Shown piece after piece: positions 1 to 64,000 of a stretch of 64,000 nucleotides of DNA (positions within the stretch are counted from its first letter, which is position 1; each line of letters begins with the position of its first letter). Source of the DNA: Phaeodactylibacter xiamenensis (lineage in GTDB: Bacteria > Bacteroidota > Bacteroidia > Chitinophagales > Saprospiraceae); contig NZ_JPOS01000035.1 in NCBI RefSeq assembly GCF_000759025.1, positions 124,001-188,000 on the forward strand. The letters run 5' to 3'. The position numbers were made by a program, and so were the translations under genes. Below the pieces are notes generated by a model, which saw nothing but the letters and a program-made list of their open reading frames with translations, did not search any database and was not told the DNA's origin.

Positions 1-816
1 TGCAATATCCAGCAGGAAACGCCGCCCGGCCCAGTGGAGGTTTTCCGGTACCTGTATGTCCCAGGCAGAAGGGCCGGAACGGATGAGGTTGCGAATAGCA
101 TGCTGTTCTCCTGGTGTCAGGATGCGGGCAGATTTCCGGAACTGCCGGAGCAGGAACTTTTCCTGGCGCGTGACCTCCCAGTCGGCATGGACCGCTGCTG
201 CGATAACCTTCAGCGTGAGGATCTTCAGGGCCTTCAGTTCTTCCTGCAAAGCGGCTGCCCATTCAGCAGAGGGCTCCCCGCTAAGTTGTTTTTCATAATA
301 CCGCTGAAAGCCGTAGATGTCCCAAAACAAGTGGCTGTTGATGCCGCTGCGGCGAAAATCAAAATAACTGCGCTTATACTGTACCCGCTCAAAGAGGATT
401 TCCTCGACAAAGTTATGCGTTTGCCCGGCGCCCCGCCCGTGCAGTTGTTGGTAGTATTGGCGCAGCGTACGACCAAACCTCGCTACCATATCCTTATATG
501 CCTGCCCGGTAGGTTGCCCCTCGATGAGAAGGGCAGTGTAGAGCAAGGTGTCAAGCAGGATGAATTTTGCTAAATCCGGGCGTTTCATCCGCTGTATACG
601 TCCATCGGTGGCTTCAAACGGGTAGGCAACGGGAAAGCCGAAGGAAATCCCGGAGCGCTGCATGCACAGGTAAAGCGGATGGTGGAGGCTTTCAAACCGC
701 TCCCCATGCTGTATGAGCGCTTCCGGCAGCTCAACCGGTACTTTGGGCATTAGCGGTTTGTCCTGACGGTAAGCCAGGTATTGTTCCAGCCAGCTCTTTG
801 ATTTAAAATTCAGCAT
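1..816 (-). CDS. Hypothetical protein with TerB-like helical C-terminus, 3' end outside window
   Basis: An open frame of 272 codons starts at the ATG complementary to 814-816 and runs off the left edge without a stop, so the C-terminus is missing. The protein is soluble, with no signal peptide or membrane segment. Residues about 200-235 (ILTLKVIAAAVHADWEVTRQ and what follows) look like the alternating hydrophobic/acidic helices of TerB-like domains, but that match is by eye and weak. The N-terminal two thirds is aromatic- and Arg-rich and I do not recognise it. It is divergent from the adenosine deaminase gene, with a 78-bp shared upstream region. The frame is convincing because it stays open for 816 bases with codon use like the neighbours. 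The function is unknown. Confidence 0.7.
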   Translation of the reverse strand, partial: MLNFKSKSWLEQYLAYRQDKPLMPKVPVELPEALIQHGERFESLHHPLYLCMQRSGISFGFPVAYPFEATDGRIQRMKRPDLAKFILLDTLLYTALLIEGQPTGQAYKDMVARFGRTLRQYYQQLHGRGAGQTHNFVEEILFERVQYKRSYFDFRRSGINSHLFWDIYGFQRYYEKQLSGEPSAEWAAALQEELKALKILTLKVIAAAVHADWEVTRQEKFLLRQFRKSARILTPGEQHAIRNLIRSGPSAWDIQVPENLHWAGRRFLLDIA

Positions 817-894
817 GCAGTTGGGTAATGGCGTAAAATGTTTCCGTGCCTAAAATAATGCCCGTAAGTTAGCACCTTCAAAATTATTCGCTCT

Positions 895-1890
895 ATGGAC
901 TATTCTGCTCTGCCAAAAGTAGAGTTGCACCTACATCTGGATTGCTCGGTCAGCTACCCGGTAGCCCGTCAGCTGAAGCCCGGCTTATCTGCGCAGGTCT
1001 TTGAGGAGGAGTTTATTGCCCCGCCCAAATGCAAAGACCTGGCTGATTTTCTAAAGCGTGCTGTAAAGGGCTTCGAGCTGTTGCAGTCCCGCAAGGCATT
1101 GCGCCTGGCTACGCTGGACTTGCTGGGAACCCTGCAGGCAGAAAAGGTCATTTATGCCGAGATCCGGTTCGCTCCGCTTTTGCATACGCAGCAGGGGCTG
1201 TCGCCTGAGGCAGTGGTGGAAACCGTACTTGAAGCCCTAAAAGAGGGACAGCAGGAGAAAGGTATACACACGGGGCTTATTCTCTGTACCCTTCGGCGGT
1301 TTGGTGAGGCGCAGAGTATGGAAACTGCCCGTTTGGCTGCACGCTACCACGGTCAGGGAGTTGTAGGCTTCGATATCGCCGGAGACGAAGCCAATTTTGA
1401 ACTGGCACCGCATATCTCTGCTTTTCAGTACGTGCACGAAAAAGGCATTCCGGCTACGGCACATGCCGGGGAAGCCCGGGGCCCGGAAAGTGTGCGTGAG
1501 TCTATGAAGTACCTTCACCTGAGCCGGATGGGGCACGGCGTCCGCATTACTGAAGACCCACGTTTGATGGACGAGGTCCGGGCTGCAGGGCTACACCTGG
1601 AAATTTGCCCCACGAGCAATATTCAGACTGATATTTACCCGGCTATGCCCGACCATGCGGTCCACCAATTATTACAGGAGGGCTTCCCGCTCAGTATCAA
1701 TACCGATGGCCGGACGCTCGTCAACGTCTCACTCAGTGAAGAATACCGGCGGATCGGAAATGCTTTTCATTGGTCACCTGATCAATATCGGGTAACTTTA
1801 GATGCCGCTATTGATGCTGCTTTTACGACAGAAACCATAAAAACCGGGCTGCGCAGGCAAATCCGGGAAGCATGGGGTGACGGTTCATAA
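895..1890 (+). CDS. add: Adenosine deaminase family protein
   Basis: A 331-residue cytosolic metal-dependent hydrolase of the adenosine/AMP deaminase superfamily, expected to convert adenosine to inosine in purine salvage. Visible motifs are HLHLD at 12-16 (two zinc-ligand histidines), HAGE at 190-193 (ligand His and catalytic Glu), GHG at 213-215 and CPTSN at 238-242. NTDGR at 269-273 gives Asp271 as the last metal ligand. The classical enzymes have NTDDP, so the second, substrate-contacting Asp is Gly here. The NTDGRT form occurs in a known subfamily, so the enzyme is probably active, though a different purine substrate is possible. Length is normal for the family. ATG 895 directly precedes the conserved start MDYSALPKVELHLH. 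Confidence 0.9.
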   Translation: MDYSALPKVELHLHLDCSVSYPVARQLKPGLSAQVFEEEFIAPPKCKDLADFLKRAVKGFELLQSRKALRLATLDLLGTLQAEKVIYAEIRFAPLLHTQQGLSPEAVVETVLEALKEGQQEKGIHTGLILCTLRRFGEAQSMETARLAARYHGQGVVGFDIAGDEANFELAPHISAFQYVHEKGIPATAHAGEARGPESVRESMKYLHLSRMGHGVRITEDPRLMDEVRAAGLHLEICPTSNIQTDIYPAMPDHAVHQLLQEGFPLSINTDGRTLVNVSLSEEYRRIGNAFHWSPDQYRVTLDAAIDAAFTTETIKTGLRRQIREAWGDGS

Positions 1891-2001
1891 CCGATGGCCT
1901 ACGGTTCAGGGCCCGATATCTACGGCTGATCAGAAATAAGTGGTGGAAGGGGAGAGAAGCGTACACCTTTGTACCATCACTCACAAATACCTAATCTGAT
2001 C

Positions 2002-4395
2002 ATGACTCGATTTTTCTTATTTCCGATACTCCTGTTCATTGCAGGGACCCTTTTGGCACAACCGGTGCAAACCATCAAAGGAACGGTAACTGACCAGCAA
2101 TCTGAAATGCCTGTTATTGGCGCTACAATCGAAGTGCTTAGCGTCGAGCCTTCCAAAGGCACTGCTACCGATTTTGACGGGCGTTTTGCCATTGAAGGCA
2201 TCCCGGTGGGGCGGCATCAACTTCGCATTTCCTACCTGGGGTACGAAACGGTGACCATTCCTAACGTCCTGGTGACCGCCGGCAAGCAAACCGCTCTCAA
2301 CCTCAGCCTGCAGGAATCCATTGTCCAAATGGATGAGGTAGTGGTCACTGCTAAGGTGGAGAAAGGCAAGGCACAGAACGAAATGGCGACTATCAGTGCC
2401 CGCTCTTTCAACCCCGAAGAAGTTACCCGCTTTTCGGGTGGGCGCAACGACGTGGCCCGCCTGGCAGGAAGTTTTGCCGGGGTAGCCGTAGCTGATGACA
2501 GCCGCAACGACATCGTCATCCGGGGCAACTCGCCTACGGGCGTACTTTGGCGCCTCAATGGCATTCCCATTCCCAATCCGAACCACTTTTCCACGCTGGG
2601 TACCACCGGCGGACCGGTCAGTGCGCTAAATCCCAACCTGCTCAAAACCTCCGATTTCCTGACTTCAGCCTTCCCGGCGGAGTATGGCAATGCCCTTGGC
2701 GGCGTTTTCGATGTGGGCTTCCGCAATGGCAACCGCGACGAGCACGAATACATGTTCCAATTGGCGGCCTTCAGCGGAGTGGAAGCGATGGCAGAGGGCC
2801 CATTGTCTAAGGCAAAGAATAGTTCTTACCTGGTGAGCTACCGCCACTCCTTTGTCGGGCTGGCAGACGAGCTCGGTATTCCGGTGGGCACCAATGCCAC
2901 GCCCAATTACCGCGACCTGAGCTTCAATCTGGATTTTGCAAATGGAAAAGCCGGTAAGTTCACCCTTTTCGGCATCGGCGCGACGAGCGATATTGACTTC
3001 CTGGGTGATGAAATTGATGAGGCAGACCTTTTCGCCAGCCCTAATGAAGATGCGTACGCCGATTCTCAATTAGGTATCATTGGTTTGCGCCATAACCTTA
3101 TTGTTGGCGAGAATGCCTACATCCGGACCGTGGTGTCTGCTTCCACTGCACGTTCCGGTTTTGAGCAGGATAACTTCCTGGACGATGGAGAAAGCAAGCT
3201 CCGGGTTACCGAAGTCAGCGACGTGACCAATACCCTGGCGGTATCTTCTTTCCTGAACAAAAAATTCAATGCACGATTTACCCTGCGGACAGGTATTGTG
3301 GCAGAAAACTATCAGCTTGATACCCGTGTAGACGACCGGGACGGCCGCCCTGACCTTGATGAGGACGGCGAGCCTGACTGGGTCGTGGTGCGGGATTTTG
3401 AAGGCAGTATGACGCTGATGCAGGCCTTCGCGCAAGGGGTGTATCGCTTCAATGATAACCTGTCGCTGCAGGCAGGCGTGCACGCCCAGTATCTCGACAT
3501 CAATAAAACCTCAGCAGTAGAGCCACGTGCCACCCTAAACTGGCAGGTACACCCTAAACATGCCTTTAGCCTGGGCTATGGCCTGCACCACCAAATGCAG
3601 CCGCTGCCGGTCTTCTTCTTCACAGAAACCGACCCTGCCACCGGCGAGCTTGTACGATCTAATGAAAGCCTGGACTTCACCCGCAGCAACCACTTCGTGC
3701 TGGGCTACGACTGGAGCATTGCCCCAAGCTGGCGGGCCAAAGTGGAAACGTACTATCAGGCGATTAGCGATGTGCCGGTGCAGCCTTTCGCTAGCAGCTT
3801 CTCCATGCTCAACGCCGGTGCAGACTTCGTCTTCCCGGAAACAGGGCGCCTGGTGAATGAAGGCACCGGGACGAACTACGGGCTGGAACTTACCCTGGAG
3901 AAATTCTTTAGCAGCGGGTACTATGGATTGCTGACCGCTTCGTTCTTCGATTCCAGGTATGAAGGCAGTGATGAAATCGAACGCAATACCGCTTTCAACA
4001 ACGGCTACGTGGTCAACTTCCTGGCAGGCAAAGAATTTAAGATTGGAAAGGACAAGCGTAATGCCCTGACCTTTGACATGCGCCTGAGCAATGCCGGTGG
4101 CCGTTACTACACCCCGGTTGACCTGGAAGCCTCAAGAGCTGCCGGAGTGGAGGTGCTGCAGGAAGGTGTGGCATTCAGTGAGCGCTTCGATCCCTACTTT
4201 CGTCTCGACCTGAAGTTTGGCTACCAGCTCAACAGCAAGAGGAAGCGCTTGTCCCAGCAGTTCTTCATCGACTTGCAGAACATCACCAATAATGACAATA
4301 TCTTTGATTTACGCTACAACCCTGAGACCAACAACGTTGACCGGGTGCTGCAATCCGGGTTTTTTCCGGACATCATGTACCGCTTACAGTTTTAA
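2002..4395 (+). CDS. TonB-dependent receptor with carboxypeptidase-like N-terminal domain
   Basis: An outer-membrane receptor of about 797 residues that would import a substrate using TonB energy. The ATG at 2002 gives a clean signal peptide (MTRFFLFPILLFIAGTLLAQ); an in-frame TTG at 1969 would add 11 non-signal residues and is less likely. A carboxypeptidase-regulatory-like domain (about 20-105: IKGTVTDQQSEMPVIGATI, FDGRFAIEGIPVG) is followed by a plug domain (RGNSPTGVLWRLNGIPIPNP around 175-195) and a long beta-barrel ending in ...PDIMYRLQF with a terminal aromatic residue. No SusD-like partner is adjacent, so this is not a SusCD pair. The substrate cannot be read from the sequence. Confidence 0.92.
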   Translation: MTRFFLFPILLFIAGTLLAQPVQTIKGTVTDQQSEMPVIGATIEVLSVEPSKGTATDFDGRFAIEGIPVGRHQLRISYLGYETVTIPNVLVTAGKQTALNLSLQESIVQMDEVVVTAKVEKGKAQNEMATISARSFNPEEVTRFSGGRNDVARLAGSFAGVAVADDSRNDIVIRGNSPTGVLWRLNGIPIPNPNHFSTLGTTGGPVSALNPNLLKTSDFLTSAFPAEYGNALGGVFDVGFRNGNRDEHEYMFQLAAFSGVEAMAEGPLSKAKNSSYLVSYRHSFVGLADELGIPVGTNATPNYRDLSFNLDFANGKAGKFTLFGIGATSDIDFLGDEIDEADLFASPNEDAYADSQLGIIGLRHNLIVGENAYIRTVVSASTARSGFEQDNFLDDGESKLRVTEVSDVTNTLAVSSFLNKKFNARFTLRTGIVAENYQLDTRVDDRDGRPDLDEDGEPDWVVVRDFEGSMTLMQAFAQGVYRFNDNLSLQAGVHAQYLDINKTSAVEPRATLNWQVHPKHAFSLGYGLHHQMQPLPVFFFTETDPATGELVRSNESLDFTRSNHFVLGYDWSIAPSWRAKVETYYQAISDVPVQPFASSFSMLNAGADFVFPETGRLVNEGTGTNYGLELTLEKFFSSGYYGLLTASFFDSRYEGSDEIERNTAFNNGYVVNFLAGKEFKIGKDKRNALTFDMRLSNAGGRYYTPVDLEASRAAGVEVLQEGVAFSERFDPYFRLDLKFGYQLNSKRKRLSQQFFIDLQNITNNDNIFDLRYNPETNNVDRVLQSGFFPDIMYRLQF

Positions 4396-4421
4396 TTTCC
4401 TAAACTCTTGAGTATCTTACT

Positions 4422-4452
4422 TACCGGAGTTGGGTTGTTTCTAGCTCCGGTA
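4422..4452 (+). terminator. Inverted repeat between receptor and kinase genes, possible terminator
   Basis: TACCGGAG (4422-4429) pairs perfectly with CTCCGGTA (4445-4452) across a 15-base loop. It lies 27 bases after the receptor stop and 16 bases before the kinase start. The run after the stem (GTTTAATG) is only weakly U-rich, so it could end the receptor transcript or be a regulatory hairpin for the kinase leader. Confidence 0.4.
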
Positions 4453-4468
4453 GTTTAATGTTGAGGCC

Positions 4469-5512
4469 ATGAAGCACCAAATGACAGTCAGGCAAGCCAT
4501 AGGAATAGACGATCGGCTTTTGATGTGGATTGGGATTCCGCTGCTGAGTTTTTTTATTCCGCTGCTGCTGTTTAATGGTACATTAGAAAGCGGCCTGCTC
4601 CGGTATTTACCGAAGTGGGGCATTTCATTTATGTATACAGTAGCCTATTGGTTGGTTAGCCGTCAGATCTTCATTTACTTCCGCAGGCGTTATACCGGCG
4701 CTAATCAAACCACTATGCGCCTCCTTTATACCGGCATTGCTCTGGTCGTGGGGTTCGTGCTCGTGAATATATTGCTTTGGAAAATTTGCCAGCCAATATT
4801 GGCCCTGGTGCCTGAGCAAAATGCGGAGGATACGAGTATGATTGCCGGCTCTTTGCTCATCGTTGCGCTGGTGGGTACGATTTATGAGTCCATTTATCTT
4901 TACCAGAACTGGAAGCGCACTTTGCTGGAGACCGAGCAGCTGCGCCGGGAGCAGGTCGAATCCCAACTGGAAGGCTTGAAAAACCAGGTGAACCCACATT
5001 TCCTTTTCAACAGCCTTAATACCCTGACCTACCTCATCCCGGAGGACCAGGAAAAAGCCGTGCAGTTTGTTCAGAAGTTATCGAGGGTGTACCGTTACAT
5101 TCTGGAGATGAAAGACAAAAAGCTGGTCACCCTCGCAGAAGAACTGAAGTTTTTGCACGCCTACGTATTTCTGGTTAAGGAGCGCTTTGGGGACAACCTA
5201 CAGGTGGAACTGGATGTGCCGGAGCCTGCCAAAGCCATGCAGGTGGTGCCGCTTTCGCTGCAAATTTTATTTGAGAATGCCATCAAGCACAACGTTATTG
5301 CGAAAGGAAAGCCGTTGACGGTAGCTGTAAGGGTGGAGGGCGGTAATCTGGTGGTGGTCAATAAACTGCAGCCCAAGGCACAAGTCATGCCCGGCACCGG
5401 CACTGGTCTGGCCAATGTGAGGAACCGCTACCGGTATTTCACGAATGACCCCGTGTCAATCTCGGCTGATGACGGGGTTTTTGAAGTACGCCTGCCGATG
5501 CTTCAGGTCTGA
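4469..5512 (+). CDS. LytS/YehU-type sensor histidine kinase
   Basis: A 347-residue inner-membrane kinase. Four hydrophobic segments (about 17-36, 51-72, 85-107, 123-145) are followed by a short coiled coil and the His_kinase domain of the LytS family, NPHFLFNSLNTL at 175-186 with phospho-acceptor His177. The ATP-binding part has an N-box (LFENAIKHN, Asn270) and a G-box (GTGTGLANVRNR at 309-320). The usual partner is a LytTR response regulator encoded next door, but none is present; ferritin follows 70 bases later. It is therefore an orphan kinase in this window and its signal and target are unknown. Confidence 0.9.
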   Translation: MKHQMTVRQAIGIDDRLLMWIGIPLLSFFIPLLLFNGTLESGLLRYLPKWGISFMYTVAYWLVSRQIFIYFRRRYTGANQTTMRLLYTGIALVVGFVLVNILLWKICQPILALVPEQNAEDTSMIAGSLLIVALVGTIYESIYLYQNWKRTLLETEQLRREQVESQLEGLKNQVNPHFLFNSLNTLTYLIPEDQEKAVQFVQKLSRVYRYILEMKDKKLVTLAEELKFLHAYVFLVKERFGDNLQVELDVPEPAKAMQVVPLSLQILFENAIKHNVIAKGKPLTVAVRVEGGNLVVVNKLQPKAQVMPGTGTGLANVRNRYRYFTNDPVSISADDGVFEVRLPMLQV

Positions 5513-5582
5513 TGGTTTTTCCGTAATTTCGTGTTTTCTGGAAAAAAGCGGAGCAGAACGCTCCCGGAAAATACCTGAAGTT

Positions 5583-6104
5583 ATGATTTCAAAAAACATG
5601 GAAAATGCCCTCAACGAACAGATCGTTTTGGAGGGCTACGCTTCTCAGTTGTACTTATCTATGGCCTCCTGGTGTGATGCTCAGGGGCTGGAAGGCTGCG
5701 CACAGTTCATGCACCGTCAGTCCGAGGAAGAGCGCATGCACATGCTGAAAATTTTCCACTACCTCAGCGAAGTGGACGCTTTCGCGAAAGCACCGGGCAT
5801 TGATCAGCCGCCCCACGAGTTTGAATCCATCCGGGCGCTGTTCGAGCAGGTGTATCACCACGAGCAGAAAGTGACGGCGTCTATTCATAAACTGCTCAAG
5901 ATTGGTTACGACGAAAACGACCACACCACACTCAACTTCCTGCAGTGGTACGTGGAAGAGCAGCGGGAGGAAGAAGCCCTGATGCGCACCATCCTGGACC
6001 GCATCAAGCTCATCGGTGATGGCCCGCAGAGCCTTTACTACATCGACAAAGAGGTGCAGCAGGTCAATGCACAAGCGGAAGCCGCCGAAGCAGCGGAGGA
6101 ATAA
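5583..6104 (+). CDS. ftnA: Non-haem bacterial ferritin
   Basis: A 173-residue cytosolic iron-storage protein that oxidises Fe(II) and stores it in a 24-subunit shell. The ferroxidase-centre residues fall at the same numbers as in E. coli FtnA: Glu17, Glu50, His53, Glu94, Gln127 and Glu130. The FLQWYVEEQ block (119-127) is typical of the family. ATG 5583 was chosen because MISKNMENALNEQ aligns with the FtnA N-terminus; the longer open frame upstream reads through the end of the kinase gene and has no family similarity. The tail beyond about residue 158 is Ala/Glu-rich. DUF2007 follows 19 bases later and may be co-transcribed. Confidence 0.94.
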   Translation: MISKNMENALNEQIVLEGYASQLYLSMASWCDAQGLEGCAQFMHRQSEEERMHMLKIFHYLSEVDAFAKAPGIDQPPHEFESIRALFEQVYHHEQKVTASIHKLLKIGYDENDHTTLNFLQWYVEEQREEEALMRTILDRIKLIGDGPQSLYYIDKEVQQVNAQAEAAEAAEE

Positions 6105-6123
6105 TTTATAACCGGTTTCCCGC

Positions 6124-6579
6124 ATGGAAGAGCAAATTCTGGATTATTTTGGTTCGTTTGAGGAAGATAGCCGCATCGTTGTGGCCAGGCACTTTTTCAG
6201 GGCATCAGAAGCGCACCTTTATGCAGCCCGCCTGCGGGAAGCCGGTATTCCTCACTATATTTCCAATACTAACATCATGACCGCCCTTCCTCTGGGCGGT
6301 GGAGGCGATATCGGGCTGCATGTTCGCGCTCAGGACCTGGAAGAAGCCACACGCATCATCGCCCGTCTGGATTTCCAAAAACAGCAATCTGCCGACCCTG
6401 ACTTCCGAGATGCCGATCTGGACGACATTGAGTATGAACGTCAACTTAGCGAGGCTTCTACGAATGAACGTTTACATCCCTACTGGTATTGGGCCCTTGT
6501 GCTGATCGCCCTGCTAGTGGCGTTGAGGGCGTACCTGCGTGCCTCAGGGGCGGTGAACCGGTGGTGGGATTTCTTTTAA
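6124..6579 (+). CDS. DUF2007 putative signal-transducing protein with C-terminal membrane anchor
   Basis: A 151-residue protein whose N-terminal half (about 18-85, including ARHFFRASEAHLYAARLREA and the GGGGDIGLHV loop) matches the DUF2007 ferredoxin-like fold. A single hydrophobic helix follows at about 120-138 (YWYWALVLIALLVALRAYL). It lies 19 bases after ferritin in the same direction. No biochemical role is known for the family. The TAA stop (6577-6579) lies inside the target duplication of the insertion sequence that follows, so the reading frame survived the insertion but the gene was separated from its likely terminator at 7921-7956. Confidence 0.83.
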   Translation: MEEQILDYFGSFEEDSRIVVARHFFRASEAHLYAARLREAGIPHYISNTNIMTALPLGGGGDIGLHVRAQDLEEATRIIARLDFQKQQSADPDFRDADLDDIEYERQLSEASTNERLHPYWYWALVLIALLVALRAYLRASGAVNRWWDFF

Positions 6580-6582
6580 TAA

Positions 6583-6602
6583 CTGACCTTTCGCACGCGA
6601 AA
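6583..6602 (+). repeat. Left terminal inverted repeat of the IS
   Basis: CTGACCTTTCGCACGCGAAA, identical to the reverse complement of 7895-7914. With the next bases it also forms a local dyad (ACCTTTCG-CACG-CGAAAGGT). Confidence 0.95.
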
Positions 6603-6709
6603 GGTTATGATAATTGAAAAAATTAGCAGTATTCAGGGTGCTTGGCACAGCAATCCCACTCAGTGCATGGCACTGAAAAAGCACTCGCATGAACAAGTTA
6701 ATCAAAGCC

Positions 6710-7834
6710 TTACCCCAAAAGAGGGGTGGCTAGCCCGTTTGGCGGCCCAATTGCAGGGACATAGGCTTTGAGCCTTTGCACCTCTTGAAAAGCCGCCCTG
6801 AGGGCATTGACATAAATTTTGGTTTTTAGGGCAAAGTGGTTGGTCTGCTCTTTTGCAGACAGCAGTTCGAGTTTAGTCCAGGCAATCATGGCAGCAAAAA
6901 CATGGTTGCACTGGGATGTCTCGTGCTTGGTGGGGGACTTTTCCAGCCCCACGTTTTGTTTGAGCGATTTGTGGAATACCTCCACTCCCCAGCGTGTCCC
7001 GTAGGTTGTGCAGATAGCTGGGCCGCTTAGCTCCAGATCGTTGGTGACCAGGTACAAGTCTCCAGTTGAGCCGTCTTGGTTTATAAAGACCTGTTTGACC
7101 AGCTGGACTTGGAAGTCCAGCCCTTTAAGGTAAACAGTAATGGCCTGGCCTGCTTGCAGTTCTAGCCCGTCGACTCGGTGGAACTTGCCTTCCAGTTTGT
7201 CTTCCATGGTAAGGGCAGCCTTGCGGTTGCTCTTTAAGGCACTGATAAAATGCTTGCCCAGCTCATAGTGCACGAACTCAAAGTTCTCCTTGGCAGCAAA
7301 CCAAGTGTCCCAGACCACATAGCGGAAGGGCACGCGGTTGTATTTGACAAGTGCAAAAAGCTGGTCGCGCAGCATCTCGTTCTTGCTGCGGGGGCTGCGC
7401 TTCTTTACCTGCCCGCTTTTGGTATCCACGTATTCTTGCGACTTGCGCACGATCTCAAAAGCAACAGGCAGCTCTATGCCCTGTGGGCTCTGGTAAAGGA
7501 AATTCAGGATGTTGATCCCTTTGGTGTGCCCCGCTTTCGGCTTCTTGGAGTGGTCCCAGTGCCAAGTGACCACTTCATTCTCCGTAGAGTGCGGCTTCTC
7601 CTCGATCGTGTCATCTATCTTGATGACCGCGTCCGGGTGCTCCACTTTACGTACCAAAGGCTTTATGCAACGCCAATAGTCCTTTGCCGTGAAGGCTTCC
7701 TGCCCTAAAAAACGGCTGATCTTGTCATGGCTCAGTGCCTGATCGGTCAGCTCGGACAAGCCGGTGGCTGTCGCCATGCGAAACGATGCCAGCAGGTAGT
7801 CCGAATACAAGTCTAGTAACTTTGGGTCTTTCAT
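6710..7834 (-). CDS. IS4/IS701-type DDE transposase
   Basis: A transposase of 374 residues from the ATG at 7834, which has a strong Shine-Dalgarno sequence (AAAGGAG) seven bases upstream. An upstream in-frame ATG at 7873 would add 13 residues and lacks this. The DDE residues are visible as IKIDDTIEEKP (first Asp), VVWDTWFAAKENF (second Asp) and YGTRWGVEVFHKSLK (Glu). The last block fits the IS4 signature Y-2-R-3-E-6-K exactly. The frame is uninterrupted and the C-terminus is Pro/Gly-rich (PAIGPPNGLATPLLG). It inserts and excises the surrounding element. Family placement between IS4 and IS701 is uncertain. Confidence 0.93.
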   Translation of the reverse strand: MKDPKLLDLYSDYLLASFRMATATGLSELTDQALSHDKISRFLGQEAFTAKDYWRCIKPLVRKVEHPDAVIKIDDTIEEKPHSTENEVVTWHWDHSKKPKAGHTKGINILNFLYQSPQGIELPVAFEIVRKSQEYVDTKSGQVKKRSPRSKNEMLRDQLFALVKYNRVPFRYVVWDTWFAAKENFEFVHYELGKHFISALKSNRKAALTMEDKLEGKFHRVDGLELQAGQAITVYLKGLDFQVQLVKQVFINQDGSTGDLYLVTNDLELSGPAICTTYGTRWGVEVFHKSLKQNVGLEKSPTKHETSQCNHVFAAMIAWTKLELLSAKEQTNHFALKTKIYVNALRAAFQEVQRLKAYVPAIGPPNGLATPLLG

Positions 7835-7894
7835 CTTTCGCTCCTTTGAGCTGCAAGATAACTGCCCTGACATTATTAATCAATTTTCCAAATA

Positions 7895-7914
7895 TTTCGC
7901 GTGCGAAAGGTCAG
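7895..7914 (-). repeat. Right terminal inverted repeat of the IS
   Basis: TTTCGCGTGCGAAAGGTCAG, a 20 of 20 match to the reverse complement of the left end. The second copy of the TTAATAA target duplication follows at 7915-7921. Confidence 0.95.
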
Positions 7915-7920
7915 TTAATA

Positions 7921-7956
7921 AAAGCCAGTGCAGAACGATTATCCACACTGGCCTTT
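7921..7956. terminator. Bidirectional terminator-like hairpin separated from DUF2007 by the IS
   Basis: AAAGCCAGTG (7921-7930) pairs with CACTGGCCTTT (7946-7956), with one bulged C and a 15-base loop. It lies between convergent transcription units: DUF2007 (+) and the M56 peptidase (-), which ends at 7983. Before the IS inserted, this hairpin began directly after the DUF2007 stop codon. Confidence 0.55.
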
Positions 7957-7982
7957 GAACACTGGGTTCAGGTGTTGCTCTC

Positions 7983-10607
7983 TTATTTCACCACCACCTT
8001 CTCCACATAAACCCGCTCGCCCTGCCGGACCTCCAGCAGCACCGTACCTTTAGGCAGGTTGCTCAGGTCCAGGGTTTCATCTGCCTGTCCGTCAAAGCCG
8101 GGGAACGGGCGCTGTAGTAGCTCTTGCCCGGTCAGGCTAAGGATGCGGAGTGTGGTGGGCAACGCTTCGCCTTTAAAACGGACCCGGAGCTCTCCGCTCG
8201 TTGGGTTGGGGGCGACCCGGAACCGCTGTAACTGCAATGGCTGAGATGACAGCCCCCCCTGCGAACCAGGCTGACCAGACTTGGTGTAGATTTCAATTAC
8301 GCCATTTGCAGCGTCCTGACCATACTTCTCAATGGCGGCTTCTCCTTTGAGCACACTGATGCGGTCAATATCATCAGGCTTGATGTCAAACTGTTCTTCA
8401 ATATCTCTAACACCAGGATAAGCTATGCCGTTAAGCACAATCAGTGCCGCCGGGCCATCGGGGTCACTCAGGCGCACTGGCTTTTCCTCTTTTGAAAAGC
8501 CGGTCACCTTGAGCGCATCTTTGTGTGCTACTTCTTCTTCCTTGGTTTCCAGCTCAGGCAGACGGAAGGATACGGGCAGATTGAATTCGACGGTTACCTT
8601 TTTACCGCCCTGCTCGCCGGGCACCCATGTGACTTGTTCCTGCATCAGCCGGGCAATACGGCGTACCTCTTCATCTAACACCGGAGCAACGGAGCGTACT
8701 ATGCTGTATTCCCGAACCTTGCCAGTTGGTGCGATGATCAGCTTGACGACAACAACGCCTTGGGTGCCGGCCGCCCGGGCTTCAGCCGGGTATTTGATGT
8801 TTTGGTAGACGAATTCCAACAAGCGCTTTTGTGCACACTTTTCCCTTGCCTGTGGTTCTTCCAGCTCCTCACAGCCGGGGAAGCGGGGCATTTGCTCCGC
8901 TACTTTGAATGCCTCCCCGTCAGCCGGAGCAACTTCCTGTACTTCTTCGGCTTTGTCCTCCAGTTTAAAACGTATGGGAAGTTGGAGGGCAACGTTCACC
9001 TTGCGCCCACGCTCCACGCCTGGCACCCAGGTGATTTCCTGCTGCATTTGCTGAGCGACGCGCAGGACCTCGGCATCAAGGGCCTCATTGGCAGGGCGGC
9101 TGATGCTGTAATCCTTGATGGCACCATCCTTGCCAATGACCAGCTTAAGCACTGGCATGCCTTCTACCCCGGCTTCTTTGGCGGCTTTGGGGTAGATCAG
9201 GTTTTCGTAAATGTAAAGCATAAGCTCCTGATTGGCGCAGGCCTGCCGCTCTTCTGCATTGGCAATTTCCTCACAGCCCGGGAAGCGGGGCATCTCTTCC
9301 ACAACCTGGAAAACCTCGTCGCCACCATCTGATGCCGGCAGCTTGAATTTGAAGGGCAAGGTCATTTTTGCTGCCACCGCCTGTCCGCTTTCGTCCGTTG
9401 CCGGTACCCAGTCGGGTAGCTGGCGAACGACAGCCACCGCTGCCTGATCAAGCGCCTCTCCGGCACTTTTAAGGACTTTGATGTCCTCAATTGCTCCGCT
9501 TTTACTTACCGTAAATTCGACTACCGCCATGCCTTCCTGTCCGGCTGCTTTGGCTGCTTCCGGGTATTGTAGCTTTTGCTGTATGAATGCCATCAGCTTT
9601 TCAGTGGTGCATTTCTGCTGAGCGGCTTCCAGCGCCAGCGTTTCGCAACCTTTGAATACAGGCTTTGGCCCCTCTTCTTCTGTCAGGGTTGCTTTGGCAG
9701 GAGCTGTGGGCGTAGCGGGCAGGGTGAAGGCGAATGCCAGGGCGGCCAGCAGCGGCAGCGCAAGCGCATACCGCAGGAGTTGATGTCGGTGTGATTTCTT
9801 CTTCGTCATCATTAGAATCCGTTTTTTTAATTGTACGTGTGAAAAATGGTTAGCTAAGGCAATCGCTTGTCCGGATTGCGATTGCCGAATCAACAAATGG
9901 CCGTATGTTGTTTTCTTGGAGTGGTGCAGCACGGCTTCGTCAGCCAGGTATTCGTGCACCGTACGCAGAGAGCGGGTGTAGAGGTAAATGAGCGGGTTGA
10001 ACCAGAACAGCACGCCCAGTATTTCAGCAATCAGAATGTCGAGGCTGTGCCAGCCATCCATGTGGGCTTGTTCATGCCGGATGATTTTTGCCGCATCGGC
10101 TTTGGGGTAGGAGAGTGCCCGGCTCCAGAACAGCAACCGGAAAAAGGAAAATGGAGTGTGTAGGGTAGGGGTGCTGACCAGGGTGTACGTCTGCCGTTTA
10201 TGCTGCTCACTTTTTCGGTACAGCGCATAAATCTGCCACATGCCATAGAGCAGCCGAACGCCTGCTACGGCAACACCAATCCAATAGATCAGGAGCAAAA
10301 CAGACCGCCAGTTGAGCACGGGGGAGCTGCTTTCCGGTGCGGCTGTTTCCGGTGCGGCGGTCACAATGACCTCCAGCTGCTGTACCCCAATGGTGATGGG
10401 CTGCATGTAGTACGCCGCTTGCAGGGCTACTGTAGAGGGAGCCTCGGGCACCGGCCATTCCAGAGCGGGCAAAGCCAGGCTGATGATGAGGGTGAGCATG
10501 AGGTACGCCCGGTTCCAGCTGAAGAAGGTGGTCCGGCTAAGCAACAGTGCATAGAGCAGGAAAAAAATACCCCAGCAAATGCTGACTTGTAGAATATAGG
10601 ATAGCAT
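7983..10607 (-). CDS. BlaR1-like M56 metallopeptidase with three TonB_C repeats, plug-like module and T9SS-type tail
   Basis: An 874-residue chimera. The N-terminal membrane part has hydrophobic segments at about 5-23, 34-47, 101-121 and 190-210 and a gluzincin site HEQAH at 178-182, with a downstream Glu in HEYLADE (218-224). A further helix at about 279-296 is followed by a periplasmic region with three TonB_C-like repeats (about 316-423, 436-549, 571-683; each with a YP.AA..AG..G block). Next come a TonB-receptor plug-like stretch (about 720-778) and a type A sorting-like domain (about 795-874, starting FRVAPNPTSGELRV). In BlaR1 relatives the peptidase responds to an outside signal and leads to inactivation of the partner repressor BlaI, which is encoded 11 bases upstream here. 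A sorting tail on an inner-membrane protein is odd. The inducing signal is unknown. Confidence 0.9.
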   Translation of the reverse strand: MLSYILQVSICWGIFFLLYALLLSRTTFFSWNRAYLMLTLIISLALPALEWPVPEAPSTVALQAAYYMQPITIGVQQLEVIVTAAPETAAPESSSPVLNWRSVLLLIYWIGVAVAGVRLLYGMWQIYALYRKSEQHKRQTYTLVSTPTLHTPFSFFRLLFWSRALSYPKADAAKIIRHEQAHMDGWHSLDILIAEILGVLFWFNPLIYLYTRSLRTVHEYLADEAVLHHSKKTTYGHLLIRQSQSGQAIALANHFSHVQLKKRILMMTKKKSHRHQLLRYALALPLLAALAFAFTLPATPTAPAKATLTEEEGPKPVFKGCETLALEAAQQKCTTEKLMAFIQQKLQYPEAAKAAGQEGMAVVEFTVSKSGAIEDIKVLKSAGEALDQAAVAVVRQLPDWVPATDESGQAVAAKMTLPFKFKLPASDGGDEVFQVVEEMPRFPGCEEIANAEERQACANQELMLYIYENLIYPKAAKEAGVEGMPVLKLVIGKDGAIKDYSISRPANEALDAEVLRVAQQMQQEITWVPGVERGRKVNVALQLPIRFKLEDKAEEVQEVAPADGEAFKVAEQMPRFPGCEELEEPQAREKCAQKRLLEFVYQNIKYPAEARAAGTQGVVVVKLIIAPTGKVREYSIVRSVAPVLDEEVRRIARLMQEQVTWVPGEQGGKKVTVEFNLPVSFRLPELETKEEEVAHKDALKVTGFSKEEKPVRLSDPDGPAALIVLNGIAYPGVRDIEEQFDIKPDDIDRISVLKGEAAIEKYGQDAANGVIEIYTKSGQPGSQGGLSSQPLQLQRFRVAPNPTSGELRVRFKGEALPTTLRILSLTGQELLQRPFPGFDGQADETLDLSNLPKGTVLLEVRQGERVYVEKVVVK

Positions 10608-10618
10608 GATCGTTCGGT

Positions 10619-10990
10619 TTATTCTTCTTCAAGTTTGCCCATCAGGTCGTTGAGCTCCCGCAGGCTGAGGTCTTCCTCCTGCACCAGAAAGGAAACGAGG
10701 CGGTTCATGGAGCCTCCGAAGTAATCTTGCACGAGGGTGCGCACGGACTGCCGGCTGTATTCGTCCTTGGTGACTTTGGGCTCGTACACGAAGGTCCGGC
10801 CATAAGCGGTGTGTTTCAGGAAGTCTTTCTTGTCGTCCAGTATGCGGACCATCGTTGACACGGTGCTGTGGGGTGGCTTTTCCAGCCCCATTTCTTCCAC
10901 CATGTAGTTGCGGATGTCGCTCACCGTGCAAGGTGCAATCTCCCAGATAATCTGCATGATCTCTTCTTCCGCTTTCGTTAGTTTATTCAT
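10619..10990 (-). CDS. BlaI/MecI/CopY-family transcriptional repressor
   Basis: A 123-residue winged-helix repressor. The N-terminal region (MNKLTKAEEEIMQIIWEI, then SDIRNYM and a recognition stretch PPHSTVSTMVRILDDKKDFL) matches the BlaI DNA-binding domain. The C-terminal half (about 85-123) would be the dimerisation and cleavage region. It is the middle gene of a TPR - BlaI - M56 operon with gaps of 6 and 11 bases. It probably represses its own operon through the dyads at 12192-12239 until the M56 partner senses a signal. Confidence 0.94.
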   Translation of the reverse strand: MNKLTKAEEEIMQIIWEIAPCTVSDIRNYMVEEMGLEKPPHSTVSTMVRILDDKKDFLKHTAYGRTFVYEPKVTKDEYSRQSVRTLVQDYFGGSMNRLVSFLVQEEDLSLRELNDLMGKLEEE

Positions 10991-10996
10991 TATGCG

Positions 10997-12160
10997 TTAC
11001 TGTTGAAAGTGTATGATTTCTTTTAATTGCCCGATGCGCTGCTCGGTATAGGCCTGGAACTCCTTATGACCGGTGCCGAGGTAGTCCTGATAGTGGCGCA
11101 GCGCTATACTTTTGTCTTTGAAGTACTGATCGGAAGCCCGTGCCAGGAAAAAATGCGTTTCCACGGGGGCGCCGTAGGAAATAGCGGAGCGGTAGTGGTC
11201 AATAGCGGTACGCAAGTCCCCTTGTTGTTCTGCAAGGTTGCCCAGGTCATTGAAATAGGTCCCTATTTTAGGTGAAATCCCTTTGTCAATGGCTTGCTCA
11301 AAATGAGCCTGACTCTGTTCCATATTACCCAGTTTCCGGTGAACCAGCCCCAGATAGTGGTGCGTATGTTCGGTGTCTTCCTCCCGGTCCACGATTGCCT
11401 GCAAATGTGCGAGCGAAAGCTCCAGACTATCGATGTGCAGATAAGCTACGCCGAGCATCATCTGGTAATATTCGCTGGTATCGCCCTGCACCATAATGCT
11501 TTCAATGGTGGCCGCCACGAGCTCATGGGCTTTTTGTTTGTGGTGCAACCGGGCTTTTGCCTGCAGGAGGGGGATGTTCCGGGCATCCAGTTGTAGCCCT
11601 TTTTCTATCATTTCGGCTGCAAAGCCAAGCTCATCCATAGCCAGGTAAATAGTGGACAGCCGGGTGATGACTTCCGTATCTGCAGGATTCAAGCTGTGAG
11701 CTTTGATAAACTGTTGGAGCGAGTGGATCGCATCCCCCTGATGCAAGGCAATATTCGCTGATTTTTTGTAGTAATAGCTATTGGTGCTGTCAATTTGCGT
11801 AAGCTGGGTAAAGTAGGATTGTGCTTTTCTGTAGTTCCGCTCCCGCTCGTAGATACTGCCCAGAGCACTTAGAGCAGTGGTATGCAGGCTGTCGAGTTTC
11901 AGCACCTCACCATAAAACAGTTTGGCGTCCGGATAGCGGCCAAGCTGTGTGTGGCAATATCCGATCCGGAGCAGATAGGGAATGTGCCCGGGCCGCCTGA
12001 TGTAGCAGGTGCTCAGTTGCTGGAGTGCGCCGTCAAAGTCGTAAGCGGCGATCCGGCGTTCCGCTTCTGCAAAGTATTGCTCCAGCTGAAGGCTGTCCTC
12101 CACTTGTGCAGTCCCAAAGATTGGGAAGAGTAAAATGGCTAAAAATGCTAATAGCTTCAT
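10997..12160 (-). CDS. Secreted TPR-repeat protein, first gene of the BlaI-BlaR1-like operon
   Basis: A 387-residue protein with a signal peptide (MKLLAFLAILLFPIFGTAQ) and TPR-like helical pairs from about residue 30 to 375, for example YAEAERRIAAYDFDGALQQL-type and HTTALSALGSIYERERNYRK-type motifs. It is predicted to be periplasmic, where it could contact the periplasmic tail of the M56 protein encoded downstream; that is inference from the operon and localisation only. The gene starts 26 bases downstream of a TAGATTTG promoter element on the minus strand and ends 6 bases before BlaI. TPR proteins have no enzymatic activity of their own. Confidence 0.88.
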   Translation of the reverse strand: MKLLAFLAILLFPIFGTAQVEDSLQLEQYFAEAERRIAAYDFDGALQQLSTCYIRRPGHIPYLLRIGYCHTQLGRYPDAKLFYGEVLKLDSLHTTALSALGSIYERERNYRKAQSYFTQLTQIDSTNSYYYKKSANIALHQGDAIHSLQQFIKAHSLNPADTEVITRLSTIYLAMDELGFAAEMIEKGLQLDARNIPLLQAKARLHHKQKAHELVAATIESIMVQGDTSEYYQMMLGVAYLHIDSLELSLAHLQAIVDREEDTEHTHHYLGLVHRKLGNMEQSQAHFEQAIDKGISPKIGTYFNDLGNLAEQQGDLRTAIDHYRSAISYGAPVETHFFLARASDQYFKDKSIALRHYQDYLGTGHKEFQAYTEQRIGQLKEIIHFQQ

Positions 12161-12185
12161 GGTATACTTACACTTCTATGGTATA

Positions 12186-12239
12186 CAAATCTATAACGTA
12201 TTTTTTAGTTATAAAAGCTTTTAACTAATTTTTTAGTTA
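12186..12239 (-). promoter_or_regulatory. Promoter with two dyads, probable BlaI operator of the TPR-BlaI-M56 operon
   Basis: On the minus strand, TAGATTTG (complement of 12186-12193) fits the Bacteroidota -7 element TAnnTTTG, with TTTT 19 bases upstream in the -33 position. Two inverted repeats overlie and precede it: TATAAC-N10-GTTATA (12192-12213), filling the spacer between the two boxes, and TAACTAA-TTTT-TTAGTTA (12222-12239). They share a 17-bp direct repeat ATTTTTTAGTTATAAAA (12200-12216 and 12228-12244). Repressor binding here would block polymerase. Assignment to BlaI is inferred from operon autoregulation in the family. Confidence 0.65.
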
Positions 12240-12244
12240 TAAAA

Positions 12245-12442
12245 CGTATTTTACCGTTGTAGATGAGCGAAAAGTATTTTTTGGTGGGAAGGCTGCTTAT
12301 TTTTTGGAAAAAGAATTAATTTTAGAGCAATAAGCAGAGTTGGACAACACTTTAGATAAACATAACACTCACCCAGGTTGGCGTATACAGCGCCACGGAA
12401 CAGTCGGCGACCCATTTTGTCTCATGAAAACCCTCCGCTATC
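12245..12442. other. Remainder of the intergenic region before the WecA-like gene
   Basis: This AT-rich stretch separates the leftward operon from the rightward WecA-like gene. It should hold that gene's promoter, but I see no clear TAnnTTTG element on the plus strand. The short open frames crossing it are not convincing. Confidence 0.5.
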
Positions 12443-13510
12443 ATGTTTATCTTGTTGCTTTGTTTTCTTACCGCATTTGCGATGGCCTATCTGGCTATCC
12501 CGTACATCATTAAGATCGCCCGGGACCGTAATCTTTGCGAGGTACCGGGGGAGCGTAGTTCGCATACCATCAGTACGCCTGCTCTGGGAGGTATTGGTAT
12601 TTTCTGTGGTACGATTTTTTCGGTATTGATGTGGACACCGTTTCAAAACTTTGCCAACTTACAGTATATACTCTGTGCCTTGCTGTTGATGTTTTTGGTT
12701 GGCCTTAAGGATGACCTTGCTCCCATTCTGCCTCAGACTAAATTTGCTGCACAGTTTTTCGCAGCGCTGATCATTGTTTTGCAGGGCAGTATTTATCTGG
12801 AAGGCTGCTACGGGCTCTTTGGGGTGCATGATATTTTGCATGTGAATGTTTTTCGTGCACTGACCATAATTGTGTTTATGCTTATCATCAATGGGTTCAA
12901 CCTGATCGACGGTATCAACGGGCTGGCTGGTAGTCTCGGGACCCTGGCTGCCGGTATGCTGGGGGGCTGGTTTTTCTGGGTCGGGCGTATCGAGCTATCC
13001 ATTTTGTCTTTTGCGATGGTTGGTGCCTGTGTGGCTTTTCTCAAATTTAATTATACGCCCGCCAAAACCTTCATGGGCGATTCCGGGTCCCTTGTCATTG
13101 GCATGACCTGTTCGATTTTGATCACTTCCTTTATTGAGGTCAATTACCAACTGCCTGGTGGTAATCCCTACAAAATAAATAATGGGCCTGTTTTTGCAAT
13201 TAGTGTAGCGATTCTGCCGGTTTTTGATACGGTGCGTGTTTTTCTGACCCGCATTGCCCGCGGGCAGTCTCCTTTTGCGCCCGACCGCCGTCACATTCAC
13301 CATTTGCTCGTTGATTTTGGCTTTAGCCACACGATGACCACGGCTATTCTCACCGGCGTCAGCATTCTTTTCATTACCTTGGTGGTGGTGCTGGACGGAC
13401 TGCTGGGGCTTCATGCACTGCTATTGTTAATCATCAGCCTGGCAAGTGCACTGACGTATTACCTGCACTGGGCCGTAGGGCGCTATCGGGCAAAAAAAAT
13501 GGTATTCTAG
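12443..13510 (+). CDS. WecA/MraY-family polyprenyl-phosphate sugar-1-phosphate transferase
   Basis: A 355-residue integral membrane enzyme with about ten transmembrane helices. It transfers a sugar-1-phosphate from UDP-sugar to undecaprenyl phosphate, the first step of a lipid-linked glycan. Family motifs are GLKDD (about 87-91), NLIDGINGLAG (about 152-162), FMGDSGSL (about 210-217) and the cytoplasmic loop APDRRHIHHLL (about 277-287), which favours WecA/TagO-type over MraY. It faces a polysaccharide export and polymerisation operon 1.3 kb away on the other strand and could supply its lipid-linked precursor. The sugar specificity is not readable. A fluoride channel gene follows after 4 bases. 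Confidence 0.93.
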   Translation: MFILLLCFLTAFAMAYLAIPYIIKIARDRNLCEVPGERSSHTISTPALGGIGIFCGTIFSVLMWTPFQNFANLQYILCALLLMFLVGLKDDLAPILPQTKFAAQFFAALIIVLQGSIYLEGCYGLFGVHDILHVNVFRALTIIVFMLIINGFNLIDGINGLAGSLGTLAAGMLGGWFFWVGRIELSILSFAMVGACVAFLKFNYTPAKTFMGDSGSLVIGMTCSILITSFIEVNYQLPGGNPYKINNGPVFAISVAILPVFDTVRVFLTRIARGQSPFAPDRRHIHHLLVDFGFSHTMTTAILTGVSILFITLVVVLDGLLGLHALLLLIISLASALTYYLHWAVGRYRAKKMVF

Positions 13511-13514
13511 TTTC

Positions 13515-13877
13515 ATGCAGGCAGTATTTTGGGTGTTTCTGGGTGGTGGATTCGGTAGTTTGGCCCGCTTCGGTATTGGCAGGGCGCTGCATTTCTGGAA
13601 CCCTGGCTTCCCCTATGCCACCTTGTTCGCGAATATAGTCAGCTGTATCCTGCTGGGTTATCTGATGGGGCAAGCCCTGCACGGGCGTATCAGTCAGGAA
13701 GGGCAATGGCTGCTCATGACTGGTTTTTGTGGTGGGTTCAGCACGTTCAGCACTTTTTCCGGGGAGTCCTTTAGCCTCCTGCAGAGCGGGCAATATGCTT
13801 ATGCACTGTTAAATCTTGGAGGTAGCCTCCTCCTTGGGTTGATTTGTATATATTTGGGGCTACGCCTTAGCGGATAA
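13515..13877 (+). CDS. crcB: Fluoride ion channel CrcB/FluC
   Basis: A 120-residue four-helix membrane protein that forms dual-topology dimers and lets fluoride leave the cell. The hallmark GFCGGFSTFSTFSGE motif lies at about 70-84, and GSLARFGIGR near residue 14 is also typical. It is a single-gene, homodimer-type version. It starts 4 bases after the WecA-like gene. No fluoride riboswitch can sit in that space and none was seen nearby. Confidence 0.95.
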   Translation: MQAVFWVFLGGGFGSLARFGIGRALHFWNPGFPYATLFANIVSCILLGYLMGQALHGRISQEGQWLLMTGFCGGFSTFSTFSGESFSLLQSGQYAYALLNLGGSLLLGLICIYLGLRLSG

Positions 13878-13897
13878 CCAAATTGCAGTATAACCCT

Positions 13898-14836
13898 ATG
13901 GAGCTTACCCACGAAATCCTGGAACGCCTGGAACAGCTGGAGGAAAAATATTCCGTCATGGGGCAGGATATCCTGTCTTATCTGGACGGTCTATTGTATG
14001 CAGATTACCTCACTTACTGGGATTACATTCATCTCGACACCCTGTTGAGCCTCCAAACACCGGAGACACCCTTTCCTGACGAGAAAATTTTCATTCTTTA
14101 TCATCAGATCACAGAGCTTTACTTCAAGCTTAGCCTGCTTGCTATTGAGCAACTGCTTGATGCGGAAGCGCCCGGGCTTGACTTCTTCAAACGGCAGGTC
14201 ACCCGAGTCAACCGCTACTTCGACAGCCTGGTCAGCTCTTTTGATATTATGGTGGAAGGCATGGACCGGGACGAATTCCTGAAATTCCGGATGAGCCTGC
14301 TGCCTGCGAGCGGCTTTCAGTCGGCACAGTACCGGAAAATCGAGTTGATGAGTACGGATATGTACCGCCTGGTGCACGGCAGCAAACGGGAAGAAGTAGC
14401 CCCGGACAGCCCGGTGGAGGAGTTGTACCAAAGGTTATATTGGAAATCGGGTGCTACCGAACTGGCCACGGGCAAGAAAACCCTCACCCTGAAGCAATTT
14501 GAGCAAAAGTACGCAGAGGAATTTCAGGATCTGGGCAGGGAAATGCGCCACCGCAATCTTTGGCAGGCCTACCTGCGCCTACCGGAGGCTGACCGTCAAG
14601 ACGAAGAACTTAAGCAACTGATGCGCCATTACGACTTTAATATCGAAGTGCGCTGGCCGCTTTCGCATCTGCGCAGTGCGGTACGGTACCTGGATGCTAA
14701 ACCACAGGTGATAGAAGCCACCGGCGGGACCAACTGGCAGGACTATCTGCCGCCCCGCAAGCAGCGCATTATTTTCTTCCCTGACTTGTGGACGGATGAA
14801 GAGCTGGACAATTGGGGCAAGAGTATCCGCTTTTAA
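13898..14836 (+). CDS. Tryptophan 2,3-dioxygenase family protein
   Basis: A 312-residue haem enzyme that would open the indole ring of tryptophan to N-formylkynurenine. ATG 13898 is preferred to the in-frame TTG at 13883. Family features are HQITELYFKL at 69-78 (distal-site His), SLLPASGFQSAQYRKIE at 133-149 and a probable haem-ligand His257 (PLSHLRSAVRYL). The usual GTGGSxG loop is altered to ATGGTNWQDYL (274-284), as seen in divergent members, so substrate preference may differ. No other kynurenine-pathway genes are in the window. Its 3' end overlaps the convergent O-antigen ligase gene by 4 bases. Confidence 0.9.
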   Translation: MELTHEILERLEQLEEKYSVMGQDILSYLDGLLYADYLTYWDYIHLDTLLSLQTPETPFPDEKIFILYHQITELYFKLSLLAIEQLLDAEAPGLDFFKRQVTRVNRYFDSLVSSFDIMVEGMDRDEFLKFRMSLLPASGFQSAQYRKIELMSTDMYRLVHGSKREEVAPDSPVEELYQRLYWKSGATELATGKKTLTLKQFEQKYAEEFQDLGREMRHRNLWQAYLRLPEADRQDEELKQLMRHYDFNIEVRWPLSHLRSAVRYLDAKPQVIEATGGTNWQDYLPPRKQRIIFFPDLWTDEELDNWGKSIRF

Positions 14837-16323
14837 ACCCCTTGCTCTTCCTGCAAACGGCGGCGGTGCTTAAGGTCAAGGTTGACTAAAATAGCGAGGG
14901 ACATAAAGAAAAACGGACCTACCTTATCGGTCTCAATCAAATCATTGATGAGTTGCATCACGGAGATAATAATGATGCACAGCATCGCCATCATGGCAAT
15001 CTGTTTGTCCCGTTTGGTGCGGGCATTGGCGTATATGGCTTCGCCCCGGACCAGTGCATAGAAAATCAATATCAGGAAGAGGAGTAACCCCGGTATGCCC
15101 TGTTCCACGAGGGTCATCAGGTAGTAATTGTGAATGCCGGATCGTTCCGGGTTGTCACTGACATAAGTTGTGAAACTCGTGACGGTATAAGACTTATAGA
15201 AAAAGTAAAAGTTGCCCGGTCCAAACCCGAACAAAGGCTCCGCAGCGGACATATTGAAGCCTGCGACCCACCGGTAGAGGCGCTCCATCGTTGAGATATC
15301 CTCCAGTTCGTAAGTGGCTTGTATCAGGTTGTTGAAATCCTTGTGAGTCACGGTCGTTTCATAGTTGGGCGCATAGTCAAGATAGCGGTTATCGCTGATC
15401 ATATAAACGAGCCCGGCGATACTACCGGCTACAGCCAGAGCCAATACCCACTTTGTCAACCGCCAGCGCAGTATATAGTATGCACCGATCGCTGCCACAA
15501 CAGCTACATAAGCCGCCCGGGTATAGGACAGCTGTATTGCGATCAGAAGCACCGGCAGGCTTAGGGTAATAGCCAAGCGGGCCAGGCTCCCTTTGGGATA
15601 CCATTGCCGCATGAACCATACAAACGGGGTAAATAGCACGATGATTGCAGCGTAGGAAACATGGTTGCGGTAAAACGGAGTGAGCACCCAGTGGATTTCT
15701 GCAAAAGTAAAGCCCTGAGTGGCATGGCGTGCCGTAACGATCAGGATGGTAACGATCAGGGGCGCAAATACAGACCAGAAAAAGCGTTTGAGATCTTGTT
15801 CTGTTTTTAGCATCCGGATTGCCAGGAAGTAGAATGGGGCAATATACCAGAGCTTTCCTGCCAGAAACTTAAAGGATACGACTGGCTGATGGGATAAAAA
15901 AGCACTGATGGCTATCCACCCGATATGAAGGCTCAGCAGCAGGGTAATGGGATGCAGCAGAGGTCTTTTGTCTATGCTGAGCCCCTGCCGGACTAAGAGA
16001 AGGATGCTAACAAGCATGAGCCCCACCATCAGGGGTTCTGTGGGAAGGTCCAGCCCCAAACCATTGGGTAATTGCAGTTCGGTGGAAAGGGGGATGCAGA
16101 TAAGCAGCAGGGTGAACACCGCCCGCACATCCACAATTGTGAGGTACACAATGATACATGCCGCAGGGATGGCAGCCAGGAAGTACCAGGAGCCGGCAAT
16201 GGCTGTAAAGAGCGAAAGCATCATCAGGGCAGCGTAGGCCAGGAAAAACCGTTGTGGTTGTCCTTGCTGTGCCCACCAATGGTGGATTCGGTCTAAGGTG
16301 CTATGTACTCCTTTTGCTTTCAA
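14833..16323 (-). CDS. O-antigen ligase / Wzy-type polymerase
   Basis: A 496-residue membrane protein with about twelve hydrophobic helices and the Wzy_C/RfaL region: a large periplasmic loop around 320-385 containing GFGPGNFYFFYKSY and GIHNYYLMTLVEQGIPGLLL. Such proteins either polymerise or ligate undecaprenyl-linked glycans at the outer face of the inner membrane; the sequence alone does not say which. It is the last gene of the minus-strand polysaccharide operon and starts directly after the Wzz-like stop codon. Translational coupling is therefore likely. Confidence 0.9.
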   Translation of the reverse strand: MKAKGVHSTLDRIHHWWAQQGQPQRFFLAYAALMMLSLFTAIAGSWYFLAAIPAACIIVYLTIVDVRAVFTLLLICIPLSTELQLPNGLGLDLPTEPLMVGLMLVSILLLVRQGLSIDKRPLLHPITLLLSLHIGWIAISAFLSHQPVVSFKFLAGKLWYIAPFYFLAIRMLKTEQDLKRFFWSVFAPLIVTILIVTARHATQGFTFAEIHWVLTPFYRNHVSYAAIIVLFTPFVWFMRQWYPKGSLARLAITLSLPVLLIAIQLSYTRAAYVAVVAAIGAYYILRWRLTKWVLALAVAGSIAGLVYMISDNRYLDYAPNYETTVTHKDFNNLIQATYELEDISTMERLYRWVAGFNMSAAEPLFGFGPGNFYFFYKSYTVTSFTTYVSDNPERSGIHNYYLMTLVEQGIPGLLLFLILIFYALVRGEAIYANARTKRDKQIAMMAMLCIIIISVMQLINDLIETDKVGPFFFMSLAILVNLDLKHRRRLQEEQGV

Positions 16324-17427
16324 TTAGGATCCTTTGTAAACAGATTTCCAGTCGACATCCTGATAGGTGTCCAGAATTAAGACACCAATGACGGAGAAAA
16401 GAAAGGCAATGGCTACTGCGCCAATCACGATGAAACTCCGCTTGGGGCGGGATTTAATAAGCGGCACTTCTGCTTTTTCCACCACTACAATAGATGGTAT
16501 ATCGGAATTATAGACGGACAGGGTCTGCTTCAGGCGCTCCTTATCTTCGCTCAGGGTAGCATTGGCCTCAAGGTATTGGCGATTGAGGGTGCCCACTTCG
16601 GCCATACCATCATTGAAGCGCTCCATACGCTTAGAAACATTGGCATAGGACCCTTCGAGGCCCCTGACAGAAGCCCGCAGCTGTAGGATGGTGTCCCGGG
16701 GTACGCCCTGCGTTTCCTCAAGAGCTTTGAGGCGGGCCTGGCTTTGCACGAGCTTCGCTTCCGCTTCTGATACCTGACTGGTCAGGGCTTCAGATTGCCC
16801 GTCGATGTTATAGATTCCGTAGCGGCGGCGTTTAGCGATCAGGCTGTCACTTAAGGCTTTTAGCTGAGCTTCTTTGCTCTCAATATTACTTTGATAGGAG
16901 TTTATAGTCCGTAGCTGCCCTTCCCGGATGAGTTGCCGGGCCATTTCGCCGATTTTGCGGCGGGCGGTATTGGCCATAGCAGCGGCCATGGTGCGGTCTT
17001 TGTCCTCCACACTCAGCTCAATGGCATCCCGCTTGGTCTTTTCCACCTCATAAAGCCTGGCAAATTTATCTCTTACCTTAAATTCCGCCTTGGGCTGGCC
17101 GGGGTCAATTTCGTAGTGCTGGTAGAGTTGGAAAGTATCCACGAGGAAGTTGATCAGCATGCCCGACTGTGCGATGGTGAGCAATCGGTCGATGTCATTT
17201 TCATTACCATAGTAGGCCGTCCGGGTCTGTCCGTCACCAAAGAGGGCATCAGGTTTGGCCTGGTCCGGGCTGACGGCCAGGAATACCGTAGTGCCCTTGT
17301 AGTAATTGGGGAGGAACAGGCTGATCGCTACCGCTCCTATACCTGTCAATGCGCAAACGGTGATAATCTGCTTCTTCCAGCGAAAGAGCGTCCGAATGAT
17401 ATCTAAAAGGTTGTCTTTCTGTTCCAT
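16324..17427 (-). CDS. Wzz/chain-length-determinant family protein
   Basis: A 367-residue polysaccharide co-polymerase. One transmembrane helix near the N-terminus (about 17-36) and one near the C-terminus (about 331-352) enclose a periplasmic domain with long coiled coils (about 150-300). The N-terminal block LLDIIRTLFRWKKQIITVCA and the late KAEVPLIKSRPKRSF segment before the last helix are typical. There is no C-terminal tyrosine kinase. It would control chain length or export of the glycan made with the adjacent flippase and ligase. It has no gap to the ligase gene and 53 bases to the methyltransferase gene upstream. Confidence 0.9.
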   Translation of the reverse strand: MEQKDNLLDIIRTLFRWKKQIITVCALTGIGAVAISLFLPNYYKGTTVFLAVSPDQAKPDALFGDGQTRTAYYGNENDIDRLLTIAQSGMLINFLVDTFQLYQHYEIDPGQPKAEFKVRDKFARLYEVEKTKRDAIELSVEDKDRTMAAAMANTARRKIGEMARQLIREGQLRTINSYQSNIESKEAQLKALSDSLIAKRRRYGIYNIDGQSEALTSQVSEAEAKLVQSQARLKALEETQGVPRDTILQLRASVRGLEGSYANVSKRMERFNDGMAEVGTLNRQYLEANATLSEDKERLKQTLSVYNSDIPSIVVVEKAEVPLIKSRPKRSFIVIGAVAIAFLFSVIGVLILDTYQDVDWKSVYKGS

Positions 17428-17480
17428 TTATCTGTACTGGTCAAAAAATTTGTGCAAAAGTACTCCCTTTAGCTTGAATT

Positions 17481-18407
17481 TTAAGGCTTTGCCAAAGTTG
17501 GATGCACGAAAACGATATTATCAGAATCTATGCCCTGCTCCATATACCAGTTTTCAATATCTGGCAAGGGTAGCAAGCTGCCGCTTTGCTGAATAGCATG
17601 GGGCGTATATCCTGCGTTCAACAGGTCGCATGCGGCTTCCCGATGTGGGGTATTGCCCCGTTCCGGATTGAGGTACTCCATCACAATCGGCACAGGGTGT
17701 TTATGCAAAAATGGCAGTGCGCCCTCAATGACAGCCGCTTCTCCGCCTTCCACATCAATTTTGATCAGGTTTGGGGTCATGGCCGTTTCTTCTAAAAAAC
17801 GGCTGAGCTGCACACCTCTGACTTCTTTACGCTTTGGCTGATTGCCTTCAAACCAGTCCTGCCCCTCAAATTGCTTCACGTCCGTAGAGTTATACTCTGA
17901 ATGCAAGGGGTCGAATTCGAAAAAAGTAACCGCCTGCCCATCAGCATTAACGGCTGCATGTACTGCCAGACAGTTGGGAAGGGGCTTAAGGTTGGTAGAA
18001 AGGCAGGAAAAGGTGTCCTCAGCCGCTTCAAAAGCGAATACTTTACCGCCTTTTCCTACAAGCGTAGCCGCAAGCAGAGAAAAGTAGCCAAAGTGCGCTC
18101 CAATATCCACAAATACATCGCCGGGCTCCAATTGCTGAATCATAAACCGGGCCAGCCGAATCTCTGAGCTATGGGTTTTTCCGCCAACGAGGTAAAGGTC
18201 CGTGCCGGCGGGAAGGACTACCTGCATCCGTTCACCAAAAAACGTCTGTATTGTTTTTAGTTTGCCCTTGCGTTGATAACGATACAGCGTTTCCCGGAAC
18301 CCAATAGCATAAAGGTATCGTGCGGGGGTAGCCCGCAGGCGTTGCCATTTAGACCCCTCCGCGAAATGCTCGACCTCTTTCAGGGCTTTTAACAGTTGTT
18401 GCTTCAT
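17481..18407 (-). CDS. FkbM-family SAM-dependent methyltransferase
   Basis: A soluble protein of about 308 residues from ATG 18407; the frame is open to 18497 and a start there would add 30 less convincing residues. The SAM-binding loop is VFVDIGAHFGYFSLLAA and the second typical motif is LIKIDVEGGEAAVIEGA. FkbM enzymes O-methylate sugars and other metabolites. Its place between the flippase and Wzz genes points to methylation of a polysaccharide residue. No glycosyltransferases are in this operon, so they must be elsewhere. Confidence 0.88.
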   Translation of the reverse strand: MKQQLLKALKEVEHFAEGSKWQRLRATPARYLYAIGFRETLYRYQRKGKLKTIQTFFGERMQVVLPAGTDLYLVGGKTHSSEIRLARFMIQQLEPGDVFVDIGAHFGYFSLLAATLVGKGGKVFAFEAAEDTFSCLSTNLKPLPNCLAVHAAVNADGQAVTFFEFDPLHSEYNSTDVKQFEGQDWFEGNQPKRKEVRGVQLSRFLEETAMTPNLIKIDVEGGEAAVIEGALPFLHKHPVPIVMEYLNPERGNTPHREAACDLLNAGYTPHAIQQSGSLLPLPDIENWYMEQGIDSDNIVFVHPTLAKP

Positions 18408-18556
18408 GGATGTGACAAAAACTTGAAGAGGCGAAGGTACAAACTTCGGCCTATTGTCTGTGTACCAGTATTCTCTGGCTTCCAACCAGCTGGCCACAAT
18501 GAGTGGCGGTTAGGAAATACACGCCTTGTGGTAAATGTGCTACCTGAAGACTGAAG

Positions 18557-20002
18557 CTAAGTGGTTTTTCTGCGGCTAAAGTCTATAATCGAATTGCTTT
18601 GCCATACAAATGACAGTGCGAGCACTCCACCTATACCTAAAATTGCGAGAAACGACCAATACCAATCGAAGGGAGCCCAGTAGTTTAGGCTTTGCGCAGC
18701 AGCCAACAGCAGGAGAAGTGAGCCCGCCAGTTGCCCCCAGGTTGTGAGTGGGACCCTGAGCTGCAACTGCCGGGAAGCCACCCATAGCTCACCTGCAATA
18801 ACAAACACCTGTGTAGCCAGGGTCGCAATGGCAGCGCCCTCTGCCTTAAGGCTGGGAATGAGCCAAAGGTTCAGGGTCAGGTTAATGCCCAGTCCGATAC
18901 CGAATACATAGTTCAGTTGCCGGGTATGGTTGCTGGCAACGAGCAGGGTGCCAAAGACATACGTCCCTGAAACGGCCAGGTAGCTTGCACAGAGGAACAC
19001 AAGAATGCGACCGGAGTAAGCCGAGCCACTATCATACAGCAGCTCCATGATCTCAGTATGGTAAGCCCCTGCGCCCACCAGTAAAATGAGGCCGCTAAGT
19101 GTGATGAGCTTAAAGCTAAAGTAAGCCAGCGGTGCTACCGAAGTTTGCTCCTTTAGCATGCGCGAGAATAGGGGCAAAAGTAAGCCGGCAAAAAGAAAGC
19201 CTACCATGTTTGCGGCTTCGTAAAGCCGGTAGGCGGAGGCATAAAGGCCTGCTTCGGTTGCTCCGTCCGGCAGCAACTGCTCAATCATTAGGCCGTCCAG
19301 GCGGTAATAAGCTGACATAAGGAAAATACTCAGCGCATAAGGGGCACTTTCCCGAAGCAGGTAACGCAAAAATACCGGGTTGACGCGTAAGCGGAAGCGG
19401 GGGAGTCTGCGCGTGACAATACTCATGGCGATCAGTGCCGTCATACTGAGCGATGCGGTTTGTGCCCAGACAAACCATTCTATCCGAAAAGGCCCTGGCA
19501 CCAGGTTGCCCCAAAGCAGCACACTGCAAATCAAGATGAGCAACAACCGATCGGTAACCGAAAGGAGGCTGTCCAGCCGGTAGCGCCCCAGCCCGGATAC
19601 ATTCGAGCGGAGGTACAGTACGAGCGAAAACAGGATTTGATTCAATGCGATAAAAAGCAGGAGGCTAAAGTGCGGCAGGGTATAGCCCGCCCACCAGCCT
19701 ATGCCTAACACAAGGGCCAGATAGAGGATCGATAGGAGCCCTTTTAACACGATCAGGTTTGGAAAGTACTTGACCAGCAAGTGCCTGTGCTGCGCAATAT
19801 TCCGGTTGTTGTAGTTCTGTATCCCGAAGTCGTTGACGATCTGGAACAGGAACGTGAAGTTGAAGAGAGCAAAGTACAGCCCGTACTCGTTTTCCGATAC
19901 TGTATTCTGCACCGTCCGGTCAATGCCAAAAAGGTAGAACGGCTTGATCAGCAGGTTGGCCGTCAACAGGAAAACGATATTGAGGAGGAACTCACGCTTC
20001 AT
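18557..20002 (-). CDS. Polysaccharide flippase (Wzx/MurJ-like, MOP superfamily)
   Basis: A 481-residue protein with about fourteen hydrophobic segments, starting MKREFLLNIVFLLTANLLIKPFYLFGIDR, with the two-fold layout of oligosaccharide flippases. It would move lipid-linked repeat units across the inner membrane. It follows the FtsX-type permease gene by 19 bases and precedes the FkbM gene, consistent with one operon for glycan assembly. The substrate cannot be read from sequence. Confidence 0.88.
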   Translation of the reverse strand: MKREFLLNIVFLLTANLLIKPFYLFGIDRTVQNTVSENEYGLYFALFNFTFLFQIVNDFGIQNYNNRNIAQHRHLLVKYFPNLIVLKGLLSILYLALVLGIGWWAGYTLPHFSLLLFIALNQILFSLVLYLRSNVSGLGRYRLDSLLSVTDRLLLILICSVLLWGNLVPGPFRIEWFVWAQTASLSMTALIAMSIVTRRLPRFRLRVNPVFLRYLLRESAPYALSIFLMSAYYRLDGLMIEQLLPDGATEAGLYASAYRLYEAANMVGFLFAGLLLPLFSRMLKEQTSVAPLAYFSFKLITLSGLILLVGAGAYHTEIMELLYDSGSAYSGRILVFLCASYLAVSGTYVFGTLLVASNHTRQLNYVFGIGLGINLTLNLWLIPSLKAEGAAIATLATQVFVIAGELWVASRQLQLRVPLTTWGQLAGSLLLLLAAAQSLNYWAPFDWYWSFLAILGIGGVLALSFVWQSNSIIDFSRRKTT

Positions 20003-20021
20003 GGGCGCAAGGTAAGGCCTT

Positions 20022-21260
20022 TTACTCGTACCGCAGCGATTCGATGGGGTCCAAACGGCTGGCTTTCATCGCCGGGTAGAGTCCGGAGAGCAGACCAACG
20101 CCGGTGCAGGTGACAATAGCAATAATCACCCAAGCCCAGGGAAAGAGGAAACTACCGCTGGCAATGATGGCTACGACATTACCCGCCAGTACACCCAGGA
20201 ATATTCCAATCAGCCCGCCAATGAGGCTAATGGTCACCGCTTCGGTCAGGAACTGGGTGAGGATATTGCTTCGTTTGGCCCCGATGGCTTTGGAAATACC
20301 AATTTCCCGGGTACGCTCCGTCACTGAAACCAGCATGATATTCATCAGTCCAATAGCAGCGCCGATGAGGGTGATCAGCCCGATACCCACTGCAGCCCAG
20401 CGGAAGTACGTGGTGTTTTCCCGGATTAGGCCGATAAGGCTATCACTTTTGGTGATTTCGAAGTCATTGTCCTGAGCAGCTTCGAGCCCACGGACATTAC
20501 GGAAAACGGCGGTAGCATAATCCGTTCCTATATCAATCTGATTCGCATCATTTACAGCGATCATGAGGTTGTAGTTGGTGCGGCTGCTGCCGTAGTAACG
20601 CTTGCCGGTCTGTAGGGGGATAAGCACGCGGCGGTCTTCATTGCCACCCATACTCGATCCTTTCGACTGCATGGCGCCGACCACCTTGAGCTTGATGTTG
20701 CCGGCGTGAACGTACTGGCCTACGGCTTTCTCGGGCTGCCCTTTGAACAGTTCGTCCACTATTTCAGAACCAATAATGGCAATAAACCCGCCACGGATAG
20801 ATTCCAGATAGGTGAAGTTCCGCCCGGCGGCCAGCTCAAATCCTTTGGATTCGAGGTAGTTCTCGTCAATGCCGAAGAGGCCTACGTTGGGGTTCGTTTT
20901 TTCATCTGCGCGTTTGATGGTGGCGGTGCCAGAGCAGGGCAGGGATACGGAAACCCGGGCCGGGAAGTCGTACGCTTCTTTGAAAGCCAGTGCCTGGTCA
21001 TAGGATATGGGCTCGCCGATCTTTTCGCGTCTTCCACCGCGGTGTCCCCGCACGCCTTCTCCACGGGGCTCAATGTCGAAGGTATTGGCACCAAGATTAG
21101 AGAGGTTGTCGCTCAGGGAGTTGATACCTACGTCGATGGCGGTGAGGATGCCTACGAGGGCCATAATCCCGAAGGCAATGATCATCAGGGTGAGGATGGC
21201 GCGGAGCCAGTTGGACCGGACGGTGCGCAGGGCGAGGGTGATGTTTTCGCGTAAGCTCAT
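20022..21260 (-). CDS. MacB/FtsX-type ABC transporter permease
   Basis: A 412-residue permease. A first transmembrane helix at about 20-42 (LRAILTLMIIAFGIMALVGI) is followed by a periplasmic MacB-core domain (about 45-255) and three C-terminal FtsX helices (about 285-310, 335-365, 375-400), ending in the typical LYPAMKASRLDPIESLRYE. In Bacteroidota such permeases usually lie next to an ATPase gene of the MacB/LolD type, but none is in this window. It is the first gene of the polysaccharide operon, 19 bases before the flippase, and directly downstream of the long G-rich repeat. Whether it takes part in glycan export is unproven. Confidence 0.9.
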   Translation of the reverse strand: MSLRENITLALRTVRSNWLRAILTLMIIAFGIMALVGILTAIDVGINSLSDNLSNLGANTFDIEPRGEGVRGHRGGRREKIGEPISYDQALAFKEAYDFPARVSVSLPCSGTATIKRADEKTNPNVGLFGIDENYLESKGFELAAGRNFTYLESIRGGFIAIIGSEIVDELFKGQPEKAVGQYVHAGNIKLKVVGAMQSKGSSMGGNEDRRVLIPLQTGKRYYGSSRTNYNLMIAVNDANQIDIGTDYATAVFRNVRGLEAAQDNDFEITKSDSLIGLIRENTTYFRWAAVGIGLITLIGAAIGLMNIMLVSVTERTREIGISKAIGAKRSNILTQFLTEAVTISLIGGLIGIFLGVLAGNVVAIIASGSFLFPWAWVIIAIVTCTGVGLLSGLYPAMKASRLDPIESLRYE

Positions 21261-21329
21261 GGCGTGGCTTTGTTTTTACAAATTCGAATGTAGGGTTTTT
21301 TGGGGGAAGGTGGGAAAAAGTTCGATGAA

Positions 21330-21715
21330 TGGGGGGTGGGAGTCGGCGGTTGGCAGTCTGGCAGTTCTGTAGTGGGCAGTGGGGAGTCTTGGAGTGGGGG
21401 AGTGGGCAGTGGGCAGTCTTGGAGTGGGGCAGTCTGGGTAGTGGGCAGTGGGCAGTCTTGGAGTTCTGTAGTGGGCAGTGGGGTAGTCGGCAGTGGGCAG
21501 TCTTGGAGTTCTGTAGTGGGCAGTTGGGCAGTCGGCAGTCTTGCAGTTTTGTAGTGGGCAGTGGGGTAGTCTTGCAGTCGGGTAGTCGGCAGTGGGGTAG
21601 TCGGCAGTGGGCAGTCTGGGCAGTCTGGGCAGTGGGGTAGTCTTGCAGTTCTGTAGTCGGCAGTGGGCAGTGGGGGAGTCGGCAGTCGGCAGTCTGGCAG
21701 TGGGGCAGTGGGTGG
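21330..21715. repeat. Degenerate AGT-periodic G-rich tandem repeat
   Basis: About 385 bp built from short units of 7-9 bases ending in AGT, mostly GTGGGCAGT, CTTGGAGT, TCTGTAGT and CGGCAGT. Longer composites recur: GTGGGCAGTCTTGGAGT appears several times. The plus strand is rich in G and very poor in A outside the AGT steps. It lies upstream of the permease/polysaccharide operon and ends at the lipoprotein stop codon. The plus-strand frames across it encode only VGSGQSW-type repeats and are not genes. Confidence 0.9.
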
Positions 21716-21716
21716 G

Positions 21717-22226
21717 CTAGAGGCCGCCAGGGAAGAGTGGGGAGTGTTTGAGGTCGCTACTATGATAGGTGACTCCGGAGGAGGTGTTGCTTAGATCGAT
21801 GAGGGGGATTCGGTAGCTGGGGCAGTAGAGGTCTTCGGTGAATTGCTTTTTGGGCGTGAGGCAGGCGTTTAATTGGTAGGGACCGGGTGGTAGGGGCCGG
21901 AGTAGGAAGGATGCGGTTTCGTGGCCAACGTAGAGGGCTTTAAGGGTTAGCTCTGTATTGGCAGGCAGGTTGATGGTGTAGTGGCCGTTGAAGTCTGCTT
22001 CAGTACCTTTGATGAGGGTGTTGTCTTGGTAAGCGGCGATGGTGCAGAAAAGGAGGGGGGCTCCGGAGGGGCCTTGGATGGTACCTTGCAGGGTTATCAT
22101 GGAATCAGGTGTTGTTGGGCTGACTGTATCAATGGGCGTGGGAGTTGCCTGTGTTATGAAGTCTGTGGTGGTACAACCGGATAGGATGAGGGCGAGTGCG
22201 GCAAAGTATACCGGGAGGCGCTTCAT
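21717..22226 (-). CDS. Lipoprotein with carboxypeptidase-regulatory-like domain
   Basis: A 169-residue lipoprotein with signal and lipobox MKRLPVYFAALALILSGC (lipidated Cys18). Residues about 44-125 form a carboxypeptidase-regulatory-like/transthyretin fold (LQGTIQGPSGAPLLFCTI, DFNGHYTINLPANTELTL, ALYVGHETASF), as found at the N-terminus of TonB receptors but here alone. The C-terminal 45 residues are unassigned. The gene lies 13 bases downstream of TetR on the same strand and could be read through from paaE-tetR. Its function is unknown. Confidence 0.82.
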   Translation of the reverse strand: MKRLPVYFAALALILSGCTTTDFITQATPTPIDTVSPTTPDSMITLQGTIQGPSGAPLLFCTIAAYQDNTLIKGTEADFNGHYTINLPANTELTLKALYVGHETASFLLRPLPPGPYQLNACLTPKKQFTEDLYCPSYRIPLIDLSNTSSGVTYHSSDLKHSPLFPGGL

Positions 22227-22239
22227 AGCAGGGATGTTT

Positions 22240-22818
22240 TTATGAAGAATGCAGGCCGCCCATGAGGAGTTCTATGACTTCGGCTTCCACTGCCTCGGCA
22301 GAGCGGGACTTGCCTTCCTGAAACCAGTCGTAGAGCCAGCGCACGGAGGAGAAGAGGGTGTAAAGCATGACGTTGGGGTCCATTTGCCGGAAGGCGCCGC
22401 TCTTCATGCCGGTATTGAGGATGTTGCGGAACCGCTGCTCGTAGTCCTTGCGGAGCGCCTTGAATTCGGAAAGGTAGGGCTCATTGAGGTGGCGCCACTC
22501 GTCGTTAAAAGCGGTGACTGAGGTGGCGTCTTCCATAGCGGTCCGGATGTGCAGGGACAACAGGGCACGGACCTGTGCGGGCGCATCGGCACCGGATTTT
22601 TCCACCTCTTCCATACCTGAGATAAAGCGGTGGGCATTATCAAAGCAGATGTTGCGCAGGATTTCTTCCTTGGAGGAAATGTGGTTGTACAGGCTTGAGG
22701 CCTTCAGGTTGACTGCTTCAGCCAGATCGCGCATGGAGGTGGCCGAGTAGCCCTTGTCGCGGAACAAGTGGGCAGCGGCTTCCTGAATGATTTCCTTCTT
22801 GGTCTTCTTCGTTGTCAT
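22240..22818 (-). CDS. TetR/AcrR-family transcriptional regulator
   Basis: A 192-residue repressor with an N-terminal TetR HTH (about 9-55: IIQEAAAHLFRDKGYSATSM, NLKASSLYNHISSKEEIL) and an all-helical ligand-binding C-terminus. It starts 9 bases downstream of paaE, so both are on one transcript. It most likely represses its own promoter through the dyad at 23929-23948. Linkage to paaE suggests an aromatic or phenylacetyl-CoA-type inducer, but that rests on context only. Confidence 0.92.
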   Translation of the reverse strand: MTTKKTKKEIIQEAAAHLFRDKGYSATSMRDLAEAVNLKASSLYNHISSKEEILRNICFDNAHRFISGMEEVEKSGADAPAQVRALLSLHIRTAMEDATSVTAFNDEWRHLNEPYLSEFKALRKDYEQRFRNILNTGMKSGAFRQMDPNVMLYTLFSSVRWLYDWFQEGKSRSAEAVEAEVIELLMGGLHSS

Positions 22819-22827
22819 GCAGCAAAG

Positions 22828-23898
22828 TTAACTATCAAAATCCACAGCGACCCGGTCCGTTTTGGGGTGGGCCTGACAGGTGAGGATGTAGCCGGCAGCC
22901 AGCTCATCGGGCTCCAGAGCGTAGTTGACGTCCATTTCCACTTCCCCTTCGGTCAGTTTGGCGCGGCAGGTGCTGCATACTCCGCCTTTACAGGCAAAGG
23001 GCAGGTCGGCACCCGCTTTCAGTGCTCCGTCCAGCAGGGATTCAGCATCCGAGGCAAGTGGGAATTCCACCGTAGTGCCGTCCAGGGTGATGGCGACCAT
23101 AGCGTCCACCTTAGGCTGATCTGCACTGCTTTTGGCTTTGGGGGCGGGCGCTTTTCCGTTGCCGGTATTGAAGAGCTCGAAGTGGATTTTTTTGCGGTCC
23201 ACGCCGTGTTGCTCCAGCACCTCCCGGATGCCCTCGATCATCGGGAGCGGCCCGCAAAGGTAGAAGTCATCTACTTCCGCTGTATCAATCAGTTTATCGC
23301 AAATCGTAGCGCACTTATCGGCAGAGATGCGGCCGCTCAGCAGCGGGCTGCCCAGTTTCTCGCGGCTGAGTACGTGGTAGATGCGTAGCCGGCCCATGTG
23401 CTCGTTCTTAAGCCCTTCGATTTCTTCCCGGAAGATGATGCTGTCCACCATACGGTTGCCGTAAAAGAGGGTGAACGTACTCATCGGCTCCTGCTCCAGT
23501 ACGGTCTTCATAATGGACATCACCGGCGTAATACCCGACCCCGCCGCGAAGGCCACATAGTGTTTGGCTTTCGCCTGATCAGGCTCAGCGGTAAAGCGGC
23601 CCATAGGCGTCATCACCTCCAGCTCATCGCCAGCCTTCAGCGTTTCATTGGCATAGGTGGAAAAACGGCCCTCCGGCACCTTCTTCACCGCCACGCGCAG
23701 CCCTTCGGCCGGCGTACTGCAGATGGAGTAGGAGCGGCGCACCTCTTCACCATTGATTTCCGCCTTGAGCGTTAGGTATTGTCCGGGCAGAAAGGCGTAC
23801 TCCGGCTGCAGTGCTTCCGGCACTTCAAAGGCTATAGACACACATTCTTCGGTCTCAGGCCGCACTTCGCGTATCTTCAGGGGATGAAACTTTGGCAT
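22828..23898 (-). CDS. paaE: PaaE-like FAD/NAD(P)H and 2Fe-2S oxidoreductase of the phenylacetyl-CoA epoxidase
   Basis: A 356-residue flavin reductase. The FAD-binding motif is RRSYSICS (about 54-61), the NAD(P)-binding region has AAGSGITPVMS and YLCGPLPMI, and a plant-type ferredoxin domain covers about 265-356, with CKGGVCSTC (C-x4-C-x2-C) and the last ligand in ILTCQAHP. This domain order is that of PaaE, which passes electrons to the PaaABCD oxygenase. The paaABCD genes are not adjacent here, which is unusual, so it could also serve another di-iron oxygenase. It is the first gene of the paaE-tetR unit. Confidence 0.9.
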   Translation of the reverse strand: MPKFHPLKIREVRPETEECVSIAFEVPEALQPEYAFLPGQYLTLKAEINGEEVRRSYSICSTPAEGLRVAVKKVPEGRFSTYANETLKAGDELEVMTPMGRFTAEPDQAKAKHYVAFAAGSGITPVMSIMKTVLEQEPMSTFTLFYGNRMVDSIIFREEIEGLKNEHMGRLRIYHVLSREKLGSPLLSGRISADKCATICDKLIDTAEVDDFYLCGPLPMIEGIREVLEQHGVDRKKIHFELFNTGNGKAPAPKAKSSADQPKVDAMVAITLDGTTVEFPLASDAESLLDGALKAGADLPFACKGGVCSTCRAKLTEGEVEMDVNYALEPDELAAGYILTCQAHPKTDRVAVDFDS

Positions 23899-23928
23899 TG
23901 CTGTTCAGTCTTTTCTATGAATAACGAT

Positions 23929-23955
23929 ACGAATGAACGTTCGTTTGCAAAGATA
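23929..23955 (-). promoter_or_regulatory. paaE-tetR promoter with TetR-type operator
   Basis: On the minus strand, TATCTTTG (complement of 23948-23955) matches the -7 element TAnnTTTG. Overlapping its downstream edge is the imperfect dyad ACGAATGAACGTTCGTTTGC (23929-23948) with the perfect core GAACGTTC, the size and shape of a TetR-family operator. It lies at the expected start of transcription, 30-57 bases before paaE. No clear -33 TTTG was found at 19-21 bases. Confidence 0.65.
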
Positions 23956-24251
23956 GGAAAAAGGTTGGTAAGCTTGGCCCTGTCTCTTTAAAGTGTTGCT
24001 GGCGTGGAGCTTAACCCAGGGCCTTTCCAGAAGCTCTGCCCCAGCTTTTCTCGATCAAACCCACCAGATTCCGACAGGAGCCCTTGCCCAGAGGTAGCCT
24101 ACCTACAAAATGTTAACCAGCCGCTCCCCCGGGCCGTGCTCAGTAGCCCCGCACCTTCTGCACGGTCACAGCAAACCCATTGTAACCCGCGTCCCTGAAT
24201 CACCAAGCTTTGTGCTTCCTACAATGTTTTTTTGATAAAAAAGCTCAAAAA
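23956..24251. other. Non-coding region upstream of the secreted-protein cluster
   Basis: About 300 bases with no convincing gene; the one short frame (24004-24198) has no family features. Nothing further is recognised between the paaE promoter and the element at 24252. Confidence 0.5.
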
Positions 24252-24282
24252 TTTGGAAATATTGCGGGGGGGGGTAAATTTG
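24252..24282 (+). promoter_or_regulatory. Bacteroidota promoter with a G9 tract in its spacer
   Basis: TTTG (24252-24255), exactly 19 bases, then TAAATTTG (24275-24282): a full match to TTTG-N19-TAnnTTTG. The last nine spacer bases (24266-24274) are all G. It points toward the Cys-rich secreted protein gene at 24665, leaving a leader of about 375 bases in which no gene is recognised. Confidence 0.6.
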
Positions 24283-24664
24283 ATCATTGCTAAAATATAA
24301 AAGCACATAATAAAACGGGAATTAGTTTTTTCGCAGTATTTGTGTTGCTTGCAGCACGCTGTGCCGTTCGGGCGCTCCGTTCATTTCGATTAATTGCACC
24401 AGGTTTTTTATTCATGTTTTTGCACGGCTAACCGGCTACAAGTCCGGCATTAAAAGATGGTTATGTATCCTGTGTACAGATTAGTACCTGGCCGTTCTAT
24501 GCCTAATGGTGATGGCCGCTGTTGTTGTATTGAATACCGTCACCGGTGCGCCGGAAGTGCAAAAAAGTCAGTTTTGAATGAAAACGTTAAGCGTAGCTTT
24601 TTCAAACCAAAATATCATGTAGTATGAAAAAATCACTGTTGAATTTGCTCTACCTTCGTTTCGC
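24283..24664 (+). other. Long leader upstream of the Cys-rich protein gene
   Basis: The leader has a GC-rich central part with small potential stems (for example GGCTAACCGGCTACAAGTCC near 24428) and no long frame. An ATG at 24624 opens a short frame (MKKSLLNLLYLRF) that looks like the start of a signal peptide but is out of frame with the gene at 24665. This could mean a frameshift near 24660 or a chance overlap. Confidence 0.4.
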
Positions 24665-25312
24665 ATGCCAAAAGATTTTGTGCGGATTTTGCATGGGGTA
24701 GTTCTTGTGTTGCTGGCCAGTTCCCAAAAAGGTTACACCCAGTGCAGTGTATACCCTAATCTTTTAACCGCCAATTTGAACAGCGCTAATTCGACGCTAT
24801 CCATATCCGGGATAAGTTGTGAACCTTGCCGGGTTGGAGTTGGCGAGAACCGCAACAGATGCATCTGCCGGGAGGATTGTAAGCGCATGATTCCCCCGGA
24901 AACTGTTATTGATGAAATACAAAATGATTGTATCGAAGATTGTGCAGATGAGTTCCCTAATGATCCTAATTCATATCACCATTGTTTAGGTTATTGTGAT
25001 GAATTGCCTTTTCAGGATTATTATGATTGTTTATCAGACTGTGGTAACTATAGTCAGTTGAGGCGCCCTGTAGAATATGAATATCGGATAGGTGTATGGT
25101 ATGCCACTGGATTCGTACCTTCATTTACTGGGGATCCTGACGAAATATTTCAAAGTGAAAATAACGGCGCTCCTCCGGAAACAATAAGTGTATCTTTGAT
25201 GAATACTCCATCAGGAAGTTATAGTTATTGTTACTTCACATTCTTGGAAATCTCCTACGACGATGGCACCTGCTGTCACTTCATCAATGCAGAGTGCGTA
25301 TCTATTGGTTAA
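24665..25312 (+). CDS. Secreted Cys-rich hypothetical protein with repeated CX3C motifs
   Basis: A 215-residue protein with a plausible signal peptide (about 1-26, hydrophobic core GVVLVLLASS). It has 16 cysteines, including a series of CX3C pairs: C68/C72, C89/C93, C107/C111 and C122/C126, plus CX2C at 52/55 and CC at 203-204. Even numbers and regular spacing suggest disulphides formed outside the cytoplasm, or metal binding. I recognise no family. It is the first of a run of five rightward exported-protein genes or fragments. The start is uncertain because an alternative signal-like start lies at 24624 in another frame. Confidence 0.65.
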   Translation: MPKDFVRILHGVVLVLLASSQKGYTQCSVYPNLLTANLNSANSTLSISGISCEPCRVGVGENRNRCICREDCKRMIPPETVIDEIQNDCIEDCADEFPNDPNSYHHCLGYCDELPFQDYYDCLSDCGNYSQLRRPVEYEYRIGVWYATGFVPSFTGDPDEIFQSENNGAPPETISVSLMNTPSGSYSYCYFTFLEISYDDGTCCHFINAECVSIG

Positions 25313-25337
25313 TTTGCTAATTTAAAACCCACAAAAC

Positions 25338-25973
25338 ATGAAAAAGATAACACTTCTGGCAGCACTCGCCATACTGATGCTTGCCGCTTGTGAAAAGGAC
25401 ACCGTGAATACTGCTGGGAACAACTCCAACGGTGAACTGGCAAATCTGACGATCGGCATTGTGAGAGATTACCTGCCGTTGGATTTGGTCAGGCAAAACA
25501 GCACAGTAGTCTTTAAGAATGCCGATGGAGAAGAAAAAAAGCTTCAGATTCACTGGCTGGAAGAAGAAAAGGAGAAGGCATACGGCAACCGTACTTACGA
25601 ATCAGAGCACATTGCCATCTGGTATTTGGACGAAAGTGACCGGACTTACCAATTGAAAACCATTGCATCAGCAAACTATACGGAAGGAGGAGCCAATGAG
25701 TTCGTCACGAGCTTGATAAACACAACAGTTAATAATGGTCTTTCTACTGCTTTATCTTCGATATCCATATCAGCCGACAAGTCGCCCTTGATGTGTGACT
25801 TGTTGCCATCAGTCGATATTCTGGGCAAGACTTTCGCAGACGTTTACACCAGCGGGGTGGTTTTGGAGGATGTCACCTCTTTTTCCCGGCTATACTACAC
25901 GATAGAGCTGGGTGTCGTAGGCTTCGAAGGCTGGGAGGGAGAAATGTGGGTGCTGGACCGTTTTGAGGAATAG
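25338..25973 (+). CDS. Hypothetical lipoprotein
   Basis: A 211-residue lipoprotein with signal and lipobox MKKITLLAALAILMLAAC (Cys18). The mature part is acidic and shows no domain I recognise; only one further Cys is present. It follows the Cys-rich protein gene by 25 bases. Its TAG stop is in frame with the next open frame, which begins only six bases later, so the two may once have been one gene or could be joined by readthrough. Confidence 0.75.
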   Translation: MKKITLLAALAILMLAACEKDTVNTAGNNSNGELANLTIGIVRDYLPLDLVRQNSTVVFKNADGEEKKLQIHWLEEEKEKAYGNRTYESEHIAIWYLDESDRTYQLKTIASANYTEGGANEFVTSLINTTVNNGLSTALSSISISADKSPLMCDLLPSVDILGKTFADVYTSGVVLEDVTSFSRLYYTIELGVVGFEGWEGEMWVLDRFEE

Positions 25974-25979
25974 AAACGG

Positions 25980-26489
25980 ATGAAAACCCACAAGGAGGTG
26001 GATATCGCCCGGATCAGTCAGGGCAAAGGGTGGCATGAACTGGGCGAAGCAGAGCTGAAAGCCCTGGAAGACATCGCTTATTATGGGAGCACCGGGGCAG
26101 GAGTCCGCGCCCAGAACATCCTGAATGCCTTTTACGGGGCGGGGCAATACCACGAGCCCATTCTCCCTACTGGTCTACAAGCCCTATCCAAACCGGGCAG
26201 CAACCGTCCCGAAACCAGAAAAGCGCTCAAAGTGCCGGCTCAGGTACAGGCATTCCCCAACCCGGCCCGGCAGTCGGTCACCTTCCGGTGTACTTTGCCG
26301 GAAGGCACAGAACAGGCAGAGCTTAGCATACAAGACGTAAACGGGCAGACTATAGCCGTGCTGCCCATCGTGGAGGGACAGGCGACGGCCTCCTGGGACA
26401 GCCGGCCTTACCCCGCCGGGCTGTACTTTTATACGCTCCATCTGCCCAACCGTCGTTTAGCGACCCAAAAATTGGTTATCTTACGGTAG
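25980..26489 (+). pseudogene. C-terminal fragment of a T9SS-exported protein
   Basis: A frame of 169 codons with no signal peptide. The first 60 residues (LKALEDIAYYGSTGAGVRAQ then NILNAFYG) resemble the region before the sorting domain in large Bacteroidota surface proteins. Residues about 85-169 are a type A sorting domain (AFPNPARQSVTF, YPAGLYFYTLHLPN, QKLVIL). Without an export signal it cannot reach the T9SS, so it is most likely the remnant of a longer gene. It is in frame with the lipoprotein gene across a single TAG codon. A fused readthrough product is possible but unproven. Confidence 0.6.
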
Positions 26490-26511
26490 GTTGAGCAACC
26501 AAAGTATTAAT

Positions 26512-26542
26512 GCCCTGCTTGCCTGTCTCAGGCAGGCAGGGC
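26512..26542. repeat. CCTGC-type hairpin repeat, copy 1
   Basis: GCCCTGCTTGCCTG (26512-26525), loop TCT, then CAGGCAGGCAGGGC (26529-26542): 13 of 14 pairs plus one G-U. It lies between two genes and resembles the hairpin at 62613-62656, so it looks like a dispersed REP-like repeat that may also stop transcription. Confidence 0.7.
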
Positions 26543-26569
26543 TATTCTCAAGATAACAACTGGCTTCTC

Positions 26570-28147
26570 ATGCACCTCAGATTTTTGCTATTTCTATTCC
26601 TGCTCAGCAGCGCTTCCTTGCTGCCTGCACAGGAGGAGGCTTTCAATAAGCGCTATTACTTTGGTTATGCTGCGGCTATCATCAACGGGGTCTACCCTAC
26701 AGACAGCTGCATTTACATCACCGGGCTGGCCGCTGATACTATACCGCCCTTTTATCCTTCAGGCTTATTTTTTGCTAAGCTGGACCTGAATGGGGAAGTC
26801 GAACATACAGCTTTTGCCCATCCGGAAGGGCAGGTTATTGAAAACTGGAGAGGTGGCTTAAAGTCTATCGGAGAAAGGTTTCTCACGAGTGCAATGATAA
26901 GAGATACGAGCTTTAGGGTGGCATTGATTTTTTTGGATTCAGCAGGATCGATTGTGAATACCAATGAACTCCTTCATTTTTTTCCGCTTCATGAAAATAC
27001 ATTTCAAACAAACTATGAGCCAGTTATTGGAATCGACAACAAAATATTGCTGCCTACCCGTGACCGGAACCCTCAGGGGGTCAACAACACGGAATCCGTA
27101 CTTCAGCTATTTACTGCAGATGGGGAGCTTTTATGGCGAAAAAACTTTGGCGCTTTTGATTATTGGGATGCTCCAGTTTCAGCCAGCGCTATAGATAGTA
27201 TCTTTATTATTGGAGGGCTGCGTGCAAATTTCAATAAAGTCAGAAAAAATTATATTTACCAACACCGTATCTACGCCATCGACACCCTCGGCAACGTCCA
27301 ATGGAACTACCTCAGCCCGGTTGATGAGCTGCTGAGCGAACAAATGGCGATCCACGCAGAGCCGGACGGTAGCGTCATTGCCGCCTGCTTCAAAGGCGAA
27401 GAGTTTTCTGTGAATGCGGTTTCGGGGGCGATCAACTGGAGCCCGGCCTACATCTACAAGCTCAATCCGCAGCATCAGTTGGAGCGGGAAGTGGAGTTTC
27501 ATGAGCCTTACCCGACAATGGGCTACAGTGACCTTAATAAGGTTCTAGCCCCGGCAGATGGAAGCGGGTATGTGATAGGCGGGCATATTTCGATATTAGA
27601 GGAGGGGGAAGCAGATGTCGTTGGTTGGCTCGCCAAAGTGTCCCTGGATGGAGAAAAGCTTTGGAACCGCAAAATAAGATATCTGGAAGTCCCTGATGTA
27701 CTTGAAACGCACGAGATATTCGACCTAAAAGAAATGCCTGGCGGCGGCTACCTCATGGGCGGGCAGACCATATACGGCAATGAGCCTTCCGGGCCCATAC
27801 AGCGCGGCTGGCTGCTGCGGGTGGATGAAGAAGGCTGCCTTGTGCCCGGCTGCCACCTGGTCAGTACGGAGGAGGCTGCTGCCCCGGCTCTTTCGCTCCA
27901 CCTCTATCCCAACCCAGCGCAGGAGTACCTCTATGTGCTGCTCCGGGATGCGGGCATTGCCCGCCGCCGGGGCCCTGCCCTGCAATTGCTGGACCTGCAG
28001 GGGCGCATCTTGCAGTCGCACCCCGCCGGCCGCATTGATGAGGTGACCAGCATACTGCTGGTACGGGGCCTGCCTGCCGGCGCCTACGTCCTCCGCTATG
28101 TGGCGGACGGTCAGGTTTTGGCGGCGGAGCGGGTGGTGGTGCGGTAG
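26570..28147 (+). CDS. T9SS-exported hypothetical protein
   Basis: A protein of about 525 residues from ATG 26570, which gives a good signal peptide (MHLRFLLFLFLLSSASLLPAQ); the frame is open 60 bases further upstream but that part crosses a hairpin repeat. The body has repeated beta-rich motifs (LFFAKLDLNGEVEH, LLWRKNFGAFDYWDA, WLLRVDEEGCLVPGC) like the beta-propeller proteins that report on logged or accumulated values. The end is a type A sorting domain (about 445-525: LSLHLYPNPAQEYLYVLL, LPAGAYVLRY, AERVVVR). It is probably secreted or attached at the cell surface. The function is unknown. Confidence 0.85.
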   Translation: MHLRFLLFLFLLSSASLLPAQEEAFNKRYYFGYAAAIINGVYPTDSCIYITGLAADTIPPFYPSGLFFAKLDLNGEVEHTAFAHPEGQVIENWRGGLKSIGERFLTSAMIRDTSFRVALIFLDSAGSIVNTNELLHFFPLHENTFQTNYEPVIGIDNKILLPTRDRNPQGVNNTESVLQLFTADGELLWRKNFGAFDYWDAPVSASAIDSIFIIGGLRANFNKVRKNYIYQHRIYAIDTLGNVQWNYLSPVDELLSEQMAIHAEPDGSVIAACFKGEEFSVNAVSGAINWSPAYIYKLNPQHQLEREVEFHEPYPTMGYSDLNKVLAPADGSGYVIGGHISILEEGEADVVGWLAKVSLDGEKLWNRKIRYLEVPDVLETHEIFDLKEMPGGGYLMGGQTIYGNEPSGPIQRGWLLRVDEEGCLVPGCHLVSTEEAAAPALSLHLYPNPAQEYLYVLLRDAGIARRRGPALQLLDLQGRILQSHPAGRIDEVTSILLVRGLPAGAYVLRYVADGQVLAAERVVVR

Positions 28148-28262
28148 AAAAAATCGTTTTGCAGTTTACCTTACCTACTACCGCAGGGCACATTTAGGAA
28201 TCCTGCACCGCATGAGCTAAATTGACATTGTCGTTTATCATCAGACCATTTAAACATAAAAT

Positions 28263-29195
28263 ATGAAAAAGACAACATACGCTTACTCCCTGTTGCACCT
28301 GCTACTTGCAGTGACTGTAGTTTCGCTCAAAGCACAGGATTACACCCCTTTAGTCATTGAGCAGGCCACCTGGCAGATCATTGCGATAAATGGAAATGTT
28401 TATACCCCCTTTGGCTACACTATTGAGGGGGATACCACGATTGAGTCGGTAGCGTACAAGAAAGTTTATTATTTGGATTTGTACCCCGATACCTTCTCAG
28501 TCGACTACGCTATTGAAGACCGATGGCTTTTTGGGGCCCTGAGGGAAGATACTGCTGCCCGCAAGGTCTACACGATTATATTCGATGAAACATGGGATGG
28601 TTTCTGCACCATTGGTAGTGAGATTGAACTCTATGATTTTTCAAAAGGCATTGGAGATACGATTAGCAATTGTTTGACTTTTCCTGACATAGAATACCCA
28701 TATATCATTGATGCCATCGATCAGGAGGAAGTATGGGGGCTTAACCGGACTCACATCCAAACCTCACAGTACGGCATTGAAGAATCGCTGATTGAAGGCA
28801 TTGGATACTCCGGTGGTCTTTTTGTTGAAGCTCTTTATTTGCCCAGTACTGCTGATTGGGGGGTGTTCCTTCATGATTATTGTGTGGGTGCTGCAGCGGA
28901 CTGTGGATTGCTCAGCAGTACGGTTTCTGAAAAGGTGGTGCCGGCAGTCCGGGTATTCCCCAATCCGGTAAGACAGGGTGCGCCACTGTGGCTCGAAAAG
29001 CCGGAAGGCATGGCTGCTGACCATACCGTAGAATTGGTGGATGCTATGGGGCGGCTTTGTATCCGTCAGGCGTACACACCACCCGCCGATGGGCAATACC
29101 TTTCGACCACCGGATTAGCTCCCGGCTTTTATGTGTTGCAGTTCCGTAGCCAAGACGGGCAGCTTTTTCAGCTTGAAAAAGTAATCATAGAGTAG
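28263..29195 (+). CDS. T9SS-exported hypothetical protein
   Basis: A 310-residue protein with a signal peptide (MKKTTYAYSLLHLLLAVTVVSLKAQ) and a type A sorting domain at about 225-310 (VRVFPNPVRQGAPLWL, LAPGFYVLQF, QLEKVIIE). The central 200 residues are acidic and beta-rich, with segments such as YKKVYYLDLYPDTF and TIIFDETWDGFC that are common in Saprospiria surface proteins. I do not recognise a catalytic motif. It is the last rightward gene of the exported-protein cluster. Confidence 0.83.
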   Translation: MKKTTYAYSLLHLLLAVTVVSLKAQDYTPLVIEQATWQIIAINGNVYTPFGYTIEGDTTIESVAYKKVYYLDLYPDTFSVDYAIEDRWLFGALREDTAARKVYTIIFDETWDGFCTIGSEIELYDFSKGIGDTISNCLTFPDIEYPYIIDAIDQEEVWGLNRTHIQTSQYGIEESLIEGIGYSGGLFVEALYLPSTADWGVFLHDYCVGAAADCGLLSSTVSEKVVPAVRVFPNPVRQGAPLWLEKPEGMAADHTVELVDAMGRLCIRQAYTPPADGQYLSTTGLAPGFYVLQFRSQDGQLFQLEKVIIE

Positions 29196-29241
29196 AGTAG
29201 GGGCATGGATGAGAGAGGTAAGCTTGTATTATACCGACGAT

Positions 29242-29353
29242 AAAGTGGTTTGCCACAGCAAACCGACTTGGTGTCGGCATAAACGCTGGAAAGTGGCCTG
29301 CGCCTGTCCTGACAAGCTTCGCTTCGTCACGGGCCGATGTTGCAAACCACTTT
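29242..29353. repeat. Structured 112-bp intergenic element with 12-bp inverted ends
   Basis: AAAGTGGTTTGC (29242-29253) is the perfect inverse of GCAAACCACTTT (29342-29353). Inside are a local hairpin GGTTTGC-CACA-GCAAACC (29247-29264) and a second one CCGAC-TTGGT-GTCGG (29263-29277) that share two bases. GGTTTGC can therefore pair either locally or with the far end. It lies in the intergenic space between convergent genes. Confidence 0.6.
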
Positions 29354-29367
29354 GTTAAGCGTATACA

Positions 29368-29772
29368 TCAAGCCTTGCGAGCTGTTCCAAGCTCTACACT
29401 CACGAGGGCCATCACCACCAAAACCTCTCCGATGAAATAAGCCACGCCCAGCCAGGTCAGGGTGTCGAAGCGGTAGGCCACGATCCCAAGCGTAGCAATA
29501 CAGTAGAGGGTATTGGCTACTGCGATGCCGGTCAGAAAGGGGGCTCCGCCTTCTTTGATCCGCCAGTAGCAGGTGAGGGAGTAAACGGCAAAGCAAGCGG
29601 CAACGCCCGCCAGGATGTAGAGAAGGGAGGCAGGCATGCCAAACACAGACTCGTACCGGGCAAGCACCTGACTGAGCAGGAGAGCGGTGATGATGGCACC
29701 AATGCCGTCGATCAGGAATAGCTTGTTAATCGTAGCTTTGGCAGGCATAGGTTCGTTTTTACCCGGTTGCAT
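29368..29772 (-). CDS. Small integral membrane protein, function unknown
   Basis: A protein of about 134 residues with four hydrophobic helices: LFLIDGIGAIITALLLS, LLYILAGVAACFAVYSL, FLTGIAVANTLYCIATLGIV and FIGEVLVVMALVSVEL. The start is uncertain. ATG 29772 is given; 29748 (MPAKATINKL) is equally good and 29811 is possible but adds a non-hydrophobic lead. I recognise no named family. It lies about 120 bases downstream of the glycosyltransferase-like gene on the same strand. Confidence 0.72.
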   Translation of the reverse strand: MQPGKNEPMPAKATINKLFLIDGIGAIITALLLSQVLARYESVFGMPASLLYILAGVAACFAVYSLTCYWRIKEGGAPFLTGIAVANTLYCIATLGIVAYRFDTLTWLGVAYFIGEVLVVMALVSVELGTARKA

Positions 29773-29889
29773 GGAAGGAAAGGGTAAATGGTTAAACGCG
29801 CTACTGACCATTCTGTTCTTTATGCTTTAGCTGTCCGCGTACTTTCTCAAGGTATTTTTCATCTACTTCCAGAACACGGCAAATCGTGG

Positions 29890-31512
29890 TCAAGGCTCCC
29901 TGCGCAGTACCCAGACCCTGTCCGGGCAGCCGCCCCACAGCCACCGTTGGTAAGTAAAGCCAGCCTGCATAGCGTAGCCGGGCCTTGGGCCGAAGGCGAT
30001 CATCCACTCATCATCATCCACCCACCACCAGGATTTACCGGGCTGCCCTTTGCGTGCCGGGTGGTAATGATGCCAGCCATTGTACTCATAACCAGCATCC
30101 ACCCGCTGCATGCGGATATCATTGCGCTGCAGCCATTCAAAAGCCTGTGCCCGGGCGCGGTTCCAGGCAAGATAGTCATGGGTAGCCAGCATGCTGAAGA
30201 GCGCAAATATAAAGAGGACTGCTCCTTTAAACCATACCTGTGGCTTTGGGGCAAGGGTTGCCAAAAACAGGATAGCCGAAGCCACGCTCAGCAGCATATA
30301 CCGATCGAAAAAACCGGTGACCGACATAGCCAGGAAATTAGCCAGATTGAGCAGCAGCAGAAAAAGGAAGAAATCCTGCTGTTTTTGATTCAGCTCACGC
30401 AAGGCACTCAGGCCCACCCAGGTCAGCAGGCTGGCTGACAGCTGACTGATGTAGCCCAACGTATACATCGTCCATGTTGGCAACTGTGGCGTATTGCGGA
30501 GCTGAAAAGTGTATACATCGCCCAACAGCTCCGGGCCAAGCCCCCAGTTGTACAGGATGTTACCACCGTACGGAAAAACATGGCCGGCATAATGCTGCGC
30601 GATGAGCAAGCCTGCATTCGCTACTAGTATCCCGGTCAGCGGCCAAAGCCGGAGTACGCCGGCAGCCCGCACACGAGACCAAAGAAAGGGGAGCAACGGC
30701 AGGCAGAACGCCCCGAGGTAGACCCATGACTTAAAGCTTTGCCGGCCCAGCTGTGCGAGTACTCCCTCCGGCGCCTCCCAAAGTTGCTGCAGTAGCTGCG
30801 CCGAGACCGGCAGGTAGTTTTCGCTGATGCCTAACCAGGGTTTTACTGTATTTTCCAAAAGCAAGTAGGCGCTTGCAGCCACCGCTGCGGATAGCCCCGC
30901 CCAAAGCCATCCCCGCATTCCACCGCGCTGTTGCAGCAGGTACCAGCCCCCCATAGCCGGGAAGAGTAAGATGCCCGGTTGCCGGTTGAGGTAGGCCAGC
31001 AGGCTTAAAACTACAAAAAGAAGCAGCCACCGGATCTGCCTGCTCTGCTGAAACCTAAGGCCTGCCCAGGCGGCCCAGATAACCAGGGCCAGAAAAGGCA
31101 CATCGGTCATAAAGGAAAAAGAAAGGTGAAAATACAATGGGCTGAAAAGCAAAACAGCGGTGCCCACAGTAGCCATGCTTACGGAAACACTGAGCAACCG
31201 GAGCAACCGGAAGAACCCCAGCCCGCCCAGCCCCGCTGCCGCCCAGGTAGACCACCGCAGGCATTCAAAACTAAAGCCCCCGCCCAGTTTGCAAAACAGC
31301 GCGCCCCAGGCCACTTGCGTCAGGATATTCGGAGAAAAACGAGCCTTAATTGAGAGTTGCCCCGTTTCGACCCATTGCTTAACGGGGTAGGCGTACTGCC
31401 AGTCGTCGTTGAGCGGGAAGTCCCCGCCAAGGCCTACTGCCAGCGCAGCGGCTATCCAGGCCAGCAAGAGCGCTAAAGCGCCGCGATGAAGCGTGATGTA
31501 AAACGGAGCCAT
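29890..31512 (-). CDS. GT39-like multi-pass membrane protein (ArnT/PMT superfamily)
   Basis: A 540-residue protein with about twelve transmembrane segments. The first periplasmic loop carries DFPLNDDWQYAYPVKQWVETG-like sequence (Asp pair near residue 36), the position of the catalytic Asp in lipid-linked-sugar transferases of family GT39/GT83, and FMTDVPFLALVIWAAWAGL follows in a middle helix. Such enzymes move a sugar from a polyprenyl carrier to a protein or lipid at the outer face of the inner membrane. Donor and acceptor are unknown. There is no partner gene next to it. Confidence 0.78.
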   Translation of the reverse strand: MAPFYITLHRGALALLLAWIAAALAVGLGGDFPLNDDWQYAYPVKQWVETGQLSIKARFSPNILTQVAWGALFCKLGGGFSFECLRWSTWAAAGLGGLGFFRLLRLLSVSVSMATVGTAVLLFSPLYFHLSFSFMTDVPFLALVIWAAWAGLRFQQSRQIRWLLLFVVLSLLAYLNRQPGILLFPAMGGWYLLQQRGGMRGWLWAGLSAAVAASAYLLLENTVKPWLGISENYLPVSAQLLQQLWEAPEGVLAQLGRQSFKSWVYLGAFCLPLLPFLWSRVRAAGVLRLWPLTGILVANAGLLIAQHYAGHVFPYGGNILYNWGLGPELLGDVYTFQLRNTPQLPTWTMYTLGYISQLSASLLTWVGLSALRELNQKQQDFFLFLLLLNLANFLAMSVTGFFDRYMLLSVASAILFLATLAPKPQVWFKGAVLFIFALFSMLATHDYLAWNRARAQAFEWLQRNDIRMQRVDAGYEYNGWHHYHPARKGQPGKSWWWVDDDEWMIAFGPRPGYAMQAGFTYQRWLWGGCPDRVWVLRREP

Positions 31513-31548
31513 AGACGATCAGGTAGAGGCGTGACGAGGCAGCAACAC

Positions 31549-31588
31549 AAAAAAGTGTACCCCTCTCTGACGGAAAGATACACTTTTC
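31549..31588 (-). terminator. Terminator downstream of rpsT
   Basis: Read on the minus strand, AAAAGTGTA pairs with TACACTTTT (31579-31587 with 31551-31559) and a U-run TTTTTTG follows. It lies 25 bases beyond the rpsT stop, a standard rho-independent layout. Confidence 0.75.
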
Positions 31589-31612
31589 AGGATCGATTAT
31601 CCTGGTATGAAT

Positions 31613-31864
31613 TTACAGGCTCGCGACGTGGCGAGTCAGCTTGCTTTTCAGGTTAGAAGCCTTGTTAGCGTGCCAGGTACCGCGCTTCGCCAAGCGGTCT
31701 ACCATGCTGATGACCTTAGGCAGGAACTTCTCCGCTTCTGCTTTCTCCTTCATTTCACGGAGCTGACGGATAGAAGTCCGGGTGGTCTTCTTGTAGTAGC
31801 GATTGTGTACACGGCGCTTAGCTTCCTGCCGCATGCGCTTCTTTGATGATTGGTGATTAGCCAT
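31613..31864 (-). CDS. rpsT: 30S ribosomal protein S20
   Basis: An 83-residue highly basic helical protein (MANHQSSKKRMRQEAKRRVH), the typical length and start for S20, which binds 16S rRNA early in 30S assembly. ATG 31864 is used; the upstream in-frame ATG at 31906 would add a non-homologous 14 residues. It is a single-gene transcription unit with its own terminator. Confidence 0.96.
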   Translation of the reverse strand: MANHQSSKKRMRQEAKRRVHNRYYKKTTRTSIRQLREMKEKAEAEKFLPKVISMVDRLAKRGTWHANKASNLKSKLTRHVASL

Positions 31865-32087
31865 TACTTTATGATATTTACATGCTTTTCCAAAAAAGAG
31901 ACGCAAATTTAAAGCTTCTTTTTAAGATTTTAAAGCTTACCTCTGATTTTATTATGCCGGTAGCTTTACTTTGGTAGTGGAGCCGGTATTGCCAAACAAT
32001 GAACCGCAAAGCGCGTGGCATTCCAAATCATAGTGGTATCTTTAGCAGCCAAAATTAAGAGGAAGATCAAAAAACAAGAATTACACC

Positions 32088-32813
32088 ATGAGAAAAAAAT
32101 TACTGCTGCTGCCGGTGTTGTTTTTCGCTGCCATTAACCTCACACAGGCACAGGTATGGCTGGAATTAGGCGCCAAAGGTATGATGGGTATGACCGGGCT
32201 GGCTAATGCGAATATCAATGGCGACTCAGAACATGACAGCTCGCTAGGCTTTGCCACGTCTCTGGGCGGAGTGGCCAACCTGAATTTTGGCGATTACCAC
32301 GGGCTGACTTTTGAAATGCTGGGCGCTACGTACAGTCACTCCATGACTTACCGGGGGGCAGCCGGCAACCGTACTGTAAATATGGAGTGGGAAAGCATCG
32401 ATGCCTACCTGTTGTACCGTTTTTTCCGGAGCAACGGCGCTTTCGCAGAACTCGGGGGCAAGGCTACTTATCTGCGTGGTGCGCAGCAATCCTTCGGGAC
32501 AGACTGGTCAGATGTTTCGGGTAAGTACACCGACCGCTATTGGTCAGGGTGCTTTGGAGTGGGCGGTTTTGTGACCGCTAATAAGGTGCTGACCGTCAAA
32601 ACCGGAATACGGGCAGAGTACGCCTTTACGGACCTGATGTCAGCCGAGGGGCAGGCAGAAAACTACCCCACCTTCTACACCAACTACGATACTTATGAGG
32701 AAACACGACCCTTCCGGATTGGCTTCTACATGGAAGTGACCTTTGGTGTGGGTGGCATTGCGCAGTCACAGTGCGGTGCCCGTGGTGTAATATTCGGCAC
32801 CGGGTACAACTAG
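32088..32813 (+). CDS. Outer-membrane beta-barrel protein (porin-like)
   Basis: A 241-residue protein with a signal peptide (MRKKLLLLPVLFFAAINLTQAQ) and alternating beta-strands throughout (for example VWLELGAKGMMGMTGL, YLLYRFFRSNGAFAELGGKA, GIRAEYAFTDLM), consistent with an eight- to ten-strand barrel of the OmpW/opacity type. The last strand is followed by a short Cys-containing tail (SQCGARGVIFGTGYN), which is less usual. It is a stand-alone gene followed by a terminator. The role is unknown. Confidence 0.8.
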   Translation: MRKKLLLLPVLFFAAINLTQAQVWLELGAKGMMGMTGLANANINGDSEHDSSLGFATSLGGVANLNFGDYHGLTFEMLGATYSHSMTYRGAAGNRTVNMEWESIDAYLLYRFFRSNGAFAELGGKATYLRGAQQSFGTDWSDVSGKYTDRYWSGCFGVGGFVTANKVLTVKTGIRAEYAFTDLMSAEGQAENYPTFYTNYDTYEETRPFRIGFYMEVTFGVGGIAQSQCGARGVIFGTGYN

Positions 32814-32839
32814 CCCAATAAGCCATAATTATTCAAAAT

Positions 32840-32885
32840 AAAGCAAGTCAAGGGCAAATAATAGCGCCCGGGCTTGCTTTTGTTT
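32840..32885 (+). terminator. Terminator after the outer-membrane protein gene
   Basis: AAAGCAAG (32840-32847) pairs with CTTGCTTT (32873-32880), with an inner GGGC/GCCC pairing possible, and TGTTT follows. It lies 27 bases after the stop codon. Confidence 0.7.
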
Positions 32886-32910
32886 AAAAGCCCTCTTTAC
32901 TTAGTAGCTT

Positions 32911-33033
32911 GACGGAAATAAATGGTACAATTTTCTTTAGGATTCACCAAAATTTTCACACAACCTCCCTCTGGTCAGTTGTTTAGAAAATTTTAGCGAA
33001 TCAAAATTGTATCATTTATTTTTTTTCTCCGTC
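32911..33033. repeat. Long imperfect palindrome upstream of sucA
   Basis: Two arms of about 50 bases face each other around a centre near 32973. Both begin GACGGA, continue AATAAATGGTACAATTTT (left) and the inverse of AATAAATGATACAATTTT (right, one mismatch), and then share GATTC...AAAATTTTC. The element is very AT-rich and ends about 100 bases before the sucA start. With the terminator at 32840-32885 it fills most of this 320-base gap; the rest holds no gene. Confidence 0.75.
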
Positions 33034-33134
33034 TTTTGGGGCAAATTTATGCATAGGCAGTTGCGTATCCGGCGAACGATACCTGCTGCCGCGTGTTTTC
33101 GAACAAAAAACATAATCCGTAACCATAGCAAGTA

Positions 33135-35903
33135 ATGAACGATTTCTCATTTATAGCTAATGCTCACCCATCGTACATTGATTCGATGTACCAACAGTAC
33201 CTGCAGGACCCTGATCAGGTGGAGGAAACCTGGCGTGCCTTCTTCCGTGGCTTTGACTATGCGGGCACCGCAACCAATGGCCATGCAGAGGGTGCTACCG
33301 CTGCTTCTTCTGAGGCCCTTGACAAAGAGTTCAAGGTGCTCGCCCTGATCAAGGCCTTCCGCAACCGCGGGCATTTATTGTCTACCACCAACCCAATCCG
33401 GAAGCGCCGCGACCGGCAACCGAACCTGAACCTGGAAGACTTCGGCCTCTCTGAAGAAGACCGTCAGCTTTCCTTCGAAGCGGGCCGGGAAGTGGGCATC
33501 GGCAAGGCTACCCTGCAGCAGATCATCGACCACATGCGTAAGGTGTACTGCGGTAATATTGGTATTGAATACCACCACATTCAGGACCGCGAAAAGCGCC
33601 GCTGGATACGCACTAAAATGGAAGGTTTAGAGCCGGACACAAGCTATGGCTTCGGTAATGATCAAAAACGACGCATTCTCGAGAAATTGAATGGGGCAGT
33701 GGTTTTTGAAAAATTCCTCCACACCAAATACATCGGGCAGAAGCGTTTCTCTTTGGAAGGTGGTGAGAATACCATCGTTGCATTGGATGGCCTGATTAAT
33801 AAAGGTGCCGAACTCGGCGTTCAGGAAGTCCTGATCGGGATGGCCCACCGGGGGCGCCTGAATGTGCTGGCCAACATCATGGGCAAGACTTACGCTCAGA
33901 TTTTTAACGAATTTGAAGGCACGGCCGTGCCGGACCTCAGCTTTGGCGATGGCGATGTGAAGTACCACCTCGGCTTCTCCTCGCAGGTAGAGACGCCTTC
34001 CGGCAAAAACGTACACCTGAAGCTGGTCCCTAACCCTTCTCACCTGGAGTCTGTCGACCCGGTAGTGGAAGGCTTTGCGCGTGCCAAGGCCGATATTTTG
34101 TACAATAGCGATTATGACCAAATCCTGCCCATCCTCATCCACGGCGATGCGGCACTGGCAGGGCAGGGGGTGACCTATGAAACCGTACAGATGAGCAAAC
34201 TGGCGGGCTACTACACCGGCGGTACCATCCACTTCGTGATCAATAACCAAATTGGCTTTACCACTGACTTTGATGATGCCCGTTCTTCTACCTATAGTAC
34301 GGGTGTAGCCAATGTGGTACAGGCCCCGGTTTTCCATGTCAATGGTGATGACCCTGAAGCGGTGCTGTTTGCCACAGAGTTTGCGATCGAATACCGGCAG
34401 AAGTTCAACAACGATGTCTTTATCGATATGGTGTGCTACCGTAAACACGGGCACAACGAGGGCGATGATCCCAAGTTTACGCAGCCTGAGATGTACGACA
34501 TCATCAATAATCACCCGGATCCCCGGGAAGTGTACAACAGGCGGTTGGTTGAACGCGGTGATGTCGATAAGGAATTGGCTGAGGAAATGGAAGACTCCTT
34601 CTGGAAACTGCTGCAGGAGCGCCTGGACGAAGTCCGTGAAAATCCACTGCCCTACGAATATCAGGAGCCGGAGCAGGCCTGGCGGGAGCTAAAGAAAACA
34701 ACGACGCCCGAAGACTACCGGGAGTCACCTGATACCGGCATAGACCGCGAGGCTGTCGATAAACTGATTAAGCACCTGACCTCCTTCCCGGATGGCTTCA
34801 CACCACTAAGCAAAGTGAAGCGCCTGATGAAAGGCAAAAACAAATTGCTGGAAGAGAACAAACTGGACTGGGCGATGGGCGAACTCCTCGCTTATGGCAG
34901 TATTCTCATGGAGGGTAAAGATGTGCGCATGAGCGGTCAGGATGTCCGCCGGGGCACCTTCTCCCACCGGCACGCTGTGGCTTATGATGCGAAGACGTAT
35001 GAGCCCATCAACCGCCTGGATGGTATTCAGGAAGGGCAGGGGAAATTCCGTATCTTCAACTCCCTGCTATCTGAGTTTGCCGTGCTGGGCTTTGAGTATG
35101 GCTACTCCCTGGCTTCCCCTGACAATCTGGTCCTCTGGGAGGCGCAGTTTGGCGACTTCTACAACGGTGCCCAAACCATCGTCGATCAGTATATCTCCGC
35201 TGCCGAGAGCAAGTGGCGGCGAATGAGCGGTTTGGTTATGTTGCTGCCTCATGGATACGAAGGGCAGGGGCCTGAGCACTCAAGTGCCCGACTGGAGCGT
35301 TTCCTGCAGGCTTGTGCTGAATTCAACATGACGGTGGCGAACGTGACCAAGCCGGCGAACTTTTTCCACCTGCTGCGCCGTCAGCTTGCACGCCCGTTCC
35401 GCAAGCCTTTGGTGGTAATGTCGCCTAAATCGCTGCTCCGCCACCCCGAGTGTGTGTCAGATATCAGCGAGTTCGAGTCCGGGAATAGTTTCCAGGAATT
35501 GATTGACGACCCCTTCATCGGCCCACGCAGTGGCAAGAAGGTCAAGCGGTTGTTGCTGTGCAGTGGTAAAATCTATTACGATCTGATGCAAAAGCAGCGC
35601 GAAGATGACCGCAAGGATGTGGCTATCGTTCGCCTGGAGCAGCTCTACCCGCTGCCCGATCAGCAACTGCAGGCCATCTTCGACCGCTACCCCAACGCAG
35701 AGCCGTACTGGGTACAGGAAGAGCCTTCCAATATGGGGGCCTGGCAGTACATCCACTCCATCTTCCTGGCTAAGGAAGTGGTGGTGAATACCGAGCTGAA
35801 GCACATCGCCCGCAAAGCGAGCGCTTCTACTGCAACTGGCTTCAAGGAAGTCCACGATCAGCAGCAGCAGCGCATCGTCAATCTGGCCTTTGGCGAGGAG
35901 TAG
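33135..35903 (+). CDS. sucA: 2-oxoglutarate dehydrogenase E1 component
   Basis: A 922-residue thiamine-diphosphate enzyme that decarboxylates 2-oxoglutarate in the TCA cycle. Diagnostic segments are the N-terminal E2-contact region (SYIDSMYQQYLQDPDQVEETW), GMAHRGRLNVLANIMGK, the HGDAALAGQG / NNQIGFTT cofactor region and VCYRKHGHNEGDDP. Length and order match full-length bacterial SucA. The E2 gene sucB, often next in an operon, is not downstream; a terminator and a Uma2 gene follow instead. Start and N-terminus agree with the family. Confidence 0.97.
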   Translation: MNDFSFIANAHPSYIDSMYQQYLQDPDQVEETWRAFFRGFDYAGTATNGHAEGATAASSEALDKEFKVLALIKAFRNRGHLLSTTNPIRKRRDRQPNLNLEDFGLSEEDRQLSFEAGREVGIGKATLQQIIDHMRKVYCGNIGIEYHHIQDREKRRWIRTKMEGLEPDTSYGFGNDQKRRILEKLNGAVVFEKFLHTKYIGQKRFSLEGGENTIVALDGLINKGAELGVQEVLIGMAHRGRLNVLANIMGKTYAQIFNEFEGTAVPDLSFGDGDVKYHLGFSSQVETPSGKNVHLKLVPNPSHLESVDPVVEGFARAKADILYNSDYDQILPILIHGDAALAGQGVTYETVQMSKLAGYYTGGTIHFVINNQIGFTTDFDDARSSTYSTGVANVVQAPVFHVNGDDPEAVLFATEFAIEYRQKFNNDVFIDMVCYRKHGHNEGDDPKFTQPEMYDIINNHPDPREVYNRRLVERGDVDKELAEEMEDSFWKLLQERLDEVRENPLPYEYQEPEQAWRELKKTTTPEDYRESPDTGIDREAVDKLIKHLTSFPDGFTPLSKVKRLMKGKNKLLEENKLDWAMGELLAYGSILMEGKDVRMSGQDVRRGTFSHRHAVAYDAKTYEPINRLDGIQEGQGKFRIFNSLLSEFAVLGFEYGYSLASPDNLVLWEAQFGDFYNGAQTIVDQYISAAESKWRRMSGLVMLLPHGYEGQGPEHSSARLERFLQACAEFNMTVANVTKPANFFHLLRRQLARPFRKPLVVMSPKSLLRHPECVSDISEFESGNSFQELIDDPFIGPRSGKKVKRLLLCSGKIYYDLMQKQREDDRKDVAIVRLEQLYPLPDQQLQAIFDRYPNAEPYWVQEEPSNMGAWQYIHSIFLAKEVVVNTELKHIARKASASTATGFKEVHDQQQQRIVNLAFGEE

Positions 35904-35926
35904 GCGTGGCTGAAGTGTATCAATTG

Positions 35927-35964
35927 AGCAGAGCCGCTTCCGGAGTTCCGGGGGCGGCTTTGCT
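35927..35964 (+). terminator. Terminator of sucA
   Basis: AGCAGAGCCGC (35927-35937) pairs with GCGGCTTTGCT (35954-35964), 10 of 11, with an inner CGGA/TCCG stem. It lies 24 bases after the stop. The U-run is poor, so it may be a stabilising hairpin as well. Confidence 0.65.
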
Positions 35965-36063
35965 GATTTACGGTCTGCTTGATATGCCTCTCTGTGAGCA
36001 ATTGGACACTTGCTAAAACACTGAAATCATTGTAACTTGACAGTCAATTGAAAGGAGACGTAA

Positions 36064-36522
36064 ATGGAGACTTTGCAGCCACAGCTTATTTATGAGCAAG
36101 AAAGGAATAAGCCACTACCCGATAAATTTCATGCCTTCATACAGCAGCAACTGTTATTTTTAATCAAATTAGCCTACCGTGACCGGTTTGAAGTACTGCC
36201 GGAGCTCAATATCCTGTTTGGAGAAGAAAAAAATGTGCCAGACCTGGCGCTTTTTGAAAAAGGTCAGCTCGACCTGACGTATAATGAAACCAACATCGCG
36301 GAAATTCCCGTAGGGGCTATCGAGATTCTATCTGGTCAGCAGCCCATACAGGAGTTGGTCATCAAGCTCGAACGTTATCTGAATGCAGGGGTGAAATCGT
36401 ATTGGCTGGTGGTACCGGATTTGCGGTCCATTTATGTGTACCACCACCGGAACGACAGTAATATTTTTGGCAGCAATGATGTCCTCGTTGATGAGGTACT
36501 GGGCATTGAGCTTGAGCTCTAG
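36064..36522 (+). CDS. Uma2-family (DUF820) PD-(D/E)XK endonuclease-like protein
   Basis: A 152-residue protein with the Uma2 core: VPDLALF (about 59-65) carries the metal-binding Asp, VGAIEILSGQQPIQELVIK (about 88-106) supplies Glu and Lys, and YLNAGVKSYWLVVPD follows. The fold is that of restriction-type nucleases. Most members are hypothetical and abundant in cyanobacteria and mobile DNA. A strong Shine-Dalgarno (AAAGGAG, 6 bases before ATG) is present, unlike nearly all neighbours. The next gene is a DNA glycosylase-like gene. The target and activity are unknown. Confidence 0.85.
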   Translation: METLQPQLIYEQERNKPLPDKFHAFIQQQLLFLIKLAYRDRFEVLPELNILFGEEKNVPDLALFEKGQLDLTYNETNIAEIPVGAIEILSGQQPIQELVIKLERYLNAGVKSYWLVVPDLRSIYVYHHRNDSNIFGSNDVLVDEVLGIELEL

Positions 36523-36580
36523 GAAGTATTTGGCGCTCTTGAGCGGAAAGGCTAACTTTCGCTCATCCAAATCCATTCTT

Positions 36581-37264
36581 ATGTCCATCGCTCAGCGCAT
36601 CCTGCAATTCAACCGTTCCCTGCAGCCCAACTGGGAACTGCCACCGCATGCCGACCTGCTTTATCCCTTCGATGGCAAAGAGACCTGGAATGCTATGGAG
36701 CAATTTTACGGCAAGTACTACGGTGATGACCGCCCGCGCATTGCCATCTTTGGCATCAATCCGGGTCGTTTTGGAGCCGGTGTCACCGGAGTGCCCTTTA
36801 CCGACCCCATCCGCCTGGAAGAAGTCTGCGGTATCCCAAACGCCTTTCACAAAAAACCGGAGCTGTCTTCCGACTTCGTTTACCGTTTCATCGACAACTG
36901 GGGCGGTGCGGAAGCCTTCTACGAGCATTTCTACATCACCTCCCTCTGCCCCCTCGGCTTCACCCGCGATGGCAAAAACTACAACTTCTACGATGATAAG
37001 AAACTGGAACGGGCCGTAGAGCCCCACATCATTCACAACATCCAATCGCAGCTTGATCTGGGTGTAACCAACAAAGTCGCCCTCGTCATGGGCGTAGGCA
37101 AAAACTGGAAGTACTTTGAGCCCCTCAATGAAAAGCATGGCTTTTTCGAAGTGCTAAAGCCCCTGCCACACCCGCGTTGGGTAATGCAGTACCGGCGCAA
37201 GCGGCTGGAGGAGTTTCTGGAAGACTACCAGCAGGCGCTGGATTGGGCGGTTGGGAAATTATAA
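36581..37264 (+). CDS. SMUG2-like uracil-DNA glycosylase family protein
   Basis: A 227-residue protein with the active-site motif IFGINPGRFGAGVTG (about 54-68) and FYITSLCPLGF (about 117-127), matching the SMUG2/DUF4918 branch of the uracil-DNA glycosylase fold. Members remove uracil and other deaminated bases in base-excision repair. ATG 36581 was chosen because the longer open frame upstream overlaps the Uma2 gene in another frame and is not conserved-looking. The gene follows Uma2 by 58 bases. Confidence 0.85.
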   Translation: MSIAQRILQFNRSLQPNWELPPHADLLYPFDGKETWNAMEQFYGKYYGDDRPRIAIFGINPGRFGAGVTGVPFTDPIRLEEVCGIPNAFHKKPELSSDFVYRFIDNWGGAEAFYEHFYITSLCPLGFTRDGKNYNFYDDKKLERAVEPHIIHNIQSQLDLGVTNKVALVMGVGKNWKYFEPLNEKHGFFEVLKPLPHPRWVMQYRRKRLEEFLEDYQQALDWAVGKL

Positions 37265-37355
37265 ACTCACATTTGAGATTGAATTGATTTCAAGGCTTCT
37301 TCATATTGATCATTAATTACAGTAACAGTACCTTTGATGCAAATAGCCGTTAAAA

Positions 37356-37667
37356 ATGAAATTCAGTTGGGACCCGGATAAATCAGCATCAAATAAAGAA
37401 AAACATGGAATTGATTTCGATCAAGCCAAAGAGGTATTCATGGATAATAATGCAATAGTAGATCAGGCGAAAAGGGTAGAAAACGAAGAGCGCTGGCTTG
37501 CAATCGGTAAAACATTGAAACTTTTTATTGTTGCTATAGTGTTCACAATCAGAGACACTACGATCCGGATAATTTCGGCTAGGCAAGCCCGTAAGAGCGA
37601 AATAAAAGAGTATATTAGGAATTCATTTAAAGCGGACACTGAGCATGAAGATAATGAAAACAGATGA
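37356..37667 (+). CDS. brnT: BrnT-family ribonuclease toxin
   Basis: A 103-residue RelE-fold toxin. It shows WDPDKSASNKEKHGIDFDQA near the N-terminus, VFMD, the core strand LFIVAIVFTIRDTTIRIISA and RQARKSEIKEYI, all typical of BrnT. Such toxins cleave mRNA and stop growth until bound by BrnA. The gene overlaps the next one by 23 bases in toxin-first order, as in brnTA. The antitoxin partner is longer than canonical BrnA. The surroundings are AT-rich. Confidence 0.9.
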   Translation: MKFSWDPDKSASNKEKHGIDFDQAKEVFMDNNAIVDQAKRVENEERWLAIGKTLKLFIVAIVFTIRDTTIRIISARQARKSEIKEYIRNSFKADTEHEDNENR

Positions 37668-38076
37668 AGTGTTTGACCTCATCAATCGTGGTGAATCAGT
37701 CGACAATATTGTATTGTCTGATTTGAACAGCAAAAGATTGAGCCTCAGGGAAGCATTGCAACTGGTGGAAAATGGTTTTTCTGTTTCGCAGGAGAATATC
37801 AGGTATGATGATGCTGAAGTTGCTTATGATGCTGATTTCGATGAGGTAGAATGGGAAGGTAATTACAAAAGCCTGAGAGGACTCTTGGTTTCCAGGCAAG
37901 TCGTTGAAGAGGAGCAGCCGAAAGAAGAGATCATAACCATAGAATTATCCGTTAAGGACAAAGGCTTGAAAAACTGGCTGGGAGAGAATACTGGCAAGCT
38001 AAAGGACATCATTAATAAATTAGTGGTAGACCTGTACACTACGGAGCAATTGTTGCACCCTGACCAGCATAAATAG
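37645..38076 (+). CDS. Putative antitoxin of BrnT, atypical BrnA replacement
   Basis: A 143-residue protein overlapping brnT by 23 bases, the arrangement of a toxin-antitoxin pair. The N-terminal part is acidic and unrecognised (MKTDEVFDLINRGESVDN, then DDAEVAYDADFDEVEWEG). The C-terminal part (about 95-135: IITIELSVKDKGLKNWLGEN, DIINKLVVDLY) could be a ribbon-helix-helix DNA-binding domain. Canonical BrnA is about 80-100 residues with an RHH domain and no such acidic region. It is likely to neutralise BrnT and repress the operon; this is inference from gene order. Confidence 0.7.
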   Translation: MKIMKTDEVFDLINRGESVDNIVLSDLNSKRLSLREALQLVENGFSVSQENIRYDDAEVAYDADFDEVEWEGNYKSLRGLLVSRQVVEEEQPKEEIITIELSVKDKGLKNWLGENTGKLKDIINKLVVDLYTTEQLLHPDQHK

Positions 38077-38131
38077 CGGTGGCACGGGCACTCCCCACCC
38101 CTCCAACAGGCTTCTAATCCCTTCTGGGAAA

Positions 38132-38174
38132 AATGAAAGAAGAGCCCTCTTTTCAAAAGTGCTCCTCTTTCATG
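38132..38174. terminator. Hairpin between convergent toxin-antitoxin and lipoprotein genes
   Basis: ATGAAAGA-GAGC pairs with GCTC-TCTTTCAT with one mismatch, around an inner TTTTCAAAA palindrome; strands 38133-38144 and 38161-38173. It is suitable as a terminator in both directions for the genes ending at 38076 (+) and 38184 (-). Confidence 0.6.
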
Positions 38175-38183
38175 TTGTGATCT

Positions 38184-38870
38184 TTACTCCTCGTAAGGAA
38201 TGGTGCGTATCAAGTCGACAGGCTCTATGACTTCATCAGCCAAATAGGATAAAGTGCCACCTGAAGCATTTCCCATAAATTCTATTCTCCCTTTGATTGT
38301 ATCTGGATGAACCATTAACCCTTTATATATCATTCTGGTATATCCTGCTATGTTACCGTCTTCTGTCCAATCTCTACAAACAGATTCCCCTAACTCTCCT
38401 CTTGTTGGCTGCAAAAGATGTATATGAATCTCTTTCAAGCTATCGGGCGTCATTGGGGGGATATATAGTACTTGTCTGGTAAGACTATACTCTGCATCGT
38501 CTGGGATTTCGGAGACTAAAGAAGTACCTGTAGGTACCCCGACTTCATTAGGAGAAGCCGTCCATGGCTCCTCCACAAAAGTCAGCCCAAAAGTATCTAT
38601 GCATACAAACGGCTCTACATAAGCGACAAAGGTCTTAGATGACGGCATAATGCAGAATTTCCGGGCTTCAAGTTCATTGCTTATAAAAGAAGTCCTTAAT
38701 TCCAGCCAGGTTTCAATGCTTTCTTCCGGGCAATCGCATTCTGCGTCCGCACAGATCATATCTCTGTCCCAACATCTTGGGCAATCGGGGGTGACTGGTA
38801 CTTCATCTTTGCAGCCAGTAAAGGCTAGCAATAATGAGGAAAAAGTGAATATGATGAAGTTATATTTCAT
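38184..38870 (-). CDS. Cys-rich hypothetical lipoprotein
   Basis: A 228-residue lipoprotein with signal and lipobox MKYNFIIFTFSSLLLAFTGC (Cys20). Just after the anchor is a dense Cys stretch (CPRCWDRDMICADAECDCPE), possibly disulphide-bonded or metal-binding; the rest is beta-rich with few cysteines. I recognise no family. It lies in the AT-rich accessory stretch between the BrnT module and a MITE-like element. Confidence 0.75.
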   Translation of the reverse strand: MKYNFIIFTFSSLLLAFTGCKDEVPVTPDCPRCWDRDMICADAECDCPEESIETWLELRTSFISNELEARKFCIMPSSKTFVAYVEPFVCIDTFGLTFVEEPWTASPNEVGVPTGTSLVSEIPDDAEYSLTRQVLYIPPMTPDSLKEIHIHLLQPTRGELGESVCRDWTEDGNIAGYTRMIYKGLMVHPDTIKGRIEFMGNASGGTLSYLADEVIEPVDLIRTIPYEE

Positions 38871-38923
38871 CGCAAGAATATTTTCTCGTTAGACAATGTA
38901 CCGTCTGATTCGACGATGTTTAC

Positions 38924-39092
38924 TATATATAGTTCTCCAAGGCGAGATTAATGCATTTTGACTTGCTCTTTTTTCCGCTCGCTGCGTTGAAAAGCCTCGC
39001 CGTCCGTACGGATGCCTGCGTTTTTCGCCTTGCGAGCGAAAAAAATACCTGCGTCAACTTTGCACAAGTCCTGCCTTGGAGAACTATATATA
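38924..39092. repeat. MITE-like element 1 (169 bp), perfect 20-bp inverted ends
   Basis: TATATATAGTTCTCCAAGGC (38924-38943) is the exact reverse complement of 39073-39092. The interior is itself partly self-complementary (TTTTTTCCGCTCGC on the left, GCGAGCGAAAAAAA on the right, centre CCGTACGG), so the whole element can fold into one long hairpin. It has no coding capacity. Its internal motif GCCTTG-(A-rich)-CGTC recurs in the elements at 40753 and 41143. Confidence 0.85.
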
Positions 39093-39392
39093 AGCCTTAT
39101 TTTTAGATAAATGAATAAAATATTCCTAATTTTTAGAACTGGGCTTGTTTTTAATTGTCATAATAATGACTGTTGCCTTAGCAATTTTTCAATTAAATAA
39201 TAGATTCCCGCTATTTAGGGCTTGATGGTAGCGTATTTGCTTTGAATACCAAGGAGTTTTGGTTCTGACTAAGTCTTTTTTGGCGTGTCAAATAATACGA
39301 CGATAGAGCCCGCCCCGCATTTCTTCGGAGTTCATAAACTCCTGATTTGCAATAGGCGCAAGCACCAAACAAGCTCTCAAATCTCTTTGTAT
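39093..39392. other. AT-rich non-coding leader of the HTH gene
   Basis: Three hundred AT-rich bases; the frames crossing them have no family features. It should contain the promoter of the HTH gene at 39393, but no full TTTG-N19-TAnnTTTG match was found. Confidence 0.5.
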
Positions 39393-40295
39393 ATGAAAAA
39401 ACAACACTACCCCAACCAAAGAAAGCTATTTGAGCTACTCGAAAAACTATATTCTCTTCAGAATAAGCATTTTCCAAAACACTATATGGAAAGCGCAGGT
39501 CTTTCGAAAACCCCAGTTTACTACCGTGTCAATGGTAGGTCATCCATTACCTTTGACGAGGGTTGCAGGTTGCTTTCCAGTCACAATATTTCAATGGACC
39601 ATGGTTACATTAATTCCGACACGGACAGCAGCCTAAAATTATTGGAAGAAATATTTCAACACATTGAAAAGGATGATGAAATAGAGATGACCATAATATG
39701 CTCTTCACTACCACCATTCTTATTCCATACTAAACCACTACAGGCATTCGAGCAATATTTTCAGCAGCTCACGCTTAAAAATACATCACTGGAACAAGTA
39801 CCGTTTACAAGCTTTAGCTTTGATGCCAGCCATTTCGACCTGCTCGGTTCGCCTGCAATCTCAAGTGCAAAAAAGACCTTAGTACTCCCTCTTCAATTAT
39901 TTGAAAAAGTCGTCCACAAAATCCATCATGTAGATGCACTAGGGCTTTTTCAAAACCAAAACATCAAAAAGCGATTGCTTAATTCGCTACTAAGTGCAGT
40001 GAAAGAACTAAAGAACTACATCACTCACTCAAAGCATCAAGTGGTAGCCTTTGAAAATCCTTATTTTGAATTGAGCAATCTCATACTTATCCAAACCCAA
40101 TCATTAGGGCTCGCATATACCTGGTCTGACATGATGAGCAAGGTTTATCTTTTGACCGATGATGACAGTAACAATATTAAGCGATCTTTTATGACTATAA
40201 CACCTCACTTGCATAACATCTTTCCCTACAATAGCAAGGGGTTCAGACGGTATTTTGAAACTCAAAAAAACCGCTTAGAAGCGTGGCAAACCTGA
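39393..40295 (+). CDS. HTH-containing putative transcriptional regulator
   Basis: A 300-residue cytosolic protein. An N-terminal helix-turn-helix is suggested at about 20-65 by YMESAGLSKTPVYYRVNGRS and SITFDEGCRLLSSHNISMD, the pattern of Bacteroidota proteins with a degenerate XRE/BetR-like HTH. The C-terminal 220 residues are helical with no motif I know. Base composition is more AT-rich than the housekeeping genes in the window, suggesting transfer. ATG 39393 is chosen; the frame opens earlier at 39285 without an HTH-relevant extension. It is flanked by MITE-like elements. Confidence 0.7.
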   Translation: MKKQHYPNQRKLFELLEKLYSLQNKHFPKHYMESAGLSKTPVYYRVNGRSSITFDEGCRLLSSHNISMDHGYINSDTDSSLKLLEEIFQHIEKDDEIEMTIICSSLPPFLFHTKPLQAFEQYFQQLTLKNTSLEQVPFTSFSFDASHFDLLGSPAISSAKKTLVLPLQLFEKVVHKIHHVDALGLFQNQNIKKRLLNSLLSAVKELKNYITHSKHQVVAFENPYFELSNLILIQTQSLGLAYTWSDMMSKVYLLTDDDSNNIKRSFMTITPHLHNIFPYNSKGFRRYFETQKNRLEAWQT

Positions 40296-40387
40296 AATAC
40301 GAGCTTGTTTGGAGCAGTTTTTCAATGTCCATGGCGCTAAAAAGACAGGTTGGCCTTCATTCTATCGTAGAGGAGAAGTGGTTAGAA

Positions 40388-40738
40388 TCACCCCTTCGGA
40401 TACGGGCAATGCCGGCACCCGCTCCCACAGCAGTACCCCCGCTTGAGGTGAGACCAGCTCGTCATCACGAACATCCCGTTTTCCATATAGTAATCGATGC
40501 CCTCTACAGGCCTGCCGGGCCTTTTGTAATCTGGTGCAGTATTGTACCTTTTGCCGGCTTTGAAGTCCGCCACAAACTGCTCAATTTGCTCCTGTACCTG
40601 CGCTTTGAGGCAGGCAGGGCAAAGGCAGCGTGCTGCTTCGATGGGCGCAATAGCGGGCAGCTTATGGCACCAGCAAGCAGCGGCGTTTTCCACCTGGCAG
40701 TCAAAGACAGAATTACAATTTGGGCAGGTCTGTTTCAC
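40388..40738 (-). CDS. Cysteine-rich CWC / DUF5522 zinc-ribbon-like protein
   Basis: A 116-residue protein combining an N-terminal cysteine-rich CWC domain (CPNCNSVFDC, ACWCHKLP, CLCPACLK, about 4-45) and a C-terminal DUF5522 domain (about 70-116: GIDYYMENGMFVMTSWSHLK, CCGSGCRHCPYPKG). The Cys pairs are metal-ligand-like. In many Bacteroidota these two are neighbouring genes or fused; the function is unknown. A MITE-like element starts 14 bases beyond its start codon. Confidence 0.88.
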   Translation of the reverse strand: MKQTCPNCNSVFDCQVENAAACWCHKLPAIAPIEAARCLCPACLKAQVQEQIEQFVADFKAGKRYNTAPDYKRPGRPVEGIDYYMENGMFVMTSWSHLKRGYCCGSGCRHCPYPKG

Positions 40739-40752
40739 GGTTTTGGTTTTTT

Positions 40753-40922
40753 AGGGGTCGCGAAACAATAACTTACCTATTTTGACTCGTTTTTTTGCAC
40801 GCTAACTGCGTTAATCCCGGTTACACCGGGACACCGTAGCCCCACTATGGTTACGTTTTTTGCCTTGTTATCGCACAAAATAACTTCGTCTATTCTAGGC
40901 AACTTATTGTTGCGCGACCCCT
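40753..40922. repeat. MITE-like element 2 (170 bp)
   Basis: AGGGGTCGCGAAACAATAAC (from 40753) is mirrored by the sequence ending at 40922 (TTATTGTTGCGCGACCCCT), with one mismatch and one variable end. The interior has TTTTGACT, TTTTTT, CTGCGTT and GCCTTG in the same order as element 1. Confidence 0.8.
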
Positions 40923-41142
40923 TACGCGTCAAAGCTACCTACTTTTTACTAATTCTCATTCATACTGCAAGCGTGCGCGCGCATATCAAAGTGCACTACT
41001 TGAATAGCCTGGCAGCATTCGTGGATGAGCTGGAGCAGAGCGGGAAGCTCTACCCCAGCAACCATCGCAAATGGATAGGAAAGTTTGATTCAGAGCCAAC
41101 CGTGGACAGTTATGGCTACCGGCGTTTCGACAGCCATAGCCG

Positions 41143-41309
41143 CTTAGACTATGTTGGGATTTCACCCTTTGGGCTGTATTTGCCAAATTTCATCCTGCAC
41201 TTCGTTGCTCTTCAGTCGCTTAGCTTTGGCTAGGCTCCTTCATCGCGCCTTGTTCAGAATAAAATTTGACTGCATTCGCTCCAAAAGCGAATTCCCAACA
41301 TAGTCTTAG
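41143..41309. repeat. MITE-like element 3 (167 bp)
   Basis: CTTAGACTATGTTGGGATTTC-type arm (41143-41163) is mirrored at 41289-41309 with 19 of 21 matches. The interior has GCCTTG followed by AATAAAATTTGACTGC, comparable to the right half of elements 1 and 2. Confidence 0.75.
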
Positions 41310-41530
41310 ACACACAGCTACTTGGGGCGAAAGTGAAATTCGCCAATTCGTTCGCCACGGCATTGATACTCGAAGTTCACTTCGTGTGGCCCGTAGAGCT
41401 GCAGTATTACTTTCTGTTTTGTACCCAATTGTTATGGCACAAAGCGTGCCGTGAGGTACGCAATGCAGGTAACCCAGCGACCAGGCCGGGAGTCCGTGCC
41501 GTAGGTACGGAATGTACCGCCCATGACTCC

Positions 41531-44299
41531 CTACTTCTTTTTACCAAAGTGCCGGATATTGTACGTAAAGTTCAGCATCACATACCGCTGCAGTACCTCC
41601 GTTTGCACATCCTCAATAAACACATCTGTGACATTCCGGCTGATGCTGTTGTTTTGCCCCAGGAGATCAAAAACGCTGAGGCTGATTTCAGCCTTGTCGT
41701 CCAGGAATTTTTTGCCCGCCTCCGCATTCCACAGCCAGAAATTTTGGTTGAAGCCCTCCGACAGCCCGTCAAACAGCTGATGGTTCACGCTGCTGCGTAC
41801 TACCCAGCCGTTACCGATCAGGAAGTTAGCCCCTAGCCGGGTGGACTGATTGAGGAAGTTGTTGTCAAGGGCCGTATTCAGGCTGTTGCGCACCCGGTTG
41901 TAGCTGGTCTGGGAAGACAGCGTAAAGTCCACCCGTTCGCTGATATTGCTGCTCAGGGTGGCATTGAGGGAAGAGCCGATATTGTTGGCGTAGTTCAGGT
42001 TGTCATTGATGAGGCCCGGAATCCGCTGAAAGGTACCTCCAACGCTAAAGTTGAGGTTAGATTTGATGGCCGAAAGCGGAAAGCCATAGGTGGTAAAAGC
42101 CCGGGCATTCCAATAACCATCGAGGTTGACCGGTTGCCGGAGTTGTGCGCCCCGCTGCAGGAAGATACCGGGCCGGATCAGCAAGTCGCGATCTGCAGTG
42201 AAGGTACTGTTGCCGATGTAGTGCTGCGTGTACTGCGCGGAAAGCAACACGTAAAACACCGAAGCCTTGTCGGTATTCGTCCTGGAATAGCGGGCAAATA
42301 CCCGGTGGGTATAGTCCTGCCTGAGGTCCGCATTACCGGTAGACAGTTGGAGCGGGTTGCTGTTATCGATCACCTCTTGCAGTTGGCGGAGAGAAGGTGG
42401 TGCCGTCCGCCCAAAGTAACCGGCTCTCAGGTTGGCATCCTTGGAAAACTGGTAACGCATAAAGAGCCGCGGCAGGAAGTTAAAAAAGCGCCGGTCGATA
42501 GCTTCAGGAGCCGGAAAAACCTGATCGCCGCTCAACTGTGCCCACTGCGCCACAATCCGCCCATTGAAAATCAGCTCCTTATCACGGAACCGCAGCCCTA
42601 CGCTGCCCTCCTGTGTCCGGTAGGTAGTCTCAAAGGTATTGGACAGCAGCGGGTTGAGGTCAGAAAATTCACCATCTGCTGCCCGGTCAAAGGTTTCCTG
42701 ATTGCCATCGGTGTTTTGCTGGCTGGCTTCGGCGCCCAATTGCAGCTGAGCCTTCTCGCCAAGGGGGTCGCTGTAGCGGATACCCGCACTGTGTGTCCAC
42801 CCCGTTTCGTTCAGCCCGGCAAACTGATCAAGGTTTTCGGTGAAGGCAGAGTCTTGCAGGAAGCGGTTCTCAGAAGCCAGGAAACGCTCGCCATCCTGCT
42901 GATTGTAGTTGGTACCGACATTGAGGGAGACGGTCCGGCCCCGTTTAGCAAACCGGTGGCGGTAGTTGAGGTCATTTGAAAAACTCAGGGCGTTTAGATC
43001 CGTCTGCAGGCCAAAGTCGGTGCTGCTGAGCAGCAGGTTTTGCAGCCGGGTTTGCCCTAAGGTTTGTTCCTGCCCTTCACTTTGCTGCAAGCTGAGGCGG
43101 GGGCGTATACTGATGGTGTTTTTAGGGTCGATTTCATATTCTATCTGTGCGTTCAGCCGGTGGTTGATGGTCCGGGTATCCGCCAGGTTGTCCTCGCTGT
43201 AGGTTTGCCCCAGCAGGCGGTCGCTTAGGAAATCCTGGAAAATAGACGACCGTGCGTTGTTATCGGTTTGATTGAAAAAGTAGCTGGCGTTGGTTTCCAC
43301 TTTGTCGCCCCATTTGTCGGCATAGTTCAGCCCAAAGGCGTGAGTAGTGGCAATGCCGTTCTGGGTATTCACCAGGAAATCGCTGGGGTCGGTGCCTCCG
43401 CCTCCGCCCCGCCGGCCTCTCCCCCTGCCGCGCTGACTGCCCGAGCTGCCGAAAAGGCCCGAGAGGTCTTCTCCGGCAAAATTTTGCTGATTGATGTTGT
43501 TGGTCTGCCCGATGATGGACAGTCGGGCGTCGCCTTTGAAGATGTTGACGTTGCCCCCGGCCCGGTATAGGCCTTCTTCGCCAATGCCTGCATAGAGCTT
43601 CCCAAACTCCCCTTGCCGCTTGCCGGGCTTGGTGATGATGTTGATGGCTTTGGTGGTCTCCCCGCTGTTGAATCCGCTAAACCGGTCCTGCTCGCTCTGC
43701 TGGTCAAAAACCTGGATTTTGTCGATCACCTCAGCTGGCAGATTGCGGAGAGCTGCACTGGGGTCATCGCCAAAGAAAGGCTTGCCATCCACGAGGACCT
43801 GCCTGATCTCCTCGCCCTGTGCCTGTGCCTTGCCATTCTCAAACAGCACCCCCGGCATTTTGCGGATGAGGTCCTCGGCGCTGGCATCAGGATTGACCTT
43901 GTAGGCGTTGGAGCTGTACTGCGTGGTATCGCCGGATTGGGTGGCGAGGGGGGCTTTGCCCGTGATTTCCACCTCGTCCAGATTGAGGGCGATTTGGGTA
44001 ATTTGCAGTACCCCCAGGTCAAAGTCTTCCTGAAGTTCAATGGTATCCGAGTAGCTCTGGTAGCCTACGTAGGTGACCGAAAGGGCGTAGGTGCCCGGCT
44101 GCAGGCCGCTGAATTGGAATTTCCCTTTTGAATTGCTGGTCTCACTGAACTCTTTCGTGCCATCGGTGAGGTATACATACGCCCCTTCAAGCGGCGCCTG
44201 TTCCGTTGAATCGTAAACCATGCCGGTGAGGGAGAGCTGTTGGGCAAAGGCGTGCGCCAGGGGCAACAGCAGAAGAAGCAAGCTGCTTAGGATTTTCAT
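41531..44299 (-). CDS. Outer-membrane TonB-dependent receptor-like protein (OMP_b-brl_3)
   Basis: A 922-residue outer-membrane protein with a signal peptide (MKILSSLLLLLLPLAHAFAQ), a carboxypeptidase-regulatory-like domain (about 22-105), a plug-like region (EDLIRKMPGVLFENGKAQAQ, then VLVDGKPFFGDDPSAALRNL) and a large barrel (outer membrane beta-barrel family 3) to the C-terminus. A Gly/Arg-rich insertion (GSSGSQRGRGRGRRGGGGG) lies at about 290. It is stand-alone on the minus strand. The substrate is unknown. Confidence 0.88.
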   Translation of the reverse strand: MKILSSLLLLLLPLAHAFAQQLSLTGMVYDSTEQAPLEGAYVYLTDGTKEFSETSNSKGKFQFSGLQPGTYALSVTYVGYQSYSDTIELQEDFDLGVLQITQIALNLDEVEITGKAPLATQSGDTTQYSSNAYKVNPDASAEDLIRKMPGVLFENGKAQAQGEEIRQVLVDGKPFFGDDPSAALRNLPAEVIDKIQVFDQQSEQDRFSGFNSGETTKAINIITKPGKRQGEFGKLYAGIGEEGLYRAGGNVNIFKGDARLSIIGQTNNINQQNFAGEDLSGLFGSSGSQRGRGRGRRGGGGGTDPSDFLVNTQNGIATTHAFGLNYADKWGDKVETNASYFFNQTDNNARSSIFQDFLSDRLLGQTYSEDNLADTRTINHRLNAQIEYEIDPKNTISIRPRLSLQQSEGQEQTLGQTRLQNLLLSSTDFGLQTDLNALSFSNDLNYRHRFAKRGRTVSLNVGTNYNQQDGERFLASENRFLQDSAFTENLDQFAGLNETGWTHSAGIRYSDPLGEKAQLQLGAEASQQNTDGNQETFDRAADGEFSDLNPLLSNTFETTYRTQEGSVGLRFRDKELIFNGRIVAQWAQLSGDQVFPAPEAIDRRFFNFLPRLFMRYQFSKDANLRAGYFGRTAPPSLRQLQEVIDNSNPLQLSTGNADLRQDYTHRVFARYSRTNTDKASVFYVLLSAQYTQHYIGNSTFTADRDLLIRPGIFLQRGAQLRQPVNLDGYWNARAFTTYGFPLSAIKSNLNFSVGGTFQRIPGLINDNLNYANNIGSSLNATLSSNISERVDFTLSSQTSYNRVRNSLNTALDNNFLNQSTRLGANFLIGNGWVVRSSVNHQLFDGLSEGFNQNFWLWNAEAGKKFLDDKAEISLSVFDLLGQNNSISRNVTDVFIEDVQTEVLQRYVMLNFTYNIRHFGKKK

Positions 44300-44443
44300 A
44301 TGCAGTATGTAATTAGGTCTATTTACCCCGTTAGACCACGTTGGGCCTGCCCTTTTTCCCGCCGTCGTGAAGATAAGTGAAAAAAATCACTGTTGTACTT
44401 ACTTTAGAATGCCTATCTTAACGACAACTAACCAACTGTACAG

Positions 44444-44782
44444 ATGAACCTCGACTGGACTTACGAAGAATTCTCAGCTTTTGCGATGTTATACGCTGCC
44501 TCCGTCGATGCCGAAATCGACCCGGAGGAGGAAGCCCTGATCCAGCAACGATTGGACGACCGCAGCTACCGGCGGGTAAAAGCGGTTTATGAGGAATGCT
44601 CTGATTCCGAATGCATCAATACCATTTTGGGCTACCAGAAGAAATTTATGACGGATCAGGCTGGCCGTGAGCGACTCCTGAGCGATCTGCGGGAAGTCTT
44701 TGAGGCAGACCACCGGTATACGGCTGTTGAGCGTGAAATCATGCATTTGTTTAAACGCCTGCTCGAATCAGAAGACCACTGA
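44444..44782 (+). CDS. Small acidic helical protein, TerB-like
   Basis: A 112-residue protein. FAMLYAASVDAEIDPEEEAL (about 12-31) and the late block YTAVEREIMHLFKRLLESE resemble the EF-hand-like acidic helices of TerB domains; the match is by eye. It is cytosolic, with no signal peptide. pdxH follows 64 bases downstream in the same direction. The role is unknown. Confidence 0.75.
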   Translation: MNLDWTYEEFSAFAMLYAASVDAEIDPEEEALIQQRLDDRSYRRVKAVYEECSDSECINTILGYQKKFMTDQAGRERLLSDLREVFEADHRYTAVEREIMHLFKRLLESEDH

Positions 44783-44846
44783 CCTTCTTCATTGACTGTA
44801 CCCTCAGAGCGGACTACATTTGGGCTGAAACCAAACGCAAAATGCC

Positions 44847-45482
44847 ATGGATTTAGCAATGATGCGGGAAGAGTTCACCCTTTCGGGCTTGTCAAGAGAA
44901 ACACTGCTGGCCGACCCGGTACAACAATTCGAAGCCTGGTTTGAGCAAGCGGAGTCAGCAGGTCTCAATATGCCCAATGCCATGTCTCTGGCTACGGTAT
45001 CTCCCGATGGACAGCCCAGCCTGCGCACCGTGCTGCTGAAGTATTTCGACAACACCGGTTTTGTATTCTTTACGAATTATGAGAGCAAAAAGGCGAAGGA
45101 CATTGCCGCTAATGCAAAAGTTGCCCTGCACTTTCCGTGGCTGGACCTCGAGCGGCAGGTGAAGATTATGGGGCGGGCGGAGCGTGTCAGCACAGCCGAG
45201 TCCGCAAAGTACTTTCTCAGCCGGCCTCACGGCAGTCAGCTGGGGGCCTGGGTGTCCAACCAAAGTGCGCCCATTTCTTCCCGGCAGATGCTGATGTCCA
45301 AGTTTGAAGAGCTAAAGCAAAAATTTAAGAAGGGTGAAGTGCCCCTGCCCTCATTTTGGGGCGGTTACCGGGTCGTGCCGGATACTTTTGAGTTTTGGCA
45401 AGGGCGTAAGCACCGCCTGCACGACCGTTTCCAGTATACTTTGGAAGCAGAAAAGTGGAAAATAGAACGATTGGCGCCCTAA
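44847..45482 (+). CDS. pdxH: Pyridoxamine 5'-phosphate oxidase
   Basis: A 211-residue FMN enzyme that makes pyridoxal 5'-phosphate from the amine or alcohol form. Motifs include [20 protein letters not shown] (about 46-65), [43 protein letters not shown] (about 124-139) and the C-terminal RLAP end. Length and end are typical. It ends 28 bases before the small hypothetical gene at 45511. Confidence 0.97.
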
Positions 45483-45510
45483 GGTGTTTGGGTTGAAAAC
45501 CAGCGCAAAG

Positions 45511-45756
45511 ATGTCTGAACCATTATCTAAACTCAAACTACAACTCATCCAGGCTATTCTGCGCACGGATGACCCGGAGGTGCTGCGCACAGCCCTGCAA
45601 GTCCTTTCCCTGGAGAGTCCTGCTGCAACCACAGCCTCAGCTGACCGGCCGATGTCATTGGATAACCTGCCTGATATGCTCAATCAGGGCGCAGCGCCCA
45701 CCGATCCGGAGGTGCAGGATATGCAGCGGGATATTGATGAGGTTTTTAATGCTTAA
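45511..45756 (+). CDS. Small hypothetical protein, antitoxin-like
   Basis: An 81-residue protein (MSEPLSKLKLQLIQAILRTD, then DPEVLRTALQVL). ATG 45511 is preferred to GTG 45484. The N-terminal helix pattern is like that of addiction-module components that precede a toxin, but no toxin gene follows; the next gene is a convergent MarR regulator. The function is unknown. Confidence 0.6.
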   Translation: MSEPLSKLKLQLIQAILRTDDPEVLRTALQVLSLESPAATTASADRPMSLDNLPDMLNQGAAPTDPEVQDMQRDIDEVFNA

Positions 45757-45762
45757 AACGCA

Positions 45763-46323
45763 TCACTTTATCAACTGATCCAAAATTCCACTGATCTTTA
45801 TCTTCTCGCCCAGGCTCAGGGGCGCTGTGAATTTGGTGAAAATTGAATCCATCTTTGGTTTGATAGCTCTTAGTTCCTGCTTGCCTGCTTCGGTTATTTT
45901 GATCCTTTTGGCTCTTTTGTCTTGTTCGTCCGGAAATTCAAGTACCAGCTTATTCCTGAGCAGCCGCTTGATGATCTCTATGCCGGTAGGAGCTTCCAGA
46001 TTATGCAGTTCCACGATTTCCATTTTCCTGAAGCTGTCCTGATAATCCAGATGTAGCAAGAAGCTGTATTCATCAATTGAAGAAATACCTGAGACGGACA
46101 AAATAGACTTGGCCTGCTTTTTCAGTTCCTTATTCAGGTACATGACCTTGAAGGCAATCAGTAGTTCGTCATGCTCGGAATGCGGGTCATCTGCTTGGTC
46201 GGTAAAAAGTTGGTTGTTCAGCCAGATGACGAAATCTTCTATCCTGCTCCCTTCTCCCTGTTTTTGAAACACCTCCATGTATTGGATGATTTCCTTCAGT
46301 AATGAATAATCCATGGGTTGCAT
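45763..46323 (-). CDS. MarR-family transcriptional regulator
   Basis: A 186-residue protein with the winged-helix layout of MarR: helices at about 85-125 (LHNLEAPTGIEIIKRLLRNK) and the wing LVLEFPDEQDKRAKRIKITE (about 131-150), followed by a dimerisation helix. It is divergent from a small monooxygenase-like gene across 98 bases that contain two dyads. It probably regulates both genes. The ligand is unknown. Confidence 0.83.
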   Translation of the reverse strand: MQPMDYSLLKEIIQYMEVFQKQGEGSRIEDFVIWLNNQLFTDQADDPHSEHDELLIAFKVMYLNKELKKQAKSILSVSGISSIDEYSFLLHLDYQDSFRKMEIVELHNLEAPTGIEIIKRLLRNKLVLEFPDEQDKRAKRIKITEAGKQELRAIKPKMDSIFTKFTAPLSLGEKIKISGILDQLIK

Positions 46324-46327
46324 TTAG

Positions 46328-46386
46328 TTCATTTTTGAATAAATATATAAAAATAGTTTCATAAATGAAATTAAAGTGTAAATTTA
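46328..46386. promoter_or_regulatory. Divergent MarR operator region and promoter
   Basis: Two dyads, TTCA-TTTT-TGAA (46328-46339) and TTTCAT-AA-ATGAAA (46357-46370), lie between the divergent MarR and monooxygenase-like genes. TAAATTTA (46379-46386) is a near match to the -7 element for the rightward gene, and the second dyad covers its -33 position. Confidence 0.55.
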
Positions 46387-46421
46387 GATCGGAAACATAA
46401 TTTTTAATTGAAACAACAATA

Positions 46422-46748
46422 GTGATGAACAATCTATCCTACACGTTCGTGTCCGTATCAACTGCAAAACCAGGCCGGCTAGACGAGTTAGTACAAATTG
46501 CCAAAGCGCCCAGTGAAAAAATGGATGAAAAACTCGACGGTGTTATTGCCCGGCAGGTTGGTGTCGACAGGGCGCGCAATACTGTGATCGTTTGGGTGAC
46601 TTTTGATAAAAAGGAAACCCTTTACAACTTTCTTGAAACAGAGCAGGGGAAAGACGACCACGGCGAAAGCGAAGATATGAGCTGTATCGAATCTTATGAG
46701 ATGTATGACCTTGAGCCGGTAAGCGAAAGGCTGCTTCCGAAAGTGTAA
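46422..46748 (+). CDS. Small dimeric alpha/beta-barrel protein, monooxygenase-like
   Basis: A 108-residue protein with the pattern of the ABM/dimeric ferredoxin-like fold (LSYTFVSVSTAKPGRLDELV, GVIARQVGVDRARNTVIVWV). Such small proteins act as monooxygenases or isomerases, or have a structural role. Control by the adjacent MarR regulator is likely. The substrate is unknown. Confidence 0.7.
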   Translation: MMNNLSYTFVSVSTAKPGRLDELVQIAKAPSEKMDEKLDGVIARQVGVDRARNTVIVWVTFDKKETLYNFLETEQGKDDHGESEDMSCIESYEMYDLEPVSERLLPKV

Positions 46749-46957
46749 AAGCATAAGGTGAAGGTATGGGCAAGCCCCTTGATGCAGCATGCAGGGATTT
46801 ATGTATTGGGCTACCTTTCCGAATGCAGGAAAGACCAAAATCCCTTATTTACCTGGGAGTCAGATACAGCCCCTCCTGGCCCGGTAAGAACTGATTGATC
46901 AATAAAACCGTTATATTTATGGTCGTAAAATTATGATCCCCAACAAACATTGATACA

Positions 46958-47242
46958 ATGGGAGCGCAGCAAATTAGAGATGTATTGCATTATCGGATCG
47001 AACAAGCAGACGAACGGTTCTTGCAGGTGATTTATGCGATGGTAGAAGCGTATGCCCATCAGCATGAACTTGATACGGATATGGAGCACCCCATGGGCTA
47101 TCAGGCAGGAGAACCCCTAACTCTGGAAGAATTGAAGGCTAAGGTTGCCAGAGCAGAATCCCAGGCTGATCAAGGCATGTCTTATACCGTAAGCGAGGTC
47201 CGTAAAGAAGCAAGCACATGGCTAAAGGGAAGTACAGAGTAA
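46958..47242 (+). CDS. Antitoxin of a ParE/RelE-type pair
   Basis: A 94-residue acidic protein; its first part (IRDVLHYRIEQADERFLQVI) resembles the start of type II antitoxin-like proteins of Bacteroidota that precede a ParE toxin. Its stop overlaps the toxin start by 25 bases, which points to coupled translation. No DNA-binding domain is obvious. Confidence 0.75.
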   Translation: MGAQQIRDVLHYRIEQADERFLQVIYAMVEAYAHQHELDTDMEHPMGYQAGEPLTLEELKAKVARAESQADQGMSYTVSEVRKEASTWLKGSTE

Positions 47243-47550
47243 TTATTACGCTTGAAGCTCGCGATGACCTCAAGAGAGAAATAGATTTCATTCGGAGAAA
47301 ATGGTCAGTCGCCCGAGCCGGTAATGTTCAAAATGGCCTTTTGGATGAAATAGACAAGCTGGATGCTTTTCCTAACCGCCATCCGGAACATCAGGGGCTG
47401 ACCAATCAAAAACATACGTACCGATTTGTGCCAAAATGGTCCTATCTGATCATTTACCGGGTAGAAGAAGATTTAAAACGTGTCCGGGTAGTAAGCATAT
47501 TTAGCACAGCTCAAAATCCTGAAAACATTGACGATGTTCAAGGCCGATAG
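47218..47550 (+). CDS. ParE/RelE-superfamily toxin
   Basis: A 110-residue basic protein with the RelE/ParE fold: ITLEARDDLKREIDFIRRKW (about 10-29), NGLLDEIDKLDAFPNRHPEH (about 40-59), YRFVPKWSYLIIYRVEED (about 69-86) and VVSIFSTAQNP. ParE toxins poison gyrase and RelE toxins cleave mRNA; the sequence does not decide. It is paired with the overlapping antitoxin gene. Confidence 0.87.
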   Translation: MAKGKYRVIITLEARDDLKREIDFIRRKWSVARAGNVQNGLLDEIDKLDAFPNRHPEHQGLTNQKHTYRFVPKWSYLIIYRVEEDLKRVRVVSIFSTAQNPENIDDVQGR

Positions 47551-47618
47551 TCTATGACCTTAATCAAAGGGGAGGTGAAATTGGCTTGCGTCAAAAAGTT
47601 GGGAGGCATACAATTTTA

Positions 47619-48959
47619 TCACTCCCTGATTTGCCGGGGGATCAAATACAGCTCCTCCTGCCGCCCGTCAATATAACGCACCCCGTTCTCATCAAAGAAA
47701 GCATCTTCCTCCATCATCATGCGGATTTCCTTGTTCCACTCCGGTAAGTACACCTTGGTATTCAATTCAATGGAGTAGGCGGTGTTGTGGTAGAGCGGGT
47801 AATCGCCCTTGTGGGGCACGCCCTCCTGCTGATCCCAAAGCCCGATAGTTGACCCCGCGCCATGCCCGTGGTAGCCGATGGGGTGGGTGTAAATCTGGGG
47901 TTTCAGCCCGGCGTATTTGGCCTTTTTCAATGCCTCCGCAAGGACTTCATTGCCAGTCCGCCCTTCCTGAAATTCGTTGGTCAGAATATCCATGAGATGA
48001 AGGCCTTTCTTGTGGGCTGCTTTGAGGAAAACCGGTGCATCGGTCTCTCCGGGTTTTAAAACGTAGGCATTCTGTTGTGTATCCGTATTCAGCCCCATGT
48101 AGGTGATCCCAAAGTCGCAGTGCACCAGGTCGCCGGGCTGAATGACCGTCTCTCCGGGGCGGGAAGCAAAGCTGCGGGTGGAGCCGTTGTCCTCCGGATT
48201 GGCACGTTGCACATCCACTGTGGGGTGAAACCAGGCGGTCAGCCCCAGCTCCCGGATGCGCTCCCGGTAGAACCACACTACATCATCGGTCGTAGTCACG
48301 CCGGGCTGTATCACCTGATCGGAAAGCCCCTCCGCAATAATGGCATGGGCAATACGGCAGACTTGCTGATAGACCGTCATCTCTTCTGAAGTGCGGGTTT
48401 CCAGCCAACCTAGGGCCAGTCGTTCACCGGTGACGACCCTTTCCTGATAAGCTTCGGGCAGATGCGCCATCAGCTGATCGTAGTGGTAGGCCGACAAGCC
48501 ATCTGCCAGGCCGAAGTGTTCCGACCGGTTGACGGCGATTTTTGCCGGACCTCTTTCCGTAATCAGCTGGGCCAGCCGCTTCCATTGATCGGGTTCCACC
48601 TCCTTGTCCCAGGCTTTTTTGAACACTTCGCCTACATCATAGCGGGCGCAGGCGAGGGTTTCCAGGCTGTCGCCGGTATCGTAAATGACCAGCATCGTCG
48701 TACGGCGGGCCGAGAGCCAGAAGGAAGGCAGCATGGTTTTAAGTACCGGGTCTTCATTGTACTCCCGGGCGATGAGGATCCACATGTCGATGCTTTCACG
48801 CTGCATAATGGCGGGCAGTACCGTCTTCATGCGTTGTTGCAGCCATTGGTCGCGCAGTTCGCCCTGTTTTTGCAGGGGTAGGATATGTGGCATCTCGTAT
48901 TGACTTTTCAGGGCAAAGGGCAGACTGAAAAGCAGCAACGTCAGGGCAAAAGTTCTCAT
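47619..48959 (-). CDS. Exported M24-family Xaa-Pro aminopeptidase-like protein
   Basis: A 446-residue protein with a signal peptide (MRTFALTLLLFSLPFALKSQ). The M24 pita-bread domain carries the metal-site series: DLVHCDFGITYMGLNTD with two Asp, HPIGYHGHG with His, SIELN with Glu and MMMEEDAFF with Glu. It would cleave N-terminal residues before proline in exported peptides, or have another hydrolase role. It is stand-alone. Confidence 0.87.
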   Translation of the reverse strand: MRTFALTLLLFSLPFALKSQYEMPHILPLQKQGELRDQWLQQRMKTVLPAIMQRESIDMWILIAREYNEDPVLKTMLPSFWLSARRTTMLVIYDTGDSLETLACARYDVGEVFKKAWDKEVEPDQWKRLAQLITERGPAKIAVNRSEHFGLADGLSAYHYDQLMAHLPEAYQERVVTGERLALGWLETRTSEEMTVYQQVCRIAHAIIAEGLSDQVIQPGVTTTDDVVWFYRERIRELGLTAWFHPTVDVQRANPEDNGSTRSFASRPGETVIQPGDLVHCDFGITYMGLNTDTQQNAYVLKPGETDAPVFLKAAHKKGLHLMDILTNEFQEGRTGNEVLAEALKKAKYAGLKPQIYTHPIGYHGHGAGSTIGLWDQQEGVPHKGDYPLYHNTAYSIELNTKVYLPEWNKEIRMMMEEDAFFDENGVRYIDGRQEELYLIPRQIRE

Positions 48960-49042
48960 AATACCTGGAGATTTAAGTTAGTCCAATTGAGCGGGTCTAA
49001 AATAAGATTTAAATCTGGCAACGTTCCGGTGGCCGTTCAGCG

Positions 49043-50443
49043 TTATGGCAGCTGAGAGAGCAGCCAGTTCTTTTCGGCTACTACGGAAGAGCCCAGTATA
49101 TTGGCTTTTAGGCGTGCTTTTTGCTGCGGTGCGACAGGGGGGAGGTCTAATAGTTTTTTAGTGAATTTTATCATATTCAGGTAATGGGTTTTATGGTAAG
49201 TCATGATTTTCTTCCGGTTGATGAAGTTGCGCATAGCTTCCAGATGGGCGTAGAGTAGCTCGTAAGCTCCAAGCTCAAAATAGATTTTCATTGCAATGGT
49301 TTTTGCAGATAGGTTTAGCAGAAGGTCTGAAAATGCGGAGCGGTTAATCAGGTCGAGGGCCAGTTCGTAATGTTTTCGTTCGTACTCCAGCCAGGCCAGA
49401 TTGAAGCAAAAGGTGCTTTCACGGTATTGGGCTTCAAGTTTGGTTTTGTACTGATGGACAAAATCCACCGCCCAGTCCAATTCCCGGGCTACAATAGCCT
49501 TCGCCACGATATTCCTGTAGGTGAAGCGGGAGAGCTGCCCGTTCAGGAGCAGCACCTGATTGCTCAACCCTTCCCGGTAAATGCTTAGCCCTTCTCTGGC
49601 GAAACGTTTGACGCCTTTATTCATTTGGCGGATACAGAAGTTGGTCGCCAAAAGGAATAAGTCACGAAGCTCATCTTTGGGGAACAGCGCCTGATGAGCC
49701 AGGGTTAGGGCCTTAAATTTTTCAAAGTGGCGGTGTTCTTCAGGCTGAGTCAGTGCCAGGTAGCAATAATAGTATACTGCAACGGAAGGGAGGTCAAGCA
49801 TGTTGCTTCGTCTAATGTAGCTAAGCATTTCAGGTAGCATGCCCAAGTCGTACTCTGTTTTGTAAACGGCCCGGTGCGAGAGGGCGAAACAGCTCTGCCT
49901 GAGTTTTGCCGTAATGAATGCCGCTTCAAGATTTTCCTGAACTGGCTGTAGGTGCAGGTCTTCCATACGGCGCTGCGAGGCATGAAATCGGTATTCCTCC
50001 AGTCGGAGCGCATAGGCATCCTGATAGTACTCGGCATGTCGCAACCCCCGGTTTTTCTGTAGCTGATGGGCCTTGGTAAGGCTTTGTTTGAAGTGGCGGG
50101 GTAGTTTCAACGCCCGGTAGGCACGGGCTAGCGCTAACTGTGCATTGACTTCCTGTGCATTAACCTGTTGGTAGATCAGGTACTGCTCCATGACTTTTAA
50201 CAGCAGGCTCATGCTCAACCTCAATTTGTGGTCGTCAAACCGGCGTTCCGGAAACAGCCGGGCGAACGCCTCCTCTCTTTCAGGGAGGACTTTCCGCTCA
50301 AACTTGCAATGTGTAAGGTAGTCCAGTAACGCTTCCACATGCTGGCGCTGATTGAAGAATGGGGAGGCTACGGCTTTTTTCAGTTGTCGGATATCCTGAC
50401 GGGGCAGGGTATCAAATAATTCGTAAAGTTTGCTGCTGACCAT
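49043..50443 (-). CDS. Large helical hypothetical protein
   Basis: A protein of about 466 residues from ATG 50443 (MVSSKLYELFDTLPRQDIRQ); the frame is open up to 50719 but that part is non-conserved-looking and crosses the divergent promoter region. The sequence is almost all helical, with repeats like KALTLAHQALFPKDELRDLF, suggesting TPR-like superhelix. I do not recognise a family. It is divergent from the T9SS protein gene at 50598. Confidence 0.7.
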   Translation of the reverse strand: MVSSKLYELFDTLPRQDIRQLKKAVASPFFNQRQHVEALLDYLTHCKFERKVLPEREEAFARLFPERRFDDHKLRLSMSLLLKVMEQYLIYQQVNAQEVNAQLALARAYRALKLPRHFKQSLTKAHQLQKNRGLRHAEYYQDAYALRLEEYRFHASQRRMEDLHLQPVQENLEAAFITAKLRQSCFALSHRAVYKTEYDLGMLPEMLSYIRRSNMLDLPSVAVYYYCYLALTQPEEHRHFEKFKALTLAHQALFPKDELRDLFLLATNFCIRQMNKGVKRFAREGLSIYREGLSNQVLLLNGQLSRFTYRNIVAKAIVARELDWAVDFVHQYKTKLEAQYRESTFCFNLAWLEYERKHYELALDLINRSAFSDLLLNLSAKTIAMKIYFELGAYELLYAHLEAMRNFINRKKIMTYHKTHYLNMIKFTKKLLDLPPVAPQQKARLKANILGSSVVAEKNWLLSQLP

Positions 50444-50597
50444 TAGCTTTTTGATGCGAAATCTAAATTGAAATACAAGTTTTATAGGGCTTATGATTCC
50501 AGATAAGGAGGATGATGTGATGCAAAATAGAAAAATTGTATTTGTCTGCCGATGATAACTGCGCCACTTTTGTAAGGAATCAACAAAAGCTACTAAA

Positions 50598-53420
50598 ATG
50601 AAAGGATGCAGACTGTTTAATGGAGTTGTGGTGAGTACGGTGTTGCTCGTTGTGCCGTTTATCGGGCTGGCCCAGGGGTGGGAGCGCGTGTTTCCCGGAG
50701 CATTTGGTGCCTTTGGCAACCAGGTATTTGTAGAAGCGGACAGCAGTTACCTGATCCATAGCTTTTTCGATTCTTCTCCCCGTCTGATGACGGTCAGTAA
50801 GCAAGGTTATGAAACAGGAGCTATCGATGTTTCGGGAGGGCTCCTAACTGGCGATATCATCACCACTATGGATGGGCAGCTCGCTTCGGGCAATAACTTA
50901 TCCACATCTGCTCCATCGGATAGCAATGATGTAAGAATCTCCAAATTTGACCGGGCCGGGAATACCATCTGGCAATATACCTATGGGTCGGCTCAGCAAA
51001 ACCAGCGGGTTTCGGCAATTGTACAAGGCACCACGGGGCATTATGCCTTTGCCGGGGGCATCGGGAATCCGAGCACCACTACCGGCTACGTAGCTTGCAT
51101 TGATGAGGCAGGCAATGAGCTATGGTACACCGGGCTGTTTGGGTCTTTCGAGATATTTGACTACCAGCTGGCCGCTACCCCTGATGGCGGTTACTTTGTA
51201 GCGGGTTCCCGTAATGCCTTTAATAACGCCTTCTACATGGCGAAGCTGGATCAGAATGGTAACGTAGAATGGAATAGCCAGGACTATCAGGGGCTGTATG
51301 TAAGGGCTGTGGCCACTACCGCCGATGGCAATATTGCTTTTATCGGGGAAGGCAGCGACTTCACCAGGCTGGTCAAAATTGCTCCTGACGGAACAGAATT
51401 GTGGCTTCAGGAATGGCCCTCGCGCTATGTTACAGGACTGGTCGAAACAGACGATGGCGGTTTCGCTTATTTGTATGAAAAGTACGAGCCGAACGGCATT
51501 TCAAAAATAGGCCTGGTAAGGACCGATAGCAATGGCGATGAGCTTTGGGAGCAGGAATTCTACAGCTTTCCTGGCCGGAATTCAGGTAGTGACCTCAAAG
51601 TCACCCCGGACGGCGGGTTTATAATCGTAGGCTCAGCCAGCGGAGAGAGCCTTAACCCGGAATACTCGGAATTGTACCTGATCAAAACAGACGCAGCCGG
51701 AAACGCCATTACCAATGTCATCGAAGGGTTTGTCAAATACGACCTCAATGAGGATTGCCTGGCCGGAGCTGACGAAATGGGGTTTGAAAACTGGGTGGTA
51801 ACAGCCCAGGGGAGTGCCCGCAATTACTACAGCTCAGTAGATGAGCTTGGGTTTTACCGGGTTCGGGTCGATACCGGGACGTATGAGGTACAGGTGAATA
51901 CTCCCTCTGCATTCTGGGTGGCCTGCGAGGAGAGCATACCTGTTGTAATGGCCCAATTTGGAGATACTGTTGGGGTAGATATGCCGGTTCAGAGCATTGG
52001 CGACTGCCCTTTGATGGAAGTCCATACCAGTGCATCCCGCTTCCGGCTTTGTGAAGAAGCCACCTTGAGTGTACAGTATTGTAATCAGGGTACTGCAATT
52101 GCCAATACCGTTACTGTTGATTTGAGCATTGATGAAGATTTGGAGTTCCTGGGTGCTACCATACCGGTGCTCAGTCAAAATGAGGATACTTTTACCTTTG
52201 ATGTCGGAGCAGTTGCCCCCCTGGAGTGTGGGAATTTTACGGTCAACCTGATGGTTGGCTGTGATATAGAACTGCTGGGGCAGAGCCTTTGCACGGAAGC
52301 CCATATCTATCCGGATACAACCTGCCTGCCGGTCGACCCCTCCTGGTCTGGAGCCAGTATTCAGGCAAGCGCTTACTGCGAAGGAGATGAAGTAAAACTC
52401 CAATTAAAAAACGTAGGCATCGGGAATATGCAGGAGGCTTTGAATTACCTGGTGGTAGAGGATGACGTGATCATGATGATCGAGCCCTACACGCTGGAAA
52501 GCGGAGATTCGATAGAGATCGCCTTACCCGGCACTGGTGCATTTTACCGCATTGAAAGCCCTCAGGTGCCTTTCCATCCCGGATTTTCCATGCCGAGCGC
52601 CCACGTGGAAGCCTGTGTGAGCGGCGATCAAAGCGTGAGTACAGGGTTTGTAGGGCAGTTCCCGCTCGATGACAGCGATTTATTCGTGGACCTGTTGTGC
52701 AAGGAAGTGGTGGCCGCATATGACCCCAATCAGAAGTCAGCCGAGCCCAAAGGGTATCAGGAAGCGCACTTTATAAACAATGGAGAGACGTTGGAGTATT
52801 TTATTGAGTTTCAGAACACAGGAACAGATACAGCAAGAAGGGTCGTGCTGCAAGACATCCTTTCTCCCCACCTTGACCCCGGTACTTTTAAGCCGGGGGC
52901 GGGGAGCCACAGCTATGAAGCGGACTTGAGTGAAGATGGGGTGCTGACCTTCACATTCGAACAAATAATGCTCCCGGATAGCAATGTCAACTGGCTGGGT
53001 TCACAGGGCTATGTCGCCTTTGAAATCGAACCAAAGCCCAATCTCCCAATCGGCACCGTTATTGAAAATCAGGCCTCAATCGTTTTTGATTTCAATCCAC
53101 CTATTGCGACCAATATCACCTGGCACACTATCGGAGAAGATTTTGTGGTGGTGGATATAGGCACGTTGCATTTGCCAACTGTGGAGGTGCTGGTCTATCC
53201 CAACCCGTTTTATCAGTCCGCAACCTTTGAGGTGAAAGGGCTGGAAAATAAGCCTGTTACCTTTCAGCTGTTCACCGTTGAGGGACGTAAGGTCAGGGAA
53301 GCTCAATTTAGGGGTCCGCAGTTTCAATTGGACCGCCGTGGGTTAAGCGGTGGCTTCTACTTTTACGTCATTAGTCAGGGGGCAGAGTTGGTTAATACAG
53401 GCAAAATCGTAGTACACTAA
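50598..53420 (+). CDS. Large T9SS-exported protein with DUF7619 domain
   Basis: A 940-residue protein with a signal peptide (about 1-25, MKGCRLFNGVVVSTVLLVVP then FIGLAQ). About 40-370 is a beta-propeller-like repeat region (GYVACIDEAGNELWYTGL, MAKLDQNGNVEWN, GLVRTDSNGDELWEQEF). A domain with CNQGTAIANTVTVDLSI resembles DUF11-like surface repeats. AAYDPNQKSAEPKG starts a DUF7619 domain (about 712-850, ending VFDFNPPIATN). A type A sorting domain closes it (about 865-940, VLVYPNPFYQSATFEV). It is a secreted or surface protein of unknown role. Confidence 0.87.
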   Translation: MKGCRLFNGVVVSTVLLVVPFIGLAQGWERVFPGAFGAFGNQVFVEADSSYLIHSFFDSSPRLMTVSKQGYETGAIDVSGGLLTGDIITTMDGQLASGNNLSTSAPSDSNDVRISKFDRAGNTIWQYTYGSAQQNQRVSAIVQGTTGHYAFAGGIGNPSTTTGYVACIDEAGNELWYTGLFGSFEIFDYQLAATPDGGYFVAGSRNAFNNAFYMAKLDQNGNVEWNSQDYQGLYVRAVATTADGNIAFIGEGSDFTRLVKIAPDGTELWLQEWPSRYVTGLVETDDGGFAYLYEKYEPNGISKIGLVRTDSNGDELWEQEFYSFPGRNSGSDLKVTPDGGFIIVGSASGESLNPEYSELYLIKTDAAGNAITNVIEGFVKYDLNEDCLAGADEMGFENWVVTAQGSARNYYSSVDELGFYRVRVDTGTYEVQVNTPSAFWVACEESIPVVMAQFGDTVGVDMPVQSIGDCPLMEVHTSASRFRLCEEATLSVQYCNQGTAIANTVTVDLSIDEDLEFLGATIPVLSQNEDTFTFDVGAVAPLECGNFTVNLMVGCDIELLGQSLCTEAHIYPDTTCLPVDPSWSGASIQASAYCEGDEVKLQLKNVGIGNMQEALNYLVVEDDVIMMIEPYTLESGDSIEIALPGTGAFYRIESPQVPFHPGFSMPSAHVEACVSGDQSVSTGFVGQFPLDDSDLFVDLLCKEVVAAYDPNQKSAEPKGYQEAHFINNGETLEYFIEFQNTGTDTARRVVLQDILSPHLDPGTFKPGAGSHSYEADLSEDGVLTFTFEQIMLPDSNVNWLGSQGYVAFEIEPKPNLPIGTVIENQASIVFDFNPPIATNITWHTIGEDFVVVDIGTLHLPTVEVLVYPNPFYQSATFEVKGLENKPVTFQLFTVEGRKVREAQFRGPQFQLDRRGLSGGFYFYVISQGAELVNTGKIVVH

Positions 53421-53472
53421 TGCGCTGTAAAGTATCAAATGAAGCGCGTAGCCAAGCCAGTAAGTGCTGCAA

Positions 53473-53536
53473 GACTTCGGAGAAGTTACACCTTTCTAAC
53501 CTTAGCAATACCACGGGAGACCGACTTCGGAGAAGT
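53473..53536. repeat. Paired short hairpin repeat
   Basis: GACTTCGGAGAAGT occurs at 53473-53486 and again at 53523-53536. Each copy is self-complementary (ACTTC-GGA-GAAGT). Confidence 0.6.
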
Positions 53537-53633
53537 CGCATGTTATCCCCAGCCAGAGGCGTAGCTCCTTTAACTCATCTACGGGCACTCAGCTTTTAAA
53601 ACTTGACAAAGCACCAGCAGGTCCTCCATACAT

Positions 53634-53675
53634 GCAGCGTGCCCAACCATTGGAGTCAATAGTCGGGCACGCTGC
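53634..53675. terminator. Hairpin between convergent T9SS protein and serpin genes
   Basis: GCAGCGTGCCC (53634-53644) pairs perfectly with GGGCACGCTGC (53665-53675). A clear U-run is missing on both strands, so it may be a bidirectional terminator or a repeat. Confidence 0.6.
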
Positions 53676-53691
53676 TTCCGTAGTTGCCGGT

Positions 53692-54921
53692 CTACTCCAC
53701 TGACGGGTCCGCCACATACCCGGTAAACAACATGGTATTGGTCTCTATATGCCGGAGGACCAGAACAAAGGGCTGGTCAAACCGGAAGAAGGGCGGGAGA
53801 GAGGTCGTGCCAAAGCCAATACTCGTTGCCGCAGCCCCTTCTGCGCCCTGTTCATCTACTTCCAGCACTGCTTTGTGAGCAATCTGTTTGATGAAAATAT
53901 TCTGCCCGTTGGTTGCACTCCCCATGGGCTGAAAGTCCGCCAGCGCAGGAGAAAAGGCATTCTCCATGCCCAGGCTGCGGAGGGAACCGACAAGGTTGTT
54001 GCCGTATTCCAGATTCAGTTTGGGGAACTGTACAATCGCCCTGCCGGGCTGAATGGCATCGTATAGCGCCAGCCAGCGGTCTTTGGTCAGCGAGGTAGGC
54101 CACTGTGCAGCCGGCTGCTCCGGGTCAGGCATAATGAGGGTCAGGCTGTAGGTGGAATCCTTGAATGGGAGGTCTACCATGTGCAACCCATCCGCCTGAG
54201 CGGTGAGGAAGCTGGCATCCTGATTGACAAAGGGGACTTCTGTTGTGCCGCCCGCTGCCGTTTGGAAGGTACCGTCAAAGGTCAGCTCCTCCGGGAAGCC
54301 CGCCAGCCAGTCTGCTTTGAAGTACAGGGCATTGATCAGAAAAGCCACATCCTCGGAAGTGATCTCTTCCACGATGACAGGAATTTTACCATTGGTCTTT
54401 TCCGATACCCAGTTGTTGATGGTTTGCTTGCTTTGCGCTTCCTGCCGGAAATCCAGGCTCTCAGAGGAAGCGGCATAAAATTCGCTTAGCGGGTTCAGGA
54501 AGGCCTGCTCCACGTCAATACGCTCTGCATCATAGAAATAGCTGTTAGCAACTGTCACTTCCGGGTGGTCGGCGGGATTGGTGAGAAGGGTATTGAGCTG
54601 TTTGTGGGCCTGATTCAGGCTTTCCACGCTGACGTTGCTGCCATCCATGAGGTCCAGCATTTGCCCCAGGGAGCTGCCCTGTGCGCCATTTTGCGCCATG
54701 AAGAGCGCCGTTTGTACGCTATAGGGCGAAATGAGGATGTTCTCCTCCGGTAAGGCTTGCTGCTCCTGATGAAAGAGGTCCCAGCCTAGGGTTTGGTTCA
54801 TGTCAGCGGCTTGTTCCATATCAGCGGTCACTGGGAGATAGGGAGCTGGTTCGTTGGAAGCGGTATCGCATTGCCAGAAAATAAAGGCGGACAACAGGCT
54901 AAGAAAAATAGTTTTGTTCAT
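53692..54921 (-). CDS. Lipoprotein serpin (serine protease inhibitor)
   Basis: A 409-residue serpin with signal and lipobox MNKTIFLSLLSAFIFWQC (Cys18), so it is anchored to a membrane. Typical blocks are ENILISPYSVQTALFMAQNG, INNWVSEKTNGKIP, FLINALYFKADW and FDQPFVLVLRHIETNTMLF. The hinge EQGAEGAAATS has the small residues needed for loop insertion, so it is probably inhibitory. Aligning P17-P8 with that hinge puts Thr-Ser of TTSLPP at P1-P1', which predicts a protease preferring small residues. It may protect the cell from its own or foreign proteases. Confidence 0.93.
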   Translation of the reverse strand: MNKTIFLSLLSAFIFWQCDTASNEPAPYLPVTADMEQAADMNQTLGWDLFHQEQQALPEENILISPYSVQTALFMAQNGAQGSSLGQMLDLMDGSNVSVESLNQAHKQLNTLLTNPADHPEVTVANSYFYDAERIDVEQAFLNPLSEFYAASSESLDFRQEAQSKQTINNWVSEKTNGKIPVIVEEITSEDVAFLINALYFKADWLAGFPEELTFDGTFQTAAGGTTEVPFVNQDASFLTAQADGLHMVDLPFKDSTYSLTLIMPDPEQPAAQWPTSLTKDRWLALYDAIQPGRAIVQFPKLNLEYGNNLVGSLRSLGMENAFSPALADFQPMGSATNGQNIFIKQIAHKAVLEVDEQGAEGAAATSIGFGTTSLPPFFRFDQPFVLVLRHIETNTMLFTGYVADPSVE

Positions 54922-55065
54922 GTCTGATGGATTTACTTTGGATTACAGACGAGAGTAGTCTAAAAACAGTTGGGTGCCGGATAAAGATTATGGATTTGAC
55001 ATTCGAAGTGCCTTATCCGTATTTAGTTTTTCTAATTTTAGCACGAGACCAATCAAAACTCAATC

Positions 55066-56772
55066 GTGGAAATCAAGAAACCTACCAAAACCTACGATGC
55101 CGTCATCGTAGGCTCCGGTGCCGGCGGCGGCATGACGGCTAAGGTGCTGGCGGAACAGGGCTTGTCTGTAGCCATTGTGGAAGCCGGGCCTTTCTTTGAC
55201 CCGGCCGACCCGGTCACCAAAACACAAATGCGCTGGCCTTACGAAAGCCCCCGCCGCGGCGCCAGCACTCAGCGGGACTTTGGCGACTTTGACATGGCCT
55301 GGGGCGGATGGGAAATCGAAGGGGAACCCTATACACAGGCTGAGGGTACTGATTTTCGCTGGTTCCGCTCCCGGATGCTGGGCGGGCGCACCAACCATTG
55401 GGGGCGTATTTCCCTGCGTTTTGGCCCGGATGATTTCCGCCGCAGGGACATTGACGGGCTGGGCGCCAACTGGCCCATTTCCTATGAAGATGTCAAGCCT
55501 TACTACGATAAAGTCGATAAGCTGATCGGCGTATTCGGTACCAACGAAGGTTTGCCCAACGACCCCGATGGCTTCTTCCTGCCCCCGCCTAAACCACGCC
55601 TGCACGAGTGGTACTACATCAAAGGGGCACGGAAATCTGGCGTGACCGTCATCCCTTCCCGTATGTCGATGCTCACCAAGCGTATCAATAAAGAGCGCGG
55701 TTTGTGCTTTTACTGCGGGCAATGCGGCCGCTCCTGTATGGTATATGCTGACTTCAGCTCAGGCTCCTGCCTCATCTTCCCGGCCCAGAAAGCCGGTGGG
55801 CAAATTGACCTGTTTGTCAATTGTATGGCGCGTTCGGTGGAAACGGGCCCGGATGGCAAGGCCAAAGCCGTTAGCTACGTCAATAAAGCTGACCGGCAGG
55901 AGTATCAGATTAAAGGCAAGGTCATCGTGCTGGCCGCCTCGGCTTGCTCTACTGCCCGCATTTTGCTTAACTCCAAAGAAGGGGGGCTGGGCAATGGCAG
56001 CGGGGTAATCGGGCGCTACCTCCACGACTCCACCGGCTCCAGTATGTACGGCTTCCTGCCGGCCCTGATGGACCGCGACCGCTACAACGAAGACGGGGTA
56101 GGGGGCATGCACGTTTATTCGCCCTGGTGGGAAGACAATAAAAAACTAGACTTCCCCCGCGGTTACCACATCGAAGTGTGGGGCGGGCAAAGTATGCCTA
56201 AGTATGGGCACGGCTTCAATCAGGCCGAGGTACAACGGGCACTGGGCATTACCCCCGGTGGCTACGGTAAAAAGTATAAAGAGGAGCTCCGCCGCATCTA
56301 CGGTGCTTTCGTTGGTATGTCCGGGCGGGGCGAATCGGTAGCGCAGTACGACAACTACTGTGAAATTGATCCCAGCAAAGTCGACGAGTGGGGCATCCCG
56401 GTCCTGCGCTTTCATTACAGATGGACGGACTACGAACGACGTCAGGCCCGACACATGCAGGACACCTTTGAGGAAATCCTGACCAATATGGGCGCAAAAA
56501 TCCTGTCTGGTAAAAAGACCGCAGCGAATGACTACGGGCTGAATAAGCCGGGCGAGATCATCCATGAGGTAGGTACTGCCCGTATGGGAGACGACCCGAA
56601 GACTTCCGTGACGAATGGCTACGGCCGATTGCATGAGGTGCCTAATCTCTTCATCACTGATGCTGCCACCTTCCCTTCCCAGGCCGACAAAAACCCGACC
56701 TGGACGATTATGGCACTCGCCTGGCGCACCAGCGACCACATCATTTCCGAACTCAAAAAAATGAATCTCTGA
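55066..56772 (+). CDS. GMC oxidoreductase with ferredoxin-like Cys cluster (FAD-GDH alpha type)
   Basis: A 568-residue flavoenzyme starting at GTG 55066. The FAD motif GSGAGGG lies at 16-22, and the C-terminal GMC signature includes HEVGTARMGDDP and TFPSQADKNPTWTIMAL. C214, C217, C220 and C224 (CFYCGQCGRSC) form a CX2CX2CX3C array, an Fe-S cluster site like that in FAD-dependent glucose/sorbitol dehydrogenases. The next gene overlaps by one base and encodes the gamma-type subunit. It oxidises a sugar or alcohol; the substrate is unknown. The usual cytochrome c subunit gene is not adjacent. Confidence 0.9.
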   Translation: MEIKKPTKTYDAVIVGSGAGGGMTAKVLAEQGLSVAIVEAGPFFDPADPVTKTQMRWPYESPRRGASTQRDFGDFDMAWGGWEIEGEPYTQAEGTDFRWFRSRMLGGRTNHWGRISLRFGPDDFRRRDIDGLGANWPISYEDVKPYYDKVDKLIGVFGTNEGLPNDPDGFFLPPPKPRLHEWYYIKGARKSGVTVIPSRMSMLTKRINKERGLCFYCGQCGRSCMVYADFSSGSCLIFPAQKAGGQIDLFVNCMARSVETGPDGKAKAVSYVNKADRQEYQIKGKVIVLAASACSTARILLNSKEGGLGNGSGVIGRYLHDSTGSSMYGFLPALMDRDRYNEDGVGGMHVYSPWWEDNKKLDFPRGYHIEVWGGQSMPKYGHGFNQAEVQRALGITPGGYGKKYKEELRRIYGAFVGMSGRGESVAQYDNYCEIDPSKVDEWGIPVLRFHYRWTDYERRQARHMQDTFEEILTNMGAKILSGKKTAANDYGLNKPGEIIHEVGTARMGDDPKTSVTNGYGRLHEVPNLFITDAATFPSQADKNPTWTIMALAWRTSDHIISELKKMNL

Positions 56773-57497
56773 TGGACCGCCGAGAAAGTATCAAAAGCTT
56801 ACTGATTGGGGCTGCCGCTACGTCTGCCCTATTCACCGCTGCCGGCTGCGAAGCCGATACCACACCGGCGGGCGAAACAGCTGCTGAAAATCCATTCCCC
56901 TACGAGGGTACCCGGATCCCTGAAGAGCTGCGGCGCGATGCCAGGCTACATGCCAATGCCCCCTTTTTTAGCGAAAGCGAGCGGAAAATACTGGACCATC
57001 TGGCTGACATCATCCTGCCTGCTGATGAACAGGGCCCGGCAGCAAGTGCCACCGGCGTTACCGATTTCATTGATTTTATGACGCTGGACTTTCCTGACTT
57101 TCAGCTGCCCCTGCGTGGCGGGCTGGCCTGGCTGAGCCGGGCGTCCCTGCAGCGGTTTGATCAGAACGATTTCATGGCGCTTACGGAGGAGCAACAAATG
57201 GCGATTATTGAGGAGATAGCCTATCTGCCCGAAGACCCTGCCGAAGTCCCGAAGCCGGAAGTCGCTTTTTTCGATCTGTTGCGGCGACTGGTCACGACCG
57301 GCTATTTTACCAGCAAGGAAGGCATCAAGGACCTGGGCTATAAAGGCAATGCCCCCAACCTCTGGGACGGCCCGCCCGAGGAAGTTTTGCGAAAGCATGG
57401 CATCACTGGAGAGGAGGAATGGCTGTCAAAGTGTATCGACCACGATACCCGCAACGAAATGGCAGAATGGGATGAAAATGGCAATCTGCTGACGTAG
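56772..57497 (+). CDS. Gluconate 2-dehydrogenase subunit 3 / FAD-GDH gamma-type protein
   Basis: A 241-residue partner of the GMC oxidoreductase. The N-terminus (MDRRESIKSLLIGAAATSAL) is Tat-like and is followed by a lipobox-like TAAGC, so the pair could be exported folded and anchored. The body contains FFSESERKILDHLADIILPA and FDLLRRLVTTGYFTSKEGIK, typical of the family. The ATG overlaps the alpha stop (ATGA), so translation is coupled. Confidence 0.9.
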   Translation: MDRRESIKSLLIGAAATSALFTAAGCEADTTPAGETAAENPFPYEGTRIPEELRRDARLHANAPFFSESERKILDHLADIILPADEQGPAASATGVTDFIDFMTLDFPDFQLPLRGGLAWLSRASLQRFDQNDFMALTEEQQMAIIEEIAYLPEDPAEVPKPEVAFFDLLRRLVTTGYFTSKEGIKDLGYKGNAPNLWDGPPEEVLRKHGITGEEEWLSKCIDHDTRNEMAEWDENGNLLT

Positions 57498-57554
57498 AAT
57501 CTTGGTAGGCATGGGGTAAGCCCGTACCTTATGTGGCGTAAAAATCCCAAAAAT

Positions 57555-58808
57555 ATGTGGCGCATTTTATTGCTGCTATTAAGCTTGTCTGCCCATGTTG
57601 GACTGTCTGCCCGTTCTTCCCTGGCCGACAGTCTGATGGCTGTACTGGCCAATACAGAAGATGAAGCTGCACAACTGCCTGTACTGGGTGCTTTGTGCCG
57701 GATTTATAGTGAAGAGGGGGCGGATAGTACGGTTGTTTACTGTCAACGCGCCATCGAGGTAGCCGGAGCCTTAAAATTGCCTACCCCTGAAGTAGAGTCT
57801 ATCATCATCATTGGGCGCTGGTACCATAAAAAAAGCCAATATCAGAAAGCTTTAGCCTATTATTATCAGGCAGCGGCCCTTGGAGAACAAGCCGGCCTAA
57901 CGGAACTCACGGGTAGCGTGTACACTAACCTAGCTCTCTCTCATCAACGCCTGTCACAGCCCGACAGCGCCTATTTTTACTGGAATAAGGCGGAAGCTGC
58001 TTTTCATGAGGCGGGCAGTCCGGCAGAACTATGGAAAGCCTACCTTGGCCTTTTTCAACTCTTCAGCGAAAAACAGGATACTGCTCAGGCCAACCGCTAT
58101 GCCACCCTCGCGCATCAGCAAGTGGAGAGCAGCCCCATACGCTCAGACCGGGGGTACCTGCTCTTTCAGTTGCTGCAATACTATTTCCAAACCGGCCAGT
58201 TTGAGAAAATGGGGGCGTTCCAGCAGCTTTGGGATGACTACAAGCGGGAGCAAAAGCCCGACGAAGCCCTCATGCAGCAACCGGCACACATCGCCCTTTA
58301 CATGTTCGCTACGCAGGAAGAAGCCGCTGTGGAAGCCCAGTTGAAAAAAGCCATACAGTACTTCGAGCAATCCGGCATCCCGTACCGTACCGGCTGGTGC
58401 TACGAAGACCTGGCCAAGCTGTACTACAAGCAGGGCAATCGGGGGGCTGCCGAACAGGCGATGCAGCAGGCGCTCAGCTATTACCGGGAAGCCCATGTGC
58501 CCTACCGCCGGGGCCGTGCCCTGAATAGGCTCTATCAGTGGAAGAAAGAATGCGGGGCCACGGCCGAAGCCCTGGCTTATCTCGAAGCTTACGAAGCATT
58601 GGAAGACAGCCTGACCAACGTCACCGTAGAGCAAAACCTAAACGCGCTGCGGGTCAAAGCGGAAACTGAAAAAAAGGAGCAGGCGCTGCAACAAGCTTCC
58701 CTGGGGATGAGCAGCGTAGCCTCCCGGGTGGACTACCTGAAGGGCGATTTGGATATTGATACTGTCTCCGGACAAGGAACGAGCGTAAGTATTGCGCTAC
58801 CGCTCTGA
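57555..58808 (+). CDS. TPR sensor histidine kinase missing its kinase core
   Basis: A protein of about 417 residues from ATG 57555, which gives a good signal peptide (MWRILLLLLSLSAHVGLSA); an in-frame ATG at 57531 is possible. TPR-like helices fill about 30-360 and a coiled coil (KAETEKKEQALQQAS) follows. Then comes GMSSVASRVDYLKGDLDIDT and VSGQGTSVSIALPL, which is the last part of a HATPase domain. The transmembrane helix, phospho-acceptor His helix and N and G1 boxes that should lie between are absent. It therefore looks like an in-frame internal deletion near 58680-58712. It cannot be an active kinase as read. Confidence 0.8.
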   Translation: MWRILLLLLSLSAHVGLSARSSLADSLMAVLANTEDEAAQLPVLGALCRIYSEEGADSTVVYCQRAIEVAGALKLPTPEVESIIIIGRWYHKKSQYQKALAYYYQAAALGEQAGLTELTGSVYTNLALSHQRLSQPDSAYFYWNKAEAAFHEAGSPAELWKAYLGLFQLFSEKQDTAQANRYATLAHQQVESSPIRSDRGYLLFQLLQYYFQTGQFEKMGAFQQLWDDYKREQKPDEALMQQPAHIALYMFATQEEAAVEAQLKKAIQYFEQSGIPYRTGWCYEDLAKLYYKQGNRGAAEQAMQQALSYYREAHVPYRRGRALNRLYQWKKECGATAEALAYLEAYEALEDSLTNVTVEQNLNALRVKAETEKKEQALQQASLGMSSVASRVDYLKGDLDIDTVSGQGTSVSIALPL

Positions 58809-58903
58809 TGCTTTTCTACTGGAATTCCGGTAGAAGCTTTCCTGCAGAAAACCATGAAGCAGGCCCGAAGTAATGTTCGGACATTTGGAAAAAACCAAAT
58901 GCT

Positions 58904-60988
58904 ATGCGACAGCGCCTGATTACCTTCGTTTTATTCTTGAACTTAATCCCCCTCTTTGCCCAGGAATGGGTGAGGCAGCACCCCTTTGAAGATCTCCGCG
59001 ATGTACTGGATGTAGCCATGAGCCCCGGTGGCTTCGGCGTCATGGTCGGAGAAGATGGTTTGGCTATGGAAACCCAGGATTTTGGGGAGACCTGGGCTTA
59101 CATTGGCGAAAACTTCATTGGAACGCAGCGGGAAGCTGCATCCGTGCCCAATGGCGATGGCACTTACACCACCTGGATTGCGGGCAATGACCTTTGGCGC
59201 TCTTCCGATGACGGGCAGAGTTGGGAAAAGCTGCCCGATCCGGAGGGCGTTGGCAGTACCTTTTTTATGCATGTGCTACAGCCGGATGAGCTGTTTGTGG
59301 CCAATTATGTGACCCTCCTAAAAACCGCAGATGGAGGCGGGGACTGGACCGACATTACCCCTGAAAACGTAGGCTTTATTTCCAATATCTTCTTTCTGGA
59401 CAGCAACCACGGCTGGGTCGGCAACCGGGATGGGCAGCTGTTCATCACGCAGGACGGTGGCCAAACCTGGGCGCAGGTGATGGTTGCCGAGGAGCTGGAG
59501 GAATATGTAGAGCCGCTCTTTATTGATGAGCTCAATGGCTACGCCTCGCTCCGGGAAGACTTTTACCAAACCTCAGATGGCGGCTTTACCTGGGAAAAAA
59601 TTGCCGATAATGCCTTTGGCAATTACACAGATGATATGATGTTTACAGATGAAGCCGGGCAGTCTATTGTGGCCACCTCTTTTGACACGGGCATTTACCA
59701 GTCCACAGATGGCGGGCAGACCTGGTCGAGGACATTAACCGGGAGCATCAATAATGGATTGTACGCCCTTCCGGACGGTCGGGCATGGATTGGCAGCAAC
59801 TATCGCTCCGTTTACTATTCGCCGGAGCCGGGTGGTGCCTACCAAAACCTGATTCCGGGCCTCCGGGTAAGTTTACAGGAAATCGCATTTTGGGATATTG
59901 ACCATGGCTGGGCCGTCGGCGGAAGTTCCGTCCTGAAGACCTCCGATGGAGGCGACACTTGGGAAGCGTCAAGCCTTCAGGGCTTTAGCACAGAAAACAG
60001 CCTTCAGCAAATTCTGGTGATTTCCGAGCAGGAAGTTTGGCTGTCGGGCAGGCGGTACGTTGTGCGGACTACCGATGGAGGCGCGACCTGGGAAGAGCTG
60101 TTTGAAATCCCAGAGGGAAATCTGGAGTATGGTCTGGAAAAAGTGGGGAACAGTATTATGGTCGTTGCGAGAGAGGGCGTCATTTACCGCACGGAGGACA
60201 ATGGTGCAACCTGGGCAGAGCTGACCGTGGATGGCGTAGAGCGCCTGCGCAGCTTCGACTTTCCTGACGAACAAACCGGCTATGCAGTGGGTAGTCAGAG
60301 TACTCTGATCAAAACAACAGACGGCGGTGCCAACTGGGCTGAAGTCTCCGCTGATCTGCCGGATGGCTTAAATATTCTGGAGGTCTCATTTATCAATCCG
60401 GATACCGGTTGGATTGTGAACCGGGATTTGTCAGACCACCTCTGGAAAACGGTAGATGGCGGGTTGACCTGGGCATCCAGCTCGGTTTCTCAAAATATCC
60501 GTTGGGCAGGGGTGGATCTTGTAAACGACACCCTGGGGTATCTCTACGGCGGTACTTCCATTGTTGGCAGGGTTTACCAAACCACTGATGCTGGGGACAG
60601 CTGGTCCAGCCTACACGATATCAGTCTGGAAATCACTGATGTTCACTTTGCCACGAATACATCAGTCAGCAGATTGTGGGTAGCTGGTGTAGCCGGTAAT
60701 ATTGAGCGGCTGGAAACGAAACTACTCACAAATGCACCAGAAAGCTACCCGGCACAGCACCTGAACGTCGCCCCTAATCCAACCACCGGCTCGCTGTTTT
60801 TGCAACTACCGGCTCAACTCAGCACCGATACCCGGATTGAAATCTACAATGCTGCCGGACAACTGGTATCCCAGCAAACCGCCACCTCTCAGCTTTCCAC
60901 TGCCAGTTGGGCGCCCGGTTTGTACCTGCTGCGGCTGACCGATGGGCAGCGGCATTATCAGTCCAAAGTCATCAAAGCGCAGCCATAG
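58904..60988 (+). CDS. T9SS-exported protein with Ycf48/BNR-type repeats
   Basis: A 694-residue protein with a signal peptide (MRQRLITFVLFLNLIPLFAQ). Repeats of the form SSDDGQSWEKL, TQDGGQTWAQV, TSDGGFTWEKI, STDGGQTWSRT and TTDGGATWEEL recur about every 40-60 residues, a Ycf48/BNR beta-propeller. It ends in a type A sorting domain (about 615-694, LNVAPNPTTGSLFLQL, WAPGLYLLRL). It is a secreted or surface protein, probably binding rather than catalytic. Confidence 0.88.
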   Translation: MRQRLITFVLFLNLIPLFAQEWVRQHPFEDLRDVLDVAMSPGGFGVMVGEDGLAMETQDFGETWAYIGENFIGTQREAASVPNGDGTYTTWIAGNDLWRSSDDGQSWEKLPDPEGVGSTFFMHVLQPDELFVANYVTLLKTADGGGDWTDITPENVGFISNIFFLDSNHGWVGNRDGQLFITQDGGQTWAQVMVAEELEEYVEPLFIDELNGYASLREDFYQTSDGGFTWEKIADNAFGNYTDDMMFTDEAGQSIVATSFDTGIYQSTDGGQTWSRTLTGSINNGLYALPDGRAWIGSNYRSVYYSPEPGGAYQNLIPGLRVSLQEIAFWDIDHGWAVGGSSVLKTSDGGDTWEASSLQGFSTENSLQQILVISEQEVWLSGRRYVVRTTDGGATWEELFEIPEGNLEYGLEKVGNSIMVVAREGVIYRTEDNGATWAELTVDGVERLRSFDFPDEQTGYAVGSQSTLIKTTDGGANWAEVSADLPDGLNILEVSFINPDTGWIVNRDLSDHLWKTVDGGLTWASSSVSQNIRWAGVDLVNDTLGYLYGGTSIVGRVYQTTDAGDSWSSLHDISLEITDVHFATNTSVSRLWVAGVAGNIERLETKLLTNAPESYPAQHLNVAPNPTTGSLFLQLPAQLSTDTRIEIYNAAGQLVSQQTATSQLSTASWAPGLYLLRLTDGQRHYQSKVIKAQP

Positions 60989-61050
60989 GCGATATGAGTG
61001 TAAAACAGGGTAAAGGCACTAAATTTGAATTTACCACGCCTGAAACACGC
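60988..61050 (+). pseudogene. C-terminal scrap of a second histidine kinase
   Basis: In a frame overlapping the T9SS stop, GDMSVKQGKGTKFEFTTPE reads like the last strand of a HATPase domain (GKGTKFEF.P). Nothing upstream encodes the rest of a kinase. It differs from the tail at 58710-58805, so it stems from another kinase gene. Confidence 0.4.
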
Positions 61051-61101
61051 AGGAGCGGATATTTGTGGCTTTTTTGCCCTGGATTGTGCCACATGTCGCA
61101 C

Positions 61102-61147
61102 ATAGCCAGCGAAATCTATGTATTTTTGGGTATATTTCGCTGGCTAT
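61102..61147. promoter_or_regulatory. Perfect 14-bp palindrome before the AAA ATPase gene
   Basis: ATAGCCAGCGAAAT (61102-61115) is the exact reverse complement of ATTTCGCTGGCTAT (61134-61147), with an 18-base loop. It ends 12 bases before the ATG, so it could be an operator or an RNA hairpin that covers the ribosome-binding region. Confidence 0.65.
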
Positions 61148-61159
61148 AAATAGAATCAT

Positions 61160-62593
61160 ATGTTGCAATTGGTTGGAAGGGCAGAGGAGAAGCAAGTACT
61201 GCTGAATGCTTATGCATCCGATGAGCCAGAGATGGTAGCGGTCATTGGGCGAAGAAGGGTTGGAAAGACCTTCCTGGTACGCACCGTACTGCAGGGGAAG
61301 ATTGACCTGGAGGTGACGGGTATTCAGAACACCACCTCCAAGCCTCAGATCGAAAACTTCCACTTTTTGCTGAAAGATCTTGCCGGTGATAATGTGGCTT
61401 TGCCAACTCCCGCAAGCTGGCTGGAAGCCTTTCGGCAACTGATTACGGTACTGAAGAACGACAACGGCGTATCTCGTAAAAGGGTGCTCTTTTTTGATGA
61501 GCTTCCGTGGCTGGCCTCTCGCAAATCCGGATTTTTGGAAGCATTCGGGTTTTTCTGGAACAACTGGGCTTCTAAAAACAACATTTTGGTGATTATTTGT
61601 GGGTCTGCAGCCTCTTGGATGATCAAGCGAGTCGTTCAAAACCGTGGCGGACTGCACAATCGTATCACCAAACGTATTTATCTCAAGCCGTTTACCTTGT
61701 CGGAAACCGAAGCTTACTTGACGCACCGGAATGTTCATCTTAACCGCTATCAGATTGCCCAACTTTACATGATTATGGGAGGTATCCCGCATTACCTCAA
61801 AGAGGTGAAAGCAGGGAAGAGCGCGGCGCAGAATATTGATGATATATGTTTCTCGGAGGGAGGCTTGTTGCGGGATGAATTTACGAGCCTTTATCCGGCT
61901 CTTTTTGAAAAAGCAGACCGTCATATTGAGGTTGTCCGGGCATTGGGCAAAAAGTGGAAAGGCCTTACACGGAAACAAATAGTAGCTCAAACCGGGCTAT
62001 CAGAAGGAGGCACCGTGTCCAAAATACTGCGCGAGTTGATTCATTCTGGTTTTGCCTCTTCTTATTATCCGTTCGGGAAGCGGAAAAAGGAAATGCTTTA
62101 TCGCCTCACTGACGAGTACTCCCTTTTTTACTTGCACTTTATAGAAAGGAAGCAGGTGCAGGAACGTGGCATGTGGAAAAGTCTTAGCCAGACTCCGGTA
62201 TACAAATCCTGGTCGGGATATGCCTTCGAGAGTCTTTGCCTGAAACACATTTACCAAATCAAGAAGGCACTTCAAATTGGGGGTATCTACTCCGAAGCGG
62301 TTTCTTTTACCTTCGCGGGCAATGACGAGCTGCCGGGTACTCAAATAGATTTGCTCATCGACAGAAATGACAGCGTTATCAATTTGTGCGAGCTCAAATT
62401 CTATAACGAGCCCTTTACCATCAACAAATCCTACGCTGAGCAATTGGAGCGAAAACGCCATATCTTCAAGACCGTGTCTAAAACCAAAAAACAAGTCTTC
62501 ATCACGCTGGTCACTACCCATGGGCTACAGACCAATCAGCACAGTCTGGGCTTGGTGGATAGTGCGTTGGACTTGAATGCACTGTTTGATTAA
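61160..62593 (+). CDS. AAA-type ATP-binding protein with DUF234-like nuclease C-terminus
   Basis: A 477-residue protein. Walker A is GRRRVGKTFL (30-39), Walker B RVLFFDELPWL (108-118) and a sensor-like VIICGSAASWM follows. A winged-helix part (QIVAQTGLSEGGTVSKILRE) lies at about 275-295. The C-terminal region has GTQIDLLIDRND and LCELKF, the D...ExK pattern of a PD-(D/E)XK fold seen in the archaeal-ATPase/DUF234 group. These proteins are widespread and mobile; the function is unknown, and defence or self-regulation is speculative. A perfect palindrome precedes it. Confidence 0.88.
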   Translation: MLQLVGRAEEKQVLLNAYASDEPEMVAVIGRRRVGKTFLVRTVLQGKIDLEVTGIQNTTSKPQIENFHFLLKDLAGDNVALPTPASWLEAFRQLITVLKNDNGVSRKRVLFFDELPWLASRKSGFLEAFGFFWNNWASKNNILVIICGSAASWMIKRVVQNRGGLHNRITKRIYLKPFTLSETEAYLTHRNVHLNRYQIAQLYMIMGGIPHYLKEVKAGKSAAQNIDDICFSEGGLLRDEFTSLYPALFEKADRHIEVVRALGKKWKGLTRKQIVAQTGLSEGGTVSKILRELIHSGFASSYYPFGKRKKEMLYRLTDEYSLFYLHFIERKQVQERGMWKSLSQTPVYKSWSGYAFESLCLKHIYQIKKALQIGGIYSEAVSFTFAGNDELPGTQIDLLIDRNDSVINLCELKFYNEPFTINKSYAEQLERKRHIFKTVSKTKKQVFITLVTTHGLQTNQHSLGLVDSALDLNALFD

Positions 62594-62612
62594 TTGGAAA
62601 TCGGATTTTATT

Positions 62613-62656
62613 CCTGCTTGCCCGCCTGCCATACCGCAGGTGGGCGGGCAGGCAGG
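62613..62656. repeat. CCTGC-type hairpin repeat, copy 2
   Basis: CCTGCTTGCCCGCCTGC (62613-62629) is mirrored by GCAGGTGGGCGGGCAGGCAGG-type sequence at 62636-62656 with a two-base bulge. It shares CCTGCTTGCC and GGCAGGCAGG with the hairpin at 26512-26542. Confidence 0.7.
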
Positions 62657-62684
62657 TCCGTCAAACACCTAAGTAAAAGCAACC

Positions 62685-63329
62685 ATGATCCGGGTACTAA
62701 TCGTAGATGACCATCAGCTGGTGGTAGACGGGCTGAAGCTCACCCTCGCGCAAGCCGATGATTTGGAATGCGCAGGCACCGCCAATGATGGGAAAGAAGC
62801 CCTCAAGCTCCTGGAGCAGGTCGAAGCCGATGTGGTGCTGCTGGACATTAACATGGAAGGCATGAACGGGCTGGAAACCTGCCGGGCGCTGCACCACCGG
62901 TTTCCTGCCCTTGCTGTTTTAGCCCTGTCTACGCTTAAGGAAGCCAGTATGGTCAAAGCCATGCTCCGCGAAGGCGCCGCCGGCTACCTGCTCAAAAGCG
63001 CCGATACGCATGAGTTCCTCAAAGCCATCCGTAAAGTCGGGACCGGGCAGCGCTACTACAGTCCCGAAGTAGCAGAAGCCGTCATGGACAGCCTGAGCGC
63101 CGCACCGGCAAAGGAAGCCCACCCGGTACTCCCGGTGCTGACTCGCCGCGAGCGGCAGGTCCTGCAGCTGATTATCCACGAATACACCACCGCCGGAATT
63201 GCCGAAAAGCTGTCCATCAAATTTGCTACGGTAGAGACGCACCGGCGCAACCTCCTGGTCAAGCTGGGCGCACGCAATACGGCCGGGCTGGTGCGGATTG
63301 GGCTGCAGTATGGGTTGGCGGAGGGGTGA
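62685..63329 (+). CDS. NarL/LuxR-type response regulator
   Basis: A 214-residue two-component regulator. The receiver domain has the acidic pair DD at 8-9, phospho-acceptor Asp54 (VVLLDINM) and the late Lys in YLLKSA. A LuxR HTH lies at about 148-207 (LTRRERQVLQLIIHEYTTAG, KFATVETHRRNLLVKL). The kinase partner would normally be adjacent; only a core-deleted TPR kinase (57555) and a kinase scrap (60988) are nearby. Its input is therefore uncertain. Confidence 0.93.
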   Translation: MIRVLIVDDHQLVVDGLKLTLAQADDLECAGTANDGKEALKLLEQVEADVVLLDINMEGMNGLETCRALHHRFPALAVLALSTLKEASMVKAMLREGAAGYLLKSADTHEFLKAIRKVGTGQRYYSPEVAEAVMDSLSAAPAKEAHPVLPVLTRRERQVLQLIIHEYTTAGIAEKLSIKFATVETHRRNLLVKLGARNTAGLVRIGLQYGLAEG

Positions 63330-63693
63330 CTAAAGGTATCCCATTTGGCAAAATTACGCTACTTGCTTCCCTCGCCCTGTCCGGCAGCTTCGGGCTGTCG
63401 GGCAGGTTAAGCCTGTAGAGCCTTCCGCTGCTTCTGATCGCTATCGGAGCCAAAATTGACTTTGTTTTACTTTAAGTCAGGTGGCGGCTTTAGCCCCGAT
63501 AGCTATACGGGGGCGACCTGACAGCACTGGCTCAGGCCGCAATTCCAAAATCGCCGCCTAAGTCGCCGATATTTGGTGCGTTTGCTCTAATCACAGACAC
63601 CTACTTTCAATATTCCATCCCTTTGCTTATATTGCTTTTTCTTATGAACTATCAAAACATTGCAGGAACAACCAGCCTCACTCAAAAAACAAA
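63330..63693. other. Intergenic region with hairpins
   Basis: No gene is seen. A hairpin CCTGTCCGGCAGC-TTCG-GGCTGTCGGGCAGG (63376-63406) with a stable TTCG loop follows the regulator gene and may terminate it. A second dyad CCCCGATAGCTAT-CGGGG lies at 63494-63512, flanked by GGTGGCGGC and CGCCGCC, which resembles a dispersed repeat. Confidence 0.6.
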
Positions 63694-64000
63694 ATGATAT
63701 CCACTCCTACCCAAGACAAAAACGGCTATAGTGTACTCCTCCCCGGCAATGTAAAGCTCGAAATGGTAAAGGTGAAAGGCGGCACTTTTATGATGGGTAA
63801 TGAGGAGTTCGATAGCGCAAAACCGGTACATGAAGTCAGCCTATCCGATTTTCACATCGGAAAATACCCAGTCACCGTAAGGCAGTATTTGGCATTCGTG
63901 AAAGAAACGGATAGCCACCACCCGGAGTGGATGGATGAAGGCAGTGTGTACAACATCAAGACGGGTAACGAAAATCACTACAAAAAACTGGGTAAAGCCC
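63694..64000 (+). CDS. Formylglycine-generating-enzyme/sulfatase-modifying family protein, 3' end outside window
   Basis: The first 102 codons of a gene starting at ATG 63694. VKGGTFMMGNEEFDSAKPVH (about 28-47) followed by VSLSDFHIGKYPVTVRQYLA and FVKETDS is the typical N-terminal part of the FGE/SUMF1 domain. These proteins oxidise a Cys in sulfatases or serve as non-catalytic C-type-lectin-like domains. The Cys residues for catalysis would lie further on, outside the window. Confidence 0.85.
   Translation, partial: MISTPTQDKNGYSVLLPGNVKLEMVKVKGGTFMMGNEEFDSAKPVHEVSLSDFHIGKYPVTVRQYLAFVKETDSHHPEWMDEGSVYNIKTGNENHYKKLGKA

Follow-up and report, generated by a model that had tools for sequence, protein, structure and literature searches.

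Known short mobile elements

The origin of bacterial MITEs is usually told as the internal deletion of one parent insertion sequence (IS). Other small palindromes provide further points of comparison: REP and REPIN elements, with RAYT, are palindromes with mismatches; the GC clusters of yeast mitochondria and the RHE of sponges are mobile hairpins of organelle genomes. The elements described here resemble REP/REPIN in being mismatched palindromes, and differ in having DDE-type duplications and no Y1 link in the stretches near three Y1 genes; they resemble the GC clusters and RHE in being mobile hairpins, and differ from these organelle elements in having DDE-type terminal inverted repeats (TIRs) and target duplications.

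The closest described systems are MITEs proper. Correia/NEMIS, ERIC and RUP, as PMC2229807 describes them, are 100–200 bp long, carry no large gene, and have TIRs, a terminal TA, a target duplication and a long stem-loop; the TIRs of RUP resemble those of IS630-Spn1. MITECca01 of Cardinium (about 240 bp) has ends like those of a resident element, ISCca4 of the IS982 family, and internal deletion of a parent IS is argued for it (PMC9769881). The elements of this locus agree with bacterial MITEs generally, as the former source presents them (PMC2229807), in size, TIRs, TA ends, target duplication and long stem-loop; with MITECca01 in being Bacteroidota MITEs, in one family (that of L046) with resident-IS ends (PMC9769881); and with BrickBuilt of Porphyromonas gingivalis in being Bacteroidota MITEs with a distinctive interior (PMC4596501). 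The differences are of organization. Families in PMC2229807 each have their own ends, whereas here one folded core occurs with about 19–26 end types at near-constant length; MITECca01 keeps short parent-IS sequence beside its ends (PMC9769881), whereas L046, the relevant element here, keeps only an 18-bp TIR and words in common at chance level; the BrickBuilt interior is a 23-nt minisatellite (PMC4596501), whereas here it is a covarying hairpin core. No description of one core common to different end types was found in the literature searched, part of the published record outside subscription journals and ISfinder.

Three MITEs in one window

The window (the whole 64-kb stretch of DNA that was analysed) belongs to a host genome of 7.87 Mb in 164 contigs. 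By the TonB-type protein encoded nearby, its closest records are a metagenome bin at 95% identity (L055) and Phaeodactylibacter luteus (Bacteroidota, Saprospirales) at 60%, from which a relative of Phaeodactylibacter is inferred as the host. An initial annotation had placed three elements, E1 at 38924–39092, E2 at 40753–40922 and E3 at 41143–41309, with lengths of 169, 170 and 167 bp, all of which is correct; the terminal inverted repeats it described are also there, the outer arms being complementary at 20 of 20 (E1), 20 of 22 (E2) and 19 of 21 (E3) positions. The limits hold as placed, but the mobile units, listed on the plus strand, are slightly shorter: a 157-bp body for E1 (38930–39086) with TA at 38928–38929 and 39087–39088; a 168-bp body for E2 (40754–40921) with TTA at 40751–40753 and 40922–40924; and a 159-bp body for E3 (41147–41305) with TTA at 41144–41146 and 41306–41308.

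The annotation had named a lack of other copies in the genome as its refutation; this is not the case, E1 having 12 copies and E3 15 two-ended ones among those examined. The E1 TIR is TATAGTTCTCC, and TA flanks both sides in 12 of 12 copies, a flank that may belong to the element end instead of to a target duplication. Ten copies are 94–100% identical; the other two stand at only 81% because of a longer tip. Genome-wide, the 16-bp end of E1 occurs at 28 sites with at most two mismatches, 24 of them the paired ends of the 12 copies. The E3 TIR is GACTRTGTTGGGA, with TTA/TAA as the target duplication: identical TTA or TAA stands on both sides in 11 of the 15 two-ended copies. The E3 body is 159 bp in 11 copies and 186–187 bp in four, the longer ones having an inserted mini-hairpin. 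A second copy of E2 was not found in its own genome; relatives over all 170 bp occur in two other genomes (84% and 76% identity), and some E2 match occurs in 5 of 59 genomes, its own included.

For E2 the site is found empty in L055, which reads ...GGTTTTGGTTTT directly followed by ACGCGTC..., against ...GGTTTTGGTTTTTTA, then E2, then TTACGCGTC... in the window; the comparison is that of a TTA duplication, save for two extra T in a T-run. The arms too are missing from this empty site, and insertion of a core into a pre-existing palindrome is accordingly rejected. Empty sites for E1 and E3 were not found in L055, where the E3 region differs and the place of E1 is taken by a different stretch of 2.2 kb (positions 10900–13166).

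The three elements are thus short, non-coding, multi-copy (E2 being single here) and bounded by family-conserved TIRs and a target duplication; an ORF of more than 150 aa encloses 5 of the 126 core loci. Mechanistically, all three count as non-autonomous DDE-type MITEs, and there is good evidence that DDE transposases move them through their TIRs. The first proposal of a single family of three does not hold: each element belongs to a transposing family of its own, and the ends differ between E1, E2 and E3 but remain conserved among the E1 copies and among the E3 copies. No special meaning was found for their clustering within 2.4 kb, and further copies are spread over many contigs.

A structured core of two related types

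By local alignment, the claim of a shared interior holds for one pair and fails for two. E1 and E2 align far above chance (score 34 against 16.2 ± 2.5, a level that none of 1000 dinucleotide shuffles reached); E1–E3 (17.0 against 17.2) and E2–E3 (16.0 against 15.7) are at chance level. Structure models extend the comparison. Model R1 was built from 18 elements, E1 included, E2 and E3 excluded; its sister model R2 was built with E3; the E-values of both are rough. Over the 64-kb window the top three places of R1, on one strand, are E1 (122.5 bits, core at 38948–39066, E1 being within the model's alignment), E2 (53.4 bits, E 2.8e-9, core at 40772–40901, E2 being outside the model) and E3 (17.3 bits, E 0.3); as the fourth place, the opposite strand of E1, scores 15.8 bits (E 0.67), the match to E3 is weak by itself. 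R2, trained on E3, gives 118.1 bits for its core at 41176–41276. The two models detect each other's elements weakly (R2 on an E1 copy, E 0.0045; R1 on a type B element, E 0.016), and three loci outside both training sets (L369, L376 and L378) are matched by both alike; type A and type B cores are therefore taken as related.

Type A comprises E1, most other elements, and E2, which has an extra mini-hairpin. On the model strand the first half runs GACTTG, 16 nt, CTGCGTT, 5 nt, GCCTCG, tip hairpin; after the tip follow CTACGTT, 5 nt, GCCTTG, 16 nt, CTGCGTC. As the alignment reads, the 5-nt pieces, the 16-nt pieces and the tip pair across the hairpin and vary in pairs between families; GMCTYG and CTKCGTY oppose each other at three points, in orientations that alternate, and form conserved loops that are mostly unpaired, RNAalifold putting a few single pairs within them. 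In the 18-sequence alignment A1, 92.7% of cells are paired, against 78.9% when shuffled, and pairing falls to 42–53% when the partner is slid by 1–3 columns; covariation is 0.371 against 0.137, with both sides changed in 19 of 30 pairs.

Type B is represented by alignment A2 (E3 and relatives, 10 sequences), with 94.4% of cells paired against 84.9% and covariation of 0.289 against 0.117, on a structure taken from RNAalifold with one pair (36-67) added after the sequences were seen. In both alignments 0 of 500 shuffles covaried as highly, and one of five measures, that of pair types, lies within the shuffle range (A1 9/500, A2 46/500); such counts overstate significance, the sequences being related. 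Invariant or nearly invariant TC/TC mismatches of type B (columns 34-35/68-69, 37-38/65-66 and 41-42/61-62) alternate with covarying pairs, and are tandem G.A steps on the opposite strand. The mini-hairpin of E2 differs by paired changes in the relative L316 (a reading of the alignment, from L316 alone).

Many ends at near-constant length

Element ends were measured by arm complementarity at 102 loci, of which 75 passed the filter; the 27 dropped, E2 among them, had a weak or no core, an unusual tip or an insertion. Length is 159–169 bp in 66 of the 75. Single linkage at 75% or more over 16 nt, offsets allowed, a threshold reached by 1 in 3000 random pairs, yields 19 end groups, two of which hold both core types; another grouping rule yields 26, at least two being boundary-offset duplicates (L136, L239). 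Core identity exceeds 0.75 in 52 of 325 pairs of representatives, whose ends have a mean identity of 0.46 and a maximum of 0.65, the random value being 0.40. Inside the TIR, arms match their own partner at 0.66 and arms of different families at 0.42 (26 and 650 comparisons), a comparison biased towards own-arm pairing in that arm ends were chosen by complementarity; left arms compared between families give 0.46 inside the TIR and 0.38 over the outermost 20 nt (random, 0.36 and 0.35). E3 and L046 have an 85-bp core in common at 85% identity, and BLAST finds no match between them in the 41 bp that lie outside it at each end.

A check independent of the core gave a like result. Inverted repeats with exact 13-bp seeds, nested ones removed, were sought in 1.59 Mb of the own genome: 36 elements of 90–300 bp were found. 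Of these, 17 measure 160–173 bp, and the core is present in 15 of the 17, under six end types. A search for E3-type ends in seven genomes found 84 own-genome sites, against 24 in the reversed-pattern control.

E3-like ends occur in other settings as well. In one genome (G004) the end AGACTATGTTTGGA occurs also with a quite different interior: at six loci (L251, L252, L254, L260, L261 and L264) it bounds a second hairpin chassis, type C, with none to two inserts of about 30 bp. Short core-less sequences of about 50–70 bp with E3-like ends on both sides lie at about 1600–1680 of L282 and about 2400–2460 of L280. In the window itself, 39216–39389 is probably a fourth MITE, overlooked by the initial annotation, with ends AGGGCTTGATGGTAGCG / AGAGCTTGTTTGGTGC and an interior that, by eye, resembles type C of G004 (GTTCTGRCTAARTCTTTTTT).

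The tip is exchangeable. The 12 E1 copies are 0–2 nt apart in the compared body, yet have three tips (8, 2 and 2 copies; 39002–39012 in the window, plus strand); in a sister genome three E1 copies (1–3 differences) have two of E1's tips, one slightly changed. Tips also recur under other ends: TCCGTACGG in L045 and L049, and the long E1 tip in L014. Elements of the E3 type and those with AGAGCTTGTT ends both contain a mini-hairpin around CCGACGATGAATGTCGGG, which L014 has at another position. Hairpin tips are swapped between near-identical copies.

Distribution

Match counts for R1 and R2 (59 related genomes and the phylum sample) are lower bounds. R1 matches 27 of the 59, its own included: 26 of the 36 in the own family, 1 of 2 in a second family and none of the order's remaining 21; the matches sum to at least 497 over the 27 genomes, and R2 also matches 27 of 59. 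An evenly drawn sample of 296 genomes across the phylum gave 8 with a match at E ≤1e-5: five from the own family (one, G040, through a locus that showed no arms), two from a different family within the class, and one from outside the class. In other orders, and in one other class, the core is rare. In the three out-of-family genomes the best matches fold as long hairpins with the GTAGCT..GGCTA kind of tip; in one of them (G159) the weaker matches are less alike.

Where the ends come from

One end type has an exact match. The 18-bp end CTAGCAGCCTGTCGGAGA is identical to the TIR of L171, a 1658-bp element of the same genome that encodes a 453-aa transposase with DUF772 and DDE_Tnp_1 and that we take to be IS1182-like; two 167-bp MITEs, L046 and L047, have these 18 bp at both ends. 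Beyond the TIR, L046 and L171 have only 8–12-bp words in common, at chance level, and the interior of L046 is for this reason rejected as a deleted remnant of L171. A transposase with matching ends, suggested as a check by the initial annotation, is thus found for this sister family and for none of E1, E2 and E3 in the stretches searched. The four E1 end sites remaining of the 28 have two mismatches each, lie on four contigs and form no pair; no partner IS for E1, E2 or E3 appeared in the inverted-repeat scan (1.59 of 7.87 Mb); and a search for nine ends at 30 of the 65 DDE_Tnp_1 places, a scan of 250 loci for 103 ends and inspection by eye of the TIRs at 15 transposase places yielded no second end match. 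One end type alone is tied to an autonomous element, and the failure to find partners of E1, E2 and E3 weakens the general claim of end capture. Elsewhere in the window, 6878–7342 is a DDE_Tnp_1 match to a 389-aa transposase family with 12 matches in the genome.

Target duplications bear on the same question. In L043 an element nested in an E3 copy is flanked by CTAG on both sides, and intact E3 copies have one CTAG; the flanks are probably a CTAG duplication, or TA within CTAG. The nested element (1320–1540 of L043) is a hairpin MITE with TGGTCTGTCAAG ends that splits the E3 copy at the CTAG in its tip; it has 7 copies in the 1.59-Mb sample. With TA, TTA/TAA and probably CTAG duplications all seen, several duplication types therefore occur on one chassis.

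How the clan may have arisen

The favoured way to understand these elements, and to our mind a rather probable one, is as non-autonomous DDE MITEs of a single hairpin clan of about 160 bp, in which the core is kept, the ends vary, and ends and core have the following roles. DDE transposases would act in trans on the TIRs, duplicating TA (E1) or TTA/TAA (E2, E3); ends would be gained by recombination or template switching with the ends of resident ISs; a gained end would be copied onto the other arm by fold-back repair, so that the arms stay complementary; tips would be exchanged by template switching; the core would work in folded form, as single-stranded or extruded DNA, and probably serve as a recognition site that helps copying whichever transposase cuts the ends. 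Together, end capture, fold-back copying and tip exchange would account for outer arms that pair perfectly, for a length that hardly varies and for the swapping of tips. On this view the chassis would be modular, its structured core, probably in the form of folded DNA, being carried by ends taken from different insertion sequences. A stronger form, in which a portable, strand-specifically folded core, with its repeated mismatched loops in alternating orientation, captures unrelated IS ends, spreads by means of the transposases of one IS family after another, recopies its arms and swaps its tips, as a satellite that changes helpers, is a real possibility that falls somewhat short of probable.

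Different ends would also result if a single old family diverged slowly while its ends changed fast. This account supposes a very old MITE lineage in which the ends track the transposase and change fast and the middle changes slowly, with no exchange of modules and a functionless core. Substitution easily explains the graded series of ends TATAGTTCTCC / TATAGTCTGACAACCC / TAAAGTCCGCCAACCC and the pair AGGAATGG.. / AGGGCCCGG.., each then AATAA; arm length is almost constant, and the end identity of like-core families is slightly above random (0.46 against 0.40). However, a functionless middle should not evolve more slowly than the ends: conservation of the core needs selection or repeated exchange. 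The differing duplications point to different transposases, and both the exact 18-bp end in common with the IS1182-like element and the swapped tips in otherwise near-identical bodies tell against plain substitution. We regard this account as unlikely, though the most serious of the rivals.

Another account takes the core for a structured RNA gene or RNA regulator, carried by the MITEs as cargo; the initial annotation, too, had suggested an RNA-like element. Covarying stems and invariant internal loops would suit an RNA. So would the mismatches: on the model strand, the arms of 26 representatives show pyrimidine-pyrimidine mismatches 150 times and purine-purine ones 31 times, with A.C at 99 and G.T at 51 (37 against 20 and 49 against 16 in the outer arms only), families that are not independent in this respect because most of the pyrimidine excess sits in the shared inner arms. 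Opposite-strand mismatches are then mostly purine-purine, with three tandem G.A steps in type B, which stabilize DNA as well as RNA; the strand bias, rejected as proof of RNA, is kept as a hint only. Gene orientation lends the idea no overall support. With genes taken as mechanical ORFs, the 126 loci comprise 33 and 32 tandem in the two senses, 30 convergent, 20 divergent and 11 with one side unknown; own-genome loci do lean to one orientation (17 against 8 of 48), which a purely DNA-level role does not predict, and type B loci lean 14 against 7. Rfam gave one match at E up to 1 in window 38500–41600, at 40238–40291 (E 0.18), off all elements. With no overall orientation preference and no Rfam family, an RNA element acting in transcripts is rejected, and RNA cargo as a whole is improbable; the lack of overall orientation relative to neighbouring genes weakly favours folded DNA over RNA. 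Least credible, to the point of being very improbable, are REP/REPIN-like elements moved by a hairpin-recognizing Y1 (TnpA_REP/RAYT) transposase: the hairpins are palindromic and mismatched and the genome has 3 Y1_Tnp matches, but TIRs and target duplications fit DDE transposition, and R1 finds no core in the stretches around the three own-genome Y1 genes, so a Y1 origin is rejected.

Implications

E1, E2 and E3 are three MITEs by mechanism and one unusual clan by design. What the initial annotation observed is confirmed, and its interpretation is partly supported: it was right about MITE-like elements with a common interior layout, different ends and compensating arms, unusual for one MITE family, and wrong or too strong in making the three a single family. 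A conserved core over about 19–26 end types, one of which equals exactly the end of an IS with little else in common, would show another route to MITEs, that of a satellite swapping helpers. Covarying stems with invariant loops make a concrete candidate for a binding site or a folded-DNA function in elements presumed to be junk; and the R1 matches over 27 genomes are a large natural data set on hairpin repair and template switching.
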